A stretch of 64,000 nucleotides of DNA, taken from the NCBI GenBank assembly GCA_015207195.1, contig JADEXJ010000008.1, forward strand, positions 1-64,000. Reading direction: 5' to 3'. A program made the translations under genes and the position numbers. The DNA is from Pleurocapsales cyanobacterium LEGE 10410. Lineage in GTDB: Bacteria > Cyanobacteriota > Cyanobacteriia > Cyanobacteriales > Xenococcaceae. The notes under the pieces were generated by a model. That model had not been told where the DNA came from, did not search any database, and saw only the letters and a program-made list of their open reading frames with translations. Below are positions 1 to 64,000 of this stretch, piece after piece. Each line of letters starts with the position of its first letter. Position 1 is the stretch's first letter.

Positions 1-83
1 TACTGCTGTTGATTACGATAGTAAAGTTTCTGCCACTTGTCGGCATCAAAAGGCTGTTTCTTTAACGCTTTTGTTTGATTCAT
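1..83 (-). CDS. N-terminal 27 codons of an unidentified protein, cut by the window edge
   Basis: A minus-strand reading frame opens with ATG at 83 and runs off the left edge without a stop. The residues seen start MNQTKALKKQPF and are polar and basic, with a DADKWQKLYYRNQQQ stretch. This is too little to assign. The WQKLYYR context is faintly reminiscent of the N-terminus of IS630-type transposases, but I would not rely on it. There is no clear upstream gene in the same direction, since the amylase gene ends 160 bases away. Confidence 0.4.
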   Translation of the reverse strand, partial: MNQTKALKKQPFDADKWQKLYYRNQQQ

Positions 84-244
84 TACGCTTCCTCTGTATT
101 ACCTGATTTTACAGTGGGAAGGGAGTAAGTAGGTAGGAACAATAATTTATAACACCCAAACATCTTATTTCTTCCCTATCTCCCTATCTCCCCAAGCTGA
201 TTAATTATCTTCTATTTAATTACCCCCACCTACTTAGTTGTTAG

Positions 245-1726
245 TTATTTATTTACCCATACGGATACCGAACCTCCTTGACAGCTAAATTCCCCCCAAC
301 CATGTTCGTTGGTGGTTATTGGCTCGCTAATATGTTCGGTAACGTCATAAAAAGCTGTCTGGGGTTTACCTACTTCCATCCATTTTTTGCCACCCCAGCT
401 GTTACTAAGAATTACGGCGATCGCCCCTTGGTGTTCTGTATCGCCTAACCTCGTCCAGCCAACAAGATGAGCATCGTCAAAATAATCATACTGCTCGCCA
501 TAGGCATAATTTTGGCGAATATAGAGTAGTTTATCAATTATCCAATGATGATCGTTGAGCCAGACTTCGTGTTCTCGACCATCTCGACCGCGATCTTTAT
601 AGTGTGCGCCGTAGTAATCGCCATAAAAAATACAGGGATAGCCTTGTTGTCTCAGTAAAATAAGTGCATAGGCTAAAGGTTTAAACCAGGGTTCGACAGG
701 AGACTCTAAAGCTTGTAGGGGTTGGGAATCATGATTTTCGACAAAAGTTACTGCCAGACTCGGCTGCTGCTGTACTAAGGTGTTGTCAAAAATTTGACGT
801 AAGTCGTAATGTTCACCGCTTTTACTGGCACGATGAAAATTGTAGTGCAGCGGTACATCAAACAAAGACATTCTGCCTTCAGTATTTGTAATATACCTAT
901 GGAGTGCAGCAATATCGTCTGACCAGTATTCCCCTACGGCAAACATATTTTGTTCGGTATGGGGCAGCTCTCGGATAAAATCCAACCAGCCATGAAAAAA
1001 TAGGGAGCTAATGTGCTTGATTGCATCAATACGAACTCCGTCTACTCCCGTAGTTTCAAAATACCATTCTCCCCAGGCGGTTACTTCGTTGCGGACAGCT
1101 TCACTAGCCATATCGAGATCGCAAGCCATCAAAAAATCATAATTGCCGTGTCTGGGAGCGACATCAGTTTCAAACACTTTATTTACGAGGCGGTATACAC
1201 TGTGATCGCTCCAGTCGTAAGCATTGTGGTTTACTGCGTCAAAATGATTGGCATTCCATTTAAAAGCAGAATATTTATCTCCTCGCCCAGGGAAATCAAA
1301 CTTGGTATAGATTTTTATTTCGCGGTATTCCCCAGTCTCGTAATTGCGATCGTTCCAGGCTACAGGGACAGCCTGAACCTTTTCTGTTTCGTCACCACCA
1401 TCACGGTGATTTAGTACGATATCAGCATATACCTGTAACCCTGCCTGGTGCGCTGCCTCGACTGCTGCTAAATACTCTTGCTTCGTACCGTATTTGGTTC
1501 GAGTCGAACCTTTTTGGTCAAATTCTCCCAAATCGAACAAATCGTAAACCCCATAGCCAACGTCATAACCTCCACCACTACCTTTATAGGCTGGAGGAAG
1601 CCATAATGCAGTAATTCCTGCTGCTGCCAAATCTTGCGCTCTGTTAACTATTTGTTGCCACAATGTTCCATCAGGGGAAATATACCAATGGAAGTATTGC
1701 ATCATTACACCGTTGATAGATGACAT
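245..1726 (-). CDS. cytoplasmic alpha-amylase (GH13)
   Basis: A 493-residue glycoside hydrolase family 13 alpha-amylase of the short cytoplasmic type. It hydrolyses internal alpha-1,4 bonds of glucans, probably during glycogen turnover. All four family regions are visible: DIVLNHRDGG (region I), GVRIDAIKHI (region II, with the nucleophile Asp), FAVGEYW (region III, general acid Glu) and FVENHDSQP (region IV). The N-terminus MSSINGVMMQYFHWY is the usual start of this group, and there is no signal peptide, so the enzyme should act in the cytosol. Length is normal for the family. The gene stands alone, with about 160 bases to the partial gene on its left and over 300 bases to the next gene on its right. 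Confidence 0.95.
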   Translation of the reverse strand: MSSINGVMMQYFHWYISPDGTLWQQIVNRAQDLAAAGITALWLPPAYKGSGGGYDVGYGVYDLFDLGEFDQKGSTRTKYGTKQEYLAAVEAAHQAGLQVYADIVLNHRDGGDETEKVQAVPVAWNDRNYETGEYREIKIYTKFDFPGRGDKYSAFKWNANHFDAVNHNAYDWSDHSVYRLVNKVFETDVAPRHGNYDFLMACDLDMASEAVRNEVTAWGEWYFETTGVDGVRIDAIKHISSLFFHGWLDFIRELPHTEQNMFAVGEYWSDDIAALHRYITNTEGRMSLFDVPLHYNFHRASKSGEHYDLRQIFDNTLVQQQPSLAVTFVENHDSQPLQALESPVEPWFKPLAYALILLRQQGYPCIFYGDYYGAHYKDRGRDGREHEVWLNDHHWIIDKLLYIRQNYAYGEQYDYFDDAHLVGWTRLGDTEHQGAIAVILSNSWGGKKWMEVGKPQTAFYDVTEHISEPITTNEHGWGEFSCQGGSVSVWVNK

Positions 1727-2052
1727 AGCGATCTTTTATCCCCCAATGGGGGTAATTCCTCTTACTTTCTGCTATGAGCATACTATCAAGCACCTCGGCA
1801 ATAAATCGTAAAGTTAAAAAGTAATTTAGTTAGTTGTCAATCTAATCTCTATATCGAGGATGGCAATACTTATGGTAAATTTGCGATCGCTGCTAGGTAA
1901 AATTCGGCTGATTATAGCTAATTGTAAAGATATTATCGAAAATAAAACAATTAGGGTACAAGATGATTAATTTTGTCTAAGCGGATTAACTTTACTCAAA
2001 ATATCAACCTAAAATAAGAGTAATGTTATACAACAAACAGCCGAGGTTAACT
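1727..2052. other. spacer between amylase and the PCP_red gene
   Basis: This 326-base AT-rich spacer separates divergent genes and must hold both promoters. I see no strong hairpin or repeat. A 36-codon plus-strand frame (1860-1970) exists, but its only GAGG stretch directly abuts the ATG and the sequence matches nothing I know, so I do not call it a gene. Confidence 0.5.
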
Positions 2053-2238
2053 ATGGAAAACTTCGATTTAACAGACGATTTGCGTTGGACACTTCCAGCT
2101 CAGGCAAAACTGAAAATGATTCCTTTTTTCGCTCGCCCCCAAGCACGACAAAAGATTGAAGCAATGACCCGTGCAGCAGAATTAGAAGAAGTTACTGCCG
2201 AAATTGTCGAACGAGCTAGAGCCGAATTTGGACAGTGA
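2053..2238 (+). CDS. stand-alone PCP_red domain protein
   Basis: A 61-residue protein starting MENFDLTDDLRW. The whole protein corresponds to the PCP_red domain, the small helical module at the C-terminus of the light-independent protochlorophyllide reductase subunit ChlB. The pattern W-x-(11)-PFF-x-R-x-x-A-(several)-T-x-E-x-V-E-x-A-R is recognisable. In ChlB this module helps place the substrate; the role of the free-standing form is not established. An upstream in-frame ATG at 2023 exists, but ATG 2053 has a GAGG site six bases ahead and fits the family length. The following gene encodes a photosystem II assembly factor on the same strand, 153 bases downstream. Confidence 0.75.
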   Translation: MENFDLTDDLRWTLPAQAKLKMIPFFARPQARQKIEAMTRAAELEEVTAEIVERARAEFGQ

Positions 2239-2391
2239 TTATTTAAGGGATCTAACTCCTAGGGTTTGTTCGATTACTACACTTTGCCAGTCTGTTTGCC
2301 TTTAACCAGGTAATTAGTGATTTGTGCAAGAACTCTAGTATGGTGATTATATAAAAACCAAATCTATTTACATCTACAATTATCATTTTTG

Positions 2392-2760
2392 ATGTCACTT
2401 CAAACTCCTTCAATCGAATTCTTTCAGGGTGTTGCGGAAGACTTAAGCGGTGTCAGTTTGCGACGTAACAAAAATACTGGCATGCGTAATGTTTTGATGA
2501 TCTTTGAATCTTTAAACGCTTTGGAGAAATTTAACAGTTTTACTAAAGGATCTGCTCAGAATCTAAGCTTGATTGATTCTGAAGGAAAGATTTTAGTTAC
2601 GCCCAATTCTTTAAAGATGATTTTTGGTGGTGATGAGGGAGATGAGCTAAAACGAGTTGAATGCACATTTGAAATTGAATCTGATAGCCATTGGGAAAGG
2701 TTTTCCCGTTTTATGGAACGTTATGCAGAAGCCAACGGCATGGAATTTGGCAAAAGATAA
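2392..2760 (+). CDS. psb28: photosystem II assembly protein Psb28 (Psb28-2 type)
   Basis: A 122-residue soluble protein of the Psb28 family, which binds the cytoplasmic face of photosystem II assembly intermediates near CP47 and cytochrome b559. The family signature FxRFMxRYAEANGM is near the C-terminus, and IEFFQGVAEDLSGVSLRRN opens the protein. The SLRR and FGGDEGDEL features look closer to the second paralogue (Psb28-2) than to canonical Psb28; this is judged by eye. ATG 2392 is preferred over the TTG three bases upstream. The TIGR01777 gene follows 24 bases after the stop, so the two may be cotranscribed. Confidence 0.88.
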   Translation: MSLQTPSIEFFQGVAEDLSGVSLRRNKNTGMRNVLMIFESLNALEKFNSFTKGSAQNLSLIDSEGKILVTPNSLKMIFGGDEGDELKRVECTFEIESDSHWERFSRFMERYAEANGMEFGKR

Positions 2761-2784
2761 GTATTAATAACAACCTAATTAAAT

Positions 2785-3702
2785 ATGAAAATCGCAATTA
2801 CTGGGGCAACAGGATTAGTCGGTAGTCGCCTAGTAGCCAAACTCAGCCAACAAGGACATCAAATATTAGTTTTCACCCGTAATCCTAGTAAAGCTCAGAG
2901 GGTTTTTCCTGCCTCTACTTTCTCTAATTTAGAAATAGTCCAGTATACCCCGCAAGAGTCGGGAGAATGGCAGCAGCGCGTTTCTGGTTGCGATGGAGTA
3001 ATCAACCTGGCAGGGGAACCGATCGCCGAACGCTGGAGTCCTCAGCAAAAACAGGCAATTATGGCTAGTCGCCAAATTGGAACAAGAAAACTAGTTGAAG
3101 CGATCGCCATGGCAGAAGATAAGCCCAAAGTGCTGGTGAGTGGTTCGGCAGTTGGCTACTATGGCACCAGCGAAACTACTACCTTTGATGAAACTAGTGA
3201 TTCGGGTAACGATTTTCTGGCTCAAGTGTGCCAAAACTGGGAACAAGAGGCACAAAAAGTTACAGAATTGGGTGTCCGTTTGGTGATCTTGCGCATCGGT
3301 ATTGTGTTGGCTAACGGTGGTGCCTTGGGTAAGATGATCGGACCATTTAAGATGTTTGCTGGTGGTCCCATTGGCAGCGGTAAACAATGGTTTTCTTGGA
3401 TTCACCGCGATGATTTGGTGAATTTGCTCGTTCGGGCGATCAAGCAGGAAGATATGTCTGGAGTATATAACGCTACTGCGCCTAATCCAGTTCGGATGAG
3501 CCAGCTATGTCAAACTTTGGGAGAAGTAATGAATCGTCCTTCTTGGCTGCCAGTTCCCGACTTTGTGTTAGAACTCTTGTTAGGAGATGGGGCGATCGTG
3601 GTGTTGGAAGGACAACAGGTGTTGCCGAAGAAGACTCAGGATACAGGGTTTAATTATCAGTATCCAGAACTTAAAACAGCATTGACGGAAATTGTTAGAT
3701 AG
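2785..3702 (+). CDS. TIGR01777 family NAD(P)-dependent epimerase
   Basis: A 305-residue extended short-chain dehydrogenase fold of the TIGR01777 group (formerly annotated as SulA-like cell division inhibitor). The Rossmann motif TGATGLVGSRL is at residues 7-17. GEPIAERW, SGSAVGYYG and the conserved FSWIHRDDLV are all present. The C-terminal DUF1731-like segment (WLPVPDFVLELLLGDGA) is complete. Substrate is unknown in this family; plant and cyanobacterial members have been linked to chloroplast or thylakoid function. It lies 24 bases behind psb28, probably in the same transcript. Confidence 0.9.
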   Translation: MKIAITGATGLVGSRLVAKLSQQGHQILVFTRNPSKAQRVFPASTFSNLEIVQYTPQESGEWQQRVSGCDGVINLAGEPIAERWSPQQKQAIMASRQIGTRKLVEAIAMAEDKPKVLVSGSAVGYYGTSETTTFDETSDSGNDFLAQVCQNWEQEAQKVTELGVRLVILRIGIVLANGGALGKMIGPFKMFAGGPIGSGKQWFSWIHRDDLVNLLVRAIKQEDMSGVYNATAPNPVRMSQLCQTLGEVMNRPSWLPVPDFVLELLLGDGAIVVLEGQQVLPKKTQDTGFNYQYPELKTALTEIVR

Positions 3703-3893
3703 TGAGTTGTTGAGGGCGAACCGTAGTTTGCCCGTTTGAATTCGTATTAACTTTTTACTAATACAAAACTACCATAAGGAAATTAATTGTAATAACTATA
3801 ATCCTCTTCTGTCACTTTCCGAGGTGTTGGACGCTCGACACACCAAATGTATTAGGGATAAATGTATTAAATATATCGAGCGAATCTAGAAAT

Positions 3894-4868
3894 TTAGCTG
3901 GCAACTTGAAATCGACCCATCTGACGAAACTTATCGTAACGCAAATTTTTTCGTTGTTGAGGATTCATTTGCCATAGCTGTTCTAAGTTTTGACAAATAG
4001 TTTCTTTTAATTTGGCTGCTGCCTCAACAGGATTAGCGTGTGCGCCACTGCTAGGTTCGGTAATAATCTGATCGATTAAACCTAACTCTTTTAGGTCCCA
4101 TGATGTAATTTTCAATGCTGCTGCTGCTCGATCTGATTTTTTGGCATCTTTCCACAGAATTGCAGCACAGGCTTCGGGACTAGCGACGGTATAAACAGAA
4201 TGTTCTAACATCAACAGGCGATCGGCGACACCAATACCCAATGCCCCACCAGAACCCCCTTCACCAATTACAGTACAGACAATCGGCACGTCAAAGCTAA
4301 ACATTTGCTGTAAATTGTAGGCGATCGCCTCTCCTTGACCGAGCTTTTCTGCTTCAACTCCCGACCAGGCACCAGGAGTATCGATAAAAGCGATGATTGG
4401 CATATTAAACCTGTTGGCGTGCTGCATCAATCGTAGGGCTTTGCGATAGCCACCAGGATAAGCCATACCAAAATTACGCGCTACGTTGTCTTTGGTGTCT
4501 CTACCTTTTTGATGTCCCACGATCACCATGGGACGACCATCAATGCGAGCAACCCCGCCAACCAGAGCAGGATCGTCATAGCCACCGCGATCGCCATGTA
4601 GTTCTAACCATTCGTCGCTAATAGCTTGAACATAATCTAGAGTGCTTGGACGACGAGGATGACGGGCTAGCTGTAATCTTTGGGCTGGAGTAAGAGTGCT
4701 AAAAATTTCTTGGCGCAACTGTCGCGCCCTAATTTCTAGTTGAGATATCTCGGCAGAAACATCCACCTGATTTTCTTCCGCTAGGTCTTTAATCTGTTCG
4801 ATTCTAGATTCTAGTTCGCAAAGAGGTTTCTCAAAATCTAGTAAAAAGGTTTTACGCTTGTTGGACAT
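3894..4868 (-). CDS. accA: acetyl-CoA carboxylase carboxyltransferase subunit alpha
   Basis: A 324-residue AccA. With AccD it transfers the carboxyl group from biotin (on AccB) to acetyl-CoA, giving malonyl-CoA for fatty acid synthesis in the cytosol. Family landmarks visible are [48 protein letters not shown] and [12 protein letters not shown], followed by the short C-terminal helix region. ATG 4868 is taken instead of the TTG two codons upstream because [16 protein letters not shown] is the usual cyanobacterial beginning. It stands alone, as is usual in cyanobacteria where acc genes are scattered. Confidence 0.97.
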
Positions 4869-5023
4869 AGACAATTAAGTAATTTAATACTTAATTTTAC
4901 ATTAATTCATGTCCTCGCAGATTATTATCTGTGAGCGAGTGCTTTTCAAGGGTCTTTGGTTCTAGAGCAAAGAGAAATACTATCAAGTTTGGCGATCGCC
5001 AATAAATTTTGCAGCCAAATTGT

Positions 5024-6043
5024 TTACTGTTCTTGAGAACGAATAAAAATGGTAAATTGCTCGATCAACTCAGGATTGCGCCAGCCTTTTTGAGTTTCTT
5101 CCATAATAATTTGCAGAGCTTCGGTGGGACTATAGGCTTTTTTATGAGGGCGATCGCTGGTTAAAGCGTCATAAATGTCAATAATCTGAAATATTTGTGC
5201 TAGGTAGGGAATTTGTGTACCAGATAAGCCATCGGGATAGCCAGTGCCATCCCAACGTTCGTGATGATGACGAATAATTGGTAAAACTCCGCTACGGTTA
5301 CGTAGTGGTTGACAAATTTCTTCACCAAATAAAACGTGTTGTCTGATTAATTCTCTTTCCTCATTAGTCAACTCTCCTTTTTTGAGCATGACGGCATCTG
5401 GGATAGCGATCGTGCCAATGTCATGTAGGTGGGCTGCAAAAGCAAGATCTTCGATCTCTTCTGGGGTCAAACCGAGATAGTTGCCAAAAGATTTAACTAA
5501 AGAAGCAATGCGAACACTGCCACCTTTATTGACGGAACGATTATCTACCGCTTTAGCGATAGTAAACAAGACTTGCTCGGTTTGATTCAATCCATCATTA
5601 AGACGCTTTTGATTGATTAAAGATTTGACTCTGGCAGATAGTTCGATGCGGTTTAATGGCTTGACTAAAATATCATCTCCGCCAGCCTCCATCATCTTAA
5701 TCCGATCTTCTCGGCTATTGGTCAGGGTTGTCAAAACCACAGGAATGTTTGCCGTGCGACAGTCTTCTTTTAGCTGACGACAAAAGCTGAAGCTATCTAT
5801 TTGTCGCATCATCGCATCGAGCAAAATCAAATCTGGCTGTTGTTTGACAATATCTTCAAGTATCAAAGATAGGTTGTCAGCTTCTAATACTTCGTAACCG
5901 TCTAAGGACAAAAGATCGGCTGCGGTCATACGACTTAAAGGATTCTCATCAATAATTAAAATCTTAGCGATCGCTGAATGAAGACTGTTGCTTACTGAAG
6001 AATCTATCTTAGTAGCCAGAGGAAACTCGCCAATTTTTTTCAT
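5024..6043 (-). CDS. response regulator with HD-GYP phosphodiesterase domain
   Basis: A 339-residue two-domain protein. Residues about 27-145 form a CheY-like receiver, with the phosphoacceptor Asp in LILLDAMM and the conserved Lys in LVKPL. The C-terminal half is an HD-GYP domain: HLHDIG supplies the HD pair and HHERWDGTGYPDGL the GYP motif, all intact. The family hydrolyses cyclic di-GMP, so this is probably a phosphorylation-controlled output enzyme. No histidine kinase is adjacent, so the partner is unknown. A REC-GGDEF-EAL protein about 11 kb away belongs to the same signalling chemistry. Confidence 0.92.
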   Translation of the reverse strand: MKKIGEFPLATKIDSSVSNSLHSAIAKILIIDENPLSRMTAADLLSLDGYEVLEADNLSLILEDIVKQQPDLILLDAMMRQIDSFSFCRQLKEDCRTANIPVVLTTLTNSREDRIKMMEAGGDDILVKPLNRIELSARVKSLINQKRLNDGLNQTEQVLFTIAKAVDNRSVNKGGSVRIASLVKSFGNYLGLTPEEIEDLAFAAHLHDIGTIAIPDAVMLKKGELTNEERELIRQHVLFGEEICQPLRNRSGVLPIIRHHHERWDGTGYPDGLSGTQIPYLAQIFQIIDIYDALTSDRPHKKAYSPTEALQIIMEETQKGWRNPELIEQFTIFIRSQEQ

Positions 6044-6347
6044 TATTTTTCTAAGAATAAAAAATATTTTAACTAGTTATAGATAGCTATCAACTAATAA
6101 CATCTACGCTTTTTACCTTGAAGATAAGGGGGGTAGTTGCCAAATTTTTTAGCTGATGATCTTAGCCTAGCTCGGATTTTGTACTACAACGACAAAATTA
6201 ATCCAAATTTTAAGTTGCTATTAATCTTTATTATGAATGTTAATTTTTTGTTTGAGATCGGGCATAATACCTAATTCAATTTGGGAATCTGATGACTTAA
6301 TCTGGGATCAAAGATCTTACATAAGTAGATTTGCCGTTCAATTGAGG
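6044..6347. other. spacer upstream of the HD-GYP regulator
   Basis: This 304-base AT-rich stretch lies between two minus-strand genes. It must hold the promoter of the HD-GYP gene. I see no repeat, hairpin or small coding frame that stands out. Confidence 0.4.
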
Positions 6348-7223
6348 TTAAATATTTAACAATCGCCAGCGTTTACGCCACTGAGAAGTAGATTCTAAAT
6401 TACTTAGCTGTTGTTCCTGCTGTCGTCTACAAATTATTTCTGCTGCCGAATCCTGTAAATTTCGGTCTCGATAGGGAATGGCAGCGCGAGTTTGCAAATG
6501 TTCTTGTTCTTTAAGAGCAAGTTTTGGTATATTTTGATACTTAAACCTGGCTAAAGTTCCTGGCGATTTGCGACCAGCCCCAGTAATTGAACCAATCTCT
6601 AAACCAGCGTTTAAGATAGCTGTGCGTACTGCTGCCGAACAGGAATAGGTAGCTAGTTTACCTTGAGGAACGAGACATTGAGCTACTAGCTGAATAAATT
6701 CAATAGTCCAAAGCTGAGGACATTTTGGCGGAGAAAAAGGATCGAGAAAAATCGCGTCAGCCTGCCAATTCTCTTTAATTACAGACTGGATAGTAGTTCT
6801 AGCATCCCCCAAAAGTAATTTGGCGGTTAAAAATTTGTTTTCTACCAAAGATGTTTGAGCCAGTTTGGTTAACAAATCTGGTACGGGCGATCGCCATTGA
6901 TTTAACAGCTCGTGGGCGATCGCCTGACGGGGAACATCTAAGGCTATTTCCAAAGCAATCAACTCGACTCGACACTGAGGATTGACCGACCAAATTGCTT
7001 CTAGGGCAGCAGCACTGTTGTAGCCCAAACCATAACAAATATCTAATAACCGAATCGTAGTTTGTTGTCGAGCTAACTGGGCGATCGCACAGGGTTGAAT
7101 ATACCTTACCTCTGCTTCTTGCTTGGCACCAAAGGAGGAGTGAAAAGTTTCCTGGAATTCTTCAGAAAAGAAGGTATATGAACCATCTTGAGTAAGCTGA
7201 GGGTTGAAACAACCGTCTTTCAT
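6348..7223 (-). CDS. MnmC-like tRNA wobble-uridine methyltransferase
   Basis: A 291-residue Rossmann-fold methyltransferase of the DUF752/MnmD type, the methyltransferase half of MnmC without the FAD-linked oxidase half. The expected reaction is SAM-dependent methylation of 5-aminomethyl-2-thiouridine at tRNA position 34. Visible landmarks are TFHSSFGAKQEAEVRYIQP, the SAM loop LLDICYGLGYNSAAALE, and DAIFLDPFSPPKCPQLW. The C-terminal SITGAGRKSPGTLARF is also family-like. Single-domain forms occur in cyanobacteria, so the length is normal. The tRNA gene just upstream is on the other strand. Confidence 0.85.
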   Translation of the reverse strand: MKDGCFNPQLTQDGSYTFFSEEFQETFHSSFGAKQEAEVRYIQPCAIAQLARQQTTIRLLDICYGLGYNSAAALEAIWSVNPQCRVELIALEIALDVPRQAIAHELLNQWRSPVPDLLTKLAQTSLVENKFLTAKLLLGDARTTIQSVIKENWQADAIFLDPFSPPKCPQLWTIEFIQLVAQCLVPQGKLATYSCSAAVRTAILNAGLEIGSITGAGRKSPGTLARFKYQNIPKLALKEQEHLQTRAAIPYRDRNLQDSAAEIICRRQQEQQLSNLESTSQWRKRWRLLNI

Positions 7224-7316
7224 AACAGGGAAGGGGTAAGATCTACGGTCTGTTAATTCTAAAAAATTTTCTTTAAATCGGATAAAGTTTGTTGTACAAT
7301 AAAAAAGTTGAAAAAC

Positions 7317-7390
7317 GGCTCGGTGGCTCAGTTGGTTAGAGCGGGGGACTCATAAGCCCTAGGTCGTCGGTTCAAATCCGACCCGAGCCA
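7317..7390 (+). tRNA. tRNA-Met (CAU anticodon)
   Basis: A 74-base cloverleaf can be folded. The acceptor stem GGCTCGG pairs with CCGAGCC followed by discriminator A. The D arm GCTC...GAGC encloses AGTTGGTTA, the anticodon loop is CTCATAA, and the T arm GTCGG/CCGAC encloses TTCAAAT. CCA is not encoded. The anticodon stem contains an A-G mismatch next to the loop. The G1-C72 pair argues against initiator tRNA. Elongator Met is the default reading; the CAU anticodon would also fit tRNA-Ile2 if lysidine-modified. Confidence 0.9.
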
Positions 7391-7689
7391 TTTTTAGGGA
7401 AAGCTTAATTATTTCTGCAATAGGTTCACCGTTAGATTAGATTTAAGGCGATCGCCAGTCTTGTTGAGTTTTGTCCCTGCTGAGTAGCCCAAGTAGAATT
7501 AGATTGAGCTTCCACTGCTGCTAATTGCTGAATTAATTGATTTTGTAGCTTCGTTTGATGAAAATCTGCTGCATCAAAAGTAGTTTCCAAAGCGTTGTAC
7601 CACAGACTACTGGAGCTATAAACATCTAAAAGTCTGCTAATAGTGGAAGAAGCAACTGCAAAAGTAAGTGGTTGAAGTTGAGTAAAACC

Positions 7690-8128
7690 AGTTCGATGAA
7701 GTGGCTTTCTGGCTTTAAATTTAGAGCGAGGCTGCTTGCTCCGTCCTATACGCTGAGGAGACCTCAGACGGAGCTAATGCCCCATCGTCTCGCTCTGCGA
7801 GACTGGCAAAGCAGAGCTTTGCGTGGCGGTGCGCTTCTTGACGACTCTGGGATTAGTTCGACCTTGACGGGTCGGGATAATTTGTTCGGCAATTTCTGAG
7901 ATTAACCAAGAAAAGAAGTAAGGTAGAGAAGAAGGTAAAGCTTGTTGAAACTGAGAAATAGCTCGGCGCAGAATGCGTAAAGTACCCGTAAAACTGAATT
8001 GCAAAGGAGATGGCGAGGTTTTACTTAAAGCGCGAAAAATCAAAGAACGTATTGCGAGCGTGAGCAAGCAACCACCCGTAAATTTCTTGAACGACTAATT
8101 TGGGCTTTTTGGAGCAATAAGAGTTAAA
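7690..8128 (-). pseudogene. remnant of an IS4-family transposase C-terminus
   Basis: Only the C-terminal part of an IS4-like transposase survives. Reading leftward, one frame gives KPKLVVQEIYGWLLAH, a frameshift near 8055 follows, and the next frame gives LAIRSLIFRA, FSFTGTLRILRRAI and RQGRTNPRVVKK. The expected tail SKFKARKPLHR reappears only after an insertion (7726-7833) that carries a stop. The catalytic DDE core is absent, so this cannot encode an active enzyme. The frame to the left (7440-7690) stays open after KPLHR but matches nothing I know and may be fused flanking sequence. Confidence 0.8.
7726..7833. repeat. palindromic interspersed element inside the IS4 remnant
   Basis: About 108 bases separate the codons for VVKK and SKF of the transposase. 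The block has three neighbouring perfect short hairpins, each with a three-base loop: CTGAGG-AGA-CCTCAG (7753-7767, nested in CTCCGTC/GACGGAG), GTCTCGC-TCT-GCGAGAC (7787-7803) and GCAAAGC-AGA-GCTTTGC (7806-7822). The size is a multiple of three but it contains a stop. It looks like a small non-autonomous repeat that landed in an already decaying insertion sequence. Confidence 0.75.
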
Positions 8129-8323
8129 GGTAACAATTTCATCGGCTTTTTATGACAAATACTCTCATTAACTCATATTTTTGTCTTAACCGAACAGTAT
8201 TGGCCCGAATCTCTAAAGTCGTTCTAATTAATTTCCGTACCCTCTCAATTATTGGTTCGCGGGACAAATGACAAATAACGCTCTTCCCTAGTTAACTTTA
8301 ATTGCGCCGTCCCACCTAAACAA

Positions 8324-9928
8324 TCAGCCATTTACCTTGGCAAGTAGCTTATTTGAAATAGTTGCGGTCAATTCTACATCAAATTCTTCTTCAAACAGTT
8401 CTTTCTTATAACTTAGATTCCATAATTCTAAAGCACATCGATCGCCAACCTCTAGGGGTTGAATTTGAAGACAAACAGAATTATTATCGCTGTCGTATTG
8501 ACACTCTACTGCTGCGATCGCACCTTGGTTTCTGCGGTCTAAGGCAACTGCCAGTCTGAGAATGGCACTTAACTGTCTAACTATTGACTGATCCCGTTTA
8601 TGAGGCAGTTCGCTGTAGGGTGAGTGTTTTTTCTTGGGCTTGCTTTTACGGTGATAACGAGCAATATTGGCAATTAGTTCCAATTCTAGTTCGGTAAAGC
8701 CGAGTAATTCAGCATTACGAATTAAATAATATGAATGTTTGTGATGGGAAGAGTGGCTGACATAAACTCCACTATTATGCAAAATTGCTGCTGACCACAA
8801 TAGTTCTCTTTCTGCTGTATCCCAGGAGTGTAATTTATCTTGTAGCTGGTCAAAAATACTCAGGGCAAATTGTGCTACTCGCTCACTGTAATCTAGATCT
8901 ACATGGTACTTCTGAGCAATCTTAATTACATTGCGTTTTTTGACTTCGTTTTGATAGCGTAGTCGGCTACTAATCATACCACGAGCCAACATCCAATCAA
9001 CAATCATGCCCTCACGTAAAGCTCTTTCACAAATCGTGATTGAGTTGAGCTTGAGCATATTCATTGCTTCGAGTAGGATAACCCCTCCTGGTATGATAAT
9101 TTCCGCTCGTTTTTCAGAGAGACCAGACACATCGAGCCGTTCTTCATAGCTCAATTTTGACAGCTTTTTGACAATTTTTTCTACGTCTTTGTAGCTAATT
9201 TCATAGCCGTTGAGGGGATCGGGAACTGAGCCTAGTTCCTCTTTAGCATGAATTTCGGCTATAGTCTCAATAGTTCCAGAAGTACCAATAGTGCGGGGAA
9301 CCTCGTTCAACTGTAAATTCTGCCAAATTTCATCTACAGGACGTTCTAACATGCCTCGAATATAAGCCCGCAAAACCTTCAATTCGCCGTCATCGATCGG
9401 GTCGGTAGTGACAAATTCTTTGGCTAAACGAACTGCTCCAATCTTGGTACTGCTTAGAAAACGAGGTTCGTGAATATCTGCCAAGATCAGCTCTGTCGAG
9501 CCACCGCCAATATCAATAATAATATGAGGCTGTTCGTTGAAATCCATTCCTGACAGTACACCGAGATAGATTCGCCGAGCTTCCTCCCTACCAGAGATGA
9601 GATTAATTGTAATACCCATTTCAGCTTCAACCTGGCGGATAAAAGCCTCTCCATTTGGTGCTTCTCTAGTCGCACTAGTAGCGACGGCAATAATTTGGTT
9701 GGCATTAAAACTATTAGCTAACTCTTGACAACGTCTTAGGGTAGCTAGAGAACGTTCGATCGCTTCTGGGGTCAATTTGCCTGTTGCTGGGTCGCGATCG
9801 CCCAAGCGTACGGTGTCTTTTTCTTTAGCAACTACTGTAAAAGAGGGCAGAGAAGGCTCTATCTGCACGATTACCATATGGATAGAGTTAGTCCCAATAT
9901 CGATCGCTGCAATAATCTGTTTGTTCAT
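8324..9928 (-). CDS. ppx: exopolyphosphatase / pppGpp phosphohydrolase (Ppx/GppA)
   Basis: A 534-residue member of the Ppx/GppA family. It has the actin-like phosphate loops AAIDIGTNSIHMVI near the N-terminus and IIIDIGGGSTELI near residue 145, plus the LGAVRL-like IGAVRLAKEF segment. The C-terminal third carries the HD-type helical region (ILHNSGVYVSHSSHHKHSYYLI). Activity is expected on polyphosphate and possibly on pppGpp; the sequence cannot separate these. The frame is open 29 codons further upstream, but ATG 9928 gives the canonical MNKQIIAAIDIGTNS start. Its divergent neighbour is the plastoquinone prenyltransferase gene. Confidence 0.92.
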   Translation of the reverse strand: MNKQIIAAIDIGTNSIHMVIVQIEPSLPSFTVVAKEKDTVRLGDRDPATGKLTPEAIERSLATLRRCQELANSFNANQIIAVATSATREAPNGEAFIRQVEAEMGITINLISGREEARRIYLGVLSGMDFNEQPHIIIDIGGGSTELILADIHEPRFLSSTKIGAVRLAKEFVTTDPIDDGELKVLRAYIRGMLERPVDEIWQNLQLNEVPRTIGTSGTIETIAEIHAKEELGSVPDPLNGYEISYKDVEKIVKKLSKLSYEERLDVSGLSEKRAEIIIPGGVILLEAMNMLKLNSITICERALREGMIVDWMLARGMISSRLRYQNEVKKRNVIKIAQKYHVDLDYSERVAQFALSIFDQLQDKLHSWDTAERELLWSAAILHNSGVYVSHSSHHKHSYYLIRNAELLGFTELELELIANIARYHRKSKPKKKHSPYSELPHKRDQSIVRQLSAILRLAVALDRRNQGAIAAVECQYDSDNNSVCLQIQPLEVGDRCALELWNLSYKKELFEEEFDVELTATISNKLLAKVNG

Positions 9929-10146
9929 GTAGATGTATATGTCTCCTCTTTTTACGAGCGGAGCTAAATATAAAGTTAAAGGTGAAAAATATCGAAGAGC
10001 GATAACTTTCTTCAATCAAGATCTCAATTTTTATATAATTTTATAATCTCATGAATTTCGTTAAGGAAAGCGGGTAGTCTTAAAATTTTTAAATATTTAG
10101 CAACTTATTCTCGAAATTATTTACAAATAGGCAAAATAGATTGAAT

Positions 10147-11028
10147 ATGACTCAATATCAAGCAGAGAGCGAACCAACCTGGCAAACAGTAATTCGCCTT
10201 TTACGGTGGGACAAGCCTGCGGGCAGATTAATCTTAATGATACCTGCGTTGTGGGCGGTATTCCTAGCAGCAGCAGGAAAACCTCCTCTCCCTTTAGTGG
10301 GAGTGATCATGCTGGGTACTTTGGCTACTAGTGCAGCAGGTTGTGTGGTTAACGATTTATGGGATCGAGATCTCGATCCCCAGGTAGCCCGAACAAAATC
10401 TCGCCCTTTGGCATCTCGCGCCCTTTCGGTCAGAGTGGGAATCATTATTTTTGCGATCGCTTTAACTTGTGCTGCGATACTTGCTGTTTATCTCCAACCT
10501 CTTAGCTTTATTCTTTGTGTTGCTGCCGTACCCTTGATTGTTTTCTATCCTCTAGCCAAGCGAGTATTCCCCGTTCCTCAGTTAGTTTTATCCTTGGCAT
10601 GGGGTTTTGCAGTGTTGATTTGTTGGACGGCGGTAACGGGAAAAATTGAGCCTGCCACCTGGTTACTCTGGGGAGCTACGGTAACCTGGACACTAGGTTT
10701 TGATACGGGGTATGCCCTCAGCGATCGCGAAGATGATTTAAAAGTTGGGATCAATTCTAGCGCAATTTTTTTTGGTAAATATACCCCAGAAGCGATCGGC
10801 GTGTTCTACGGCATTACTGTTGGTTTGCTAGCTTATTTGGGAGTCAAACTATCTTTGCATCTGGCTTTTTGGTTGAGCCTGGCATTGGCTACGGTGGGCT
10901 GGATTTGGCAATATTTGACATTACGCAACCCTGACATCCAGCGTTCTACCTATGGCGAAGTCCTCAAGCAAAACGTTTGGTTGGGCTTTATTTTATTGGG
11001 CGGAATGATTTTAGGCTATCTGAGGTAA
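10147..11028 (+). CDS. ubiA: 4-hydroxybenzoate polyprenyltransferase for plastoquinone synthesis
   Basis: A 293-residue UbiA-superfamily membrane enzyme with about eight or nine hydrophobic segments. Both prenyl-diphosphate binding motifs are visible: NDLWDRDLDPQVARTKSRPL, and a second Asp-rich DREDDLKVGINS. In cyanobacteria the enzyme attaches a solanesyl chain to 4-hydroxybenzoate on the way to plastoquinone. ATG 10147 is preferred to the TTG two codons upstream. It is divergent from ppx and 89 bases upstream of psbK. Confidence 0.9.
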   Translation: MTQYQAESEPTWQTVIRLLRWDKPAGRLILMIPALWAVFLAAAGKPPLPLVGVIMLGTLATSAAGCVVNDLWDRDLDPQVARTKSRPLASRALSVRVGIIIFAIALTCAAILAVYLQPLSFILCVAAVPLIVFYPLAKRVFPVPQLVLSLAWGFAVLICWTAVTGKIEPATWLLWGATVTWTLGFDTGYALSDREDDLKVGINSSAIFFGKYTPEAIGVFYGITVGLLAYLGVKLSLHLAFWLSLALATVGWIWQYLTLRNPDIQRSTYGEVLKQNVWLGFILLGGMILGYLR

Positions 11029-11117
11029 AAGTCTCTCGTTAGCTAAAATCCTCAAACCAAATTATGATAATATTTTTACTATGTTTTAAGAAAATTGTTG
11101 GAAGGTATTATAGATAT

Positions 11118-11255
11118 ATGGAAGCTGCAATAATTTTGGCAGATTTGCCAGAAGCTTATGCTATGTTCAGACCTTTGGTAGATGTTCTGCCTATTATTCC
11201 CGTATTTTTCCTTGCGTTAGCTTTTGTTTGGCAAGCAGCAGTAGGATTTAAATAA
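11118..11255 (+). CDS. psbK: photosystem II protein PsbK
   Basis: A 45-residue precursor of the small PSII subunit PsbK, which sits next to CP43. After a short leader (MEAAIILA) comes the mature sequence KLPEAY-like [20 protein letters not shown] followed by one membrane helix ending [10 protein letters not shown]. The typical PsbK ending FxWQAAVGFR is conserved. The open frame extends 18 codons upstream, but ATG 11118 gives the correct precursor size. A terminator follows. Confidence 0.95.
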
Positions 11256-11283
11256 ATTTAATTGGTTGTGTATTATTTGACGG

Positions 11284-11310
11284 GCATCCATCATTAGCTG
11301 GATGCTTTTT
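11284..11310 (+). terminator. Rho-independent terminator of psbK
   Basis: The stem GCATCCA pairs perfectly with TGGATGC across an eight-base loop, and five T residues follow. It lies 29 bases after the psbK stop and should end that transcript. Confidence 0.9.
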
Positions 11311-11505
11311 ATTTACCAAAACGAGTTGAGAAAACAGATTTAGTAGAATTTCTACTGTTTTAAAGGCTTGGTAAACGATAATATCTTAACTAGACGGTCA
11401 GACGCTCAGGTTGTCAATGAGGGCGACTTTCCGAGTTTCGTTTGTTACGCGGAATGATCTTTAGCTAGATCGTATAAGCTATTTATTAGCGTCTTAGGAG
11501 GTAAA

Positions 11506-11862
11506 ATGCAAACAGAATCTAGTGGTTTGGACAAGCAATCCTTACTTTCGGCTTTAGCTCATGGCTCAGTTTTTATCAGTGCGCTGGTTTTGTCTATAGG
11601 CATTCCCATCGCAATTCTTTATGTTTCTGAAGACACAATTGTTAAAGAAAATGCTAAAGAAGCAATTAATTTTCACCTTAATATTTGGCTAGTGGGAGGG
11701 ATCATTGCCATCCTAACTTTGTTAACCTTTGGTTTATTTGGCTTTGTATTTGGACCTATTTGGTTAGTTGTTCATTGGGGCTTGTCGCTCTGGGCAATTA
11801 TTCAGTGCTTACAAACCCCAGATCGAGCTTTTCGTTATCCGTTTATCTTCCGAGTAATTTAA
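11506..11862 (+). CDS. DUF4870-type small membrane protein
   Basis: A 118-residue membrane protein with three hydrophobic segments at about residues 12-45, 60-85 and 88-108. The pattern AHGSVFIS...EDTIVKENAKEAINFHLNIW, with an ALNFxL-like motif, and the closing CLQTPDRAFRYPFIFRVI are those of DUF4870/Tic20-like small membrane proteins. Function is unknown. A strong AGGAGG ribosome site sits five bases before ATG 11506. It stands alone between psbK and leftover psbA sequence. Confidence 0.85.
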   Translation: MQTESSGLDKQSLLSALAHGSVFISALVLSIGIPIAILYVSEDTIVKENAKEAINFHLNIWLVGGIIAILTLLTFGLFGFVFGPIWLVVHWGLSLWAIIQCLQTPDRAFRYPFIFRVI

Positions 11863-11865
11863 CGT

Positions 11866-11952
11866 TCACAGGGTGAACATAAACCAAGTACCGATAATGA
11901 AGGCAACGTAGGCGATCGCGACAATAGTATAAGCTGCGGTGTTAGTAAGCAT
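11866..11952 (-). CDS. possible 28-residue single-helix membrane peptide
   Basis: A 28-codon frame starts with ATG at 11952 and stops at 11866, four bases from the end of the convergent DUF4870 gene. The product starts MLTNTAAYTIVA and is one hydrophobic helix ending WFMFTL, which is the size and shape of small photosystem or NDH subunits. I do not recognise it as a known one. There is no clear Shine-Dalgarno site. It lies just beyond the psbA remnant and its terminator, on the same strand. Confidence 0.4.
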   Translation of the reverse strand: MLTNTAAYTIVAIAYVAFIIGTWFMFTL

Positions 11953-12060
11953 GGCTGTTTTTTCAAGTTAAAGCTATATTCCGCCACTGATGCTAACACC
12001 TGTTTTGAAGAACTGGGGAATAATTTCTGACTTAGAAACAAGTCAATTTCAAGCTCCAAA

Positions 12061-12096
12061 AAAAAACGCCCCCCAAATCAATGGAGAGCGTTTTTT
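12061..12096 (-). terminator. terminator of the vanished psbA gene, now behind leuC
   Basis: The outer arms AAAAAACGC and GCGTTTTTT are complementary, with a nearly complementary inner CCCCC/GGAGA part. On the minus strand a run of T follows the stem. It lies 39 bases after the stop codon of the psbA tail and should now terminate leuC transcripts. Confidence 0.8.
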
Positions 12097-12134
12097 CTAA
12101 TTAACTATTTCTAGTTTGAGTAACTCAACTCAAC

Positions 12135-12200
12135 TTAACCGTTGATTGCAGGAGCAGTTAATGCTACAGGAGCAGCTTCAGTGCTTGCCAAGTCTAATAG
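12135..12200 (-). pseudogene. psbA: C-terminal remnant of psbA (photosystem II D1 protein)
   Basis: Reading on the minus strand, the 21 codons before a TAA encode a leucine and then LDLASTEAAPVAL and TAPAING. This is the end of cyanobacterial D1: LDLA is the mature C-terminus that binds the manganese cluster, and the rest is the extension removed by CtpA. Just upstream, AACTCCTATTAGACTTG still resembles the AAC-TTC-CCT-TTA-GAC-TTG of an intact psbA but with small deletions. Then the leuC stop is reached, 13 bases from the first recognisable codon. No initiation signal exists, so it cannot make D1. The homology is recognised by eye. Confidence 0.85.
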
Positions 12201-12212
12201 GAGTTACTTTAG

Positions 12213-13616
12213 CTATACCAATTCCCTAACGTCGGTAATCTGACCTTTGACGGCTGCTGCTACTACCATTGCGGGACTCATCAGTAGCGTTCTCCCAGTA
12301 GAAGAACCTTGGCGACCTTTAAAGTTACGATTAGAAGAAGAAGCACTAATTTGCTCTCCCTCTAACTTATCTGGATTCATTGCCAAACACATCGAACAAC
12401 CAGGTTCACGCCATTCAAATCCAGCCTGCTTAAAGATTTTATCAAGACCTTCGGCTTCCGCTTCTTGCTTGACCCGTTCTGAACCAGGAACGACAAAGGC
12501 TTTAACTTCTGATGCCACATGATGTCCTTGAGCCACCTTAGCTGCTTCTCTCAAATCGCTAATTCTGCCATTGGTACAGCTACCAATAAAGCAAACATCG
12601 ACTTTTGTTCCTTTAACAGGTTTGCCTGGAGTTAACTTCATGTAACTATAGGCTTCTTTAGCGATCGCGCGATCGCCTGGGGGTAGTTCGTCAGCAACGG
12701 GAATAGTCTCACTAATACCCAATCCTTGTCCTGGTGTAATTCCCCAAGTTACGGTGGGTTCGATCTCAGCAGCAGCAAAAGTCACCACATCGTCATAAAC
12801 CGCATCATCATCACTACGAATACTGCGCCACCATTCAACTGCTCGATCCCAGGCTTCTCCTTGGGGCGCAAAGTCTTTACCCTTGAGATAGGCAAAAGTA
12901 GTTTCGTCAGGATTAACATAACCACAACGCGCACCACCCTCAATAGACATATTGCAAACGGTCATGCGCTCTTCCATACTCATTGCTTCAAAGGTAGAGC
13001 CAGCAAATTCATAAGCATAACCTACGCCACCCTTAACACCTAGCTGGCGAATTATGTGCAAAATTACATCTTTGGCAAAAACGCCGTGGGGTAGCTTACC
13101 GTTTATTTCAATTTTGCGAACTTTTAGTTTAGCCAAAGCCAGGGTTTGGGAAGCCAAAACGTCTCTTACCTGAGAAGTCCCAATGCCAAAAGCGATCGCC
13201 CCAAATGCCCCATGAGTAGAAGTATGAGAATCGCCACAGGCAACAGTCATCCCTGGTTGAGTTAGACCTTGTTCTGGCGCAATGACGTGTACTATGCCTT
13301 GGTTTCCTGAACCAACGTTATAAAATTTAATACCATAGTCTTTAGTGTTTTGTTCCAAGGCTTGAATCATCTCTTCTGCTAGGACATCGACAAAAGGACG
13401 GGCTTGATTATCCGTAGGAACAATGTGATCTACCGTAGCGACTGTTCTTTCTGGAAACAATACTTTAAGATTTCTTTCCCGCAGCATGGCAAAAGCTTGA
13501 GGACTTGTTACTTCGTGAATCAAATGCAAACCTATAAATAGCTGGGTTTGACCAGAAGGTAATGTACCGACGGTATGTAAATCCCAAACTTTATCAAATA
13601 ATGTTCCCTTGCTCAT
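12213..13616 (-). CDS. leuC: 3-isopropylmalate dehydratase large subunit
   Basis: A 467-residue LeuC, the aconitase-family large subunit that with LeuD isomerises 2- to 3-isopropylmalate in leucine synthesis. The iron-sulfur cluster cysteines are visible in FIGSCTNGR and [12 protein letters not shown]. The substrate-binding [22 protein letters not shown] is intact. Length is normal and [12 protein letters not shown] is the standard start. leuD is not adjacent. The 3' end abuts a psbA remnant, so the present 3' UTR was acquired by a rearrangement. Confidence 0.97.
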
Positions 13617-13876
13617 ATAACCAACTGCTGCTGATGAACTTTATAAAAGTATTCGTCGTCTATTTTACATTTTTTATTCTCGGTACGACCTAATTTTTGC
13701 TGAATTACTTTTTGGTTGAGATGCGATCGCCAATCCCAACCCAGGGACTCAAATCGAGTAAATCTCTTTAAGATCAACGTGTTGTTTACGGTTGCGCAAA
13801 TAGCCAAACAAAAGCAGCACCCATCATGAGTACTGCTGATATCATCGTTCGATTATTGAACCGAAGCAGTTTTGAT

Positions 13877-15727
13877 TTATGCTAGAGATGCCATTTTCAC
13901 ATCATTATTAGCCAAAACATCTTGTAGTTCATCTGCTTCTACTGTTTCTTTTTCAATCAGCATTTGCGCTAGACGATCTAGGATGTGACGGTTCTCAGTT
14001 AAAACTTTCTTGGCACGACTATATGCTTGATCGACATAGTTACGAACTTCTTCATCGATCGCTGCTGCGGTTTCATTAGAAAAATCGCGGTCAGAAGCAA
14101 TATCGCGACCCATAAAGACGTTGCCGTTTTGACGACCCAAAGCTACAGGACCTAAGCGATCGCTCATGCCAAAGCGAGTTACCATTTGGCGAGCTACTCT
14201 AGTTACCTGCTGTAGGTCATTAGAAGCACCAGTGGTAACTTCTTCTTCACCATAGATAATCTCTTCAGCTAAACGACCACCCAAAGCAACCGCCATTTGG
14301 TTTTGTAGATAGGAACGGGAATATAAACCAGACTCCATGCGCTCTTCACTAGGAGTAAACCAAGTCAAACCACCAGCACGCCCGCGAGGAATAATGCTAA
14401 TTTTTTGTACTGGGTCGTAATCTGGCATTAACGCGCCAACCAAAGCGTGACCAGCCTCATGATATGCGACTAATTCTTTGCGCTTTTCGCTCATGACGCG
14501 GTTTTTCTTCTCTGGACCAGCCATCACGCGATCGATCGCGTCGTTAATTTCATCCATGGAAATTTCAGTCAAGCTGCGACGAGCTGCCAAAATTGCTGCT
14601 TCGTTAAGTAGGTTAGCTAAGTCTGCCCCCGTAAAACCAGGAGTACGACGAGCAATCTTATTAAGATCTACGTCTTTAGCTAGTGTTTTACCACGAGCAT
14701 GAACGTTGAGAATTTCCTGACGACCTGAGTAGTCTGGACGATCTACTACTACCTGGCGGTCGAAACGACCAGGACGCATCAAGGCTGAATCTAGGACATC
14801 AGGACGGTTAGTAGCAGCAATCAAGATGATCCCAGTGTTGCCTTCAAAACCATCCATTTCGGTAAGAAGCTGGTTGAGGGTTTGTTCGCGCTCATCGTTA
14901 CCACCGCCTAGACCCGCGCCACGCTGACGACCAACAGCATCGATCTCATCAATAAAGACAATACAGGGTGCATTAGCTTTAGCTTGCTCGAACAGGTCGC
15001 GGACGCGAGAAGCACCTACCCCAACAAACATTTCGACGAATTCTGAACCAGAAATACTAAAGAAAGGTACGCCAGCTTCACCTGCAACTGCTTTGGCAAG
15101 TAGAGTTTTACCTGTTCCAGGAGGTCCGACTAGCAATACACCTTTAGGAATTTTGGCTCCAATAGCTGTAAAGCGATCGGCATTTTTGAGAAAGTCTACT
15201 ACCTCAGTTAGCTCTAGTTTTGCCTGCTCGATCCCAGCAACGTCACCAAAGGTTACTTGGGTTTTGGGTTCCATCTGTACTCTTGCTTTGGATTTGCCAA
15301 AGTTCATTGCTTGAGAACCAGGACCACTTTGCGCTCTTCTAAGTAGGAAAAATAATCCAACTAGCAGCAAGATGGGGAACAAGAGGCTACTTAAGGCTCT
15401 AAACAACCATCCTTCATCGCCTTGGGGTAATACGGCAATATCCACGCCATTATCACTCAAAATATCAATTAATTGAGGATCGTTGGGCAGATTAACTAAA
15501 ATAGGCGTTCCTTCTCGGTCTATAACCTGCGCTCTAGTGCGATCGGCATTAATTTTAACTGTTTCTACTTTGTTGTTTTGAACTTCGTCAATCAACCTAC
15601 TGTAGGGCCAAGTCTGATTAGCTTGCGGTTGCTTATCTAAAAAGGCAGTACCTAAAGCAACTACTACTATGGCTAACAAGACATACAGTCCTGCATTACG
15701 CCACTTTTTATTGTTATCTTTGCTCAC
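13877..15727 (-). CDS. ftsH: ATP-dependent zinc metalloprotease FtsH
   Basis: A 616-residue FtsH. It has a first membrane helix ([20 protein letters not shown]), a short lumenal or periplasmic domain, a second helix ([17 protein letters not shown]), then the AAA+ domain with GPPGTGKT and [16 protein letters not shown], the arginine-finger region RPGRFDRQ, and the zinc motif HEAGH. GTG 15727 is chosen although the frame opens earlier: GGAGG lies eight bases upstream, and [16 protein letters not shown] is the usual N-terminus. It appears closer to the FtsH1/FtsH3 branch than to FtsH4. A second ftsH lies at about 53 kb. Confidence 0.95.
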
Positions 15728-16317
15728 TCTGACAGCCTCCCTTAGCTGAAGATTAAGAATTTTTATTGTTATTTTAACGAGTGTTACCTTGTTATTCTCC
15801 AAAGACTGAAGAGTAATCTTTGACTGGATACGCTGAGATCATCAGCCCAATCGATTAAGGTTTAAGCTCTGTAAAGACAAAGGAATACTAGTATCTATTA
15901 TTTTTACTCAAACGTTGTTAACTTATGTTAACGTTTCTCAGGAAATATTTACCAGATATTTTCTGGAAATTAGAAAAATTTTAAATTTAGCTGGAAAATT
16001 AATTGATGAAAGCCCTGTATTTGAATAGCTTCTAGCATTATATGCTAATATACCAGGCTATTGATTAATAATAAGCGATTCTAGAGCGGTCTCTGGATAA
16101 TGCATATTACATTGGCAGCTTTTTATTGTAGGGAGAAAGCTCTTGGTAGATATATTATAACCGCTATGGGCGATCGCTCTAGCCAGCTAAGTTTAATTAC
16201 TGTGATTGTCAGAGATTACTCCGCCTTAAAAAGACGGAGCCTGCTCTGACCGTTGGTAAAAATGATGGCAAATAGACATCTACCATCACCACTAATTTTT
16301 TATTTTGTAAAAAATAT
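15728..16317. other. long AT-rich spacer upstream of ftsH
   Basis: This 590-base stretch holds the ftsH promoter region on its left. At 16208-16250 there is a strong nested inverted repeat, listed separately. No coding frame of interest was seen on either strand. Confidence 0.5.
16208..16250. repeat. nested inverted repeat (candidate RNA hairpin)
   Basis: GTCAGAG (16208) pairs with CTCTGAC (ending 16250), and inside it CTCCG pairs with CGGAG around an 11-base A-rich loop. Internal bulges are ATTA and CCTG. No T-run follows on the plus strand. On the minus strand it is about 70 bases beyond the end of the unknown 163-residue gene and could protect or end that message. Confidence 0.65.
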
Positions 16318-16809
16318 TTACGAGCGAATTAAGCTCCAACCTCTACTACATTTGACTTTTCCCTGAATTACGGTGTTGAGATATTGTAATCTTATACCAT
16401 ACTTACTACCTAGCTCTTTGGCAGTGCAGTATTCTGAAATATTTCTTTTTTCATTTTTCCAGTTATAGCTATCGTGATATAGGTATTCATCTATCTGCCT
16501 TGGGGAAGACGGCACTGCTATTGACGACGAAGGGACTAGTCCAGTAGCTGAATCTTCAATTAACACCACTTGAGCAGTTAGTTTACCAATTTCTGGATTG
16601 GTAGCTGCCAAATTTAATCTTTTAATTCCATCTTTTACGGTAAGTTTCTTCATGCCAAATCGACTTTTTGTACCATCAGTAGAAAAAACAATTGGATTTA
16701 TCACACCAAGTTCTAAGAGGCTACTAGCCAATTCGGAATTGCTGTAATCTTCTGTAGGGACTAGAAGAGTTAGGTCTTTTAATGTAGCTTGATAGGTAAT
16801 CTGTTTCAT
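16318..16809 (-). CDS. unknown 163-residue protein with possible ParB-like and HTH parts
   Basis: I do not recognise this as a named family. Residues about 20-88 (YSNSELASSLLELGVINPIVF, then KRLNLAATNPEIGKLTAQVVLI) loosely follow the ParB/Srx pattern: 'no/partial set of terms, then more-or-less one output value'. After a Ser/Pro-rich linker, the last 40 residues (TAKELGSKYGIRLQYLNTVIQG...CSRGWSL) resemble a short helix-turn-helix of the NUMOD kind found in homing-nuclease accessory segments. Both suggestions are by eye only. It is isolated, with about 500 and 690 bases of non-coding DNA around it. Confidence 0.65.
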   Translation of the reverse strand: MKQITYQATLKDLTLLVPTEDYSNSELASSLLELGVINPIVFSTDGTKSRFGMKKLTVKDGIKRLNLAATNPEIGKLTAQVVLIEDSATGLVPSSSIAVPSSPRQIDEYLYHDSYNWKNEKRNISEYCTAKELGSKYGIRLQYLNTVIQGKVKCSRGWSLIRS

Positions 16810-17497
16810 GATTGGCTAAATTTTGTCACTATGTAGTAGTGAGAACATCAATCAGAAATATTCTTGGTAGTGCGCTCTAAGTGACAATTAGGATCGTTTG
16901 CTCTGGAATAACAGCTAGGTAATCTCGTTCTCATAAAGTTTCTAGCATCCAGAGTCAAAATAATTTAATTGGTTGTTAAGGTCGGGAAGTAATATTTCCA
17001 ATTATCACGCGATGCAATCTCAAGAAATCTCTAGGTATAAATCTTCAATAAAATGAGGACTTGCCCCCCCACATTGTATTGATCTACGCAATTTCACTCA
17101 TCAGTATATTTACTAATTTTTGTAATATTTAACAAAACTTTTATAAATAACCCAAGAAATAAGAAATAATTGCTGAAGATGGCATGGTCAAGAATAGTAT
17201 TTTGCTTCGAGAAAAAACAGTTCCTTAACTAGCTCGTTGATAAATTTTCGCTCTAACTATCTATAAACCCATATATTTCAATGTGGAGCTAGAGATCGCT
17301 TTGACAAGACAATTAAGTATAAATTCTTAGTTTACGTAAATTCAACATTTTAATTTTATTATTTGACTTATAGTTATTTTGAAAAATGCTCTTCAAAAAC
17401 GAGTAAACAATTTTGATTTCGATAAGATTCTCAGTTTAGTTAGAGATTAGGGTCAACAAATAGCCATCCATTCAAGTTCACTCCTCGCACAACAACC
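16810..17497. other. long AT-rich spacer before the GGDEF-EAL regulator
   Basis: This 688-base stretch lies between divergent genes and should hold both promoters. I see no convincing small gene, tandem repeat or terminator. The first 30 bases, next to the unknown gene, contain a CACTATGTAGTAGTG palindrome (around 16830) that could be an operator, which is speculative. Confidence 0.4.
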
Positions 17498-19357
17498 ATG
17501 ATTTCTTTTGTAGCTAAGAACACGAGCATTTTAGTTGTAGATGACATAGCAGAAAATTTGAAGATTCTTGCTAAAACTTTGACTGCTCAGGGATATCAGG
17601 TACGCTGTGCCACCAGTGGTTTGGCAGCACTGTCAGAAGCAAGTACCATCATTCCCAACCTGATCTTGTTGGATATTAAAATGCCCAATCTTGACGGTTA
17701 TCAAGTTTGTCGCAGGCTAAAAGCTGACGCAAGAACCCGCGATATCCCAGTAATTTTTCTTAGTGCCTTGGACGATATCCTAGATAAAATCAAGGCTTTT
17801 GAAGTTGGCGGGGCAGACTATATTAGCAAACCCTTTCAAATTCAAGAAGTATTAGTCAGGGTTAAAAATCAGATAGCTCTCCAATCAGCCATAGCCAAAA
17901 TATCGGAGTTGAATCAGGAACTAGAAGAAAGAGTCCAGCAACGTACCTTTGAGCTACAAAATGTTAACCAAAGGCTGCTGCAAGAAATCGGTCGGCGCAA
18001 ACGTATCCAACAGCAGTTACATCACGATGCACTTCACGATGAGCTAACAGGATTGCCGAATCGAACTCTCTTGGTTGAGCAGACCGAGGGGGCTATTCAA
18101 CGCGCTCGACACGATCCGAGCTATATGTATGCTCTATTGTTTATCGATTTGGATCGCTTCAAAGTTATCAATGACAGCTTGGGTCATTTAGTAGGAGATC
18201 GGTTATTAGTTGCAGTATCCGATGTTTTCCAAGAATGTTTGAGGGAAAACGACCTGGTGGCTCGGCTTGGGGGAGATGAGTTTGTTATTTTATTAGATGG
18301 AATTAGAGACCCTCAAAATGCGATCGCTATTGGGGAACGGATTCAGCAAAAACTGCGATCGCCCTTCAAATTAAAAGATCAGAACATCTTTACTAGTGCC
18401 AGTATTGGCATTGTATTTAGCTCCAGTCATTATGACAATGCCTCAGATTTACTGCGAGATGCCGACATTGCTATGTATCGTGCCAAAGCAAAAGGGAAAG
18501 CGCGTTACGAAATTTTTGATCGGGCTATGTACTATGAAACCTTGAGCCTAATTGAGTTGGAGAACAACCTACGTCTTGCCATCAAACGCGATCAATTGTT
18601 ACTCCACTATCAACCAATCATTTCTTTAAAGGATAACAAACTGGTCGGTTTTGAAGCTTTAATTCGCTGGCATCATCCCACCAAAGGGAATATTTCTCCC
18701 GTAGAATTTATTCCTATTGCCGAAGATACAGGATTGATTCTGGAGATCGGTGATTGGTTACTAAGAAAAGCCTGTCAACAGTTACGGCAGTGGCAGCAAA
18801 AATATGCTGCTGTTCCTCAACTAGCTTTGTTGAAAATGAATATTAATTTAGCTAGTCAACAACTACAGCAACCCCTATTTATTGAGCGATTAGACCAAAT
18901 ATTGCAGGAAACAGGTTTAGACGGCAGTTTCTTAAAGTTTGAAATTACCGAGAGTGTATTGATTGAACCTGAGGGAAACATCCAAAATACTTTGAGAGAG
19001 ATTAGAAAAAGAAAGATCAAACTCAGTATTGACGATTTTGGGACTGGTTATTCGTCCTTGAATTATTTACGTCGTTTTCCGATTGATAATCTCAAAATAG
19101 ATCGCTCTTTTATCGAACAGATGAACTCTGATGCTGAGAATTTGGAAATTGTTCGGGTGATTATTACTCTGGCAAAAACTTTGGGCATGGACGCTGTTTC
19201 CGAGGGAGTAGAAACGCCTCAGCAACTCCAGCAGCTAAAAGAATTGGGCTGTAAGTTCGCTCAAGGATATTTGTTTGCTGAACCTTTGTCTCCAAAAGTA
19301 GTTGAGTCAATGCTGGGTAAATATCCAGACTCTTTTGATCTAACCGCCTATAATTAA
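17498..19357 (+). CDS. response regulator with GGDEF and EAL domains
   Basis: A 619-residue regulator. A receiver spans residues about 11-125, with the phosphoacceptor Asp in LILLDIKMP and Lys in YISKPF. A coiled-coil linker follows. The diguanylate cyclase domain has an intact LGGDEF and the phosphodiesterase domain has FEALIRWHHP, DDFGTGYSSL and EGVET motifs. Both catalytic signatures look complete, so either or both activities on cyclic di-GMP are possible. Its sensor kinase is not in view. The start ATG 17498 gives a receiver at once (SILVVDD). Confidence 0.95.
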   Translation: MISFVAKNTSILVVDDIAENLKILAKTLTAQGYQVRCATSGLAALSEASTIIPNLILLDIKMPNLDGYQVCRRLKADARTRDIPVIFLSALDDILDKIKAFEVGGADYISKPFQIQEVLVRVKNQIALQSAIAKISELNQELEERVQQRTFELQNVNQRLLQEIGRRKRIQQQLHHDALHDELTGLPNRTLLVEQTEGAIQRARHDPSYMYALLFIDLDRFKVINDSLGHLVGDRLLVAVSDVFQECLRENDLVARLGGDEFVILLDGIRDPQNAIAIGERIQQKLRSPFKLKDQNIFTSASIGIVFSSSHYDNASDLLRDADIAMYRAKAKGKARYEIFDRAMYYETLSLIELENNLRLAIKRDQLLLHYQPIISLKDNKLVGFEALIRWHHPTKGNISPVEFIPIAEDTGLILEIGDWLLRKACQQLRQWQQKYAAVPQLALLKMNINLASQQLQQPLFIERLDQILQETGLDGSFLKFEITESVLIEPEGNIQNTLREIRKRKIKLSIDDFGTGYSSLNYLRRFPIDNLKIDRSFIEQMNSDAENLEIVRVIITLAKTLGMDAVSEGVETPQQLQQLKELGCKFAQGYLFAEPLSPKVVESMLGKYPDSFDLTAYN

Positions 19358-19368
19358 GATGATTTCAA

Positions 19369-19815
19369 TTAATTAAAAGCAGACTGTAGATAGCTTTCAA
19401 CTTTTAATAGATAGTGTTCGACAATAACTGATTGACCTATTTCTAGTTGGGTAATTTGCTGAAAATTTATAGTAGGCTTATTGATCGGATGTTTAATTTT
19501 CTGACAACTAACCAAACCCACATCAAAGCGACAAGGTAATTCTGCTAGTTGAGGATATTTGGCTAAAAATAGTGAGGCTGTTTGCCAAATTTTTTGTTGT
19601 TTGGTGGGATTAATCGCCAGTAAGCCATTATGATCCCAACTATTTTGACCCCGTGTTTTTACTTCGACAAAAGCGATCGCCTGTTCTACCCGATCCTGAG
19701 CGATTAAATCTATTTCTCCCCAGCGACAACGCCAATTTTGCTGTAAAATCCTATAATTTTGAATCTGCAACCATCTGGCAATTAACTCTTCCCCTAATTT
19801 TCCAATCTCTTTCAT
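19369..19815 (-). CDS. YraN family (UPF0102) putative nuclease
   Basis: A 148-residue protein of the UPF0102/YraN family, which has a restriction-endonuclease-like fold. The conserved GEELIARWLQ, WRCRWGEIDLIAQD and AFVEVKTR elements supply the expected E, D and ExK residues. Cellular role is not established; links to recombination or competence have been proposed for relatives. It is convergent with the GGDEF-EAL gene, with only 11 bases between stops. Confidence 0.9.
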   Translation of the reverse strand: MKEIGKLGEELIARWLQIQNYRILQQNWRCRWGEIDLIAQDRVEQAIAFVEVKTRGQNSWDHNGLLAINPTKQQKIWQTASLFLAKYPQLAELPCRFDVGLVSCQKIKHPINKPTINFQQITQLEIGQSVIVEHYLLKVESYLQSAFN

Positions 19816-19951
19816 TCAATACCTAATCTTTGAGGATTACTTTTAAGGATTACTATAGAAAACCTAAAAACTGTCTATTTGGCTACAATCAAGAACCATT
19901 ATTTGAGGGAAGTTGAAATAGTAACCTAACAATTGTAACTCTGAGCTAAAT

Positions 19952-21055
19952 ATGAGTGGGAAAATTTTTAATCATGACATCATGCACTGTACCCATGATG
20001 CTGTAGTTGGGAACTACTTGTATTCTGGTAGGGTGTTGGGTATGACCGAACCTGATGACTTGATCCAGCTACATCCCGATCTGCAATCTCAGTGGACAGC
20101 AATTACTTCTCATTATCAGCGTATAGGTTTGAGCCATAGCCAGAATCCAATTTGGGATACTTCATTTGAACAGTTGAGACAGCACCCAGACTATGAACCA
20201 TCAGTATTTATTTTTGGCGATGCCGTTCATGATTCCAGCCCAGATGATGATTGGTTTCGCGATCGCAACCAGGACTGGCAAGATGTAGTTGAATTTATTA
20301 ATTCTAAGAATAACTTTATTCGCTTGGCAGAGGAATTAGATGTCAAAGTTCCTCTGACTCTATGTGCTGAAGATCAAAGGCAACTAAAAAAACATACCGA
20401 TCTGCCCTATCCCTGCTATCTCAAACCTGCTATTTCCGTAGATGGTGTGGGAATCTATCGCTGTGCTGACCCTGAAGAATTAAACAACTCCCTTGCCAAA
20501 CTAGATCGAAACATTTCTTTACAAGTTCAGCAAGAAGTAACCGCTATCAAATTTCTCAATCTGCAATATGAGGTAGAGGCAAAAACAGTTAAACCCCTGG
20601 CTGCAACCGAACAAATTTTGGATGGCTTTGCTCATCAAGGTAATCGTCATCCTACTGCCTATCAACCTTGGGAACTAGTCGATCCTATGGCACAGTGGAT
20701 GACTAACAAAGGAATGAAGGGGATTTTTGCTTTCGATGTAGCCGTAGTCGAGACAGCAACAGGAGTCGATTACTTAGCAATTGAATGTAATCCTCGATTT
20801 AATGGGGCTTCTTATCCTACAGGGATTGCCCAGAAATTAAATATAAGTCATTGGTGTAGCGACAACTTTACTACCAAATATCGCTCGTTAGATAAAATTG
20901 ACTTGGGCGAACTCGAATACGATCGCCACACTGGTACGGGAGCAATTATAGTCAACTGGGGTAGCGTGCTGGTAGGTAAACTAGGTATCCTGCTGGCAGG
21001 TTCGATCGAGCAGCAAGATGAACTGCGAGCATTGTTGAAACAAAAGCTTGGTTGA
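19952..21055 (+). CDS. ATP-grasp domain protein of unknown substrate
   Basis: A 367-residue protein. The middle has LPYPCYLKPAISVDGVGIYRC, the lysine-plus-glycine strand of the ATP-grasp fold. Residues near 275 give YLAIECNPRFNGASYPTG, where Glu, Asn and Arg match the metal- and ATP-binding triad of ATP-grasp ligases. The N-terminal third (HDIMHCTHDAVVGNYLYSGRVLGM) is not one I can name. The family usually joins a carboxylate to an amine or thiol, but the substrates cannot be read here. The gene stands alone, converging on the PPOX gene. Confidence 0.8.
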   Translation: MSGKIFNHDIMHCTHDAVVGNYLYSGRVLGMTEPDDLIQLHPDLQSQWTAITSHYQRIGLSHSQNPIWDTSFEQLRQHPDYEPSVFIFGDAVHDSSPDDDWFRDRNQDWQDVVEFINSKNNFIRLAEELDVKVPLTLCAEDQRQLKKHTDLPYPCYLKPAISVDGVGIYRCADPEELNNSLAKLDRNISLQVQQEVTAIKFLNLQYEVEAKTVKPLAATEQILDGFAHQGNRHPTAYQPWELVDPMAQWMTNKGMKGIFAFDVAVVETATGVDYLAIECNPRFNGASYPTGIAQKLNISHWCSDNFTTKYRSLDKIDLGELEYDRHTGTGAIIVNWGSVLVGKLGILLAGSIEQQDELRALLKQKLG

Positions 21056-21093
21056 GAGTTCCGAGTTGGATAAAAGTTAAGCAGAAGCTGTCT

Positions 21094-21675
21094 TTAAGGA
21101 TTTACCTGTTGAGTTTTCCAGGTGCGATCGCTTTGCCAAGTATACAAACACCGAAGTTGAGGTTCGCCTCTTAGCTGTAGATGATCGATTTTATGAGGGG
21201 TTAGTAAGAGCAAGCAGAAATTATCTAAAGGAGTATCAGCATTAGGGGGAGATACATCGAAAGCAGTTGGCTCGGCTACTGGTTTGGCGGGATCTGGCCA
21301 AGCAAATTGCGATCGCGCTGAATCAGAAAGATTGTGCCAGGTGGTTTGACGTGCTTGCTGTAAAGTTGGATCTGTTTCGGCGACGGTAACTAGCTGTAGA
21401 TTTGCTGCAATCCGAAATTGTTCGCGGGTTTTAGTAAAATACCAGCAGACCTCGCCCACTGGATGATGCTCAATATCTTGGATTTTAGTGCTTCTAAGAT
21501 CTGTAATAGCCTTGAGAACATCACTTTGATCATCCAAAAAACCGCGAAACACTACGGTGCGGTTAGCAGGATGACCTTCGGGAGTAACGGTAGCCAACTG
21601 AAAATACCGAGAAAAAGGTTTAGAACGATTGCGATAGATGGCACTGGATAAAGGCGATCGCCAAGGAGCAAGCAT
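21094..21675 (-). CDS. FMN-dependent PPOX-type flavoprotein (Npun_F5749-like)
   Basis: A 193-residue split-barrel flavoprotein. MLAPWRSPLSSAIYRNRSKPFSRYFQLATV and GHPANRTVVFRGF are typical of the Alr4036/Npun_F5749 group of pyridoxamine-phosphate-oxidase-like proteins found in cyanobacteria and plants. HPVGEVCWYFTKTREQFRI continues the barrel and the C-terminus DHLQLRGEPQLRCLYTW closes it. True PNPOx activity is not assured. The gene lies just outside the 72-bp repeat that borders the hydrogenase block. Confidence 0.85.
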   Translation of the reverse strand: MLAPWRSPLSSAIYRNRSKPFSRYFQLATVTPEGHPANRTVVFRGFLDDQSDVLKAITDLRSTKIQDIEHHPVGEVCWYFTKTREQFRIAANLQLVTVAETDPTLQQARQTTWHNLSDSARSQFAWPDPAKPVAEPTAFDVSPPNADTPLDNFCLLLLTPHKIDHLQLRGEPQLRCLYTWQSDRTWKTQQVNP

Positions 21676-21736
21676 AGATAGTTAGTATAGCTGTAGAAAC
21701 CTAGATTATGACAATACAGAATTTAATAGTTCGTCT

Positions 21737-21808
21737 CTAAAGGGATACCGAGACCGAAGGGAATGCTAAAGCATACCGCTCCGCATATCCTTTAGGGCTT
21801 CGCATATA
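21737..21808 (+). repeat. 72-bp dispersed repeat, left copy
   Basis: This block is identical, base for base, to the reverse complement of 26339-26410. It contains the palindrome ATGCTAAAGCAT and CTTTAG boxes. Related but diverged blocks occur at 33632-33729 and probably 59822-59897. With its inverted partner it brackets hoxH, the two N-ATPase-type genes, the antiporter gene and a small unknown gene. Confidence 0.9.
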
Positions 21809-21858
21809 AGTAGCAAGTTTTAAAATGTACTAATCTTTACTTCAATTCTAATCTAACC

Positions 21859-21871
21859 TTGTACGGCTATA
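21859..21871 (+). repeat. TTGTACGGCTATA box, copy 1
   Basis: This 13-mer recurs exactly at 22070-22082 and 26460-26472, always in the same orientation and preceded by a TAAC/TAAT-rich leader. Copies 1 and 2 are about 200 bases apart upstream of hoxH, and copy 3 lies just outside the right-hand 72-bp repeat. It could be the end of a small mobile element. Confidence 0.65.
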
Positions 21872-21968
21872 TCTCAAATTGTTGCTCTGCTGCTATCTAT
21901 AGCTCTACGTGCTTTGGTTAGGACATTCTCTAACTGCACCGTTAAGTAATATGGACTTACACTAGAAC

Positions 21969-22031
21969 ACTCATTACTCATTACTCATTACTCATTACTC
22001 ATTACTCATTACTCATTACTCATTACTCATT
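21969..22031 (+). repeat. nine tandem copies of the heptamer ACTCATT
   Basis: Nine uninterrupted perfect copies of a 7-base unit. This is the short tandemly repeated repetitive (STRR) class common in cyanobacterial spacers. It lies about 230 bases before the hoxH start, between two TTGTACGGCTATA boxes, and the copy number could vary by slippage. Confidence 0.95.
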
Positions 22032-22264
22032 ACTTACGAGCAATCAAATAAACTTGTCCTAACATAACTTTGTACGGCTATACCTCACAACTTCTTCAAT
22101 TTATTTATCTATTGTAAAGCTACAAACAACAGCAAATATCACATATAAATTTTTTGTGTCCGATTGAGGGAAGGAAAATAATTGTGATACATCTCAAAGG
22201 TCACCGTTACACCGCCGTCAGCTTAAAACAACTAACAACTAACAACCAACCAACTCTACATAAG

Positions 22265-23719
22265 ATGTCTCAAAAAATCACCATCGACCCCGTAACTAGA
22301 ATAGAAGGTCATGCCAAAATTACGATCCATCTCGACGAGACTGGACAGGTAGAAGATGCCCGCTTTCACGTCACCGAATTTAGAGGCTTTGAAAAATTCT
22401 GCGAAGGTCGTCCTTTATGGGAAATGCCAGGAATTACGGGTCGAATCTGTGGTATCTGTCCAGTTAGTCATTTATTAGCCTCTGCCAAAGCAGGCGATCG
22501 CATTCTGGCAGTCAATATTCCTCCTGCTGCTGAGAAACTACGCCGTCTGATGAATCTAGGACAGATAATTCAATCTCATGCCCTGAGCTTTTTTCACCTT
22601 AGTGCGCCAGATTTATTACTCGGTATGGATAGCAATCCTCCATCCCGTAACGTTTTTGGCTTGATTGCTGCCGAACCAGAACTAGCCCGTGGTGGTATCC
22701 GCTTGCGACAGTTTGGGCAAGAAATTATCGAACTGCTTGGTGCTAAAAAGATTCATCCTGCTTGGGCTGTACCAGGGGGAGTACGTAATTGCCTTTCAGA
22801 GGTCGGAAAAAAACAAATTAGCGATCGCCTGCCTGAGGTAAAAACTACTGTAATTAATGCTTTAGATAAATTTAAAAGCTTATTGGACAATTATCAAGCT
22901 GAAGCTCAAACCTTTGGTAATTTTCCTTCTTTATTTATGGGATTAGTAGGTAAAGATGGAGAATGGGAACATTATGGTGGCAAAATTCGCTTTGTTGACA
23001 GCGCGGGGAATATTATTGCCGATCACCTCGAACCGAGTCACTATCAAGAGTTTATTGCCGAAGCCGTCGAACCTTGGTCTTATTTAAAGTTTCCCTACTA
23101 TCGTCCTTTGGGTTATCCAGCAACAGGAAATGCTTGTAATTTACAAAGCGGTATCTATCGCGTTGGACCGCTGGCAAGACTAAATATCTGTAGTCGTATT
23201 GGAACCCCTATAGGCGATCGCGAACTGCAAGAATTTAGGGACAGGGGTAAAGGTACAATTAATTCCTCTTTCTTCTATCATTACGCCCGATTAATCGAAA
23301 TTTTAGCCAGTATTGAACATATTGAAAATGCTCTGGAAGATTCAGACTTGTATAGCGATCGCTTGCGGGCGAAAGCAGGTATTAACCAACTCGAAGGTAT
23401 TGGAGTCAGCGAAGCCCCCAGAGGCACTTTATTCCATCACTATCATGTAGATGAAAATGGCTTAATGAAAAAGGTGAATCTAATTATTGCCACAGGACAA
23501 AACAACCTGGCGATGAATCGCACCGTAGCCCAAATTGCCAGACATTTTATTCAGGGAACTAAAATTCCCGAAGGGATGCTCAATCGTGTTGAGGCAGGGA
23601 TTCGAGCGTTCGATCCTTGTCTTAGTTGCTCTACCCATGCGGTGGGTCAAATGCCACTCCACATTCAACTATTTGATGCTGAAGAAAACCTGCTTGACGA
23701 TGCTTGGCGAGATTTTTAG
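22265..23719 (+). CDS. hoxH: bidirectional [NiFe]-hydrogenase large subunit HoxH
   Basis: A 484-residue HoxH, the subunit that carries the Ni-Fe(CN)2CO site of the cyanobacterial NAD(P)/ferredoxin-linked hydrogenase. The L1 motif [10 protein letters not shown] and the L2 motif DPCLSCSTH give all four metal-binding cysteines. About 25 residues follow the final His, the peptide normally removed by the HoxW protease. ATG 22265 ([16 protein letters not shown]) is chosen over an in-frame ATG 37 codons upstream. The usual partners hoxE, F, U and Y are not in the window; hypC is 15 kb away. The next genes encode N-ATPase-type subunits, which is unusual. Confidence 0.95.
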
Positions 23720-23806
23720 ATATAGCGTTCTCCCTACTCGCTACTTGCTACTCCCTACTCCACCCCCTTTGTTTTAACTATCCATCCGAACCCGATCTTA
23801 TTTGGT

Positions 23807-24205
23807 ATGACTACAACTATGAAGTTGAAAGTTTTAATTCCCACCGTCGTTTTAATCGAGCGCGAAGTTATCAAAGTTGTTGCAGAAGCGGAAAACGGTA
23901 ATTTTTGTCTGCTGCCTAAACACATTGATTTTGTGGCTGCCCTAATCCCTGGAATACTTAGCTTGACGACGGCAACTGGAGAGGAAATGTTCGTCGCCGT
24001 CGATGAAGGAATTTTAGTTAAATGTGGTGCCGAAGTTTTAGTATCTACTCGTAATGCTGTTAAAGGTAACGACCTAGAAACCCTCAAACAAACAGTAGCC
24101 GAACAGTTCCAAATATTAGATGAAAGAGAAAAATTAACTCGTTCTGCTTTGGTACAGTTTGAAACTAGCATGATGCGCCGTTTTAAGGAGTTAGGACATG
24201 GCTAA
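23807..24205 (+). CDS. atpC: F-type (N-ATPase) epsilon subunit
   Basis: A 132-residue epsilon subunit. The N-terminal beta-sandwich motifs LIPTVVLIEREVIKVVAE, GNFCLLPKHIDFVAALIPGIL and EMFVAVDEGILVKCGAEVLVSTR are clear, and the C-terminal helices end MMRRFKELGHG. The sequence is the alternative type encoded in Na+-translocating N-ATPase operons rather than that of the main photosynthetic ATP synthase, where it normally follows atpD. Here hoxH stands in the place of atpD, 87 bases upstream. It overlaps the next gene by eight bases. Confidence 0.85.
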   Translation: MTTTMKLKVLIPTVVLIEREVIKVVAEAENGNFCLLPKHIDFVAALIPGILSLTTATGEEMFVAVDEGILVKCGAEVLVSTRNAVKGNDLETLKQTVAEQFQILDEREKLTRSALVQFETSMMRRFKELGHG

Positions 24206-24491
24206 ACCAAAGTCACGTTGGCGTGATTTTCAGCGTCAAATAGCGCGCAAAAGCGATCGCAAATTAAAAGCGAGACAAGAAAAAAGAAACATCTGGTTTG
24301 GTCTAGGAACGTTTGGTATGGTGGGGTGGTCAGTGGCAATTCCTTCCTTGATGGGAATCGCCTTGGGAGTGTGGATTGATGCGCGGGTTGAAAGTAAATA
24401 TTCATGGACGTTGATGTGTTTGGTAATTGGCGTGGCTTTGGGCTGTTTTAACGCTTGGTACTGGATTACTAAGGAGAGTCGAAGTGATTGA
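24198..24491 (+). CDS. atpQ: N-ATPase accessory subunit AtpQ (AtpZ/AtpI-like)
   Basis: A 97-residue protein with a basic N-terminus (RWRDFQRQIARKSDRKLKARQEKR) and two membrane helices (GTFGMVGWSVAIPSLMGIALG and WTLMCLVIGVALGCFNAWYW). This is the pattern of AtpQ in N-ATPase operons, whose usual order is D-C-Q-R-B-E-F-A-G. AAGGAGTTAGGAC before ATG 24198 gives a good ribosome site inside atpC. The next gene starts eight bases before its stop, so atpC, atpQ and the antiporter gene are translationally coupled. Confidence 0.85.
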   Translation: MAKPKSRWRDFQRQIARKSDRKLKARQEKRNIWFGLGTFGMVGWSVAIPSLMGIALGVWIDARVESKYSWTLMCLVIGVALGCFNAWYWITKESRSD

Positions 24492-25698
24492 AGCAGAAAG
24501 GTTACTGCTGTTCCTCGTTCTGTTGGTGGGAGTAACAATCATTATCAGTATTTTGCTCAAAGCTGGTCTAGAAAGAATCGGCATTCCTCCCCTAGTTGGC
24601 TATTTACTGCTGGGTGTCACCCTAGGCTTGCTCAATAGTCAAGTGTATTTTTTGTCTCCATCCGTGAGAGAAGTTTATGCCTTTCTTGCCGAGTTGGGCA
24701 TTATCTCCCTGCTGTTTCGGGTTGGTTTGGAGAGCAATTTTGAGGGATTAATTCGTCAATTACCCCATGCTAGCTTCATTTTGTTGGGCAACCTTTCCTG
24801 TAGCGGTATTCTGGGATTTTGGGCAGCCTCGAAAATTCTCCAGCTAGAACTTATTCCCAGTCTATTTATCAGTATTGCTTTGATGGCTACCAGTGTGGGC
24901 ATTTCTGTTAGCGTGTGGCGCGAAGCTGAGGCTTTGAATACTGACAACGGTGAATTATTAATCGATATTGCGGAAATGGATGATATTGCAGCGATCGCTT
25001 TAATGTCTTTGTTTTTTGCCATGATCCCAGTTCTCAATGGCGATGTGGAAGCTAGCATCATGCCCGTGTTCTTGCGAACTCTTAGCCCTTTTTTACTCAA
25101 GGTTATTATTTTTAGTACTTTTTGTCTGATTCTATTTCGCTATCTCGAACAGCCAATGACTCGCTGGTTTGAAAAACTAGAACCAGCACCAGACCCGATG
25201 TTGATGGTGGCAGGAACGGCTTTTATCATTGCTGCGTTAGCGGGATTGATTGGGTTTTCGGTAGCGGTAGGAGCGTTTTTTGCAGGGCTGGCTTTTTCTC
25301 GCGATCCTGATGCGGTTAATTTTGATGCGTCGTTTGGAACGCTGTATGATTTTTTTGTTCCTTTCTTTTTTATCTATATTGGCTTGCAGTTGGAGATCAA
25401 ATCTGTTGATGCCAGCCTATATTTAGTCATAGTTCTGCTGACCGTGGCAGTATTAGGCAAGGTGATCGGCACGGGTTTACCCGCTGTTCTAACTACAGAC
25501 AAGGCAAGTGCTTTATTACTGAGCATTAGCATGATTCCCCGCGCTGAGATTGCAATGGTAATTATGGCAAGAGGTAGGCAATTAGGGGATTGGGCAGTAT
25601 CACCGCAGACTTTTACCAGCATGATTATAGTTTCGGCAATAACCTGTACTGTTGCTCCATTATTATTGCGTCCACTGCTACAAAAAACTATCAACTAG
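24484..25698 (+). CDS. CPA2-type cation/proton antiporter
   Basis: A 404-residue integral membrane protein with about 12 hydrophobic segments, of the Na+/H+ exchanger fold. PPLVGYLLLGVTLGL is the conserved first-helix region, DIAEMDDIAAIALMSLFFA carries the paired Asp residues of the transport site, and AVGAFFAGLAFSRD and SMIPRAEIAMVIMARG are further landmarks. No C-terminal TrkA-N domain is present. GTG 24484 is chosen because AAGGAG is eight bases upstream and it gives an 8-base overlap with atpQ. Its position replaces atpR onward of a normal N-ATPase operon. Confidence 0.85.
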   Translation: MIEAERLLLFLVLLVGVTIIISILLKAGLERIGIPPLVGYLLLGVTLGLLNSQVYFLSPSVREVYAFLAELGIISLLFRVGLESNFEGLIRQLPHASFILLGNLSCSGILGFWAASKILQLELIPSLFISIALMATSVGISVSVWREAEALNTDNGELLIDIAEMDDIAAIALMSLFFAMIPVLNGDVEASIMPVFLRTLSPFLLKVIIFSTFCLILFRYLEQPMTRWFEKLEPAPDPMLMVAGTAFIIAALAGLIGFSVAVGAFFAGLAFSRDPDAVNFDASFGTLYDFFVPFFFIYIGLQLEIKSVDASLYLVIVLLTVAVLGKVIGTGLPAVLTTDKASALLLSISMIPRAEIAMVIMARGRQLGDWAVSPQTFTSMIIVSAITCTVAPLLLRPLLQKTIN

Positions 25699-25860
25699 AA
25701 CTAAATCTCCAAATGACCTAATCTAACTTTAGAAGATATTTTTTAGCTTTAACTGATATTGAAATTCCTCACAAAATCCTCAAACAATTAACCTAATCTA
25801 TAGCTAGATACAGAGAAGATATATTTAGAGTCCTCTCTTTCAAGGTTTTTCTGAGGAGAG

Positions 25861-26175
25861 ATGGTTGTGATGAAAACTACTAAATGGTCAAAATTGCATT
25901 CTCAAGACTTCGATTGGCAACAAGACTCTCAAAATAACAAAAATTCTTTCAAAAATGCTTGGGCTAAATTTGAGCAAAAAATCGCGAAAAAATTAGCTAA
26001 TTTGGGCGATCGCTGGACACGATTTAGTACCTATTCCGAACCAAAAATCTGGGAAAGAAAAGATCGTGATGGCAATCCTTATTTCCGAATTTTCGATCCT
26101 AAAAGCGATCGCTATATTTACCTCAACTCTGAAGACGAAGTTAGGTGGTGGTTAGACGAGCGTTACTATCTCTAG
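25861..26175 (+). CDS. small hydrophilic protein of unknown function
   Basis: A 104-residue protein, strongly charged and without membrane segments. The C-terminal half (WERKDRDGNPYFRIFDPKSDRY then EVRWWLDERYYL) has the aromatic, conserved look of a small cyanobacterial family, but I cannot name it. GAGGAGAG just before ATG 25861 is a good ribosome site; a second ATG lies three codons in. It is the last gene before the right-hand 72-bp repeat. Confidence 0.7.
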   Translation: MVVMKTTKWSKLHSQDFDWQQDSQNNKNSFKNAWAKFEQKIAKKLANLGDRWTRFSTYSEPKIWERKDRDGNPYFRIFDPKSDRYIYLNSEDEVRWWLDERYYL

Positions 26176-26338
26176 AGATTATGGCAAAAGCTAATCCCCA
26201 GTCGTGACAATTTGAGGAACTAGAATAAATGTCAACTACTATATGTGCTGTTCAGGTAAATCGAACACACAATATAATATATGGATTTAAGGATCTAACT
26301 GCTAAGTAGAAGAAAGTCATCTGATAATTGCTACTCGC

Positions 26339-26410
26339 TATATGCGAAGCCCTAAAGGATATGCGGAGCGGTATGCTTTAGCATTCCCTTCGGTCTCGGT
26401 ATCCCTTTAG
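26339..26410 (-). repeat. 72-bp dispersed repeat, right (inverted) copy
   Basis: This is the exact reverse complement of 21737-21808. The 310-base spacer 26176-26485 that contains it holds, besides this, a copy of TTGTACGGCTATA (26460-26472). I see no coding frame in that spacer. Confidence 0.9.
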
Positions 26411-26459
26411 GGACTCGCTACTTACGAACCAATAGCTTTTGTATTGCCCTAATCTAATT

Positions 26460-26472
26460 TTGTACGGCTATA
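26460..26472 (+). repeat. TTGTACGGCTATA box, copy 3
   Basis: An exact copy of the 13-mer at 21859 and 22070, in the same orientation, preceded by CCTAATCTAATT. It lies 50 bases outside the inverted 72-bp copy. Confidence 0.65.
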
Positions 26473-26485
26473 ACAGCCCATCCCA

Positions 26486-26692
26486 TTAGCAAGAACTGAG
26501 TAAGATTTTACTTTCAGTTTCGCTAATTGGCTCGATGTCAAGGACTCTAGTAACTACCTGGGCATCATTCAAGTTGACTACCCAATATTGTCCGCATACT
26601 GGAACATTTCCTTCAGCTTCTTCCCATCTAACAAACTGTCCGTCCAAAAAATAATCCAAGATGTGAAAGTGTTTTTTTTGTTTAGTGAGCAT
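26486..26692 (-). CDS. small unknown protein next to a phosphoribosyltransferase
   Basis: A 68-residue soluble protein (MLTKQKKHFHILDYFLDGQF, then QYWVVNLNDAQVVTRVLDIEP). I do not recognise the family. It follows the phosphoribosyltransferase gene by only 12 bases on the same strand, so the two are likely cotranscribed. ATG 26692 is preceded by AGGAGA at a suitable distance. Confidence 0.65.
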   Translation of the reverse strand: MLTKQKKHFHILDYFLDGQFVRWEEAEGNVPVCGQYWVVNLNDAQVVTRVLDIEPISETESKILLSSC

Positions 26693-26704
26693 AATCCCAT
26701 TCTC

Positions 26705-27397
26705 CTATTTACTAACGGTTGTTCGCTCTTGAGACTTCCATTTTTCTAGCTGGCTAAGATTCTGCGCCAGCAAATTTCGTACCTGTTCATCGGTTGTAGG
26801 TAAAAAGTCTTCATACCAAAGACTAATTGAATTAAGCCACTGAGGAGTAAGTAGACAAACTACTTCATCTACTTCTCGCTCTAATTCCTGGCAAACATCT
26901 GGTGGTGCTACGGGTACAGCCACAACGATTTGTTTCGGTTGCTGTTGTTTGATGATGAATAAAGCAGCTTTAAGAGTTGAACCCGTGGCAATTCCGTCAT
27001 CAACTACGATCACAGTGCGATCGCGCAAATTTGAGACAGGACGAGAACCGCGATAAAGCCGATCGCGTCGTTCTAATTCTCGTTGTTCTCTATCGGTAAC
27101 GTGGGCGATCGCCGTTGGGGAAATTCTTAATGAACGCACCAAATTCTCATTCAAAATTCTGGTTCCCCCTGTAGCAATTGCCCCCATTGCCAATTCTTGA
27201 TGTCCTGGTACGCCTAACTTCCGTACAATACAGATATCTAAAGGTGCCTGGAGAACCTGAGCTATTTCGTAAGCCACTGGCACACCGCCACGAGGTAAAC
27301 CTAGCACCAATACATCAGAGCGATCGGCGTAGTTTGATTTGAGTTTCTTGGCGAGTAAGCGTCCCGCTTGGACGCGATCATGAAATTGTTTTGTCAT
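26705..27397 (-). CDS. phosphoribosyltransferase domain protein
   Basis: A 230-residue type I phosphoribosyltransferase fold. The PRPP-binding loop RTVIVVDDGIATGSTLKAA is intact, and VLGLPRGGVPVAYEIA lies near the N-terminus. The group is often found near stress genes and can act on unknown bases; fusions with hydrolases are common, but here the domain is alone. ATG 27397 is preferred to one eight codons upstream because GGAG lies about nine bases before it and MTKQFHDRVQAGRLLA is the familiar start. Confidence 0.85.
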   Translation of the reverse strand: MTKQFHDRVQAGRLLAKKLKSNYADRSDVLVLGLPRGGVPVAYEIAQVLQAPLDICIVRKLGVPGHQELAMGAIATGGTRILNENLVRSLRISPTAIAHVTDREQRELERRDRLYRGSRPVSNLRDRTVIVVDDGIATGSTLKAALFIIKQQQPKQIVVAVPVAPPDVCQELEREVDEVVCLLTPQWLNSISLWYEDFLPTTDEQVRNLLAQNLSQLEKWKSQERTTVSK

Positions 27398-27420
27398 TTT
27401 TATCATCTCCAGTGCAACCA

Positions 27421-27759
27421 CTAACTACTAACTACTGGTCGCTCGATTGTTTTGAGCCAATAAATTAGGGCTAAAGCTTGTTCGAGCTGTGGCTCAATTT
27501 GTCTACTGGCACTGGTTTTGAGTTTGATTTCATCCCCCAATAAAATTTCGTCGCTGGTCGATTGATGAGCAAATAGTTTGGGAGCATCTGGACTTCCTGC
27601 TGGACCGAGCGCGGGATTAGTTTCTGGGGTTGAATACCCGTGAGAAACGGCAGTTGCTTTTGGCACTGGTATGGGAATTTGCCAAGGATCGGAGACGGTT
27701 GGCTCGCTCGAAGTTGAATTCGACCGATACAGTAGATTTTTAGCTTGTTTAAATAACAT
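27421..27759 (-). CDS. unknown 112-residue proline-rich protein
   Basis: A low-complexity, Pro/Ser/Thr-rich protein. A short hydrophilic N-terminus (MLFKQAKNLLYRSNSTS) is followed by a PWQIPIPVP stretch and a helical C-terminus (EPQLEQALALIYWLKTIERPVV). No family recognised. It ends 23 bases before the phosphoribosyltransferase start on the same strand, so it is probably the first gene of a three-gene unit. Confidence 0.55.
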   Translation of the reverse strand: MLFKQAKNLLYRSNSTSSEPTVSDPWQIPIPVPKATAVSHGYSTPETNPALGPAGSPDAPKLFAHQSTSDEILLGDEIKLKTSASRQIEPQLEQALALIYWLKTIERPVVSS

Positions 27760-28044
27760 AGTTTTAACCTCCTCTAGCGATTTTTACCTTCAACCTGCCT
27801 TGAAGAGAATTAGCTTGCATCTTCGGCAAGATACTCTGTTAGCTCGGTTGATAAAATTCTGGGCTAGAATATGACTTTTTTCGTCAGGTTATGCTTACTC
27901 CTCTTCTACTTAGATCTTACCGCTTTTACAGATACTAGTACTAATATTCTGATGGCAAATTTACCATTCTACCTCGGCTTTATTGCTCTATTTGAGCCAG
28001 ATAAACTCTCAGCCAAAGCTTAAGAAATAACACTAGATTGATAT

Positions 28045-29991
28045 TCAGTTAACTTTCAAAACTCTAGTGGCATTGAAAATCGCTAGTAGTGCTACTCCCA
28101 CATCGGCAAACACTGCTTCCCAAAGAGTGGCTATGCCGATCGCACCGAGTAAAATAAATAGTGCCTTAACTGCCATTGCCAGAATGATGTTTTGCCAGAC
28201 AATCGAGTGAGTTTTACGAGCTATAACTATTGCTTCAGCTACTTTGGACGGGGCATCGTCCATCAACACCACATCGGCAGTTTCGATCGCTGCATCCGAA
28301 CCTAATGCTCCCATTGCCATTCCCACATCCGCTCTGGCAATCACTGGTGCGTCGTTGATACCATCGCCCACAAATGCCACCTTGCTTTTGTTATTTGACT
28401 TATGAAGGTACTCTTCAATCGCGTCTACTTTATCTTCTGGGAGTAATTCCGCTTTGTAGGTATTCAAACCGAGTTTATCAGCAACATTACCTGCCACAAC
28501 TCGATTATCTCCCGTCAACATTACGGTTTCGCTGACTCCTGCTTTTTTCAATCGGGCGATCGCGATCGCTGCATCTGACTTGATTCTGTCGGCAATTAAG
28601 ATATAGCCAGCATAGTTACGATCTATAGCTAAATGCACCACCGTACCTTCAACATTGCAGGTATCGTGTTCGATCTGTTCTCGATGCAACAGGCGATCGT
28701 TTCCTGCTAAAACTAACCTTCCCCTAACTTTAGCCTCGATCCCGTGTCCTGGTATTTCTTGATAGTCGGTGACATCAGCATCAGAAATTTCATGATCGTA
28801 AGCTTCCACAATCGATCGCGCTACGGGGTGATTGGATTGAGATTCGGCGATCGCAGCAGTAGTTAGTAATTCTGATTCGCTATAGCCGTTATAGGGAGCT
28901 ATGTTAGTAACTTGAAATACCCCTTCGGTTAACGTTCCCGTTTTATCAAAAATTACCGTTTTAACATCGCTTAAAGCATCGAGGAAAGTTGAACCCTTAA
29001 CTAATATTCCTCTTTTTGCTGCACCACCTACACCCCCGAAGTAACCGAGGGGAATACTAATAACTAATCCACAGGGACAGGAGATTACTAATAAAACTAA
29101 GGCTCGATACACCCATTGTTCGCTAGTTGCACTTCTGATTAATAAGGGCGGTAAGATGGCAACTGCGAGAGAGAGAAAAACAACAACGGGAGTATAGTAA
29201 CGGGCAAAACGAGTAATAAATTTCTCTGTGGGGGCTTTTTTGCTGCTGGCATTTTCTACTAAGTCCAAAATTTTAGCAATCGAAGATTCGGCAAACAGTT
29301 TAGTAACTTGAACCGTTAAACTACCCGTTTGGTTAATTACTCCAGCTAAAATCGTCTCCCCTTTTCTGACCGTGCGAGGTACTGATTCCCCCGTAAGTGC
29401 CGAAGTGTCTACTTGCGAACTTCCCGATAGTATCTCTCCATCTAAAGGAACTTTCTCCCCTGGTTTGATAACAATAATATCTCCAACTTCAACTTTTTCG
29501 GGGTCAACTTTTTTAACCACCCCATCAATAATTAAGTTTGCCCTGTCAGGACGGACTTCTAGCAATGCCTTAATCGAACGACGCGATCGCCCGACGGCAA
29601 ACCCCTGAAACATTTCCCCTACCTGGAAAAACAGCATTACCGCCACAGCTTCGGGCAATTCGTGAATGGCGATCGCTCCTAAAGTAGCAATGGTCATTAA
29701 GAAGTTTTCATCAAAGATTTTACCCCGCAGAATATTACGTCCCGCACTGGTCAATACACTCCATCCGCTTATCAGGTAGGCGGGAATCAAAACTGCATAC
29801 TCGGCGATCGCACCAGGGGTATCGTGCAAAGGTTGGTTAAAGATCAACCCGACCAGAAATAAAACCAGAGCAATACTAAGGGGTACTAGCTCTCGACGTA
29901 AATTGAATTCCCCATGTTCGTGGTTGTGGTCGTGTCCGTGATGATTATCTTCGTAAGTCCCACAGCAACCAGCAGAATGTTTACCTGACAT
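28045..29991 (-). CDS. ziaA: zinc/cadmium-type P1B ATPase
   Basis: A 648-residue heavy-metal exporting P-type ATPase. The transport motif SCPCGL, the phosphorylation site DKTGT, the HP locus SNHPVA, TGES in the actuator and GDGINDAP are all present. Instead of a Cys-x-x-Cys metal-binding domain, the N-terminus starts with GCC and a His-rich run (NHHGHDHNHEHG), favouring Zn2+ or another divalent ion over copper. An ArsR/SmtB regulator lies immediately upstream on the same strand and a regulator site overlaps the translation start region. Expected role is efflux of excess zinc. Confidence 0.92.
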   Translation of the reverse strand: MSGKHSAGCCGTYEDNHHGHDHNHEHGEFNLRRELVPLSIALVLFLVGLIFNQPLHDTPGAIAEYAVLIPAYLISGWSVLTSAGRNILRGKIFDENFLMTIATLGAIAIHELPEAVAVMLFFQVGEMFQGFAVGRSRRSIKALLEVRPDRANLIIDGVVKKVDPEKVEVGDIIVIKPGEKVPLDGEILSGSSQVDTSALTGESVPRTVRKGETILAGVINQTGSLTVQVTKLFAESSIAKILDLVENASSKKAPTEKFITRFARYYTPVVVFLSLAVAILPPLLIRSATSEQWVYRALVLLVISCPCGLVISIPLGYFGGVGGAAKRGILVKGSTFLDALSDVKTVIFDKTGTLTEGVFQVTNIAPYNGYSESELLTTAAIAESQSNHPVARSIVEAYDHEISDADVTDYQEIPGHGIEAKVRGRLVLAGNDRLLHREQIEHDTCNVEGTVVHLAIDRNYAGYILIADRIKSDAAIAIARLKKAGVSETVMLTGDNRVVAGNVADKLGLNTYKAELLPEDKVDAIEEYLHKSNNKSKVAFVGDGINDAPVIARADVGMAMGALGSDAAIETADVVLMDDAPSKVAEAIVIARKTHSIVWQNIILAMAVKALFILLGAIGIATLWEAVFADVGVALLAIFNATRVLKVN

Positions 29992-29999
29992 TATTTCAC

Positions 30000-30023
30000 C
30001 TGAACAGTTGAATAGTTGTTCAG
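30000..30023. promoter_or_regulatory. SmtB/ZiaR-type operator in front of ziaA
   Basis: CTGAACA (30000-30006) and TGTTCAG (30017-30023) are perfect inverted repeats with a ten-base spacer, matching the TGAACA...TGTTCA core of SmtB/ArsR metal-sensor operators. The site begins nine bases upstream of the ziaA ATG, so a bound regulator would cover the ribosome site and the promoter vicinity. Zinc binding should release it. Confidence 0.85.
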
Positions 30024-30195
30024 ATAATATCGAAAAAAAACTAGTTAAGCAACAATCTTCAGAAAGAATTAAGGGCTTGACATACTTGCAGAACGAAAGA
30101 GAAATTGTACGCTTGTTCGTCGCTCAAATTATACCTACTTACTACTCCCTACTTACTACTTATTCTTCACCACCCCATCATGATGCAACGCCAAA

Positions 30196-30597
30196 TCAAG
30201 CTTCGTCTAGATGTTCGGCTACTTCCCGATAGAGATTAGCAATGTGTGCATCTGCCAGGCTGTAATAAACGTTACGTCCTTTACGGCGATGTTTTACTAA
30301 GCGCAGGTTTCGCAGCAAACGTAACTGATGGGATACAGCAGATTCACTCATCTTAACTACTGCTGCTAGGTCACAGACACAAAGTTCTGCTTGAGAAAGT
30401 GCAGAAAGAAGTTTGAGCCGATGGGGGTCTGCCATTGCACCGAAAAACTGTGCCATTTGCTGTGCTTTTTCGGTTGTTACAATTTCAGATTGCACTCTTA
30501 CTACTTGCTCTAGATGAACTAGAGAAGAATCACAAATCGGTGCATCAGATTCTGAAGAGGCTTGCTGTTTAGATTCGGAAGCTCGGCTCATTTTCAT
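30196..30597 (-). CDS. ziaR: ArsR/SmtB-family zinc-responsive repressor
   Basis: A 133-residue winged-helix repressor. ELCVCDLAAVVKMSESAVSHQLRLLR is the DNA-recognition region with the ELCVCD metal-site motif, and the C-terminal helix YYSLADAHIANLYREVAEHL has the Asp/His residues of the alpha-5 zinc site. The N-terminal CDSSLVHLEQV closely resembles ZiaR of Synechocystis. The gene sits upstream of ziaA on the same strand. Short inverted repeats lie just upstream (CTAAAC/GTTTAG at 30602-30620 and AGTGAA/TTCACT at 30638-30659), which could serve autoregulation, although neither fits the TGAACA core. Confidence 0.92.
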   Translation of the reverse strand: MKMSRASESKQQASSESDAPICDSSLVHLEQVVRVQSEIVTTEKAQQMAQFFGAMADPHRLKLLSALSQAELCVCDLAAVVKMSESAVSHQLRLLRNLRLVKHRRKGRNVYYSLADAHIANLYREVAEHLDEA

Positions 30598-30924
30598 TAT
30601 TCTAAACCTTATAAGTTTAGTTACTTGGACGATACTGAGTGAATAGCTTTGAGTTCACTTATATGATAATAATACTCATTTTCAACCCAAATATCTATTT
30701 AGATGATCAAATGCGACCTCTCATTTGTTAAAGACAAAGAGCAAGAATTTACTATTTTCCGCAAGCTCAGCTTTGTTAATCTAATTTCCAAGTTAATTAA
30801 GAAAAGTCAACGAATAGTCGTCGCTACTGCCACTTTTTAGCCAGCGATCGCGCTAAGTTTATTTCTGGTGAAGTAGTGTAGTGCCAGGCTACGCCTGATC
30901 GCCAGCTGTTGCAAAATTAACGAT
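30598..30924. other. spacer upstream of ziaR
   Basis: This 327-base stretch should contain the ziaR promoter. Two perfect 6-base inverted repeats with seven- and ten-base spacers lie in its first 62 bases. The rest is AT-rich with an AGGCTACGCCT palindrome near 30891 and no gene that I can see. Confidence 0.5.
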
Positions 30925-31041
30925 TTAACGAGTCAAATAACCGCCATTAATCCAGAGGGTTTGTCCCGTAATCCACTGAGAACTAGGCAAAGCCAGAAAC
31001 TCTACTACAGGAACAATATCGCTAATCTGACCGATTTGATA
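30925..31041 (-). pseudogene. C-terminal fragment of a short-chain dehydrogenase/reductase
   Basis: A 38-codon minus-strand frame ending at TAA 30925 encodes QIGQISDIVPVVEFLALP followed by SSQWITGQTLWINGGYL. This is the standard C-terminus of classical SDR enzymes (xDIAxxVxFLAS...WITGQxLxxxGG). Everything upstream (31042-31225) lacks SDR sequence and no start is present, so the gene is a remnant. Confidence 0.85.
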
Positions 31042-31225
31042 TTAGTAGTGATTATTAGCATTTCTGTGATTAAGCCTTGGGGAAGACGGAAAATAACTTC
31101 AGAAAAAGCAAGTTAAAATTAAATGTTCGATCAAGAAAGCGATCTCTTTTAACTAAAGAACTACACGAACATTTTCTGGGCAAAGTGATCGATTTTCTAA
31201 AAGTTTGGTTTTGGCGATCGTTTTC

Positions 31226-31828
31226 TTATTTTGAAACCTGAACCGCATCGCGCCACATTCGAGTTAAAGTCAGTGTAGAATCGGTTGGAATTGAAGATAT
31301 TTGTCGAAAACCCTGTCGCTGGTAGAATGAAATATTCCGTGGGGTAGAAGAGACAAGATAACAACCTACTTGTTGTTCGTCAGCATAGTTCACAACTGGA
31401 GATAACAAATCTCTGCCAATACCTTTTCCTCGTGCTTCAGGAATAAGTGCTATCCAAAGAACTTCACAATGAACTTGTTTTGGTTCAAACTTCTCACCCT
31501 GTTTGCCAATCTGCTCTAGTCGCTCTGCTGCTGCTAATCCACCAAAAGTTATGGCAACTTCGGCAAGTTCTGCCATGACTTCTTCAAAGCGATCGTCAAA
31601 TACTTTAACATCGCTAGGATACCAGGCGATCGCACCTTTCTCATCGGGCGCGATCAGAACTTCACCACGCCGAACCGTATCCGCCAAAAATACCTGAAAA
31701 AATGCTGCTAAAGCATCCAGTTTATTCTCAGTCTCTAAAAAAATAAATGACAACATAGGATCGTCAACAAATCCGCGACATAAAATCTGTGCTGCCAAGG
31801 GAATTGTAGCTTGAGAAACCTTTAACAT
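31226..31828 (-). CDS. GNAT-family N-acetyltransferase
   Basis: A 200-residue GNAT protein. The acetyl-CoA pyrophosphate loop appears as WIALIPEARGKGIGRDLL, and FYQRQGFRQI is the typical C-terminal strand and helix. The acceptor substrate cannot be deduced. It is divergent from the AraC regulator gene, with 144 bases between the starts, so that regulator may control it. Confidence 0.85.
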   Translation of the reverse strand: MLKVSQATIPLAAQILCRGFVDDPMLSFIFLETENKLDALAAFFQVFLADTVRRGEVLIAPDEKGAIAWYPSDVKVFDDRFEEVMAELAEVAITFGGLAAAERLEQIGKQGEKFEPKQVHCEVLWIALIPEARGKGIGRDLLSPVVNYADEQQVGCYLVSSTPRNISFYQRQGFRQISSIPTDSTLTLTRMWRDAVQVSK

Positions 31829-31972
31829 CAGTGTCTTTCCAATTCTTAATATCTAAAAAGCGATCTCTTGTCTTTACAATCACAGAATAAACAGTCGATT
31901 GATTTCGAGCTATTTCAATCTTGCTAAACTATCAAAATCCTGCTACAAGTTTGTCAAAAAGAGCGAATACAT

Positions 31973-32833
31973 ATGGTAAATTCTTCACCAAAACCATCAC
32001 TTATCGTTTCCAGTCAAAATTTAGGATGGGAATCAATTATTGTCGAGGAGTTCGAGCAACCTTCAGGAACAATTGCATCTGGTTGCTGGCAAGAGCATAC
32101 TATTATTTTAAGTTTGACAACCTGTTCTGGTCGTATTTGGCAGGCAAACGAACGTCATGGCTACACGGGACTTTATACCAAAGGCGATCTGACGGTAATT
32201 CCCGCAGAACTTTTGGGTTATTATCAGCCTGACAATGATGATCGCTATTTACAAATCAGAATTCCGCCAAACCTCCTCCAACAAGTAGCGATGAACACCA
32301 CTAGTACAGCTCTCGAACCCTTAGAATTACGAACAGAACTTCGCGATCGCCATCCTCAAATCGAACAGTTAGCTATGATGTTGCGTGCCGAACTGCATCG
32401 CGGTAAAGATGGTGAAGGACAGCTTTATGTAGACTCTCTAGCTAATGCTTTAATGGTTAATGTATTGCGAGGCTACAGTGTAGCCAAATCTCAAGTAGCA
32501 ATTTATGAAGGGGGATTGAGCGATCGCTATTTGCTGAAAGCTATTGAATATATCAACCATCATTTAAGCCAGTCTATCAAGCTAGAAGACTTAAGCAACC
32601 ATGTAGGAATTAGTAAATTTCATTTCAGCAGACTATTCAAAAAATCTATGGGTGTAACTCCTTATCAGTATGTGATGCAACAGAGAATTGAACTAGCCAA
32701 ACAGCTACTGTTAAAAGCAAATATGTCAATATCAGATGTAGCTCTAGAGTGCGGTTTTTATAGTCACGCTCACTTAAGCAAATATTTTCGTAACTATGCG
32801 GGGATGACTCCTAAAGCGTATCGGCAAAGTTAA
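31973..32833 (+). CDS. AraC-family transcriptional regulator
   Basis: A 286-residue regulator. The C-terminal 100 residues contain two helix-turn-helix units: IKLEDLSNHVGISKFHFSRLFKK and MSISDVALECGFYSHAHLSKYFR, followed by AGMTPKAYRQS. The N-terminal part is a cupin-like sensor domain without a recognisable ligand motif. The divergent acetyltransferase gene is a plausible target. Confidence 0.92.
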   Translation: MVNSSPKPSLIVSSQNLGWESIIVEEFEQPSGTIASGCWQEHTIILSLTTCSGRIWQANERHGYTGLYTKGDLTVIPAELLGYYQPDNDDRYLQIRIPPNLLQQVAMNTTSTALEPLELRTELRDRHPQIEQLAMMLRAELHRGKDGEGQLYVDSLANALMVNVLRGYSVAKSQVAIYEGGLSDRYLLKAIEYINHHLSQSIKLEDLSNHVGISKFHFSRLFKKSMGVTPYQYVMQQRIELAKQLLLKANMSISDVALECGFYSHAHLSKYFRNYAGMTPKAYRQS

Positions 32834-32868
32834 CCTTATTATCATAAGTTGGTCAAATCCGAAGTTGG

Positions 32869-33601
32869 CTAATTTTCAATAGACAGATTCTCTCTAAATG
32901 CCGAAGGACTTATTCCTGTATGCTTTTTGAAAAAGCGGGAGAAATGACCTGGTTCTTTGAAACCCAACTGAGCAGCAACTTCTTGAACCGAAAGATGCGA
33001 TCGCGATAAAATAGCTTGAGCTTCAGCAATTACTTTTTCGGCAATCCAACTATTAACCGATTTACCAGTTTTGCTTTTAATTACCGTACTGAGATAGCTA
33101 GGATGTAAATATTGAGTTTCAGCATAGTCTCGAACTTGGTATAGGATATCTGTGTTACCTGCGGTTAAATCTCTAAAATGTTGTTCCAGGTTGCGTTTGA
33201 ATGTCATCACAATTTGCGAACTGCTATCGGATTCGTTTAAAGGATTGTATTTCTGCCAAAATTTCTCTTTAATTTTTAGTAACAGCACCACCATTAAGCT
33301 ACCAATAATCTTAAACTTATAGGCTGAATTGCTTTGATATTCTTTAATCAGTCGCTCACCGAGATCGTTAAATTCTTGGAATATTTCTGGGTCGGGATAC
33401 TGAGGGGGAGCAAGTTCGGCAATCAAAAAAGGAAATTCATCAAAAATATCTTCCCGTAACAATAATAATGATGGAATAGTAGTTAGCCCGAAATAAAGGC
33501 GATTTTATTGGTATATCTCCATGCACCTCTTCTAGACGATGAATTGTAAAGTCTACCTCTTGTTCTAGAGTTCCGCCCATAGCAGCATAAAACTCTGCCA
33601 T
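32869..33601 (-). pseudogene. AraC-family regulator with an internal deletion and frameshift
   Basis: Two frames must be joined. The first (ATG 33601) reads MAEFYAAMGGT...FTIHRLEEVHGDIP then SPLFRANYYSIIIIVTG, the normal N-terminus of an AraC regulator, and then hits a stop. The second, open from near 33505, continues with LLLLREDIFDEFPFLIAE and runs through a complete AraC DNA-binding domain (VQEVAAQLGFKEPGHFSRFFKKHTG) to the stop at 32869. About 50 residues of the sensor domain are missing at the junction near 33470. A 197-residue C-terminal protein could still be made from ATG 33462, so residual DNA binding is possible. Confidence 0.8.
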
Positions 33602-33631
33602 TGAATTGTAAATTGCGATTATGGAGTTAGC

Positions 33632-33729
33632 CGTCCTAAAGGATCCCTAAAGGGTACACCTTCGGACGACACGAAGTTAGTGCTTTAGCATAACCGCTGC
33701 GCACGCCCCGAAGGTAGTCCTTTAGGATA
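33632..33729. repeat. diverged member of the CTTTAG palindromic repeat family
   Basis: The block shares the pieces CCTAAAGG, TGCTTTAGCATA, CCGCT(G)CGCA and CCTTTAGGATA with the 72-bp repeats at 21737 and 26339, in similar order but with substitutions. It sits just upstream of the broken AraC gene. Beyond it, up to 33876, there is only the presumed aldo/keto reductase promoter. Confidence 0.7.
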
Positions 33730-33876
33730 AAGGCATCGCTTTACTCATTTTCTCCAGGTTCTAAATTGATAACTTTCACCATAGCAAGAAACTCAAAAGC
33801 TCAAATAGCGATCGCCTGACCTCCTTTCTAGAAATTTCGTCATAATTTTAGATATGATGACCATTTTAGATCGCTA

Positions 33877-34710
33877 ATGAAAACAATAAAGCTGATTTCG
33901 GGAAGAGAAATACCTATACTGGGACAGGGGACATGGCGTATGGGGGAACGAGCTAGCCAAAAACAGGCGGAGATAGATGCGTTAAAGCTAGGAATAGATT
34001 TGGGAATGACGCTCATTGATACTGCCGAAATGTATGGGGAAGGTGATGCAGAAAAGATAGTTGCAGAGGCAATATCGGGTCGCCGTGATGAGCTATATTT
34101 GGTAAGTAAGTTTTATCCCTACAATGCTAGTTATGATGGAGTAATTGCAGCGTGCGATCGCTCTTTATCGAGACTTAAGACAGATTATTTAGATTTATAT
34201 TTACTCCACTGGCGCGGTTCTGTTCCCCTTTCCGAGACGTTAGAAGGTTTACAGCATCTTAAGCAAGCTGGGAAAATACTCGACTACGGTGTGAGCAACT
34301 TCGATACGGATGATATGAAAGAAGCGGAATCTTTACCTGGAGGCAAAGAAATAGTTACCAATCAGGTACTATACAACTTGCTGCGTCGCGGTATCGAGTG
34401 GGATTTACTACCCTGGTGCAAACAGCGTAATATTCCCATCATGGCTTATTCTCCCGTCGAACAACGGGCTTTTGTTAACGATTCTAAGTTAGAAGACCTT
34501 GCAGCCAAGTACAATGCGACATCAACGCAAATCGCCCTTAGCTGGTTGTTACACCAGGATAATGTTATTTCTATTCCCAAGGCGACTAATCCCGATCATG
34601 TTAGAGAAAATCGTGCAGCTTTAGATATTAAACTGTCAGCAGAAGACCTAGAGAGAATAGATCGCGTTTTTAAACCGCCCAGCCGTAAAATGTCCTTGGC
34701 GATAAGGTAA
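33877..34710 (+). CDS. aldo/keto reductase
   Basis: A 277-residue NADPH-dependent aldo/keto reductase. The catalytic tetrad is in place: Asp and Tyr in DTAEMYGEG, Lys in LVSKFYP and His in LLHWRG. SIPKATNPDHVRENRAAL is the nucleotide-binding C-terminal signature. Substrate unknown; related enzymes reduce reactive carbonyls. It follows the AraC-family regulators and converges on the rbp gene. Confidence 0.93.
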   Translation: MKTIKLISGREIPILGQGTWRMGERASQKQAEIDALKLGIDLGMTLIDTAEMYGEGDAEKIVAEAISGRRDELYLVSKFYPYNASYDGVIAACDRSLSRLKTDYLDLYLLHWRGSVPLSETLEGLQHLKQAGKILDYGVSNFDTDDMKEAESLPGGKEIVTNQVLYNLLRRGIEWDLLPWCKQRNIPIMAYSPVEQRAFVNDSKLEDLAAKYNATSTQIALSWLLHQDNVISIPKATNPDHVRENRAALDIKLSAEDLERIDRVFKPPSRKMSLAIR

Positions 34711-34741
34711 TTAAAGATTATCGTTTGATAAGGCACAAAAA

Positions 34742-34777
34742 AAGGCGACTCCTAAGTTAACCCCAGAATGTCGCCTT
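34742..34777 (-). terminator. terminator of the RNA-binding protein gene
   Basis: AAGGCGAC (34742) pairs with GTCGCCTT (34770-34777). Read on the minus strand the stem is followed by seven T residues, 41 bases after the rbp stop. On the plus strand no T-run follows, so it mainly serves rbp. Confidence 0.85.
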
Positions 34778-34817
34778 AAAAGATGATTACTTACCGATCT
34801 GATTGATGTTCGGCAGC

Positions 34818-35102
34818 TTAGAAACTATTAGTTTTATAACCTGCAAAGGTACGTTCCTGGTTACGGGGTTTGGCTTTATCAACCTTGATGTCCCGTCCCA
34901 TCCATTCTGCACCGTTGAGGATTTTAATGGCTTTATTTTCGTTGGCTTCAGATTTCATTTCTACAAAAGCAAATCCACGGGGACGACCCGTTTCGCGGTC
35001 TGTAGGAAGATAAACTCTTTGCACAGATCCATATTCGTTGAAGACTTCATTTAAGTCTTCGCGCTCGATTTCGTAAGCTAAATTACCTACATAAATAGAC
35101 AT
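34818..35102 (-). CDS. RRM-type RNA-binding protein (Rbp)
   Basis: A 94-residue single RNA-recognition-motif protein. RNP2 is IYVGNLAY and RNP1 is RGFAFVEM, with a short basic tail. Such cyanobacterial Rbp proteins are often cold-induced, and some localise mRNAs of photosystem proteins to the thylakoid surface. The long AT-rich leader (see the hairpin at 35253-35283) fits a post-transcriptionally regulated gene. It has its own terminator. Confidence 0.95.
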   Translation of the reverse strand: MSIYVGNLAYEIEREDLNEVFNEYGSVQRVYLPTDRETGRPRGFAFVEMKSEANENKAIKILNGAEWMGRDIKVDKAKPRNQERTFAGYKTNSF

Positions 35103-35252
35103 ATTTTTTGTCCTCTCAATGAATGTTGGGTTTGGAGAGACAAGACTACTTGAAAAAAACAGCTCAATACTTGACGGAAAAAACGTTCGTTACTGAATGC
35201 ACACTTAATCGTTAATCTTTTTATTCTCAGTGTTTACTATAACACCTGTGGG

Positions 35253-35283
35253 AAAAACCTGCAATTAATCTGCTGGTTTTTTT
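35253..35283. promoter_or_regulatory. terminator-like hairpin upstream of rbp
   Basis: AAAAACC pairs with GGTTTTT across a 15-base interior, and both strands show a T-run after the stem. It lies 150 bases upstream of the rbp ATG and 210 bases before nei in the 392-base divergent spacer (35103-35494). If rbp starts beyond it, it would act as a leader attenuator. Otherwise it insulates the two promoters. Confidence 0.5.
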
Positions 35284-35494
35284 ATTCATAATTAACTAAA
35301 GTCAAGCAGTTTTGCTCCTATCAATTATTCTGAAAAAAGCCGTTAAATCTGGAGTTGTGGGATTAAACTATAAAATTATCGAGTGACATTTTCTTTGTTT
35401 ACATCATCATGCCACAAGCTAATCCAACGCTATTTGCTCAGATTCGTAAAAAAAATACATCGATTAACTACTAATTACTAACTAACTAATTGAT

Positions 35495-36319
35495 ATGCCA
35501 GAAGGTCCTGAAATAAAAATTGCAGCCGACAAAATAGCTAAGGCGATCGCCCTAAAACCAATTGAAGAGATTTTTTTTGCCTTCGAGCATCTTAAACCCT
35601 ATCAAAAGGTCTTGGCGAAGCAGCTTGTTACGGAGATAGATACTAAAGGAAAAGGAATGTTAATCCGCTTTGATAATGGCTTGAGTATTTATAGTCACAA
35701 TCAACTGTATGGTAAATGGACGATCCGTCAAGCCTATAGTTATCCCGATACTAAACGTCAGTTAAGATTAGCTATTCATAATGAAACGAGGTCTGCATTG
35801 CTTTATAGTGCCTCGGATATCGAGGTTTTGGACGAACGGGCGATCGCATCTCATCCGTTTCTTTCTCGTCTGGGTTTAGATGTTTTGGATAGTAAGACAA
35901 CAACCAGAAAAGTTAAAGCCAGGTTGCAAGATCAATCTTTTTGTCGCCGACGGTTTACTAGTTTATTGCTCGATCAGCGTTTTTTAGCGGGGTTGGGTAA
36001 TTATCTGCGTAGCGAAATACTATTTGTCGCTAGAGTGCATCCTACCTTGCGTCCTATTGACTGTAGTGAAGAACAAATATCTGCATTGGCGAAAGCTGTA
36101 TTAAAAGTTCCCCAGCAGTCTTATCAAACCAAAGGTATTACTAACGATCTAAAAATAGTACGACGATTGAAAAAACAAGGCTATCAACGTAAAGATTATC
36201 GCCACTGGGTGTTTGGCAGAGAAGAACGACCATGTTATGTATGCAATACTGCGATTATGAAAGAAACATCGGGAGGACGCAGATATTATTATTGTCCTAG
36301 CTGTCAAGGTCTGGATTAA
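35495..36319 (+). CDS. nei: endonuclease VIII-type DNA glycosylase
   Basis: A 274-residue Fpg/Nei family base-excision enzyme. MPEGPEIK gives the catalytic Pro2 and Glu3. The H2TH region FLAGLGNYLRSEILF is clear, and the zinc finger CYVCNTAIMKE...YYYCPSCQ has all four cysteines. The closing PSCQ and ADKIA-type start favour Nei (oxidised pyrimidines) over Fpg. The last few residues after the finger are as short as in other Nei proteins. Confidence 0.9.
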   Translation: MPEGPEIKIAADKIAKAIALKPIEEIFFAFEHLKPYQKVLAKQLVTEIDTKGKGMLIRFDNGLSIYSHNQLYGKWTIRQAYSYPDTKRQLRLAIHNETRSALLYSASDIEVLDERAIASHPFLSRLGLDVLDSKTTTRKVKARLQDQSFCRRRFTSLLLDQRFLAGLGNYLRSEILFVARVHPTLRPIDCSEEQISALAKAVLKVPQQSYQTKGITNDLKIVRRLKKQGYQRKDYRHWVFGREERPCYVCNTAIMKETSGGRRYYYCPSCQGLD

Positions 36320-36469
36320 TTAGCGTTTTATATTATACATAGATAATTTTCAATAGTTCTCGTTTTGTTCTTATGTAGAGGTTGGATCGAGTCTAACCTC
36401 TATTACTTTTGAGTCGAAAATCAAGTTTCGGGAAGTCTCTGCCTTCTCAATGTTGTTGATTTAGGCTAT

Positions 36470-37153
36470 TCAATCAAAAACTATCGTAAGTTCCTGTTGT
36501 CTTTTTCTTACCAGGCGATCGAGTTCGATTAGCTGACAATCTTCAATACCTTCGGTTAACAAACCTCGTACGGTGTGACTCAAATATTCTGCCGACGAAC
36601 CCAACATACCCGTAGCAGTAGCCAAAGATTCGACAACTTTTTCTGTAGATAAATCCTTGACATATACCGAATGCTGAGGATTGACCGTAAAAGCCAGCAC
36701 TTCTATTGAATCATTGCTATCTTTTCCTGTAATCCAAGTAGGAATATAAGAACCAACAACCATTTCTCTACGCCACAGCAGAAGAAGTTCTGCCTCTAGG
36801 TTGTGATCGACGGGTAGACGATAGGCAATTCCCTGACAGCAATCATTTCCAGGTTCCAAACCCAAGACTAAACCTGGGTTGGCGATCGTTCCCCTCCCGA
36901 CTGGTGCTAAAAGGCAAAATTGCCTTTGCCAGCCTTCAATTGTTACTACCCTACGTTCTAAGTAATCAAACAAAGGATTCCAAATCAAGGAACCGTAAGC
37001 AAATATCCAGAGTTCCCTAGTAGGCTTTTGCTGTAAAGTTGCCCTAATAGATGCTAGTAATTCTTCGTCACTTAAAATTTCTAAATCTAATTCGGGATGT
37101 GCCAGCAGTTGTTGCAGCAGTTTTGATTCGAGAGCTTTACGATTTAAAACCAT
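36470..37153 (-). CDS. gamma-glutamylcyclotransferase (ChaC family)
   Basis: A 227-residue ChaC-like enzyme. The cyclotransferase fold's substrate loop appears as LWIFAYGSLIWNP, and the family-specific FDYLERRVVTIEGWQRQFCL follows. GIAYRLP and LLLWRREMV with a conserved Glu complete it. ChaC enzymes degrade glutathione to 5-oxoproline and Cys-Gly. A 35-residue helical extension precedes the domain. Confidence 0.88.
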   Translation of the reverse strand: MVLNRKALESKLLQQLLAHPELDLEILSDEELLASIRATLQQKPTRELWIFAYGSLIWNPLFDYLERRVVTIEGWQRQFCLLAPVGRGTIANPGLVLGLEPGNDCCQGIAYRLPVDHNLEAELLLLWRREMVVGSYIPTWITGKDSNDSIEVLAFTVNPQHSVYVKDLSTEKVVESLATATGMLGSSAEYLSHTVRGLLTEGIEDCQLIELDRLVRKRQQELTIVFD

Positions 37154-37341
37154 ATATCGAGACAGTATAGAAGGTAGGGGCGTTGGGCGCAGTTTCTTTA
37201 CAGATTTATTTTTTGGTATTTGCCTTTAACTTAACTGTTACAGACTATAGCTATCTAGTTTAGCAATACCTTCCTAGATAGATTAAAGATGAACTATTCT
37301 TAACTAAAATTGCAGTAATAGCAGCTACACAATTAATCTTT

Positions 37342-38412
37342 ATGACATCTCCCTATTTCCTACTGACTCGCGTTTTACTCGATTTTGAAGCAGAAAGAGA
37401 AGAAATTATTAGCGATATTTCCGCAGCAGCCTTTAGTGACGATGGTAGCTTGTGGGTGGGGTCAGATGAAATGATCGGTGTGGAAAGGCTGTCTCCAGTT
37501 GGCTGTCATAGCTATGGTGAACATCAACGATTTTTGTTGCAAGACTATATAAATCTATTTAATACCGACGATGAAATGGATATTGAGGGGATGGACTTTA
37601 GGGACGGATATCTCTGGTTGACGGGTTCTCACAGTACTAAACGTAAAAAACCCAAAAAAGACGATCTCGAAGAAAATTTAGCTCGGTTGGCAACGATAAC
37701 TACAGACCTCAATCGCTTTATCTTAGCTAGGATACCTATAGTTGACGGTAAGTTAATTAAATCCTATTCGCCACAAGAGGACAAAACTTTAACCGCAGCC
37801 TGTTTGCAGACTACAGAAGAACGAAATATTTTGTTTGAAGCCCTCAAAGAAGATCGACATCTCAAGCCTTTTATGAAAATGGGTATTCCTTCTAAAGATA
37901 ACGGCTTAGATATTGAAGGATTGGCGATTAAGAGCGATCGCCTGTTTCTTGGTTTACGCGGTCCAGTATTGCGCGGTTGGGCAATTATTCTAGAACTCGA
38001 ACTAACCGAAACTGAACCAGGAATTCTCAGCCTCAAGGAGATTACCGACGATGGAGCAAAATATAAAAAGTATTTCTTAGATCTAAATGGTTTGGGAGTA
38101 CGAGAATTGTGTTGGCAAGGTGATGATTTGTTAATTTTAGCAGGACCGACAATGGCTATTGAAGGTGAAATGCAGATTTTTCGCTGGCGTGACGCGGGAC
38201 AAGGTGAAGGCGACACAATTCAAAAACAAGATGAAGAGCAACTTTTTCCCCTGTTCGATCTGCCCTTGACTATTGGCTCAGACAATGCAGAAGGTTTAGC
38301 TTTGTATTCCTGTTGGTCAACAGAAGATGGATTGATGGTGTTCTATGATTCCCCCAATGAAAACCGAATCAGAGGAGATCGACAAATATTTGCTGATGTT
38401 TTTCGGATTTGA
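37342..38412 (+). CDS. DUF3616 domain protein
   Basis: A 356-residue protein of the DUF3616 family (beta-propeller-like). DISAAAFSDDGSLWVGSDE, DIEGMDFRDGYLWLTGSHS and LDIEGLAIKSDRLFLGLRGP are repeated blades with the DIEG motif, and SDNAEGLALY closes the set. No signal peptide. Function unknown. It stands alone. Confidence 0.85.
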   Translation: MTSPYFLLTRVLLDFEAEREEIISDISAAAFSDDGSLWVGSDEMIGVERLSPVGCHSYGEHQRFLLQDYINLFNTDDEMDIEGMDFRDGYLWLTGSHSTKRKKPKKDDLEENLARLATITTDLNRFILARIPIVDGKLIKSYSPQEDKTLTAACLQTTEERNILFEALKEDRHLKPFMKMGIPSKDNGLDIEGLAIKSDRLFLGLRGPVLRGWAIILELELTETEPGILSLKEITDDGAKYKKYFLDLNGLGVRELCWQGDDLLILAGPTMAIEGEMQIFRWRDAGQGEGDTIQKQDEEQLFPLFDLPLTIGSDNAEGLALYSCWSTEDGLMVFYDSPNENRIRGDRQIFADVFRI

Positions 38413-38556
38413 ACTGTAGCGAATTTTGATTGCTATAGATCAAGTTTAATACAAAAATACTAAATGCAAGTTCATAGAATGATACTAAATCCTCACAAGT
38501 TCTTCAAGCTTTTGAACTATCTTAAACTAAGGTCGAATTGATCAGTAAGCTAGATG

Positions 38557-38752
38557 ATGAGTGTTAAAACTAGTTGTTTTTTCCAAGCAATAATAAATGA
38601 AGTTCGTCATTTAGTTGAGGTTCATGGTTTTGACCCCCAAGCAGCTATTTACGTTTGAGCCAATTTTTTATTAGAAGTCTGGCATTTGGTTGAATGTGAA
38701 TTTAGAAGTACAAGGCTGTTCGCTGGCGATCGCTTCGATCCCAGATCGTTAA
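38557..38752 (+). pseudogene. decayed copy of the DUF4327 gene
   Basis: Starting at ATG 38557, the frame reads AIINEVRHLVEVHGFDPQAAIYV, then TGA (38656-38658), then ANFLLEVWHLVECEF. This lines up with KDEARHLVAIGKLDLHQPICV and CQFIPPREWICVECEL of the intact gene at 39080. The stop and the loss of the Cys residues show it is not functional as a full-length protein. The 144 bases before it (38413-38556) hold nothing notable. Confidence 0.7.
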
Positions 38753-38769
38753 AGATGAGGAACTAATTT

Positions 38770-39000
38770 ATGTGTTTGGCTGTACCTGGAAAAATTGTCT
38801 CGATCGGCGATGACGAACCTTTGTTGAGGATGGGTAGGGTTAGCTTTGGGGGAATAATTAAGCAGGTTAGCCTAGCATATCTACCCGAAGCTGTGGTTGG
38901 TGATTATGTCATTGTTCATGTTGGTTTTGCCCTGAGTATTCTCGATCGCGATGAAGCCGAACAAACTTTAAATTATGTTCAACAACTGGAAACCAGCTAG
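38770..39000 (+). CDS. hypC: hydrogenase maturation chaperone HypC
   Basis: A 76-residue HypC. The defining N-terminal MCLAVPGKIVSI supplies Cys2, which holds the Fe(CN)2CO unit with HypD, and VSLAYLPEAVVGDYVIVHVGFAL is the rest of the OB-fold. It should deliver the cluster to the large subunit HoxH (22 kb region). No other hyp gene is near. It lies between two copies, one broken, of the DUF4327 gene. Confidence 0.95.
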   Translation: MCLAVPGKIVSIGDDEPLLRMGRVSFGGIIKQVSLAYLPEAVVGDYVIVHVGFALSILDRDEAEQTLNYVQQLETS

Positions 39001-39079
39001 ATCTTTAGCAAATAACTCTGTTGACCTTGTTCCTAATCGTAGCTTCTTCAAATATATTTTTTACTCTACGAGGTAAATT

Positions 39080-39301
39080 ATGGTTGCCACAATCGATTAT
39101 TCACTTGATGAAATTAAAGATGAAGCTCGTCATTTAGTTGCAATAGGAAAGCTCGATCTTCATCAGCCAATTTGCGTTCTTTGCCAGTTTATTCCCCCCA
39201 GAGAATGGATTTGTGTTGAATGTGAGTTGGAAAGAAACGATTATTTGTTAAGAGATCATATCTGTGACCTCTTAGCCAAAGAAGAATGGTCAGATGATTA
39301 G
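39080..39301 (+). CDS. DUF4327 family protein
   Basis: A 73-residue cyanobacterial protein of DUF4327. EIKDEARHLVAIGKLDLHQPIC followed by LCQFIPPREWICVECELE and NDYLLRDHICDLLA is the complete family pattern. Function unknown; no membrane segment. A GAGG site precedes ATG 39080. A decayed duplicate lies 0.5 kb upstream. Confidence 0.9.
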   Translation: MVATIDYSLDEIKDEARHLVAIGKLDLHQPICVLCQFIPPREWICVECELERNDYLLRDHICDLLAKEEWSDD

Positions 39302-39373
39302 TTCTGCTTCGTTTAAGCAGTCCTTGGAGACTAACGACGCAGTAGCAGGTTGAATTTGGGGGAATTAGAACTT

Positions 39374-39868
39374 ATGACCCAGATATTTGCTTTAAACAAA
39401 CAAACAATAATGACAGCAGAAGAACTTAAGGCAGCATACGAATTAGGTAGAAGGGATTTTTCGCGATCGCATCTAGCGCAAACCAACTTTCACAAGGCTT
39501 TGTTGACAGATATCAATCTTAGCTATGCCTACTTGAGTCGAGCTAATTTGACGAGGGCAAATTTAGAACGCGCTTTTCTCAATGGTGCAGTTCTGTATGC
39601 TGCCAATTTACATTATGCCAAATTATGTAAAGCAAGTTTAATCAAAGTGGATTTAGAAAAAGCCAATTTAGACAACGCTATCCTCAATCATGCAAATCTG
39701 AGTGGAGCAAATCTAAAAAATGCCAATTTAGAACGCGCACACCTGGTATGGGCAAATTTACGTTCGGCTAATTTAACCGATGCCAACCTTGAGGGTGCAG
39801 ATTTGAGCAGTGCAAAATTTTGCCAAACGATTATGCCTGATGGAAGTATCAGAAATGATGACTGTTAG
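39374..39868 (+). CDS. pentapeptide-repeat protein
   Basis: A 164-residue protein whose centre and C-terminus are a right-handed quadrilateral beta-helix made of about 20 A(D/N)LxX repeats (for example RANLTRANLERAFLNGA and SGANLKNANLERAHL). Function is unknown, as for most cyanobacterial members. ATG 39374 is preferred; a TTG at 39350 and an ATG at 39410 are alternatives. The last repeats end with PDGSIRNDDC, a common cap. Confidence 0.85.
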   Translation: MTQIFALNKQTIMTAEELKAAYELGRRDFSRSHLAQTNFHKALLTDINLSYAYLSRANLTRANLERAFLNGAVLYAANLHYAKLCKASLIKVDLEKANLDNAILNHANLSGANLKNANLERAHLVWANLRSANLTDANLEGADLSSAKFCQTIMPDGSIRNDDC

Positions 39869-39933
39869 CGATTACTAATTGCTAATTACGGGTTGGTAGT
39901 TGGTAGCTTTACACCATTACTAGGAGAGGGAAA

Positions 39934-41481
39934 ATGAAAAATTTTGATTACGTAATTCTCGGTGCAGGGTTGGGGGGACTTTCGGCTGCTGCTTGTCTGA
40001 GTCGTCAGGGATATCGAGTGGCTGTCTTAGAACAGCATTATCTGCCTGGAGGCTGTTGTCATACATTTGGCTATGGCGACTATAATTTTTGTGCGGATGT
40101 TCACTATATCTATCAGTGTGGTGAAGGACAAGCGGTTAAGCAATTTCTCGACTATATAGATCGCCAGGTTCCCTTCAATTCTCTTAATCCAGACTGTATC
40201 GATCGCGTGATTACTCCAGAGGTCGATTTTCGGATTCCTTTAGATTGGGAAAAATTTCGCGATCGCCTGATTACTACTTTTCCCGAAGAAACTAAAGGGA
40301 TTAACCTTTACTGTAACGAAATCAAGCAACTTCATCAAGAACTGAGACAATTAACCCAGGAGGTTCATTGGTACGACTTAGATTGGTCTGACTGGCTGGC
40401 TCTACCAAAATACTGGCATTTATTCACCAGGCGTAACTGGACGTTACAAGATCTTTACGACCATACTGGACTATCACCCAAGCTACAGACACTATTGGCA
40501 GGGCAAAGTGGTGACTATGGCTTGCCTCCCTCAGAAATTGCTTTAATTACTCATACATCCTTAGTTTGGGACTACTCCGAAGGTGCTTATTATCCTCAAT
40601 ATCACTTTAAACATCTGGTTGATAGCATTGTTTCAGCTATTACTGAACGAGGTGGCATAGTTAAATATTCTTCCCCCGTTCAACATATTGAAGTTGAAAA
40701 CGGTCGAGTAATCTACATAACCGCAGGCGAAGAAACTTATCAAGCGGATAATGCCTATATTAGCGATCTCGATCCCAAGCTGACAGTTGAGTTAATGCAC
40801 AATTCTTTGGCATTGAGCAAACTGGAACATCGTCGTTTAACCGAATATGAATACTCTGCCAGTGCATTTAATATTTATCTTGGTTTAGACTCACGGTTCA
40901 CTCCTCAAGCTTATGGCATCGGTAACTGGAATATTTGGTACTATCCCGAAAGCAACCTAAATCGAGCCTATCAGCGACAGCTTCAGGGTAATCTAGAACA
41001 TCCTTGGATTTTCTTATCTTGTCCGACTTTAAAATCCCAAGAGCCAGGAATGGCACCAGACGAACATCATGTTTTGGAAATTACTACTATTTGTCCCTAC
41101 GAACCATTCAAAAAACTCCACAGGATAGATACGGCAGCCTACCAAGCCCAGAAACGAGCAGTCTATCAGGAGTTAATGCAAAGCGTTCGTAAGCTGATTC
41201 CCGATATCGACAAGTATATTCGGATGAAGATCTACGGTACTCCTACTACCAGCGAATACTATCTGGGACAGCCCGAAGGCAATATGTATGGTGCTAAACT
41301 AATTCCGCAACAAATTGGCTTGAACCGCCTAGGCTATAAAACCGAACTGCCAAATTTATATCTAGTTGGTGCAACTGCTGGCTATCCTAGCGTTCCTGGA
41401 GTCATTAGTAATGGTATGGACGTGGTGGAAATGCTGACAGGGGAATCTGTTCGTAGTTCGCAGTTAGTCGGCGTTCGTTGA
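39934..41481 (+). CDS. phytoene desaturase/CrtISO-like FAD oxidoreductase
   Basis: A 515-residue FAD-dependent oxidoreductase. The dinucleotide fold is VILGAGLGGLSAAACLSRQG with EQHYLPGGCCHTF. The C-terminal FAD motif is GYPSVPGVISNGMDV preceded by NLYLVGATAG. The family includes carotene isomerase and all-trans-retinol 13,14-reductase. The NFCADVHYIY start is close to the retinol-saturase-like branch rather than CrtISO itself. AGGAGAGG before ATG 39934 is a strong ribosome site. The next gene begins 11 bases after its stop. Confidence 0.85.
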   Translation: MKNFDYVILGAGLGGLSAAACLSRQGYRVAVLEQHYLPGGCCHTFGYGDYNFCADVHYIYQCGEGQAVKQFLDYIDRQVPFNSLNPDCIDRVITPEVDFRIPLDWEKFRDRLITTFPEETKGINLYCNEIKQLHQELRQLTQEVHWYDLDWSDWLALPKYWHLFTRRNWTLQDLYDHTGLSPKLQTLLAGQSGDYGLPPSEIALITHTSLVWDYSEGAYYPQYHFKHLVDSIVSAITERGGIVKYSSPVQHIEVENGRVIYITAGEETYQADNAYISDLDPKLTVELMHNSLALSKLEHRRLTEYEYSASAFNIYLGLDSRFTPQAYGIGNWNIWYYPESNLNRAYQRQLQGNLEHPWIFLSCPTLKSQEPGMAPDEHHVLEITTICPYEPFKKLHRIDTAAYQAQKRAVYQELMQSVRKLIPDIDKYIRMKIYGTPTTSEYYLGQPEGNMYGAKLIPQQIGLNRLGYKTELPNLYLVGATAGYPSVPGVISNGMDVVEMLTGESVRSSQLVGVR

Positions 41482-41492
41482 GGTTGACGAAA

Positions 41493-41942
41493 ATGATCGG
41501 GATAAATTCAATAAACTACCGTGAAAAGATTATTGCTTTGTGGACGGTATTTCTCTTAGGAACACTGTTTCATACCCAATTGGCTTTGATACCTTTATTC
41601 CACGGCATCGATGTAGCCATGATGGGGCATCATCATCAAGAGACTGCCACTATTGCAGAGATCGCGCCTATCTTGTGGGGAATGCTGCTGTTTTTTTGCA
41701 TCCCAATACTAGCAATTGTGGGTACTGCTTTTTATCAGTTCAAACGTTATCAAGTATTTCATTTTGGTTTGACACTATTGTATACAGTTCTCAATTTGTT
41801 GCATTTGGTCGCTGATTTATTGGTCGAACCGATCGCTTGGTATCAAATTGCGTTAATGCTGCTGCTGCTGCTCATAGGAATCTTGTTGAATCTGGTGTCT
41901 TATCAATGGCTCAAAAGCAGTCCTCGTTACCTTAAGGGGTGA
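41493..41942 (+). CDS. small polytopic membrane protein, cotranscribed with the FAD oxidoreductase
   Basis: A 149-residue protein with four predicted membrane helices (IIALWTVFLLGTLFHTQLAL; ILWGMLLFFCIPILAIVGTA; FHFGLTLLYTVLNLLHLVAD; YQIALMLLLLLIGILLNLVS). A GHHHQE motif sits in the first loop and could bind metal. I do not recognise the family. ATG 41493 is chosen over the earlier TTG 41478, which overlaps the upstream gene. Confidence 0.7.
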   Translation: MIGINSINYREKIIALWTVFLLGTLFHTQLALIPLFHGIDVAMMGHHHQETATIAEIAPILWGMLLFFCIPILAIVGTAFYQFKRYQVFHFGLTLLYTVLNLLHLVADLLVEPIAWYQIALMLLLLLIGILLNLVSYQWLKSSPRYLKG

Positions 41943-42342
41943 TCGAAGACCTCAAAGGGAATGGTCAGAAAAAGCCAACATTTTGGCTGTACCAACTTAA
42001 TCGTTACTTTTGATACAGTTGTCGATTTGGTGGTGCTATAATGCTAGGGCAACATTTTGTTACATTAATTTCAGCTTAATATTGCAAACTGATGTACTAC
42101 TCTATTGAGAGCCGATTGACGGTAAAACACTGAATAATAGTGGTAAATCGAGGTAAGTTAAATTTAACAAACACAGTCGTAGTATTTTGTATTTAAAATT
42201 ATTAGTGTAAAAGTATTTGGCAAGATCGAATTAAACAACAACCAACAAAGTAATGGCTCGTGACATATTAAAATTTGGTAACGAACAATCTTTACCAAAG
42301 TGCGATTTTTAAATTAGCAAGTTTAACCAACCATCATAAATA
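41943..42342. other. spacer before the SDR gene
   Basis: This 400-base AT-rich spacer has a TATAAT box at 42037-42042 with a TTGATA 21 bases upstream, which is too far for a strong sigma-70 pair. I see no repeat or small gene. Confidence 0.4.
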
Positions 42343-43074
42343 ATGAATTCATCCTCAAATCAACTACGAGCAATAGTGACAGGTGCAAGTAGCGGTATTG
42401 GAAAAGCAACGGCTTTAGCTTTTGCCAGATCGGGTATTGAGGTAGCTTTAGTAAGTCGTTCTACAGATAAATTAGCAGCTGTAGCCAAGGAGATCCAGAC
42501 AGAAACTCAGATTAAGGCAGGAGTATATCCAATAGACTTGTCTATTCTGGGTCAAGTTAGGGAGCAAATTACTAAAATTTGCGATGATTTTGGACCGATT
42601 GATATTTTGGTCAATAATGCGGGAATGGCATACACTAACGCTCTAAGCGAAACTACTCTAGAAGATTGGCAGCAAATAATTGACCTCAACCTGACCAGTG
42701 TTTTCCAGTGTATACAGGGAGTATTGCCTCAAATGCGCGATCGCTCATCTGGAACAATTATCAACGTCGCTTCTATTGCTGCATTTAATGCTTTTCCCCA
42801 ATGGGGGGCTTATGGCATCAGCAAGGCAGCTGTGGTGGCGTTGAGTAAAGCTTTGGCTGTAGAAGAGAGAGACAATGGCATTCGTACCGTCACAATCTCT
42901 CCTGGTTCGGTCAACACTCCCATTTGGGATACAGACACCGTACAGGCAGATTTTAATCGCGAGGCAATGTTAACTCCAGAAGTTGTTGCCCAATCGATAC
43001 TCCACGCAGCTTTGCTACCCCATCATGCGGTAGTAGAAGAGATGATCGTTACCCCTGGTGGAGGGGCATTATAG
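42343..43074 (+). CDS. short-chain dehydrogenase/reductase
   Basis: A 243-residue classical SDR. TGASSGIGKATALAF binds the cofactor, NNAG follows, and the catalytic Ser, Tyr and Lys lie in NVASIAAFNAFPQWGAYGISKAA. The substrate cannot be told. It precedes folE by 61 bases on the same strand, and pterin-linked SDRs exist, but that link here is only positional. Confidence 0.9.
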   Translation: MNSSSNQLRAIVTGASSGIGKATALAFARSGIEVALVSRSTDKLAAVAKEIQTETQIKAGVYPIDLSILGQVREQITKICDDFGPIDILVNNAGMAYTNALSETTLEDWQQIIDLNLTSVFQCIQGVLPQMRDRSSGTIINVASIAAFNAFPQWGAYGISKAAVVALSKALAVEERDNGIRTVTISPGSVNTPIWDTDTVQADFNREAMLTPEVVAQSILHAALLPHHAVVEEMIVTPGGGAL

Positions 43075-43135
43075 ATAACGCTCATCACCAAATTATAGTA
43101 GCAAGAGGACAGAGTTTTACTCATCTTAATAGATT

Positions 43136-43864
43136 ATGACAACAGTTTCTTCTAACGGTTCCAATCGTTCTGAATTTCCCAATCCTAATAGTTCCAATCC
43201 CCTACAATCTAATTTGTCAGACCAAGTTCTTAGTAGACCCGATCGCAACACCCACAACGGTCAGGCTGTCGAGATTAAAGCAACTTCCGAAGCTGCCAAA
43301 GAAAAGATGATGGAGGCAGTTTATACTATGTTGGAGTCGGTAGGCGAAGATCCAGAGCGAGAGGGATTGCTGAAGACTCCTAAAAGAGTTGCCGAGGCGA
43401 TGCAATATTTAACTAGTGGCTACAACCAGTCTCTAGAAACCATCGTCAACGGGGCGATCTTTGATGAAGGACACAATGAAATGGTGTTGGTCAGAGATAT
43501 TGATTTCTTTAGCCTTTGCGAACACCATATGTTACCTTTTATGGGTAGAGCGCACGTAGCCTATATTCCCGACCAGAAAGTAGTAGGCTTGAGTAAGCTG
43601 GCTCGGATTGTGGAGATGTATGCCCGTCGTTTGCAGGTACAGGAGCGTTTGACCCGCCAGATTGCCGAAGCAATTAAGGAAACTTTAGAACCCCAAGGAG
43701 TTGCGGTAGTAATGGAAGCAACTCATATGTGTATGTCGATGCGCGGAGTGCAAAAACCAGGTTCTTGGACGGTAACCAGTGCGATGCTGGGGGTATTCCA
43801 AGACGAACAGAAGACTCGCGAAGAATTTCTTAATTTGATTCGTCATCAACCCAGCTTTATGTAG
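43136..43864 (+). CDS. folE: GTP cyclohydrolase I
   Basis: A 242-residue FolE that opens GTP to 7,8-dihydroneopterin triphosphate for folate and pterin synthesis. [41 protein letters not shown] (Zn ligands Cys and His) and [19 protein letters not shown] are all intact. About 45 poorly conserved residues precede the domain. A terminator follows. Confidence 0.97.
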
Positions 43865-43884
43865 AAAATCAATTTTGATTTAAT

Positions 43885-43919
43885 AAAATGGTGGGGTGCG
43901 CTTCACCATTTTTTATTTT
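43885..43919. terminator. bidirectional terminator between folE and the repeat-protein gene
   Basis: AAAATGGTG pairs with CACCATTTT, with T-rich sequence following on the plus strand and an A/T-rich mirror on the minus strand. It lies 21 bases after the folE stop and 11 bases from the end of the convergent gene, so it can serve both. Confidence 0.8.
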
Positions 43920-43929
43920 TTATAAGTAT

Positions 43930-46929
43930 CTAAAAAGAAACGATAGTAGCCAGACATCCTCCTAGGATAGAAGTAATAGCAGAAGTAAAACTAATAGCAA
44001 ACATCCAGTAAGCAGTAGTTGCGATCGCTTTTCTGGTGGTCTCAATTTGTTGTAGGGTTTGTTGTTTAATGGTTTCTGTACGTTGGTAAGCTGTCTGCTT
44101 GAGGGTTTCGACTTGCTGGACAATATAGTCTGGTATTTCCCGAATTTGCTCTAAAGTCGAGTCGGGAAGTTTGTTGGTTTCGACTAAGTTTGTCAGGGTA
44201 TCGTGGCTCAGTTGTCCCAAGCGATCGCCTAGTTCTTCTAAAGGTATCTGGGAGATTGTTTCTTGCCAGGAATCAGTTAAAGATTGCCAGTCAAAATTAG
44301 CCAGGCTGTCGAGATGAAATAAATTGAGTGAACTAAAATATTCACCAAGGCGATCTAGCAGCTCTTGGACGTATTGGTTGGTTTGTTCTTGTTGGGTTTT
44401 AACTGCTGCGGACAATTCCTCAGTTATATTTATCAGGCGATCGCTAATTTGTTCGATTTCATTCGGAGTCAGATCTTGTCTGGAGGCAAGAGCCTGGTTA
44501 ATGTTGGCGGGAGTTAATTTTGTCAGGCGATCGAGATTATTAGAGTCAAACGGCTGTGTTGTTGAGCGATGGACAATACTGTTTAAATTACGTTCGAGGT
44601 GTTCTGGAGTAAATTCGTTTTTATTGCTCTGACTCAAGAAATCTTGAAGTTCGTCAACTAGATCTTGCGCTTGCCCAGAAATCCTAGTTGCCCAGCGTCG
44701 CGGTAATTTTGCCAGCTTACGAGTTGTTTTTCTTGCCTGTGCTACCGTCTGGTGAATTTGTCTTGTGCTACCTGTTTGAATTTGTGCAAGCTTTGCCTCA
44801 ATTTCGTGCCAGTCAACCAGAGCTAGCTGTCGATTTACCAGTGTCTTGGTTTTCCCTTTGGCAAGATTTAGTAGTGGCAATAAATCGGCTTCAATTGCTG
44901 CCAGCTCAAGGTTTTGCTCGATCGCCCGATACAAATAATCGACCAAATTTTCGCTCAATTCCCTAGATTTGCTTTGGAGTTCTAAATTTAAAGCAGCAGA
45001 GCCGTTTAATTTTTGCCAATTAGTTTTAATTTGAGTCTCGATCGGCTCAATTTGTGCTGCATCTAATCCTTTACGCCTCTCTAGTATGTTTTTCAGCGCA
45101 GAACTGTCTAAATCGGGCAATTGCTGTCGTACTGAGGGTAGATTTTCCCTCGCTTCTTGCCAGAGTTGTTCTAGTTTGGCAGCGATCTTTTCTGGGGTTA
45201 AATGGTCTAAGTTGGTATAGCGTAGATAGGATTCTAGTTTATGCTGTAATTCTTGTACCGTCTCGGCAACTCGAACCTGCCAATCTTCTACTTTTTTGAG
45301 CAGGCGATCGCCCATTGTGGCTAACTGTTTTGCTGTTTGCTGTAGCTCGTTTGGCTCCAAATCTGCTCTTTGCTGTAACCAGCTCTGCCAGTCTAGTTGT
45401 TGCCAACCGCTGACAAATTGAGTTAGCACCTCTGTAGTTGCTCCCGATTCAACCAGTAACCGTTCTAAGCCTAGTAGTAAGTCATTGCCTTGAAGCTCAC
45501 TCAGTTCGGCTTGTTGTAAGTAGTCTTGGACAAGTTCGCTTAACTCTGTTTGCTCGATCAGACCGAAAACCTCTTGTCTTACTGCTTCCAAATGTTCGAC
45601 AATTTCATCAATCTGTTCAATTTCTATGTCATCTCGTTGCTGGAGAAGTTCGGCGAAATCTTGCACTCCTACCTGTTCCAATTGCCAGCGAACCTGTACT
45701 GGATCGGCTTGAGGATCGTATATTACTGCTTGAAATTCCTGCCAACCCCGTTGGCAATTCAAATACCAAGGCGGTGCGTGCCATAAAAAGTCTTCGACAT
45801 CATTGCTAATCGTATTAAATGGCAACTTTGTAGCGTTAATCGAGCTTAAATCTAGTTCTGATGAATAAAATTGCTGGTAAAGAGATTGCAGGGTATACCA
45901 GACATCTTCCAATTCTATATCCGACAGCTCGATTCTATTGAGCAGGGCATTTTTTATTGCCCTCCAATCTAAGTTACTCCAGCTTGTATTTTCCGAGCTG
46001 CGATCGTTGGCTTTGAGATCTACTGGATCTGTTTGCTCTGGTGAATCTACAGAATTAGACTCGAACTCTTTACCTACTATCTGTTCTAACCGTTTGACTA
46101 GCTGTTCTAATCCCAACTCTTCAGGGTCAGCAGACTGTAAAAATCGCAGTAATTCTCCATTTAAATCTTGCTGTTGATAGCGTCCTATGGCTTGTTGCCA
46201 AACACTTTCCAGGCGATCGACTATTTGTTCTACTTGCGGGGTAGCAAGATCGGTACGTTCGTCGATTAAAGCAATAAAAGTTTGTCGATCTATCTTTTGT
46301 AGTAAGTTAGTTTCGGCGATAGACTTTAAGTTCGATTGGGCAAGTAAATCGGCAAATTCCTGGCTAATTGCCGTTACATCTAACTCAGACGAAGTTGAGG
46401 TCTTTAAATAGTCATCAATATGCTGCTGTAGGTTAAATTCACCCAAAGCGGTTTGAATTTCCTGACGAATCAGATTGGCTGCTGCCTCTTCGGTCAAAAC
46501 TGAGGCTGATTCTTTTCGGCTACCAGAACTGGCGATCGCTTGAATTATTTGACGCAATGTAGCTACCGAACCAAATATCCAACCCGTAACCGAACCTACT
46601 GCACTGTAGCTTGCCCAAATTAAAATTAAAAAGTAAGTTGACCAAATAACAATCCCTAAAGTTGCTCCCGAAACAGGATCGCTAGCGGTACTAAACCTGA
46701 CAGCCAAAAAACAAGCAATAAACAAGACCGAGTTGAGAGTTAATAAGACTCCCAATCCCGCGAAAAAACTCAGATCGACGCTGATTTCACTATTATCTGA
46801 TTGAGAAACAGCAGTTTGTGATGCAGTCTGGGGTCGATATTTGAGTAAAGAAATGCCCAATGCTAATCCCAAATTAGTCAACAAAAACTGTACCGCAAAA
46901 GCAGTCAACAACCCTACAACAATCGCCAC
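43930..46929 (-). CDS. giant helical-repeat membrane protein (paralogue A)
   Basis: A 999-residue protein. Two hydrophobic helices near the N-terminus (GLLTAFAVQFLLTNLGLALG; FFAGLGVLLTLNSVLFIACFLA), a third at about residues 88-118, about eight divergent repeats of 75-100 residues, and one C-terminal helix (TTAYWMFAISFTSAITSILGG). Each repeat has a 'YL...' start and a 'hhxxRxDhs' core such as IDRQTFIALIDERTDLA and LLQQRDDIEIEQIDE. The only good start is GTG 46929, although homologous-looking residues lie in frame upstream. It is a clear paralogue of the 56537-59629 protein by layout. Function unknown. Confidence 0.85.
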   Translation of the reverse strand: MAIVVGLLTAFAVQFLLTNLGLALGISLLKYRPQTASQTAVSQSDNSEISVDLSFFAGLGVLLTLNSVLFIACFLAVRFSTASDPVSGATLGIVIWSTYFLILIWASYSAVGSVTGWIFGSVATLRQIIQAIASSGSRKESASVLTEEAAANLIRQEIQTALGEFNLQQHIDDYLKTSTSSELDVTAISQEFADLLAQSNLKSIAETNLLQKIDRQTFIALIDERTDLATPQVEQIVDRLESVWQQAIGRYQQQDLNGELLRFLQSADPEELGLEQLVKRLEQIVGKEFESNSVDSPEQTDPVDLKANDRSSENTSWSNLDWRAIKNALLNRIELSDIELEDVWYTLQSLYQQFYSSELDLSSINATKLPFNTISNDVEDFLWHAPPWYLNCQRGWQEFQAVIYDPQADPVQVRWQLEQVGVQDFAELLQQRDDIEIEQIDEIVEHLEAVRQEVFGLIEQTELSELVQDYLQQAELSELQGNDLLLGLERLLVESGATTEVLTQFVSGWQQLDWQSWLQQRADLEPNELQQTAKQLATMGDRLLKKVEDWQVRVAETVQELQHKLESYLRYTNLDHLTPEKIAAKLEQLWQEARENLPSVRQQLPDLDSSALKNILERRKGLDAAQIEPIETQIKTNWQKLNGSAALNLELQSKSRELSENLVDYLYRAIEQNLELAAIEADLLPLLNLAKGKTKTLVNRQLALVDWHEIEAKLAQIQTGSTRQIHQTVAQARKTTRKLAKLPRRWATRISGQAQDLVDELQDFLSQSNKNEFTPEHLERNLNSIVHRSTTQPFDSNNLDRLTKLTPANINQALASRQDLTPNEIEQISDRLINITEELSAAVKTQQEQTNQYVQELLDRLGEYFSSLNLFHLDSLANFDWQSLTDSWQETISQIPLEELGDRLGQLSHDTLTNLVETNKLPDSTLEQIREIPDYIVQQVETLKQTAYQRTETIKQQTLQQIETTRKAIATTAYWMFAISFTSAITSILGGCLATIVSF

Positions 46930-47145
46930 AATAATCTGAGTCCCTACCGAAGCAATAGGAATCTGGGAGAAAATTGCGATCGCACTGGCTAGAAAAATTA
47001 AAATAGTAAATCTCTATACTGTTTATTTTTAATTCTACTCATACCAAAGATTTTTTCCCTTGGCGATCGCGCTTTACTCTAACAACTCTTGGGAAACAAC
47101 AATAGCCAGCTTTGAATGTCAATATTTCAACCAATCTACAATGCT

Positions 47146-48363
47146 TTACTGATGTAGTAAACTTTCGGCAGCTTCTAATAAGTCTTGCTGAATGTCTTGA
47201 AGATCTTCTCTATTATTCAAATAAGTAGTTAAAGCCTGGATCGGATCCAAGGTATTACCAACTCCTAATTCTGGTAGACGAGGACGGGCTAACTGACTGA
47301 TTAGTTCGGGACGAATACTATGGCTATGGGCAGTCTGCAAAGCTCTTTCGATGGCAGAAATATTGATTAAGTCTAGCTGTTGCGATCGCAGTTTGTAGAT
47401 CAATCGCACCACTTTATCTTCGATTTCCGACTTGGCGATCGCATCTAAAACCGCTTCTAGGGGGTCTGCTGTGCTGGAAATATCTATTTCTATAGTTAGA
47501 AAAGGACGGGCGGGCAGAGGGCAAAATTCCCACTCGGCTTTACCCGATTGAACCTCTAGCATGATATAGCCTTTGTCTTCTTGTTCTTCACTAAAGTCTA
47601 CCCGTTCGATACTACCTGGATAGACAACGGGAGGATCATTAGCTGGGTTGAGGTTTTGGTGTTGGTGAACATGACCCAAGGCTACATAATCGAATTCGGG
47701 ACGGGTCAACATAGATATGGGGATAGTAAAGCCTTTACCTACGGCGAGGAACTTCTCTGCACCCAAATTAGCCCGATCTGCCATTAAGTGGGCTAACAAA
47801 ACCGTTGGGATACTGCGGTCTAGCCGACGGATTTCTGCCTCTAAGACTGGCTGTAGTTTTTCGATCAGCATTTGATTGACTTCTGCCAACCCCAATCCTT
47901 CCGTTTCGGGACGAGTTAACAAGGTGGAACGATTTAACCAGGGCAGAGTAATGATCTGAATCTCCCCACTGGGGGTATTAATACGGTGAGTGGCGATCGT
48001 ATCCCCGACGATAAACCCAGGCACGACTAAGGTACGATAGATAGATAGACTAGCTCCTCCATTGCCTTGAGAGTGCTGATCGTGATTACCCACTAATAAA
48101 ATGGCGGGTATTTTAGCATCGGCTAAACGACGAAACTGGCTGGCAAATGCTTCGTGAACATAAGGTGGCGGTGTCGCATCGGGAAAAGCATCTCCGCCAA
48201 ACAATACTAGATCTACAGGTTCTTCGATAGCGCGATCGATACAGATCCGCAGGGTATTGACAAAGTCTTCTAGTCTAGTGTTTATTCCCGTTTCTGGATT
48301 AATCTTGCCGTGAGAAAAGCCACTTCCTAAATGGATATCGGATAGGTGAAGAATTTTGACCAT
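47146..48363 (-). CDS. sbcD: DNA repair exonuclease SbcD-like metallophosphoesterase
   Basis: A 405-residue calcineurin-like phosphoesterase of the SbcD/Mre11 group. All metal-ligand motifs are seen: LHLSDIHLG, LVLFGGDAFPD, LLVGNHDQHS, LLAHLM and ALGHVHQHQ. A capping domain follows. It would pair with an SbcC ATPase, not in the window, to cut DNA ends and hairpins. It is downstream of the repeat protein on the same strand but separated by 216 bases. Confidence 0.9.
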   Translation of the reverse strand: MVKILHLSDIHLGSGFSHGKINPETGINTRLEDFVNTLRICIDRAIEEPVDLVLFGGDAFPDATPPPYVHEAFASQFRRLADAKIPAILLVGNHDQHSQGNGGASLSIYRTLVVPGFIVGDTIATHRINTPSGEIQIITLPWLNRSTLLTRPETEGLGLAEVNQMLIEKLQPVLEAEIRRLDRSIPTVLLAHLMADRANLGAEKFLAVGKGFTIPISMLTRPEFDYVALGHVHQHQNLNPANDPPVVYPGSIERVDFSEEQEDKGYIMLEVQSGKAEWEFCPLPARPFLTIEIDISSTADPLEAVLDAIAKSEIEDKVVRLIYKLRSQQLDLINISAIERALQTAHSHSIRPELISQLARPRLPELGVGNTLDPIQALTTYLNNREDLQDIQQDLLEAAESLLHQ

Positions 48364-48617
48364 AAAACCAATATAAATTAAATCATCTTAGCGATCGCCG
48401 TTGTCCAACCACATTATGCCTACTTGATGTTAACAATTTAACTTTAAGTACGATCGCCTGTAGGGTGGGCAAAAATAATGAGATCCAATTAGCATCTTTA
48501 AAATAGCTTGTTGCCCACCAAATCAATAAGAATAATTTTGACAATATATATAATTATTGCGGTGGGCATTAGGATATTATCCGTCGCGTTTTAAATATCT
48601 CAAGAATGCCTACCCTA

Positions 48618-49283
48618 CTAACCTATTTTCCAGGTTTCTAATTGATCAGCACTATCCCAAAACAGCCATTCAAATTGTGAGGAACGATAAAATACTTGAT
48701 TCATCAGGGTCAATTCTTCCGCAGCAACTTTATGTGCCATGTCATTAGCAACATCAATTACTCCCATCACAGAGGATTCAAATTCGGCATCAATATAAGT
48801 ATCAATCCATTTTTGATATGGGTTAAGCTTACTAGTTGCCTGTTGATAAATATATTTGCCCACCTCTAGGTAAATCCAGAAGCAGGGTAATACCGCAGCC
48901 ACGCCGATGGCAAAGCTGTATTGGTATGCCGTGGCTAATAAAAAATTAGTGTAACTCAAGCAAGTTGGGGAAGGTTGGGTGGCTAAAGCTGTCTCTGAAG
49001 TAATATTGAACTCGGCAAAGAATTGTTCGTGTAAACCTCGCTCAACCGCGATCGCCTCTGCTGCATTACGGGCAAACTGCAACTGTAGCTCTGGGCTGGG
49101 TGCTTTAGCAGAAATTATTGCCAAAGCACGAGAAAACTCACCTAAATAAATCCCATCCTGAATTATGTAATGTTGAAATACTTCTTTACTCAGTGAACCC
49201 TGTTTGAGTTCTTGAATAAACTGCATTTGCAGAATAGAATCGTAAATTTTATCGATCTTGTTCCAGGCTTGAGTAGTAAACAT
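48618..49283 (-). CDS. tenA: TenA-family thiaminase II
   Basis: A 221-residue TenA protein, the aminopyrimidine aminohydrolase used in thiamine salvage. AVLPCFWIYLEVGKYI contains the active-site Cys; YIQDGIYL and the C-terminal EFEWLFWDSA complete the pocket. Length is normal. I looked for a TPP riboswitch in the 257-base leader and found none. Confidence 0.9.
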   Translation of the reverse strand: MFTTQAWNKIDKIYDSILQMQFIQELKQGSLSKEVFQHYIIQDGIYLGEFSRALAIISAKAPSPELQLQFARNAAEAIAVERGLHEQFFAEFNITSETALATQPSPTCLSYTNFLLATAYQYSFAIGVAAVLPCFWIYLEVGKYIYQQATSKLNPYQKWIDTYIDAEFESSVMGVIDVANDMAHKVAAEELTLMNQVFYRSSQFEWLFWDSADQLETWKIG

Positions 49284-49325
49284 AAAGTCAGTTCGGGATA
49301 AGATAATTGATTAGTTGGGATAGCT

Positions 49326-49353
49326 ATTAGCTATTAGCCATTAGCCATTAGCT
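49326..49353. repeat. four tandem heptamers ATTAGC(C/T)
   Basis: Four adjacent 7-base units, ATTAGCT-ATTAGCC-ATTAGCC-ATTAGCT, lie in the tenA leader. They belong to the short tandem repeat class seen again before hoxH, with a different unit. Confidence 0.85.
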
Positions 49354-49540
49354 TTCAAACGAGCTGCAAGCAAGCCAAATTTGGTAGTTTGACTGGTCAA
49401 GACTATTTTCCAATACTTGTCAAATAAGACTTTCTGTTTAACCCGAACTCAGGTTAAACATAAATGTTGAGATATTTAGTTGCTCAAAATTAACCTATCG
49501 TATTTTTGAGTAAAAGTATTAATATCAATAGCGATCGCTA

Positions 49541-50485
49541 TTAGGTTTGTTCCCCTACCGTCTTCCAAGCATGGGGTGTGGGACACAACAAATTCATCTT
49601 TTGCAGGGTTCGCGGGTGAACCAAAGCTAGACGATAGGCATGGAGAAAATAACCACAGTCTCCTGGTACTGGTATTTGCTGGCGATCGCCATTAATCTGG
49701 GCAAAACTTCCCCCCGCGACGTATAGCGGATCGCCGAGTAAAGGATAACCTGCTGCTGCTAAATGGATTCTGATTTGATGGGGACGACCAGTATAAATTT
49801 TGACTTCTAGTAAAGTACAGTTACGGTAACGCTCGATTACTTTGCATTGACTCTTGGCAGGTTTGCCCTGAGTCGTTGCGCCGTAGATATAGCCCAAGAC
49901 AGGGTGAGGAATTTTGCCGATTGGCTGAGTAATAGTCAAATCTTCCTCGATTGAATTCCCCGACACCAAAACGCGATAAACTTTATTAATCTGGCTGTTA
50001 TTTTGTTTAATCGTACTATCTCGCATTTGTCGAGCAAGGTGAGATCTGGCAATAGGCGATCGCGCCAGTAACAGTAAACCCGATGTCCCCCGTCCTAAAC
50101 GATGAATTGGTACAGGTGGCTCTTGGGGATAGTGAATCTTTAACTGATAGAGTAGGGTATGCTCGATAAATCCTCCTCCTGGCATGACGGGTAGTCCCGC
50201 GGGCTTATTAATTACCAGTAAATCTCGATCTTTGTATAAGACAGTAAACTCCAGGGGAACTGCTGGTTCGTTCCAGGGCGATCGATGATAAGCCAACCTG
50301 TCTTTAGCTTTTAGAATAGTTGCTGCATCGACAGACCGTTCATTTAAGAGTATTTGTCCAGATTTAATTCTGATTTGCCATTCTTGCTGACTTGAGTGGC
50401 GGTATTTGTTACTGTAATATTCTAAGATGGTCTGTCCTGCATCAGCATCTTTTACTCGTTCGCGATAGATCCAGCCTTGGTTCAT
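49541..50485 (-). CDS. RluA-family pseudouridine synthase lacking the usual catalytic Asp
   Basis: A 314-residue protein with an S4-like N-terminal domain (RIKSGQILLNERSVDAATILKAKD) and the RluA catalytic domain (LLVINKPAGLPVMPGG...RPHQIRIHLAAAGYPLLGDPLY). Where active relatives have HRLD-x-x-TSG, this protein reads HRLGRGTSGLLLLAR, with Gly for the catalytic Asp (codon GGA, verified in the DNA). I recall the same HRLGRGTSG variant from plant organelle-type relatives, so it may be an established subfamily with a shifted or lost activity. Confidence 0.88.
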   Translation of the reverse strand: MNQGWIYRERVKDADAGQTILEYYSNKYRHSSQQEWQIRIKSGQILLNERSVDAATILKAKDRLAYHRSPWNEPAVPLEFTVLYKDRDLLVINKPAGLPVMPGGGFIEHTLLYQLKIHYPQEPPVPIHRLGRGTSGLLLLARSPIARSHLARQMRDSTIKQNNSQINKVYRVLVSGNSIEEDLTITQPIGKIPHPVLGYIYGATTQGKPAKSQCKVIERYRNCTLLEVKIYTGRPHQIRIHLAAAGYPLLGDPLYVAGGSFAQINGDRQQIPVPGDCGYFLHAYRLALVHPRTLQKMNLLCPTPHAWKTVGEQT

Positions 50486-50560
50486 ATTGATGCTGTTAAT
50501 TTACTGGCAATATGAGATGATATTTGTCTTTGTAATAATTTTAATTATTGATTAACACCA

Positions 50561-50797
50561 ATGGAATGTGCAATTATCAGTCGTGCGGGACAGGTACTAG
50601 CTAGGGGAAAACTGGTTCTCAAACAGGAAGGCAACAAAACACGTCTAAATTTAGAAACTAGAGGTGGCAAGCTAATTAAAGGTGGGTTTGTCTCAGAAGA
50701 CGGGGATTTGGGTGAAGCCAGCGAACTGCTATTTGAAAACTGCTTTGCCACTTGGCGGATGACGGGATTAACTCTGAAGGTAGTAATTAGCTCTTAA
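50561..50797 (+). CDS. small conserved-looking protein of unknown function
   Basis: A 78-residue, beta-rich protein (ECAIISRAGQVLARGKLVLK, then GGKLIKGGFVSEDGDLGEASELL). I do not recognise it beyond a likely cyanobacterial family. Its start is divergent from the pseudouridine synthase gene by 75 bases. The aroC gene follows 86 bases downstream on the same strand. Confidence 0.7.
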   Translation: MECAIISRAGQVLARGKLVLKQEGNKTRLNLETRGGKLIKGGFVSEDGDLGEASELLFENCFATWRMTGLTLKVVISS

Positions 50798-50883
50798 CTA
50801 TAGTTTGATTGCCAATCTTCTGGTAAATACCAACAGCTAATGCGATACAATACAAATCGCTTGACTACCGCATAAAGGACATC

Positions 50884-51975
50884 ATGGGCAACACATTCGG
50901 TCAGATATTTCGCATTACAACTTTTGGAGAGTCCCACGGTGGTGGTGTCGGTGTGGTTATTGATGGCTGTCCTCCCCAATTGGAAATTAGTGAAGCGGAG
51001 ATCCAGGTAGATTTAGACCGTAGAAAACCAGGACAAAGCAGGATTACTACACCCAGAAAAGAAAGCGACACCTGTGAAATACTTTCAGGAGTTTTTGAAG
51101 GAAAAACCACGGGAACGCCAATTGCTATTCTGGTACGCAATAAAGATGCTCGTTCTCAAGACTATAACGAGATGGCGATCAAATATCGTCCTTCCCATGC
51201 CGATCATACCTATGATGCCAAGTATGGTATTCGTAACTACAAAGGCGGTGGACGTTCTTCTGCTAGAGAAACTATCGGTAGAGTAGCAGCGGGTGCGATC
51301 GCCAAAAAGATCCTCAAGCAAGTCGCAGGGGTAGAGATTATTGCTTATGTCAAACGTATCAAAGACATAGAAGCCCAGGTAGATCCCCACACCGTAACCC
51401 TAGAACAGGTAGAAAGCAATATAGTCCGCTGTCCTAACGCAGAATGTGCCGAGACGATGATTGATCGCATTGACTTAGCCAGAAAAGACCAGGATTCTTT
51501 AGGCGGGGTAGTCGAATGTGTAGCGCGTCACGTCCCCAAAGGCTTAGGCGATCCCGTATTCGATAAGTTAGAGGCAGATTTAGCTAAGGGGGTCATGTCT
51601 CTCCCTGCTACCAAGGGGTTTGAGATCGGTTCTGGTTTTGCTGGAACTACAATGACGGGTAGCGAACATAATGATGAGTTTTACATCGATGAACAAGGTG
51701 AAACTAGAACCGTTTCTAATCGTTCTGGAGGAGTTCAAGGCGGTATTGCTAACGGTGAGGATATAGTAATTCGAGTCGCCTTCAAGCCTACGGCAACTAT
51801 TGGTAAAGAGCAAAAAACAGTTACTAAAAGTGGTGAATCAACTCAGTTGGCTGCCAAAGGTAGACACGATCCTTGCGTTTTACCCAGAGCAGTCCCGATG
51901 GTAGAAGCAATGGTAGCCTTAGTATTATGCGATCGCCTGCTTTATAATCAAGCACAATGTAAAACTTTATCTTAA
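50884..51975 (+). CDS. aroC: chorismate synthase
   Basis: A 363-residue FMN-dependent enzyme that makes chorismate from [57 protein letters not shown] and the C-terminal [17 protein letters not shown] are diagnostic. The start ATG ([19 protein letters not shown]) is standard. Confidence 0.98.
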
Positions 51976-52000
51976 ATCTCCGTCTAAATCAATAAAAAAA

Positions 52001-52017
52001 GGGCATAAAAAATGCCC
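52001..52017 (-). terminator. terminator of the second ftsH
   Basis: GGGCAT (52001-52006) pairs with ATGCCC (52012-52017) around five A residues, and on the minus strand seven T residues follow. It lies 30 bases behind the ftsH stop. On the plus strand it is 26 bases after aroC, but without a T-run. Confidence 0.85.
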
Positions 52018-52046
52018 CAATAAAGAAAATGATCAATAATTTGAGA

Positions 52047-53936
52047 TTAAGCTAATACTGTTTCTGATTCTTCAGTATGCTGTTGTGGTTTTTCGGCGCG
52101 ATCGAGCAGAGACTGTAGTTTCTCGCCCTCAATTACCTCCACTTCTAAAATTTCCTGGGCAATTTGTTCGAGTAAATCCCGATTGTGGTTGAGTATGTCC
52201 AGGGCTTGTTGGTGGGCATTTTCCACAATACCTTTAACTTCTTCGTCTATGGCTTTGGCAGTTTCGTCACTAACCATGCGACGGGGATTGCCCATTCCCT
52301 GACCCAGGAAGTTGTTTTGCGCTCCTTTTTCATATGCTAATGGTCCTAAAACTTCGCTCATCCCGTAGGTTGTAACCATCCTTTCTGCCAGGTCAGTAGC
52401 CCGCTGAAGGTCGTTGGATGCGCCAGTAGTAATGCTGTTGAACACTACCTCTTCGGCTGCCCGACCACCCAGCATAGTGGCGATCTGATCCCGTAATTCT
52501 GACTCAGACATCAAAAAGCGATCTTCGGTAGGCATTTGTAGGGTATAACCCAAAGCTGCCATCCCACGGGGAACGATTGAGATTTTGGCGACTCGACCGC
52601 CTCCAGGCATCACCGCACCGACTAAAGCGTGACCGACTTCGTGATATGCCACGATGTTCTTTTCTTTATCATTAAGTACACGACTTTTCTTCTCTAAACC
52701 CGCTACAACTCGTTCGATCGCTTCGTTAAAGTCTGCTTGGGTTACGGTTTCTCGGTTGTTTCTAGCAGCAAGTAAGGCTGCTTCGTTAACTAGGTTGGCT
52801 AAATCTGCCCCAGCAAAACCAGGGGTACGGGTGGCAACCTGCTTGAGGTTTACTTCTACGTCTAACCTAACTTTAGCTGCATAGATTTCTAAAATCTTCT
52901 GACGACCAGCTAAATCGGGACGATCTACCAATACCTGACGGTCAAATCTACCAGGACGCAGTAGGGCGGGGTCTAAAACTTCGGGGCGGTTGGTGGCAGC
53001 TAATACAATTACCGTAGCGTCCCCTGCTGCAAAACCATCCATTTCTGTGAGCAGTTGGTTGAGAGTTTGTTCTCGCTCATCGTTACCGCCGACAAAGCCA
53101 TTAGCACCACTACGAGATTGACCGATCGCATCTAGTTCATCAATAAATACAATACAGGGGGCTTTTTGTTTTGCCTGGTCAAATAAGTCTCTGACTCTGG
53201 CTGCACCCGCACCGACAAATAGTTCGACAAATTCCGAACCAGAAATACTAAAGAAGGGAACGCCTGCTTCTCCCGCCACGGCTTTTGCCATCAAAGTTTT
53301 ACCCGTTCCTGGAGGTCCTACCAATAGGACTCCTTTGGGTATCCTCGCACCAATCGCCTTATAGCGTTCGGGGGTTTTGAGAAAATCGACAATTTCGGTT
53401 AACTCTGCTTTGGCTTCTTCAACTCCTGCAACTTCGTTAAAAGTAACCTTGGTTGAATCTCCTTCTACATAAACCTTGGCTCTACTTTTAGTCAGAGATA
53501 GCGCACCTTGCGCCCCTCCTGCACTACGGCTGATAAAGAACTGCCAGATCGCAACAAAAATCAACGGAGGTATGACCCAACCCAAAATATTACCGAACCA
53601 GTTGTTTTGAGGTGGTGCAGCAGCAAACTCGACTCCATTAGCTTCCAAACGTTTTGGTAGTTCTAGGTCAAAAATCGGATTAGTTTTATAAATCTGGGGT
53701 TGTTCGGCGTTTTGATTTTTAAGTTCGTAAACAATCTCATTCTGTCCCACCGATGCCCTAGCTACGTTACCGTCTTCCACCTGGTCGATAAACATACTGT
53801 AGGGTACTTGGGGAGTTGGCTCGGCATATAGCTGAGGAAAAAAGAGATTAGTAAATAAGAATAATCCCGATACGATGAATAAAATATTAGAAATTAGGCG
53901 CGATCGCGATCCTGGGGGTTTGTTTTTAACACTCAT
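52047..53936 (-). CDS. ftsH: ATP-dependent zinc metalloprotease FtsH (FtsH4-like)
   Basis: A 629-residue FtsH. Helices [20 protein letters not shown] and [19 protein letters not shown] flank the lumenal or periplasmic part. [48 protein letters not shown] and the zinc motif HEVGH are intact. The lumenal [31 protein letters not shown] and [21 protein letters not shown] match the FtsH4 type of Synechocystis (sll1463), as I recall it, rather than the other ftsH in this window. Confidence 0.93.
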
Positions 53937-54115
53937 TGTAGTTATATCTATATATTTATCTTGACAGCTATTTTTATCCTTTCACAATTGCCCAAAAGCT
54001 TGATACGTCCTGGGATAGAGTTTTATCGAAATCGAGTGTCTAACAACTAGTCGGGCATTTGATATAACAGAGGTGTCTTATAAGTTGTTTTATTTAATCT
54101 GGAATTGTTAGTTAT

Positions 54116-54736
54116 ATGTTTAAAAAAATTGCTTCCGATGCCCTCGGTCTGAGCGACATTGGCATTATCGTTCCACCCCAAGACTACGATAAAGTAGAAT
54201 CCGATGACTTTATCATGCAGGAAGAAAAGGAAAAAATCTTTTTCTTGATTAAATCAAAAGCAGACGAATATTGCTTTACTAACCGAGCCTTAATCCACGT
54301 CGATGGAACATCGGCTGTTAGCAAGAAAAGAACCTTAAAACGTTTGGACTATAGCAAATATCCGATTCAAAACGTAACTCTAGAAACCGCTGGTACTATC
54401 GATCTTGATATCGAGATTAAATTTGCGATCGGTTCTCATAAATATTCAATCGATGTTCATAAAAGATATATTCAAGAGTTGAAATATTTATACAAAGCCC
54501 TGATCAAAATTAGTTCCCTGCAAGAAACTAATGCCCTACATCTTAAATATGCTCATAGCAGCTTGGACATAGCTTCGAGATCGGTCAATCGTGCTTCGAG
54601 TTCGCAAACCGTCGAGCAAGAATTTAAAAATATTAACGAGTACATTTTTGAATGGCTAACTCATTTTTATGCCACCTATAACAACAAGGACTTTACCTCA
54701 GCTTTTGAAATGTTTGTCAATCCTGAATCTATCTAA
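54116..54736 (+). CDS. PH-domain protein with YvbH-like oligomerisation region
   Basis: A 206-residue protein. Residues about 35-130 resemble a bacterial pleckstrin-homology domain (EKEKIFFLIKSKADEYCFTNRALIHVDGTSAVSKKRTLKR), and the helical rest (YIFEWLTHFYATYNNKDFTSAFEMFVNP) fits the YvbH-like tail. Function unknown; relatives may bind envelope lipids. It is divergent from ftsH and convergent with the 170-residue gene. Confidence 0.8.
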   Translation: MFKKIASDALGLSDIGIIVPPQDYDKVESDDFIMQEEKEKIFFLIKSKADEYCFTNRALIHVDGTSAVSKKRTLKRLDYSKYPIQNVTLETAGTIDLDIEIKFAIGSHKYSIDVHKRYIQELKYLYKALIKISSLQETNALHLKYAHSSLDIASRSVNRASSSQTVEQEFKNINEYIFEWLTHFYATYNNKDFTSAFEMFVNPESI

Positions 54737-54773
54737 TTTGATGCTTTAATTTAATACTTTGGCGCAAAAAAAT

Positions 54774-54797
54774 AAGGACGCTTCAAACAACGTCCTT
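54774..54797 (-). terminator. terminator behind the 170-residue gene
   Basis: AAGGACG pairs with CGTCCTT around ten bases and, on the minus strand, a near-continuous T-run (TTATTTTTTT) follows. It lies 29 bases after the stop at 54826. Confidence 0.85.
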
Positions 54798-54825
54798 TGA
54801 CTCCCAAATTATCGTGCTGCAATGA

Positions 54826-55338
54826 TTAACGACGCAACCATTTAGAGGCGATCGCACCCAAAGCTGCACCAACTAGGGGGTTGCTGAGGAATTTAAGCAG
54901 TGCTGGCTGATCTGCCATTACTTCTTGGAAAATATCGGGATGGGAGTGATAGGTAAAGTTTGCCAGTTTGCTAACGTCATCCGCGTTCATCCGACTGGCG
55001 TGGTGACTGGATAAACCAAGCTGTCTTTCTAAATCTTTCTTGCTCAATCCTCTTTTATCTAGATGTTTAAAAAATTCTCTGGCTACATCGTCCCGTTCGT
55101 TTGGTTTGATTTTGGCGATCGCTTCGCGTAATTCTGGTTCCATCTGTTGCGGTGAGACGTTATCATGATGGAAAGCATTACGGAATAAACCGTGTCTTTC
55201 TTCTTTACTAGAACGATTGGCAAAATCGTCAAAATTATCATAATTATCTACATTAACGGGCGAGCCATCGAGGGATTCGACGTTACCGCCTGCTAAATCG
55301 TTCATTATCTGTCTTTTATATTTATCGCTGCTAGACAT
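54826..55338 (-). CDS. unknown 170-residue protein
   Basis: A soluble acidic protein with an amphipathic middle (ELREAIAKIKPNERDDVAREFFKHL) and a short hydrophobic C-terminal stretch (LVGAALGAIASKWLRR). LSKKDLERQLGLSSHHASRM looks like a small helical unit. I do not know the family. Genes for a lipoprotein and a CsbD protein lie upstream on the same strand, and ATG 55338 is preceded by AGGAGCAAG. Confidence 0.75.
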   Translation of the reverse strand: MSSSDKYKRQIMNDLAGGNVESLDGSPVNVDNYDNFDDFANRSSKEERHGLFRNAFHHDNVSPQQMEPELREAIAKIKPNERDDVAREFFKHLDKRGLSKKDLERQLGLSSHHASRMNADDVSKLANFTYHSHPDIFQEVMADQPALLKFLSNPLVGAALGAIASKWLRR

Positions 55339-55395
55339 ATCTTGCTCCTGAATTAATATTTTTTAATCGACATAATCTACGGCTTTGCTATCCAG

Positions 55396-55833
55396 CTAAA
55401 CTTGATATTCAATGTTGTTTGACTGTACGTCGTATTTAGCCGTCAAAATTCTTTCTTTATCTGGTGCATACATTAGGATAGTCAAATCTTGATTGGGGAA
55501 GTTTTGATGAAAACCCATAGTCAATGCCTTAGCTAGAGTCTTAACTTCTGTAGGTTTTACTTGTTCGGTAATAACCACACCGAGTTTGTTGTTGTCACGG
55601 ACGTAAGCATCACTAATTAGTCCTTGACTAGTGCTGACTACCCAATCACCAAATTTTTGTCCTGCAACACTATCTCCTCTTTCTAACTGAGTATAGGCAT
55701 TAGTTCTATCTAATGTAGGATTTGGCAGAGTCGCAGTTGTGCTGGAAGAGCATGCTGTAGCGGTGAATGTAACCGTAAAAGCTAATAAAGTAGCTATTAA
55801 AATACGTCGAATATTACTAAAATTTATTTTCAT
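55396..55833 (-). CDS. small lipoprotein of unknown function
   Basis: A 145-residue protein with a signal peptide and lipobox: a basic start (MKINFSNIRRI), hydrophobic LIATLLAFTVTFTA, then TATAC-SSS, so Cys would be lipidated. The mature part has no family I can name. It lies 57 bases upstream of the 170-residue gene on the same strand. Confidence 0.75.
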   Translation of the reverse strand: MKINFSNIRRILIATLLAFTVTFTATACSSSTTATLPNPTLDRTNAYTQLERGDSVAGQKFGDWVVSTSQGLISDAYVRDNNKLGVVITEQVKPTEVKTLAKALTMGFHQNFPNQDLTILMYAPDKERILTAKYDVQSNNIEYQV

Positions 55834-55880
55834 AAATTTGACTCCTGGTTTTGTCTATAGATGCAGTGTTTTCTCAAGCA

Positions 55881-55913
55881 AAAAAAGAGAAGGAACTGCT
55901 TGTTTCCTCTCTT
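55881..55913 (-). terminator. terminator of csbD
   Basis: Read on the minus strand, AGAGAGGAA pairs with TTCCTTCTCT (one bulge) and a T-run of six to seven follows. It lies 22 bases after the csbD stop. Confidence 0.8.
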
Positions 55914-55934
55914 GAAAATTGATGCTACTATTGC

Positions 55935-56117
55935 TTAGTCGATGGCATCTTTTGCTGCATCTTTAGTATCTTCGACGGCGTGCTGTGCAGATGCTTCACC
56001 TTGCTTGGCTTTACCTTCTGCTTGGTCTGCCTTGTCTCCAGTTACCTTGCCCATTGCTTCTTGGGCTTTACCTTCAATATTCTTAGCTGTAGCTTCGGCT
56101 CTATCTTCGGTACTCAT
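55935..56117 (-). CDS. CsbD-family stress protein
   Basis: A 60-residue hydrophilic CsbD-like protein. The repeated KNIEGKAQEAMGKVTGDKADQAEGKAKQ is diagnostic, with a short Asp/Ala/Lys tail. These proteins are induced by general stress; their function is not known. ATG 56117 is chosen over ATG 56162 because AGGAGG lies ten bases upstream and MSTEDRAEATAKNI is the usual start. Confidence 0.9.
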   Translation of the reverse strand: MSTEDRAEATAKNIEGKAQEAMGKVTGDKADQAEGKAKQGEASAQHAVEDTKDAAKDAID

Positions 56118-56536
56118 ATCAAGTTGCCTCCTGAGTTTTGTATTTGTTGTTACTAAATACAATAAACAATATATGTCAACTAATTAATCTGCCGAAAGTA
56201 ATATCTATTAATATTTTGATATAACAATTATCCAGATGTTTTGTATCACTAAAGATTTATAGTATTCATTTAATAAGTCTAACTTTAGATATAGGGATCG
56301 ATAGCTGCATTTATAACTTTAAACTATTGCTTTTTTGGCTTAATACCTACCCCAAAAAATTCCCTATCGAAAGAAGGACGAATCAGGAATCAAGATCAAT
56401 TAACCTATTGAGACATCAAAAATGTTGGTTTTGCTGGAATTATTCAAGAAGTAATTTTGATTGTTTAGTTCGCGAAATTTGGCGTTCTCTCGATTGAGAG
56501 TCGCTTGTAGAGATTAATTATTAAAGGTAAAAAATC
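56118..56536. other. spacer before the second repeat-protein gene
   Basis: This 419-base AT-rich spacer must hold divergent promoters of csbD and the large repeat gene. I see no repeat, hairpin or small gene. Confidence 0.4.
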
Positions 56537-59500
56537 GTGTTTAATAACGAAATAATGCTATTAGCACAAGTGCTGGTGAATCCTGAACCTGATATAGAGG
56601 CTATACAAGACACGGCTTTTGTATTTAATGGACCTCAGTTTTTTGCTGCATTGATAGCAGGGGTAGTCTTGGCTTTTGCCTTGCAACTACTCTTTACAAA
56701 TTTAGGTGTTGCTGCTGGGATCTCCATGGCTGGCGGTAGCTCTAGTTCTTCTAATCACGATGATAGTTCGGGAGGATTGGGCAGCACAATAAAAAAAATT
56801 GGTTTAGCAGTAGGTTTAGGCACTCTAGTCAGCGTTAGTTTAGCTCTATTTATTGCCAGTCTGTTAGCTGTCAAGCTGGGCTTATTTATCTCGCCTCTTT
56901 CGGGTGCAATTGTCGGTCTAGTTATTTGGGCAGCTTTCTTTGCTTTGATGGTATTGTTTAGCTCTCAAGCCCTTGGTTCGCTATTAGGTTCGGTGGTTAG
57001 TAGTGCTACTTCTGGGATGCAGTCAATCTTGGGTACAGCCACGGCTGCTATCGGTGCGGGTGCTGCAAGTAAACAAGTAGTAAATACTGCTGAAGCTGCT
57101 GCTGCTGCGGTAAGAAAAGAATTAGGCATGGCAATCGATCCTGTATCGATGCGTGAGAATGTGGAAGATTTCTTACAGTCTGTAAAACCCGCAGGTATAG
57201 ACCTGAACAGAATTGCTCAAGATTTTGAACAGCTACTGGACGATGAAAACTTACAGGAGATTGCCGATAGCGAGAGTCTGCGTAACGTAGACCGCAACAC
57301 TTTTGTTCAGTTGATTAGCGATCGCTCTGATATCTCCAAAAAAGACGCAGACCGTATTGCCGATAAGCTAGAGTCTGTCTGGAGAAAAACTACTAGGAAG
57401 TTGCCTTCTGGTGGCGACCCGATTAGCGATTTAACTAACTATTTAAAAACAGCTACCAGAGAACAGCTTACAGGAACAGATCTGGGCGATAAAATCGACT
57501 CCTTAACTAGCAAAATCGGTCAAAGTAGTGGCTCGCAATCTAGTAACCCAGTAATGAAGGCTGCAACTTCTTTCGGTGCAAGCAGTCTAGCCAATATAGT
57601 TATGGGTAGAAAAGACTTGTCAGACTTTGATATTAATAAAATTACCGACAAGCTACAAAAGCTACAGGGACAACTAGGCGAACAAACTGACAAAGTAGCC
57701 TCTCAGGTAGGACTAAAAGAAGCGGATGAAACTACCGTCAAAAGAGATATTAGAAACTATCTTGATAATGCCTATCCTTGGCAGCTAAAGCAACCAAACC
57801 TTGATCGCGAGTTTCGTAATTTAATCTACGATCCTGCTGCCGATCCCCTGGCTGTCGCTAACGAACTAAGACAAATCAACCGTTCTTACTTTGTCGATCT
57901 TCTCAAGCAAAAAGGAATGCTGTCTCAGGCTCAAATTCGCAGCACCGCCAATATTTTGGAGGCGATTCGTTTAGAAGTGATCGCCACGGCAGAAGCAGCC
58001 CATGCGCGGGAGAAAAGTATTGAATTGATGGCAGAAGTAGAAGCATATTTAACTACTACTCCCAAAGAAAACTTTACCCCCGAAAAAATTCAGCTTGAAT
58101 TTAAGCCGATCTTAGAAGATTTTGATGCTAGCTATGAAGAGTTAAGTACTCGTCTGGCAGTTTTAGATCGTCCTACCCTAGAGAGAATGCTAGAGTTGCG
58201 TAACGATATGGAGGGAATTGAGGCTTCTGCTATCGTTGGCGAGTTAGAGTTAGCTCGCGATCGCACCCTTGAAGATTCCCAGAAAAACCTTGGTCAAGCT
58301 CAAGCTACGGCAGATCGACAATGGCTACAGGTTCAATCATATCTTAGAGACACTGGCAGGGGCGAACTCAATCCTGAAGGGATCAAACGAGAGCTACAGT
58401 TGATGCTCAGAAATCCTCAAGCAGGAAGTTCGGCATTAAAAGCCAGATTAGCCAACTTCAACCGCGATACCCTGGTTCAACTTCTAAATCAACGCCAAGA
58501 TTTAGACGAAGAGCAAATTGAAGAGGTAATTGATAGCGTTGAAGGTACTTGGATGCAGGTGGTTACAGCACCTCAGCAGCTGGCGGGCAAAGCGCAGGAA
58601 CAGTATGAGCAAGCGACTTCGGCGATCGCCGATTATCTGCGTAAAACTGGCAAGCCAGAACTCAACCCCAGAGGGATTGAACGCGATTTAACCTTACTGT
58701 TTAACAATCCCAAACTCGGTTCTAAAGCGATTCGTCAGCGTCTGGCAGCGATGGATCGCGATACTTTGGTACAGCTATTGGCACAACGCCGAGACTTAAG
58801 CGAGTCAGACGTTAATCAGGTAATTGATGACGTACAGTCTACTCTAAGCAAAATTGCTAAGGCACCCCGTCGTGCAGCCATTCGTACCCAAGAAGCAGTT
58901 CAAGATTTTCAAGGTGCGATCGCCGATTATCTCCGTTCTACCGATAAAGCAGAACTAAGCCCCGCGGGAATTAAACGTGATGTAGAATTATTACTTAACG
59001 ATCCTCGTGCTGGTGCCGAAAGTCTTAAAGATAGATTGTCACACTTCGATCGCGATACTCTGGTGGCGTTGCTAACTCAACGAGAAGATATCTCCGAAGA
59101 AGATGTCAATCAAGTGGTAGATCAGATCTTGTCCGTTAGAGACAACGTGATGTCGCAGCTACAAAAGGTTCAAGATGCAGTTCAATCAGTTGTAGATCGC
59201 ATTTTAGCAAGGGTTAAAGCCTATTTAGATAGCTTGGATCGTCCTGAACTTGCCTATGAAGGTATCAAGCGTGACGTTACCGTTATGTTTGACGATCCCC
59301 AGGCAGGTTTTGATGCTCTCAAAGACCGCTTTTCTAGCGTCGATCGCGATACTTTAGTAGCGATTATGAGTTCCCGTAACGATATATCCGAAGCGGATGC
59401 CAACCGCATCATCAATCAGATAGAGAGAACTCGCGATCGCGCCCTCCAGCGTGCCGAACGTTTCCAGAACGAAGCTGCAATGCGTATCGAGTCGGCTAAA

Positions 59501-59629
59501 AGACAGGCTGCGATGCAGGTAGAAGAAACCCGTAAAGCTGCTGCTGCTGCCTCTTGGTGGTTGTTTGCTACAGGCTTGGTTTCGGCGATCGCCTCTGCTG
59601 CTGCTGGTGCGATCGGCGTTACTGGTTAA
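56537..59629 (+). CDS. giant helical-repeat membrane protein (paralogue B)
   Basis: A 1030-residue protein with N-terminal helices (FFAALIAGVVLAFALQLLFTN and two more before residue 160), eight repeats, and a closing helix (ASWWLFATGLVSAIASAAAGA). The repeats are best seen at the end: for example YLRKTGKPELNPRGIERDL followed by MDRDTLVQLLAQRRDLSES, and YLRSTDKAELSPAGIKRDV with FDRDTLVALLTQREDISEE. The core (D/N)RDTLVxLLxxRxDhS recurs four times almost unchanged. GTG 56537 or ATG 56555 could be the start. A terminator follows. Function unknown; it could be a membrane scaffold. Confidence 0.88.
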   Translation: MFNNEIMLLAQVLVNPEPDIEAIQDTAFVFNGPQFFAALIAGVVLAFALQLLFTNLGVAAGISMAGGSSSSSNHDDSSGGLGSTIKKIGLAVGLGTLVSVSLALFIASLLAVKLGLFISPLSGAIVGLVIWAAFFALMVLFSSQALGSLLGSVVSSATSGMQSILGTATAAIGAGAASKQVVNTAEAAAAAVRKELGMAIDPVSMRENVEDFLQSVKPAGIDLNRIAQDFEQLLDDENLQEIADSESLRNVDRNTFVQLISDRSDISKKDADRIADKLESVWRKTTRKLPSGGDPISDLTNYLKTATREQLTGTDLGDKIDSLTSKIGQSSGSQSSNPVMKAATSFGASSLANIVMGRKDLSDFDINKITDKLQKLQGQLGEQTDKVASQVGLKEADETTVKRDIRNYLDNAYPWQLKQPNLDREFRNLIYDPAADPLAVANELRQINRSYFVDLLKQKGMLSQAQIRSTANILEAIRLEVIATAEAAHAREKSIELMAEVEAYLTTTPKENFTPEKIQLEFKPILEDFDASYEELSTRLAVLDRPTLERMLELRNDMEGIEASAIVGELELARDRTLEDSQKNLGQAQATADRQWLQVQSYLRDTGRGELNPEGIKRELQLMLRNPQAGSSALKARLANFNRDTLVQLLNQRQDLDEEQIEEVIDSVEGTWMQVVTAPQQLAGKAQEQYEQATSAIADYLRKTGKPELNPRGIERDLTLLFNNPKLGSKAIRQRLAAMDRDTLVQLLAQRRDLSESDVNQVIDDVQSTLSKIAKAPRRAAIRTQEAVQDFQGAIADYLRSTDKAELSPAGIKRDVELLLNDPRAGAESLKDRLSHFDRDTLVALLTQREDISEEDVNQVVDQILSVRDNVMSQLQKVQDAVQSVVDRILARVKAYLDSLDRPELAYEGIKRDVTVMFDDPQAGFDALKDRFSSVDRDTLVAIMSSRNDISEADANRIINQIERTRDRALQRAERFQNEAAMRIESAKRQAAMQVEETRKAAAAASWWLFATGLVSAIASAAAGAIGVTG

Positions 59630-59702
59630 TTAGCCACTGTAAAAGAAAGCTAATAGCCAACAAAATAGCCAACAATTAACTAACAATAAATATTTGATTT
59701 GT

Positions 59703-59733
59703 AGACGTAGTTATTCATAGCTGCGTCTTTTTT
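59703..59733 (+). terminator. terminator of paralogue B
   Basis: AGACGTAG pairs with CTGCGTCT (one G-U pair) around nine bases, with six T residues after it. It lies 73 bases behind the stop codon. Confidence 0.85.
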
Positions 59734-59821
59734 ATTCGGATGCCGTTGTAATCGCTTGCCAAAACTCCTCTATAGTCGTTCTAATTAATTTCCTTGTGAT
59801 TCAACAACGCTATTAGACAAA

Positions 59822-59897
59822 GGGCTAGCCCGCATGTTGCGCGTGCGACGCGGAGCTATATCCGAAGGTGTATCCTTTAGGAGTCCTTTAGGACTCC
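59822..59897. repeat. palindromic CTTTAG-type repeat abutting the Tn3 fragment
   Basis: The block contains TCCTTTAGGAGTCCTTTAGG and the perfect inverted repeat GGAGTCC-TTTA-GGACTCC (59880-59897). It resembles the CTTTAG repeats near 21.7, 26.3 and 33.6 kb, though the first half has drifted. It supplies the stop codon of the truncated transposase frame. Confidence 0.65.
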
Positions 59898-60250
59898 CCG
59901 TCTCCCCGTCCCCCGTCAAAAGCAGTTACCTGAAAATAAGCTCGAATTACCTTTTTATGACGATATAACGTTCGAGATTGGTCGTAGCCTAGATTTATCT
60001 TCTCGGACAGTTTCAGATAATCTCGCAAATAGTTGGTAATATCCTGGGAGATTTGCTCTAATTTTGGAAAGTAACCTAATCTCTGAAAGGATTTAAGCAA
60101 AACCATCAGGTTAAAGAAATTACTGTCTCCCTGAGTACGGTCGCGGGCAAAAGCTATTTCTGTTGAAGTGGGAGTATAGGTTTTTTGAAGTTGAGCTTGA
60201 GTATAATAACGCTTAAAACGAGGATAAGCCGTTCTTTCAATAGAAGCCAC
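59888..60250 (-). pseudogene. N-terminal fragment of a Tn3-family transposase
   Basis: A 120-residue frame that covers only the DUF4158-type N-terminus of Tn3 transposases: SIERTAYPRFKRYYTQAQL, YTPTSTEIAFA, LMVLLKSFQRLGYFPKLEQI and TLYRHKKVIRAYFQVTAF. The homology ends at about QVTAF, and the next residues come from the palindromic repeat. The DDE domain (about 850 residues) is missing, so it is inactive. The 110 bases or so upstream show no terminal inverted repeat that I could recognise. Confidence 0.85.
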
Positions 60251-60502
60251 GAAGCTAGAAAAGTCAGGATAAGTTTACCGAAAAAGTATTATCTCCTGAT
60301 TTGGGGTCTTGCACATGTGAGATTCTAAACATTTTCTTAGCTTGACTTAATCATCACTTCACAAAACCAAGATTTTTTTCTATTCAGATAAAAAGTCGAT
60401 GAAGCCGTTGTGAAAACATAGACGTTGCCTATTACTGCTGTTATCAAAGTAAAAATAATTAAAACATTTAAGTAGTCTTAATTACTACTTATGCTAATAA
60501 TT

Positions 60503-60531
60503 CTTTGCCTATGCAAAGTGTCTTTGCATAG
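60503..60531 (+). promoter_or_regulatory. two mutually exclusive hairpins before the giant surface protein gene
   Basis: The sequence holds CTTTGC-CTAT-GCAAAG-TGT-CTTTGC-ATAG. The centre GCAAAG can pair with the CTTTGC on its left or with the one on its right; the right pairing extends to a perfect ten-base stem CTATGCAAAG/CTTTGCATAG. It ends 54 bases before ATG 60585. Either an operator or an RNA switch in the leader is possible. The surrounding 60251-60584 spacer is otherwise AT-rich and featureless. Confidence 0.6.
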
Positions 60532-60584
60532 CGCAGTTTTACCTTGTCTTTTATTTGTTTCTACTATTACCCTGCTTCTATAAA

Positions 60585-63500
60585 ATGATGACTACCGATA
60601 ACATCTTTGGCAACGATATCTTAAGCGGAGATTTAAATACCAGCTTAGTCCCCGAACTGGGAACTGAAGATACATCTTTAGGCATAACGCCTTCTGAAGG
60701 TAGTTTCTCAGATCCACTGAATCAAGAATTGTCTTTAACTAAAGCAGAAATAGTTATTGATGAAAATGAAAACACTATCGACAATAGTTCATCATTTAAT
60801 AATTCTTCATCGCTAAATAGTATTTCTCTATTCAGCATCGATCCCTTAACTGGTGAAGCTAACAAATCCCAAGTAAATAATATAGATCTTAGCGATACTT
60901 CCTTTGCACCACCCCAAAGCGAATTAGAGTTGCTGGGTGGTTTTGGTGATGTCGATGGCAAAAATGATGTTCCTTTAGAAATTAAGGATGCTGATGGCAA
61001 TGTAGTAGAAACCTTTTCTCTTACTGGTGAAGGACAAGCTTCTCTTTATCGCGATGAAGAATATCAGTATATTTTCTTTTCAGGTGTAGATGAAACAACT
61101 AAGGTAGATATCTCTTCTACTAGCAATATCAAGTTTGGCGATTATATTGGTGATTCATTAAGGATTGAAACAGCAGGCAGTATTGAAGGTGGTGATATTG
61201 TTCTAAATGAGCCTGATGAAACTGGGCTGGTACTGAAGTCTGGAGTAGAAAGTACTAAACAAACTAATTCTACCAATACTATTTTAGATGGCTATGAAAT
61301 TGTAGATTTAGGTAATGTTGAACTAACAGATCTCAACAATTTAGGTCAAGCCGTAGGTCATGGAAGTTTTAATGGTGGAAGAGAAAAAGGATTCTTCTAT
61401 GATGGTTCTGAACTTAATATTATTGATAGATATGACTCCAGCCGACTTTATGCTCTAAATGATTCAGCTGATTTGGTTGGAGAACATGATGGCTTTAACC
61501 CTTTCTACACTAGAAATAATCAGTTTATTGAACCTGACCCCAGAACTGCTGGAAATGCTCAGTTTGAGTTTCTAAGAGATCTCAACAATTTGGGTGTCGC
61601 AGTGGGTTATTTATATACCTTCACAGGCGATTCATTTGCCTTGTTTCACCAAAATGGTAGAGGCATAATGGCTGGAGAAGAGAATAGAGCGTATGGTATC
61701 AACGATTTAAACCAGATAATTGGTTATAATGGCACGACCAATCAATCTTATCTTTATTACGGTGGGGCAATTACACAGTTAGAAAATCTGCCAGGAAATA
61801 ACTATAGTTTTGCTCACGACATCAATAATCTAGGTCAAATTGTTGGAGTAACATCAGATGGTAATGGCAATACAGAAGCATTCTTCTATGAGAACGGAGA
61901 CATGCAAAGTATTGGAGTAGAGACAGGTGTTGGAAGTTCTCAAATTGGCAGCAAATACTTTGCTTACGACATTGGAATCAATGACCAAAGCCAGGTTGTC
62001 GTGACATCCTCCAATTCAGAACCTTTTCTTTACCAGAATAATGAGCTAACTAATCTTAATGACTTAATTGCGCTTGAGTTTAGTGAAGCAGGATGGGTTC
62101 TAAATTCTGTTAAAGAAATCAACAACCAGGGTCAAATTATTGGTCAAGCTACGTTTATGGGTATGAATCGTGGAGTAATTCTTAATCCTTCTTTAATTGC
62201 TTCTCCAAACGATGACTACATAAATATTGGCAATATTTCTACATTTGGCGATACTGTTCTCTTACAAGGTAATGAAATAACTCTTACTGGAAACGCCATT
62301 ACTACTGCTGGTGGAGAAATTACCTTCAGTGGTGCGACTACAGTTGATGGCAATCTAACTATTGATTCTTCGGTAATTGAAGATGAAGTTATTACTGGTG
62401 GTGGCGATATTACTTTCACTGGTACTGTTAATGGTAGTCAAAATCTAACTCTTAAAGCAGGAACGGGTAATATTCTCTTTAGTGATGTAGTAGGAAGTAA
62501 TGCTACTTTCACCAATGTTGCTGTTGAGGGTGCTGGTTCGGTAACCATAAACAAAGATCTAGCAGTTGATGGCAATCTAAGTTTAGAAGTCATCGATGAT
62601 GTTACTACTGCCAACTTATCTGCTGCTGGTTTAGTTAATATTTCACTGGGTAAGGTAGGCGACGAAGTTTATCCTTCTACTGGCAATGTCACTACAGGAA
62701 ACATCAATGCTTTAGGTATAGAAGTTCTCAACAACGGTAACTTTACTGCTGGAAATCTTACTACTACTGATGGCGATATTGATGTAATCTCTCTAAATCA
62801 GCTTAATGTCGGTCAACTTACTGCTAATAATGGTGCGGTAGATTTAATTAGCGGTACGGCGAGAATTACCGTTAATGGTACAGTTCAAGGCGATAACGGT
62901 TTTATTGCTTTAGCGCAGCAAGATATTGTTACTAACGAAATTACATCTAGCAAAGATGCGGTAATTCTCAAGTCAAGTCAGGGGGCAGTAACGGTTAACG
63001 GTACGGTTACGGCTTTTGGTGATGCTTCCTTGGCTGCTGCTGGTAATGTAACGGTGAGTGCTGTTACTTCAAATGATGAAGGTGTTGCTCTGATTAGTGC
63101 CACTGGTACAGTCAATTTTGGGGGAGCAATATCTAGCATGGAAGATGTGACTGTTGCTTCTGCACAGAGTTTAACTATAAAGCAGAAAATTAAAGCTGAA
63201 CTAGGTTCTATTGCTTTGGGTAGTACTGAAGGTTCTGTAACCGTCGATGTACCTCTTGTCACGGCGATAGGCGTTAACATTGCTGCTAAACAGAATGTCT
63301 TGACTAGAAGAATTCGTACTTATGGTGGTGATGTAATTATTGATGCCGAACGGGGAACGGCAACTATTAAAGGTAAGGTTAACAGTCGTGGGGGTGATAT
63401 TTCTATCTCTGCTTTGGGTAGAGTTAGGACTAAAGATATTATCTCTCGAAGTGGTGATGTTTCCGTGATTAGCGACACTGGTTTAGCTAGAACGGGATAC

Positions 63501-64000
63501 ATCCGCACCGATAGGGGTAATAGAAGTGGTGATGTCTATCTAGAAGCAGGTAGAGATGTTCGTGTTGCTGCATCAGTCGAGATGAATGGTGAGCAATACA
63601 GTATCTACGCGGGAGAAGACGGTGTAATTAGTGTTGCTCATCAGCAAAACAAGAAAGAAAATAAAAGAAGTCAATTTGTCATAGGTGATATAACTGGAAG
63701 CGGTACTTTAAATGAAGTATACGGTGAATATGCTTTCTTAGGTGGTGATGGTAAAAGTCCAAACCCAATCTGGGCAATAATCAAAGGTATTATTGATTCT
63801 TTAACATCTCCATCTTCACCACCAGCTAGACCGCCTCAAGTGGTTGACATCAATCCAGTTACAGGTAAACCATACCGAAATCCTGAAGAACGTCAATTGA
63901 ATGAAGACCTTTCAGAAGAACAACAAAACAGTCTCAGGAACATTATCAATAATGAAACATATTTAGAGCGTGTACGTGAGGATCAAGTTTACAATAATGG
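60585..64000 (+). CDS. giant HAF-repeat / beta-helix surface protein, 3' end outside the window
   Basis: An open frame runs from ATG 60585 to the window end (1138 codons, no stop). The first 230 residues are acidic and Ser/Asn-rich, without a signal peptide. Residues about 235-530 hold several HAF-type repeats, for example INDLNQIIGYNG and INNLGQIVGVTSDG. From about 540 there are many short beta-strands with Gly/Asn turns (GGEITFSGATTVDGNLTID), as in filamentous-haemagglutinin-like beta-helices. A proline-rich linker (SPSSPPARPPQ) and a charged segment with NPVTGKPYRNPEERQ begin near residue 1070, which may lead to a C-terminal effector or export domain not visible here. Confidence 0.85.
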   Translation, partial: MMTTDNIFGNDILSGDLNTSLVPELGTEDTSLGITPSEGSFSDPLNQELSLTKAEIVIDENENTIDNSSSFNNSSSLNSISLFSIDPLTGEANKSQVNNIDLSDTSFAPPQSELELLGGFGDVDGKNDVPLEIKDADGNVVETFSLTGEGQASLYRDEEYQYIFFSGVDETTKVDISSTSNIKFGDYIGDSLRIETAGSIEGGDIVLNEPDETGLVLKSGVESTKQTNSTNTILDGYEIVDLGNVELTDLNNLGQAVGHGSFNGGREKGFFYDGSELNIIDRYDSSRLYALNDSADLVGEHDGFNPFYTRNNQFIEPDPRTAGNAQFEFLRDLNNLGVAVGYLYTFTGDSFALFHQNGRGIMAGEENRAYGINDLNQIIGYNGTTNQSYLYYGGAITQLENLPGNNYSFAHDINNLGQIVGVTSDGNGNTEAFFYENGDMQSIGVETGVGSSQIGSKYFAYDIGINDQSQVVVTSSNSEPFLYQNNELTNLNDLIALEFSEAGWVLNSVKEINNQGQIIGQATFMGMNRGVILNPSLIASPNDDYINIGNISTFGDTVLLQGNEITLTGNAITTAGGEITFSGATTVDGNLTIDSSVIEDEVITGGGDITFTGTVNGSQNLTLKAGTGNILFSDVVGSNATFTNVAVEGAGSVTINKDLAVDGNLSLEVIDDVTTANLSAAGLVNISLGKVGDEVYPSTGNVTTGNINALGIEVLNNGNFTAGNLTTTDGDIDVISLNQLNVGQLTANNGAVDLISGTARITVNGTVQGDNGFIALAQQDIVTNEITSSKDAVILKSSQGAVTVNGTVTAFGDASLAAAGNVTVSAVTSNDEGVALISATGTVNFGGAISSMEDVTVASAQSLTIKQKIKAELGSIALGSTEGSVTVDVPLVTAIGVNIAAKQNVLTRRIRTYGGDVIIDAERGTATIKGKVNSRGGDISISALGRVRTKDIISRSGDVSVISDTGLARTGYIRTDRGNRSGDVYLEAGRDVRVAASVEMNGEQYSIYAGEDGVISVAHQQNKKENKRSQFVIGDITGSGTLNEVYGEYAFLGGDGKSPNPIWAIIKGIIDSLTSPSSPPARPPQVVDINPVTGKPYRNPEERQLNEDLSEEQQNSLRNIINNETYLERVREDQVYNN

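Follow-up and report, generated by a model that had tools for sequence, protein, structure and literature searches.

A compound hairpin in an IS4-family remnant and its dispersed, putatively mobile family in Pleurocapsa-like cyanobacteria

The palindromic insert that interrupts a dead IS4-family transposase of Pleurocapsales cyanobacterium LEGE 10410 in its tail can be assigned by sequence, as a compound form, to a family of covarying hairpins that is dispersed in Pleurocapsa-like cyanobacteria. We consider it likely that this is a non-autonomous mobile family which would insert into T tracts and persist in frame mainly within mobile elements, the copy in the window (the whole stretch of DNA analysed, 64,000 nucleotides) being a compound form. 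Copies were found inside mobile-element genes, in one housekeeping enzyme gene, and between genes.

A sequence-only reading of the window had described a palindromic repeat of about 108 bases, made of three hairpins, that separates VVKK from SKF in the tail of a dead IS4 transposase. Direct reading and comparison with relatives confirm the insertion, the parted tail (the flanks read ...NPRVVKK and PRSKFKARKP...) and the three hairpins, with a three-base loop at every apex. The length has to be corrected, since the anchors lie 143 bases apart in the filled and 41 in the empty IS4 copies, giving a net insert of 102 nt (7734..7835, minus strand, that of the transposase) with junctions at 7734/7735 and 7835/7836. 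The borders are indeed fixed to within a few bases, the remaining ambiguity being about one base because of the flanking T; placement between two codons does not stand as stated, as insertion within a codon also fits. The insert is a multiple of three (34 codons) but brings an in-frame TAG, and the window copy is therefore not itself a case of read-through.

The left part of hairpin 1 (7738..7774; GCTCCGTC/GACGGAGC with an inner CTGAGG-AGA-CCTCAG) corresponds to the family's left end, and the conserved right end, GCGGTGCGCTT, lies at 7826..7836. Between them stand two extra modules, hairpin 2 (7787..7803; GTCTCGC-TCT-GCGAGAC), which is absent from the 48–49 nt form of the family, and hairpin 3 (7806..7822; GCAAAGC-AGA-GCTTTGC). 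The same architecture, i.e. left half and right end of the family with two additional hairpins between, is seen in L028 and L029, where a hairpin related to hairpin 2 is present and both arms of hairpin 3 are changed. As single-stranded DNA, a 131-nt stretch at this place folded better than all of 200 shuffles (z = −3.22). A covariance model of the family applied directly to the window matched the insert at 7735-7836 (33.2 bits, E 1.9e-6); the genome-wide model search of G000 had listed C251 and C245 only and missed the window copy. An Rfam scan returned nothing over the insert at E ≤ 1, and the sole match to pass its cut-off was the neighbouring tRNA. This tRNA gene, with anticodon CAT, is located at 7317-7390 of the window, near the IS4 remnant.

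The IS4-family remnant that holds the insert extends over 7642..8202 on the minus strand and is missing its left end. It retains the right terminal repeat TTAACCGAACAGTATTG (8186-8202), an internal deletion junction at 8103-8115 in the stretch GGCTTTTTGGAGC, a transposase frame remnant of 97 aa (7774..8067, minus strand) that ends at the TAG within the insert (...VVKKRTATQSSALPVSQSETMGH*), and, past the insert, the C-terminal tail of the transposase (PRSKFKARKPLHRTGFTQLQPLTF...; 7642..7733, minus strand). For comparison, the homologous frame in L026 is 441 aa long, reads uninterrupted NPRVVKKPRSKFQARKP across the insertion site, and exceeds the cut-offs for Nterm_IS4 (PF13006), DDE_Tnp_1 (PF01609) and NCBIfam transpos_IS4_1 (NF033592). 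The terminal inverted repeats of the element match one another in L025 (CAATACTGTTCGGTTAA / TTAACCGAACAGTATTG) and nearly so in L026, and the window keeps the right one only. A second full-site IS4 copy in the genome (G000:C37, L009) carries the insert with one mismatch to that of the window. Compared with the relatives, the two copies have a +1 frameshift in common, and each is further damaged and has lost a different end; about 1 kb of the C37 copy and the left terminal repeat are missing from the window copy. With the frameshift, the deletion and the lost repeat, the transposase is dead, as had been claimed. In the C37 copy, the missing ~1 kb is bounded by two near-identical 13-base stretches, GGCTTTTTGGAGC and GGATTTTTGGAGC. 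Additionally, a 10-base sequence, GCCCGAATCT, is common to the flanks of the two copies, standing behind the right terminal repeat in the window (8203-8212) and ahead of the left one in C37 (L009 2235-2244). The pair resembles a single target duplication split in two, which would be the outcome of a recombination between two IS4 copies that swapped their flanks.

The comparison with other IS4 copies that had been proposed for defining the empty site gave a clear outcome: the site is empty in relatives, and the only other full-site copy found in the genome is filled. In seven homologues (L025, L026, L027, L030, L031, L041 and L130) the anchors are 41 bases apart, and the site reads GAGCGAGGTTTCTTAAT in G023 (L025), GAACGAGGTTTCTTGAC in G019 (L026) and GAGCGAGGTTTCTTAAC in G012 (L027). 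L045 is also empty, as the eighth such copy, and bears a different deletion adjoining the site. Identical sequence in intact IS4 copies, which would have made the repeat a part of the IS, was not encountered, as the filled C37 copy is dead and the copies of relatives are without the insert; the repeat is therefore not part of the IS, a reading rejected on the empty homologous sites. Together with related copies at many other places, these sites support the claim that the repeat is mobile.

Empty homologous sites were found for 19 of the first 71 copies among the loci then compared. At the hand-counted sites, the gain is the element from C to TT. No target duplication of more than 1–2 bases was seen at the empty sites, the net gain being the element length only. 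The possible target duplication at the IS4 site that the earlier reading had raised is likewise not a long one; the hexamers TGCTTG/TTCTTG give a merely apparent repeat because the element's own ends meet an oligo-T tract. Target duplication as the main reading was rejected, as CT(T/G)CTT on the left and TTTTT on the right recur at unrelated sites and the empty sites explain these bases. The targets are mostly T-rich (TTTCTT, CTTTTC, CTTTTT, TTTTTT, GTTTGC), with a few matched sites less so (ATATTT, GTTGCT, GTCGCT), some of these matches being loose. The orientation of the element is fixed relative to the T tract.

In its basic form, the family reads K-CTTGCTCC...GGTGCGCT and consists of one long covarying hairpin of 48–49 nt with a three-base loop; the common layout is KCTTGCTCCGTC-bulge-stem-loop-stem-GCGGTGCGCT, at 48 or 49 nt. 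In total 71 copies were read first and 150 after more had been fetched, a subset of all model matches; 145 were left after a quality filter that removed five poor pattern matches (L199 at 124, L155, L201, L050 at 45 and L183). Across the 71 copies the ends are kept (KCTTGC and GCGCTT) and the flanks are not, and, from the K (G or T) found at the left border, this base would seem to be the first of the element. The palindromic structure is conserved through compensatory changes. In a set of 35 distinct forms, drawn from 52 copies of 48–49 nt, the covariation score was 0.238 as compared with 0.076 in shuffles and 0.011–0.109 for slid structures, and 46 doubly changed cells were counted versus 10.2 in shuffles. 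Further pair types did not exceed the shuffles in these 35 forms (13 versus 13.6; 415 of 500 shuffles reach 13), and one proposed pair, 13-36, was unpaired in 25 of them. Of 121 copies, 52 have the loop AAA and 27 the reverse complement of it, TTT, as if the tip of the hairpin had been inverted.

The covariance model found matches in 21 of 27 genomes of the taxonomic family at E ≤ 0.01. Under stricter filters (E ≤ 1e-4), 21 of 243 genomes sampled from the order had matches, and 14 of these 21 belong to the same taxonomic family. An exact pattern scan of genome contigs gave one matching record, Pleurocapsa sp. MO_192.B19.

According to Pfam and NCBIfam, the hosts that are read through a copy include TnpB/OrfB_IS605, IS701, IS630 and other DDE transposases, group II intron reverse transcriptases (L235, L216), a CyRepA1 plasmid replication protein (L153) and a nicotinate phosphoribosyltransferase (L199); in additional hosts, the pieces on either side of a copy were identified as DDE transposases. 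Pfam gave no family for 4 of 30 read-through genes (L188, L189, L194, L047), nor for L222, L092 and L029 (3 of 10). For the family at large, in-frame insertion in otherwise conserved proteins is borne out by the phosphoribosyltransferase, by TnpB and by the frame statistics given below. TnpB L169 reads FKKKK-KRTAHGEVSSPCGRSK-QP, with an insert of 16 aa, at the point where its relatives without insert read FKKK-KQP (L290, 94% identity) or FKKK-KKP (L291 and L292, 89 and 88%); L293 and L295 were left out of this comparison. The 34-aa insert of the nicotinate phosphoribosyltransferase, which lies in a larger palindrome enclosing the 48-nt core, is missing from all six aligned orthologues, these being 6 of 10 long orthologue matches. 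In G049, copies at the same site of TnpB occur on four contigs (L206, L208, L209, L213), which suggests that host elements carry the hairpin along. The two reverse transcriptases hold the in-frame hairpin at one common place, PKPG^TRPLGIPT. In CyRepA1 L153, two further stretches (approximately residues 188-236 and 427-459) are missing from several of the family homologues listed; these fold less clearly as palindromes.

Frame was assessed by removing the element, joining the flanks by script and seeking a long frame across the junction, the net gain being taken as core + 1. Insertions within joined frames of at least 100 codons are enriched in multiples of three (3n:3n+1:3n+2 = 48:14:1, n = 63) relative to those in frames below 100 codons (20:34:5, n = 59; Fisher p 3.8e-6, calculated without 23 copies between the context classes, 15:6:2, and on copies that, being related by descent, are not independent). 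Counted by site, 26 of 36 are mostly 3n, or 25 of 35 when the second copy of the window's own site is not counted twice. With the smaller set of 71 copies, the ratio was 14:7:0 in long frames and 21:24:5 for the rest; in a first, cruder scan of these, natural read-through was found in just 17, and 54 were without it. Among 42 in-frame copies on the usual strand, each at most 66 nt long, 33 are free of stops in the frame used, where 26.0 were expected, and none of 20000 label shuffles attained 33; the other 9 have a stop in that frame. By eye, gene copies in frame 0 often have CTAAC or CCACA and not the stop-making CTTAC, and those in frame 1 often have CCGAGG in place of CTGAGG.

These features can be combined in a model of T-tract insertion and in-frame persistence. 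The basic form inserts mostly into oligo-T tracts, in one orientation and without a long target duplication, as the empty sites show, and in many genes the coding strand has this tract as a run of A, often forming lysine codons. Given such A tracts, and since the 48-nt and several longer forms are multiples of three that are capable of being free of stops, copies in genes could be read through with 16 or more extra residues, so that they would persist in reading frames, mostly those of mobile elements. These hosts would then carry the hairpin copies along. In-frame copies are probably translated, and the hairpin itself is presumably mobilised in trans; the window copy is a 34-codon compound form with an in-frame stop that sits in an already dead IS4 copy. 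A bolder version, to which we assign an even chance, is that of an undescribed family of ~48-nt palindromes that would tolerate being translated in any of the three frames and would spread largely in frame inside mobile genes, such as those for transposases, the RNA-guided nuclease TnpB, group II intron reverse transcriptases and plasmid replication proteins, carried by these between genomes. The in-frame excess may, however, reflect survival only, with random insertion, decay of what falls out of frame, and no adaptation to translation. In its favour, out-of-frame copies are present in degraded transposases, while the variants match the frames they occupy, both by eye and by permutation, although survival could yield that too; we regard survival alone as a serious contender at a little under an even chance.

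With respect to the agent that moves the hairpin, single-strand (Y1-type) processing is our leading guess and a reverse-transcribed RNA intermediate the next. An RNA intermediate with reverse transcription into A/T tracts has reportedly been suggested by Elhai et al. in 2008 for the SDR elements of cyanobacteria. For the present family, spread by this route would account for the fixed orientation to the T tract, the lack of a long target duplication and the strong covariation, but insertion of single-stranded DNA fits the same traits and no reverse transcriptase is tied to the family; we consider it possible, though on the unlikely side. Somewhat more doubtful is a classical REP, which a RAYT (TnpA-REP) transposase would both move and flank. 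The hairpin has conserved unpaired ends, and Y1_Tnp genes occur in 27 of 27 genomes of the taxonomic family. Likewise, the GTAG and CGTC families of REP/REPIN are short hairpins with conserved ends, some of them cyanobacterial, according to the accessible part of the source (PMC3733652). Here, however, 30 Y1_Tnp loci, of many listed, lacked a clear adjoining copy (the sole match had 13.4 bits, E 0.48), neither GTAG nor CGTC is an unpaired end tag in the 71 copies, CGTC being found inside the stem only, and many copies are within genes rather than extragenic. An ancient repeat that belongs to this IS4 lineage as a regular component and was lost by relatives is highly improbable: both copies in this genome are filled and the distant IS4-like L047, L048/L128, L100 and L125 have related inserts at the same codon, but the inserts at that codon vary in their inner hairpins and net lengths (102 nt in the window and C37, 99 in L047, 66 in L048 and L128 and 114 in L100, all 3n, and 50 in L125), the empty copies in three genomes are otherwise 80–92% identical on both sides of a clean junction, and the same hairpin is also found in unrelated genes and intergenic regions.

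Closest by organism are the SDR elements of Nostoc and relatives, which Elhai et al. in 2008 are said to have described as small structured mobile repeats with compensatory changes and nested insertions. Their families are reportedly 21–27 nt in size, as opposed to 48–49 nt here, and they are not known to have the in-frame habit. In its behaviour the family resembles, as compared by description, the palindromic elements of Rickettsia. Those of Rickettsia and Wolbachia are likewise palindromic, dispersed, and both intergenic and in frame in proteins including conserved enzymes, as far as the accessible parts of the sources go (PMC2229807, PMC10969869, PMC2996958), whereas the basic unit here is 48–49 nt and not 105–146, the family is cyanobacterial, and its hosts are mostly mobile elements. 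One of these sources, in its accessible part, describes in-frame palindromes for Rickettsia, Wolbachia and an archaeon, and the palindromic amphipathic repeat coding elements (PARCELs) also in two Prochlorococcus isolates (PMC2996958). PARCELs are described there as tandem arrays that form repeat domains, in contrast to the single insertions at unrelated sites seen here. MITEs such as Nezha in cyanobacteria share the non-autonomous, dispersed character and the possibility of in-frame gene fusion (accessible part of PMC10969869), but no link to IS terminal repeats and no evident target duplication was found for this family. A literature search that lay mostly outside subscription journals revealed no single in-frame palindromes for cyanobacteria, and tandem ones in Prochlorococcus (PMC2996958, as far as accessible).

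If a cyanobacterial family combines empty sites and frame-matched variants with insertions in the genes for TnpB, reverse transcriptases and a housekeeping enzyme, this would show that the in-frame habit arises elsewhere. It would also offer a system for testing insertion, the tolerance of proteins and hitchhiking on transposons and, for annotation, would explain why certain transposases, TnpBs and further proteins of cyanobacteria have insertions of 16–34 residues.

Several departures from the basic form were noted. A further hairpin at the apex (CTTGCCCTCGAATGGGG) in L048, L128, L190 and L191 gives a 66-nt form that is present at several sites, and longer nested repeats are carried by L073, L086 and L100. 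In L050, L054, L077, L078, L112, L119 and L121, the hairpin is nested in another dispersed repeat that starts with CCCTTCGGGTTCA or a close variant; this repeat is found empty of the hairpin in L065. A subfamily consisting of L218-L222 (G049) and of L194 and L195 (G023) is marked by a paired change in the outer stem, with TTGGTGCGTCC...GGGCGCTCCGC replacing TTGCTCCGTCC...GGGCGGTGCGC.
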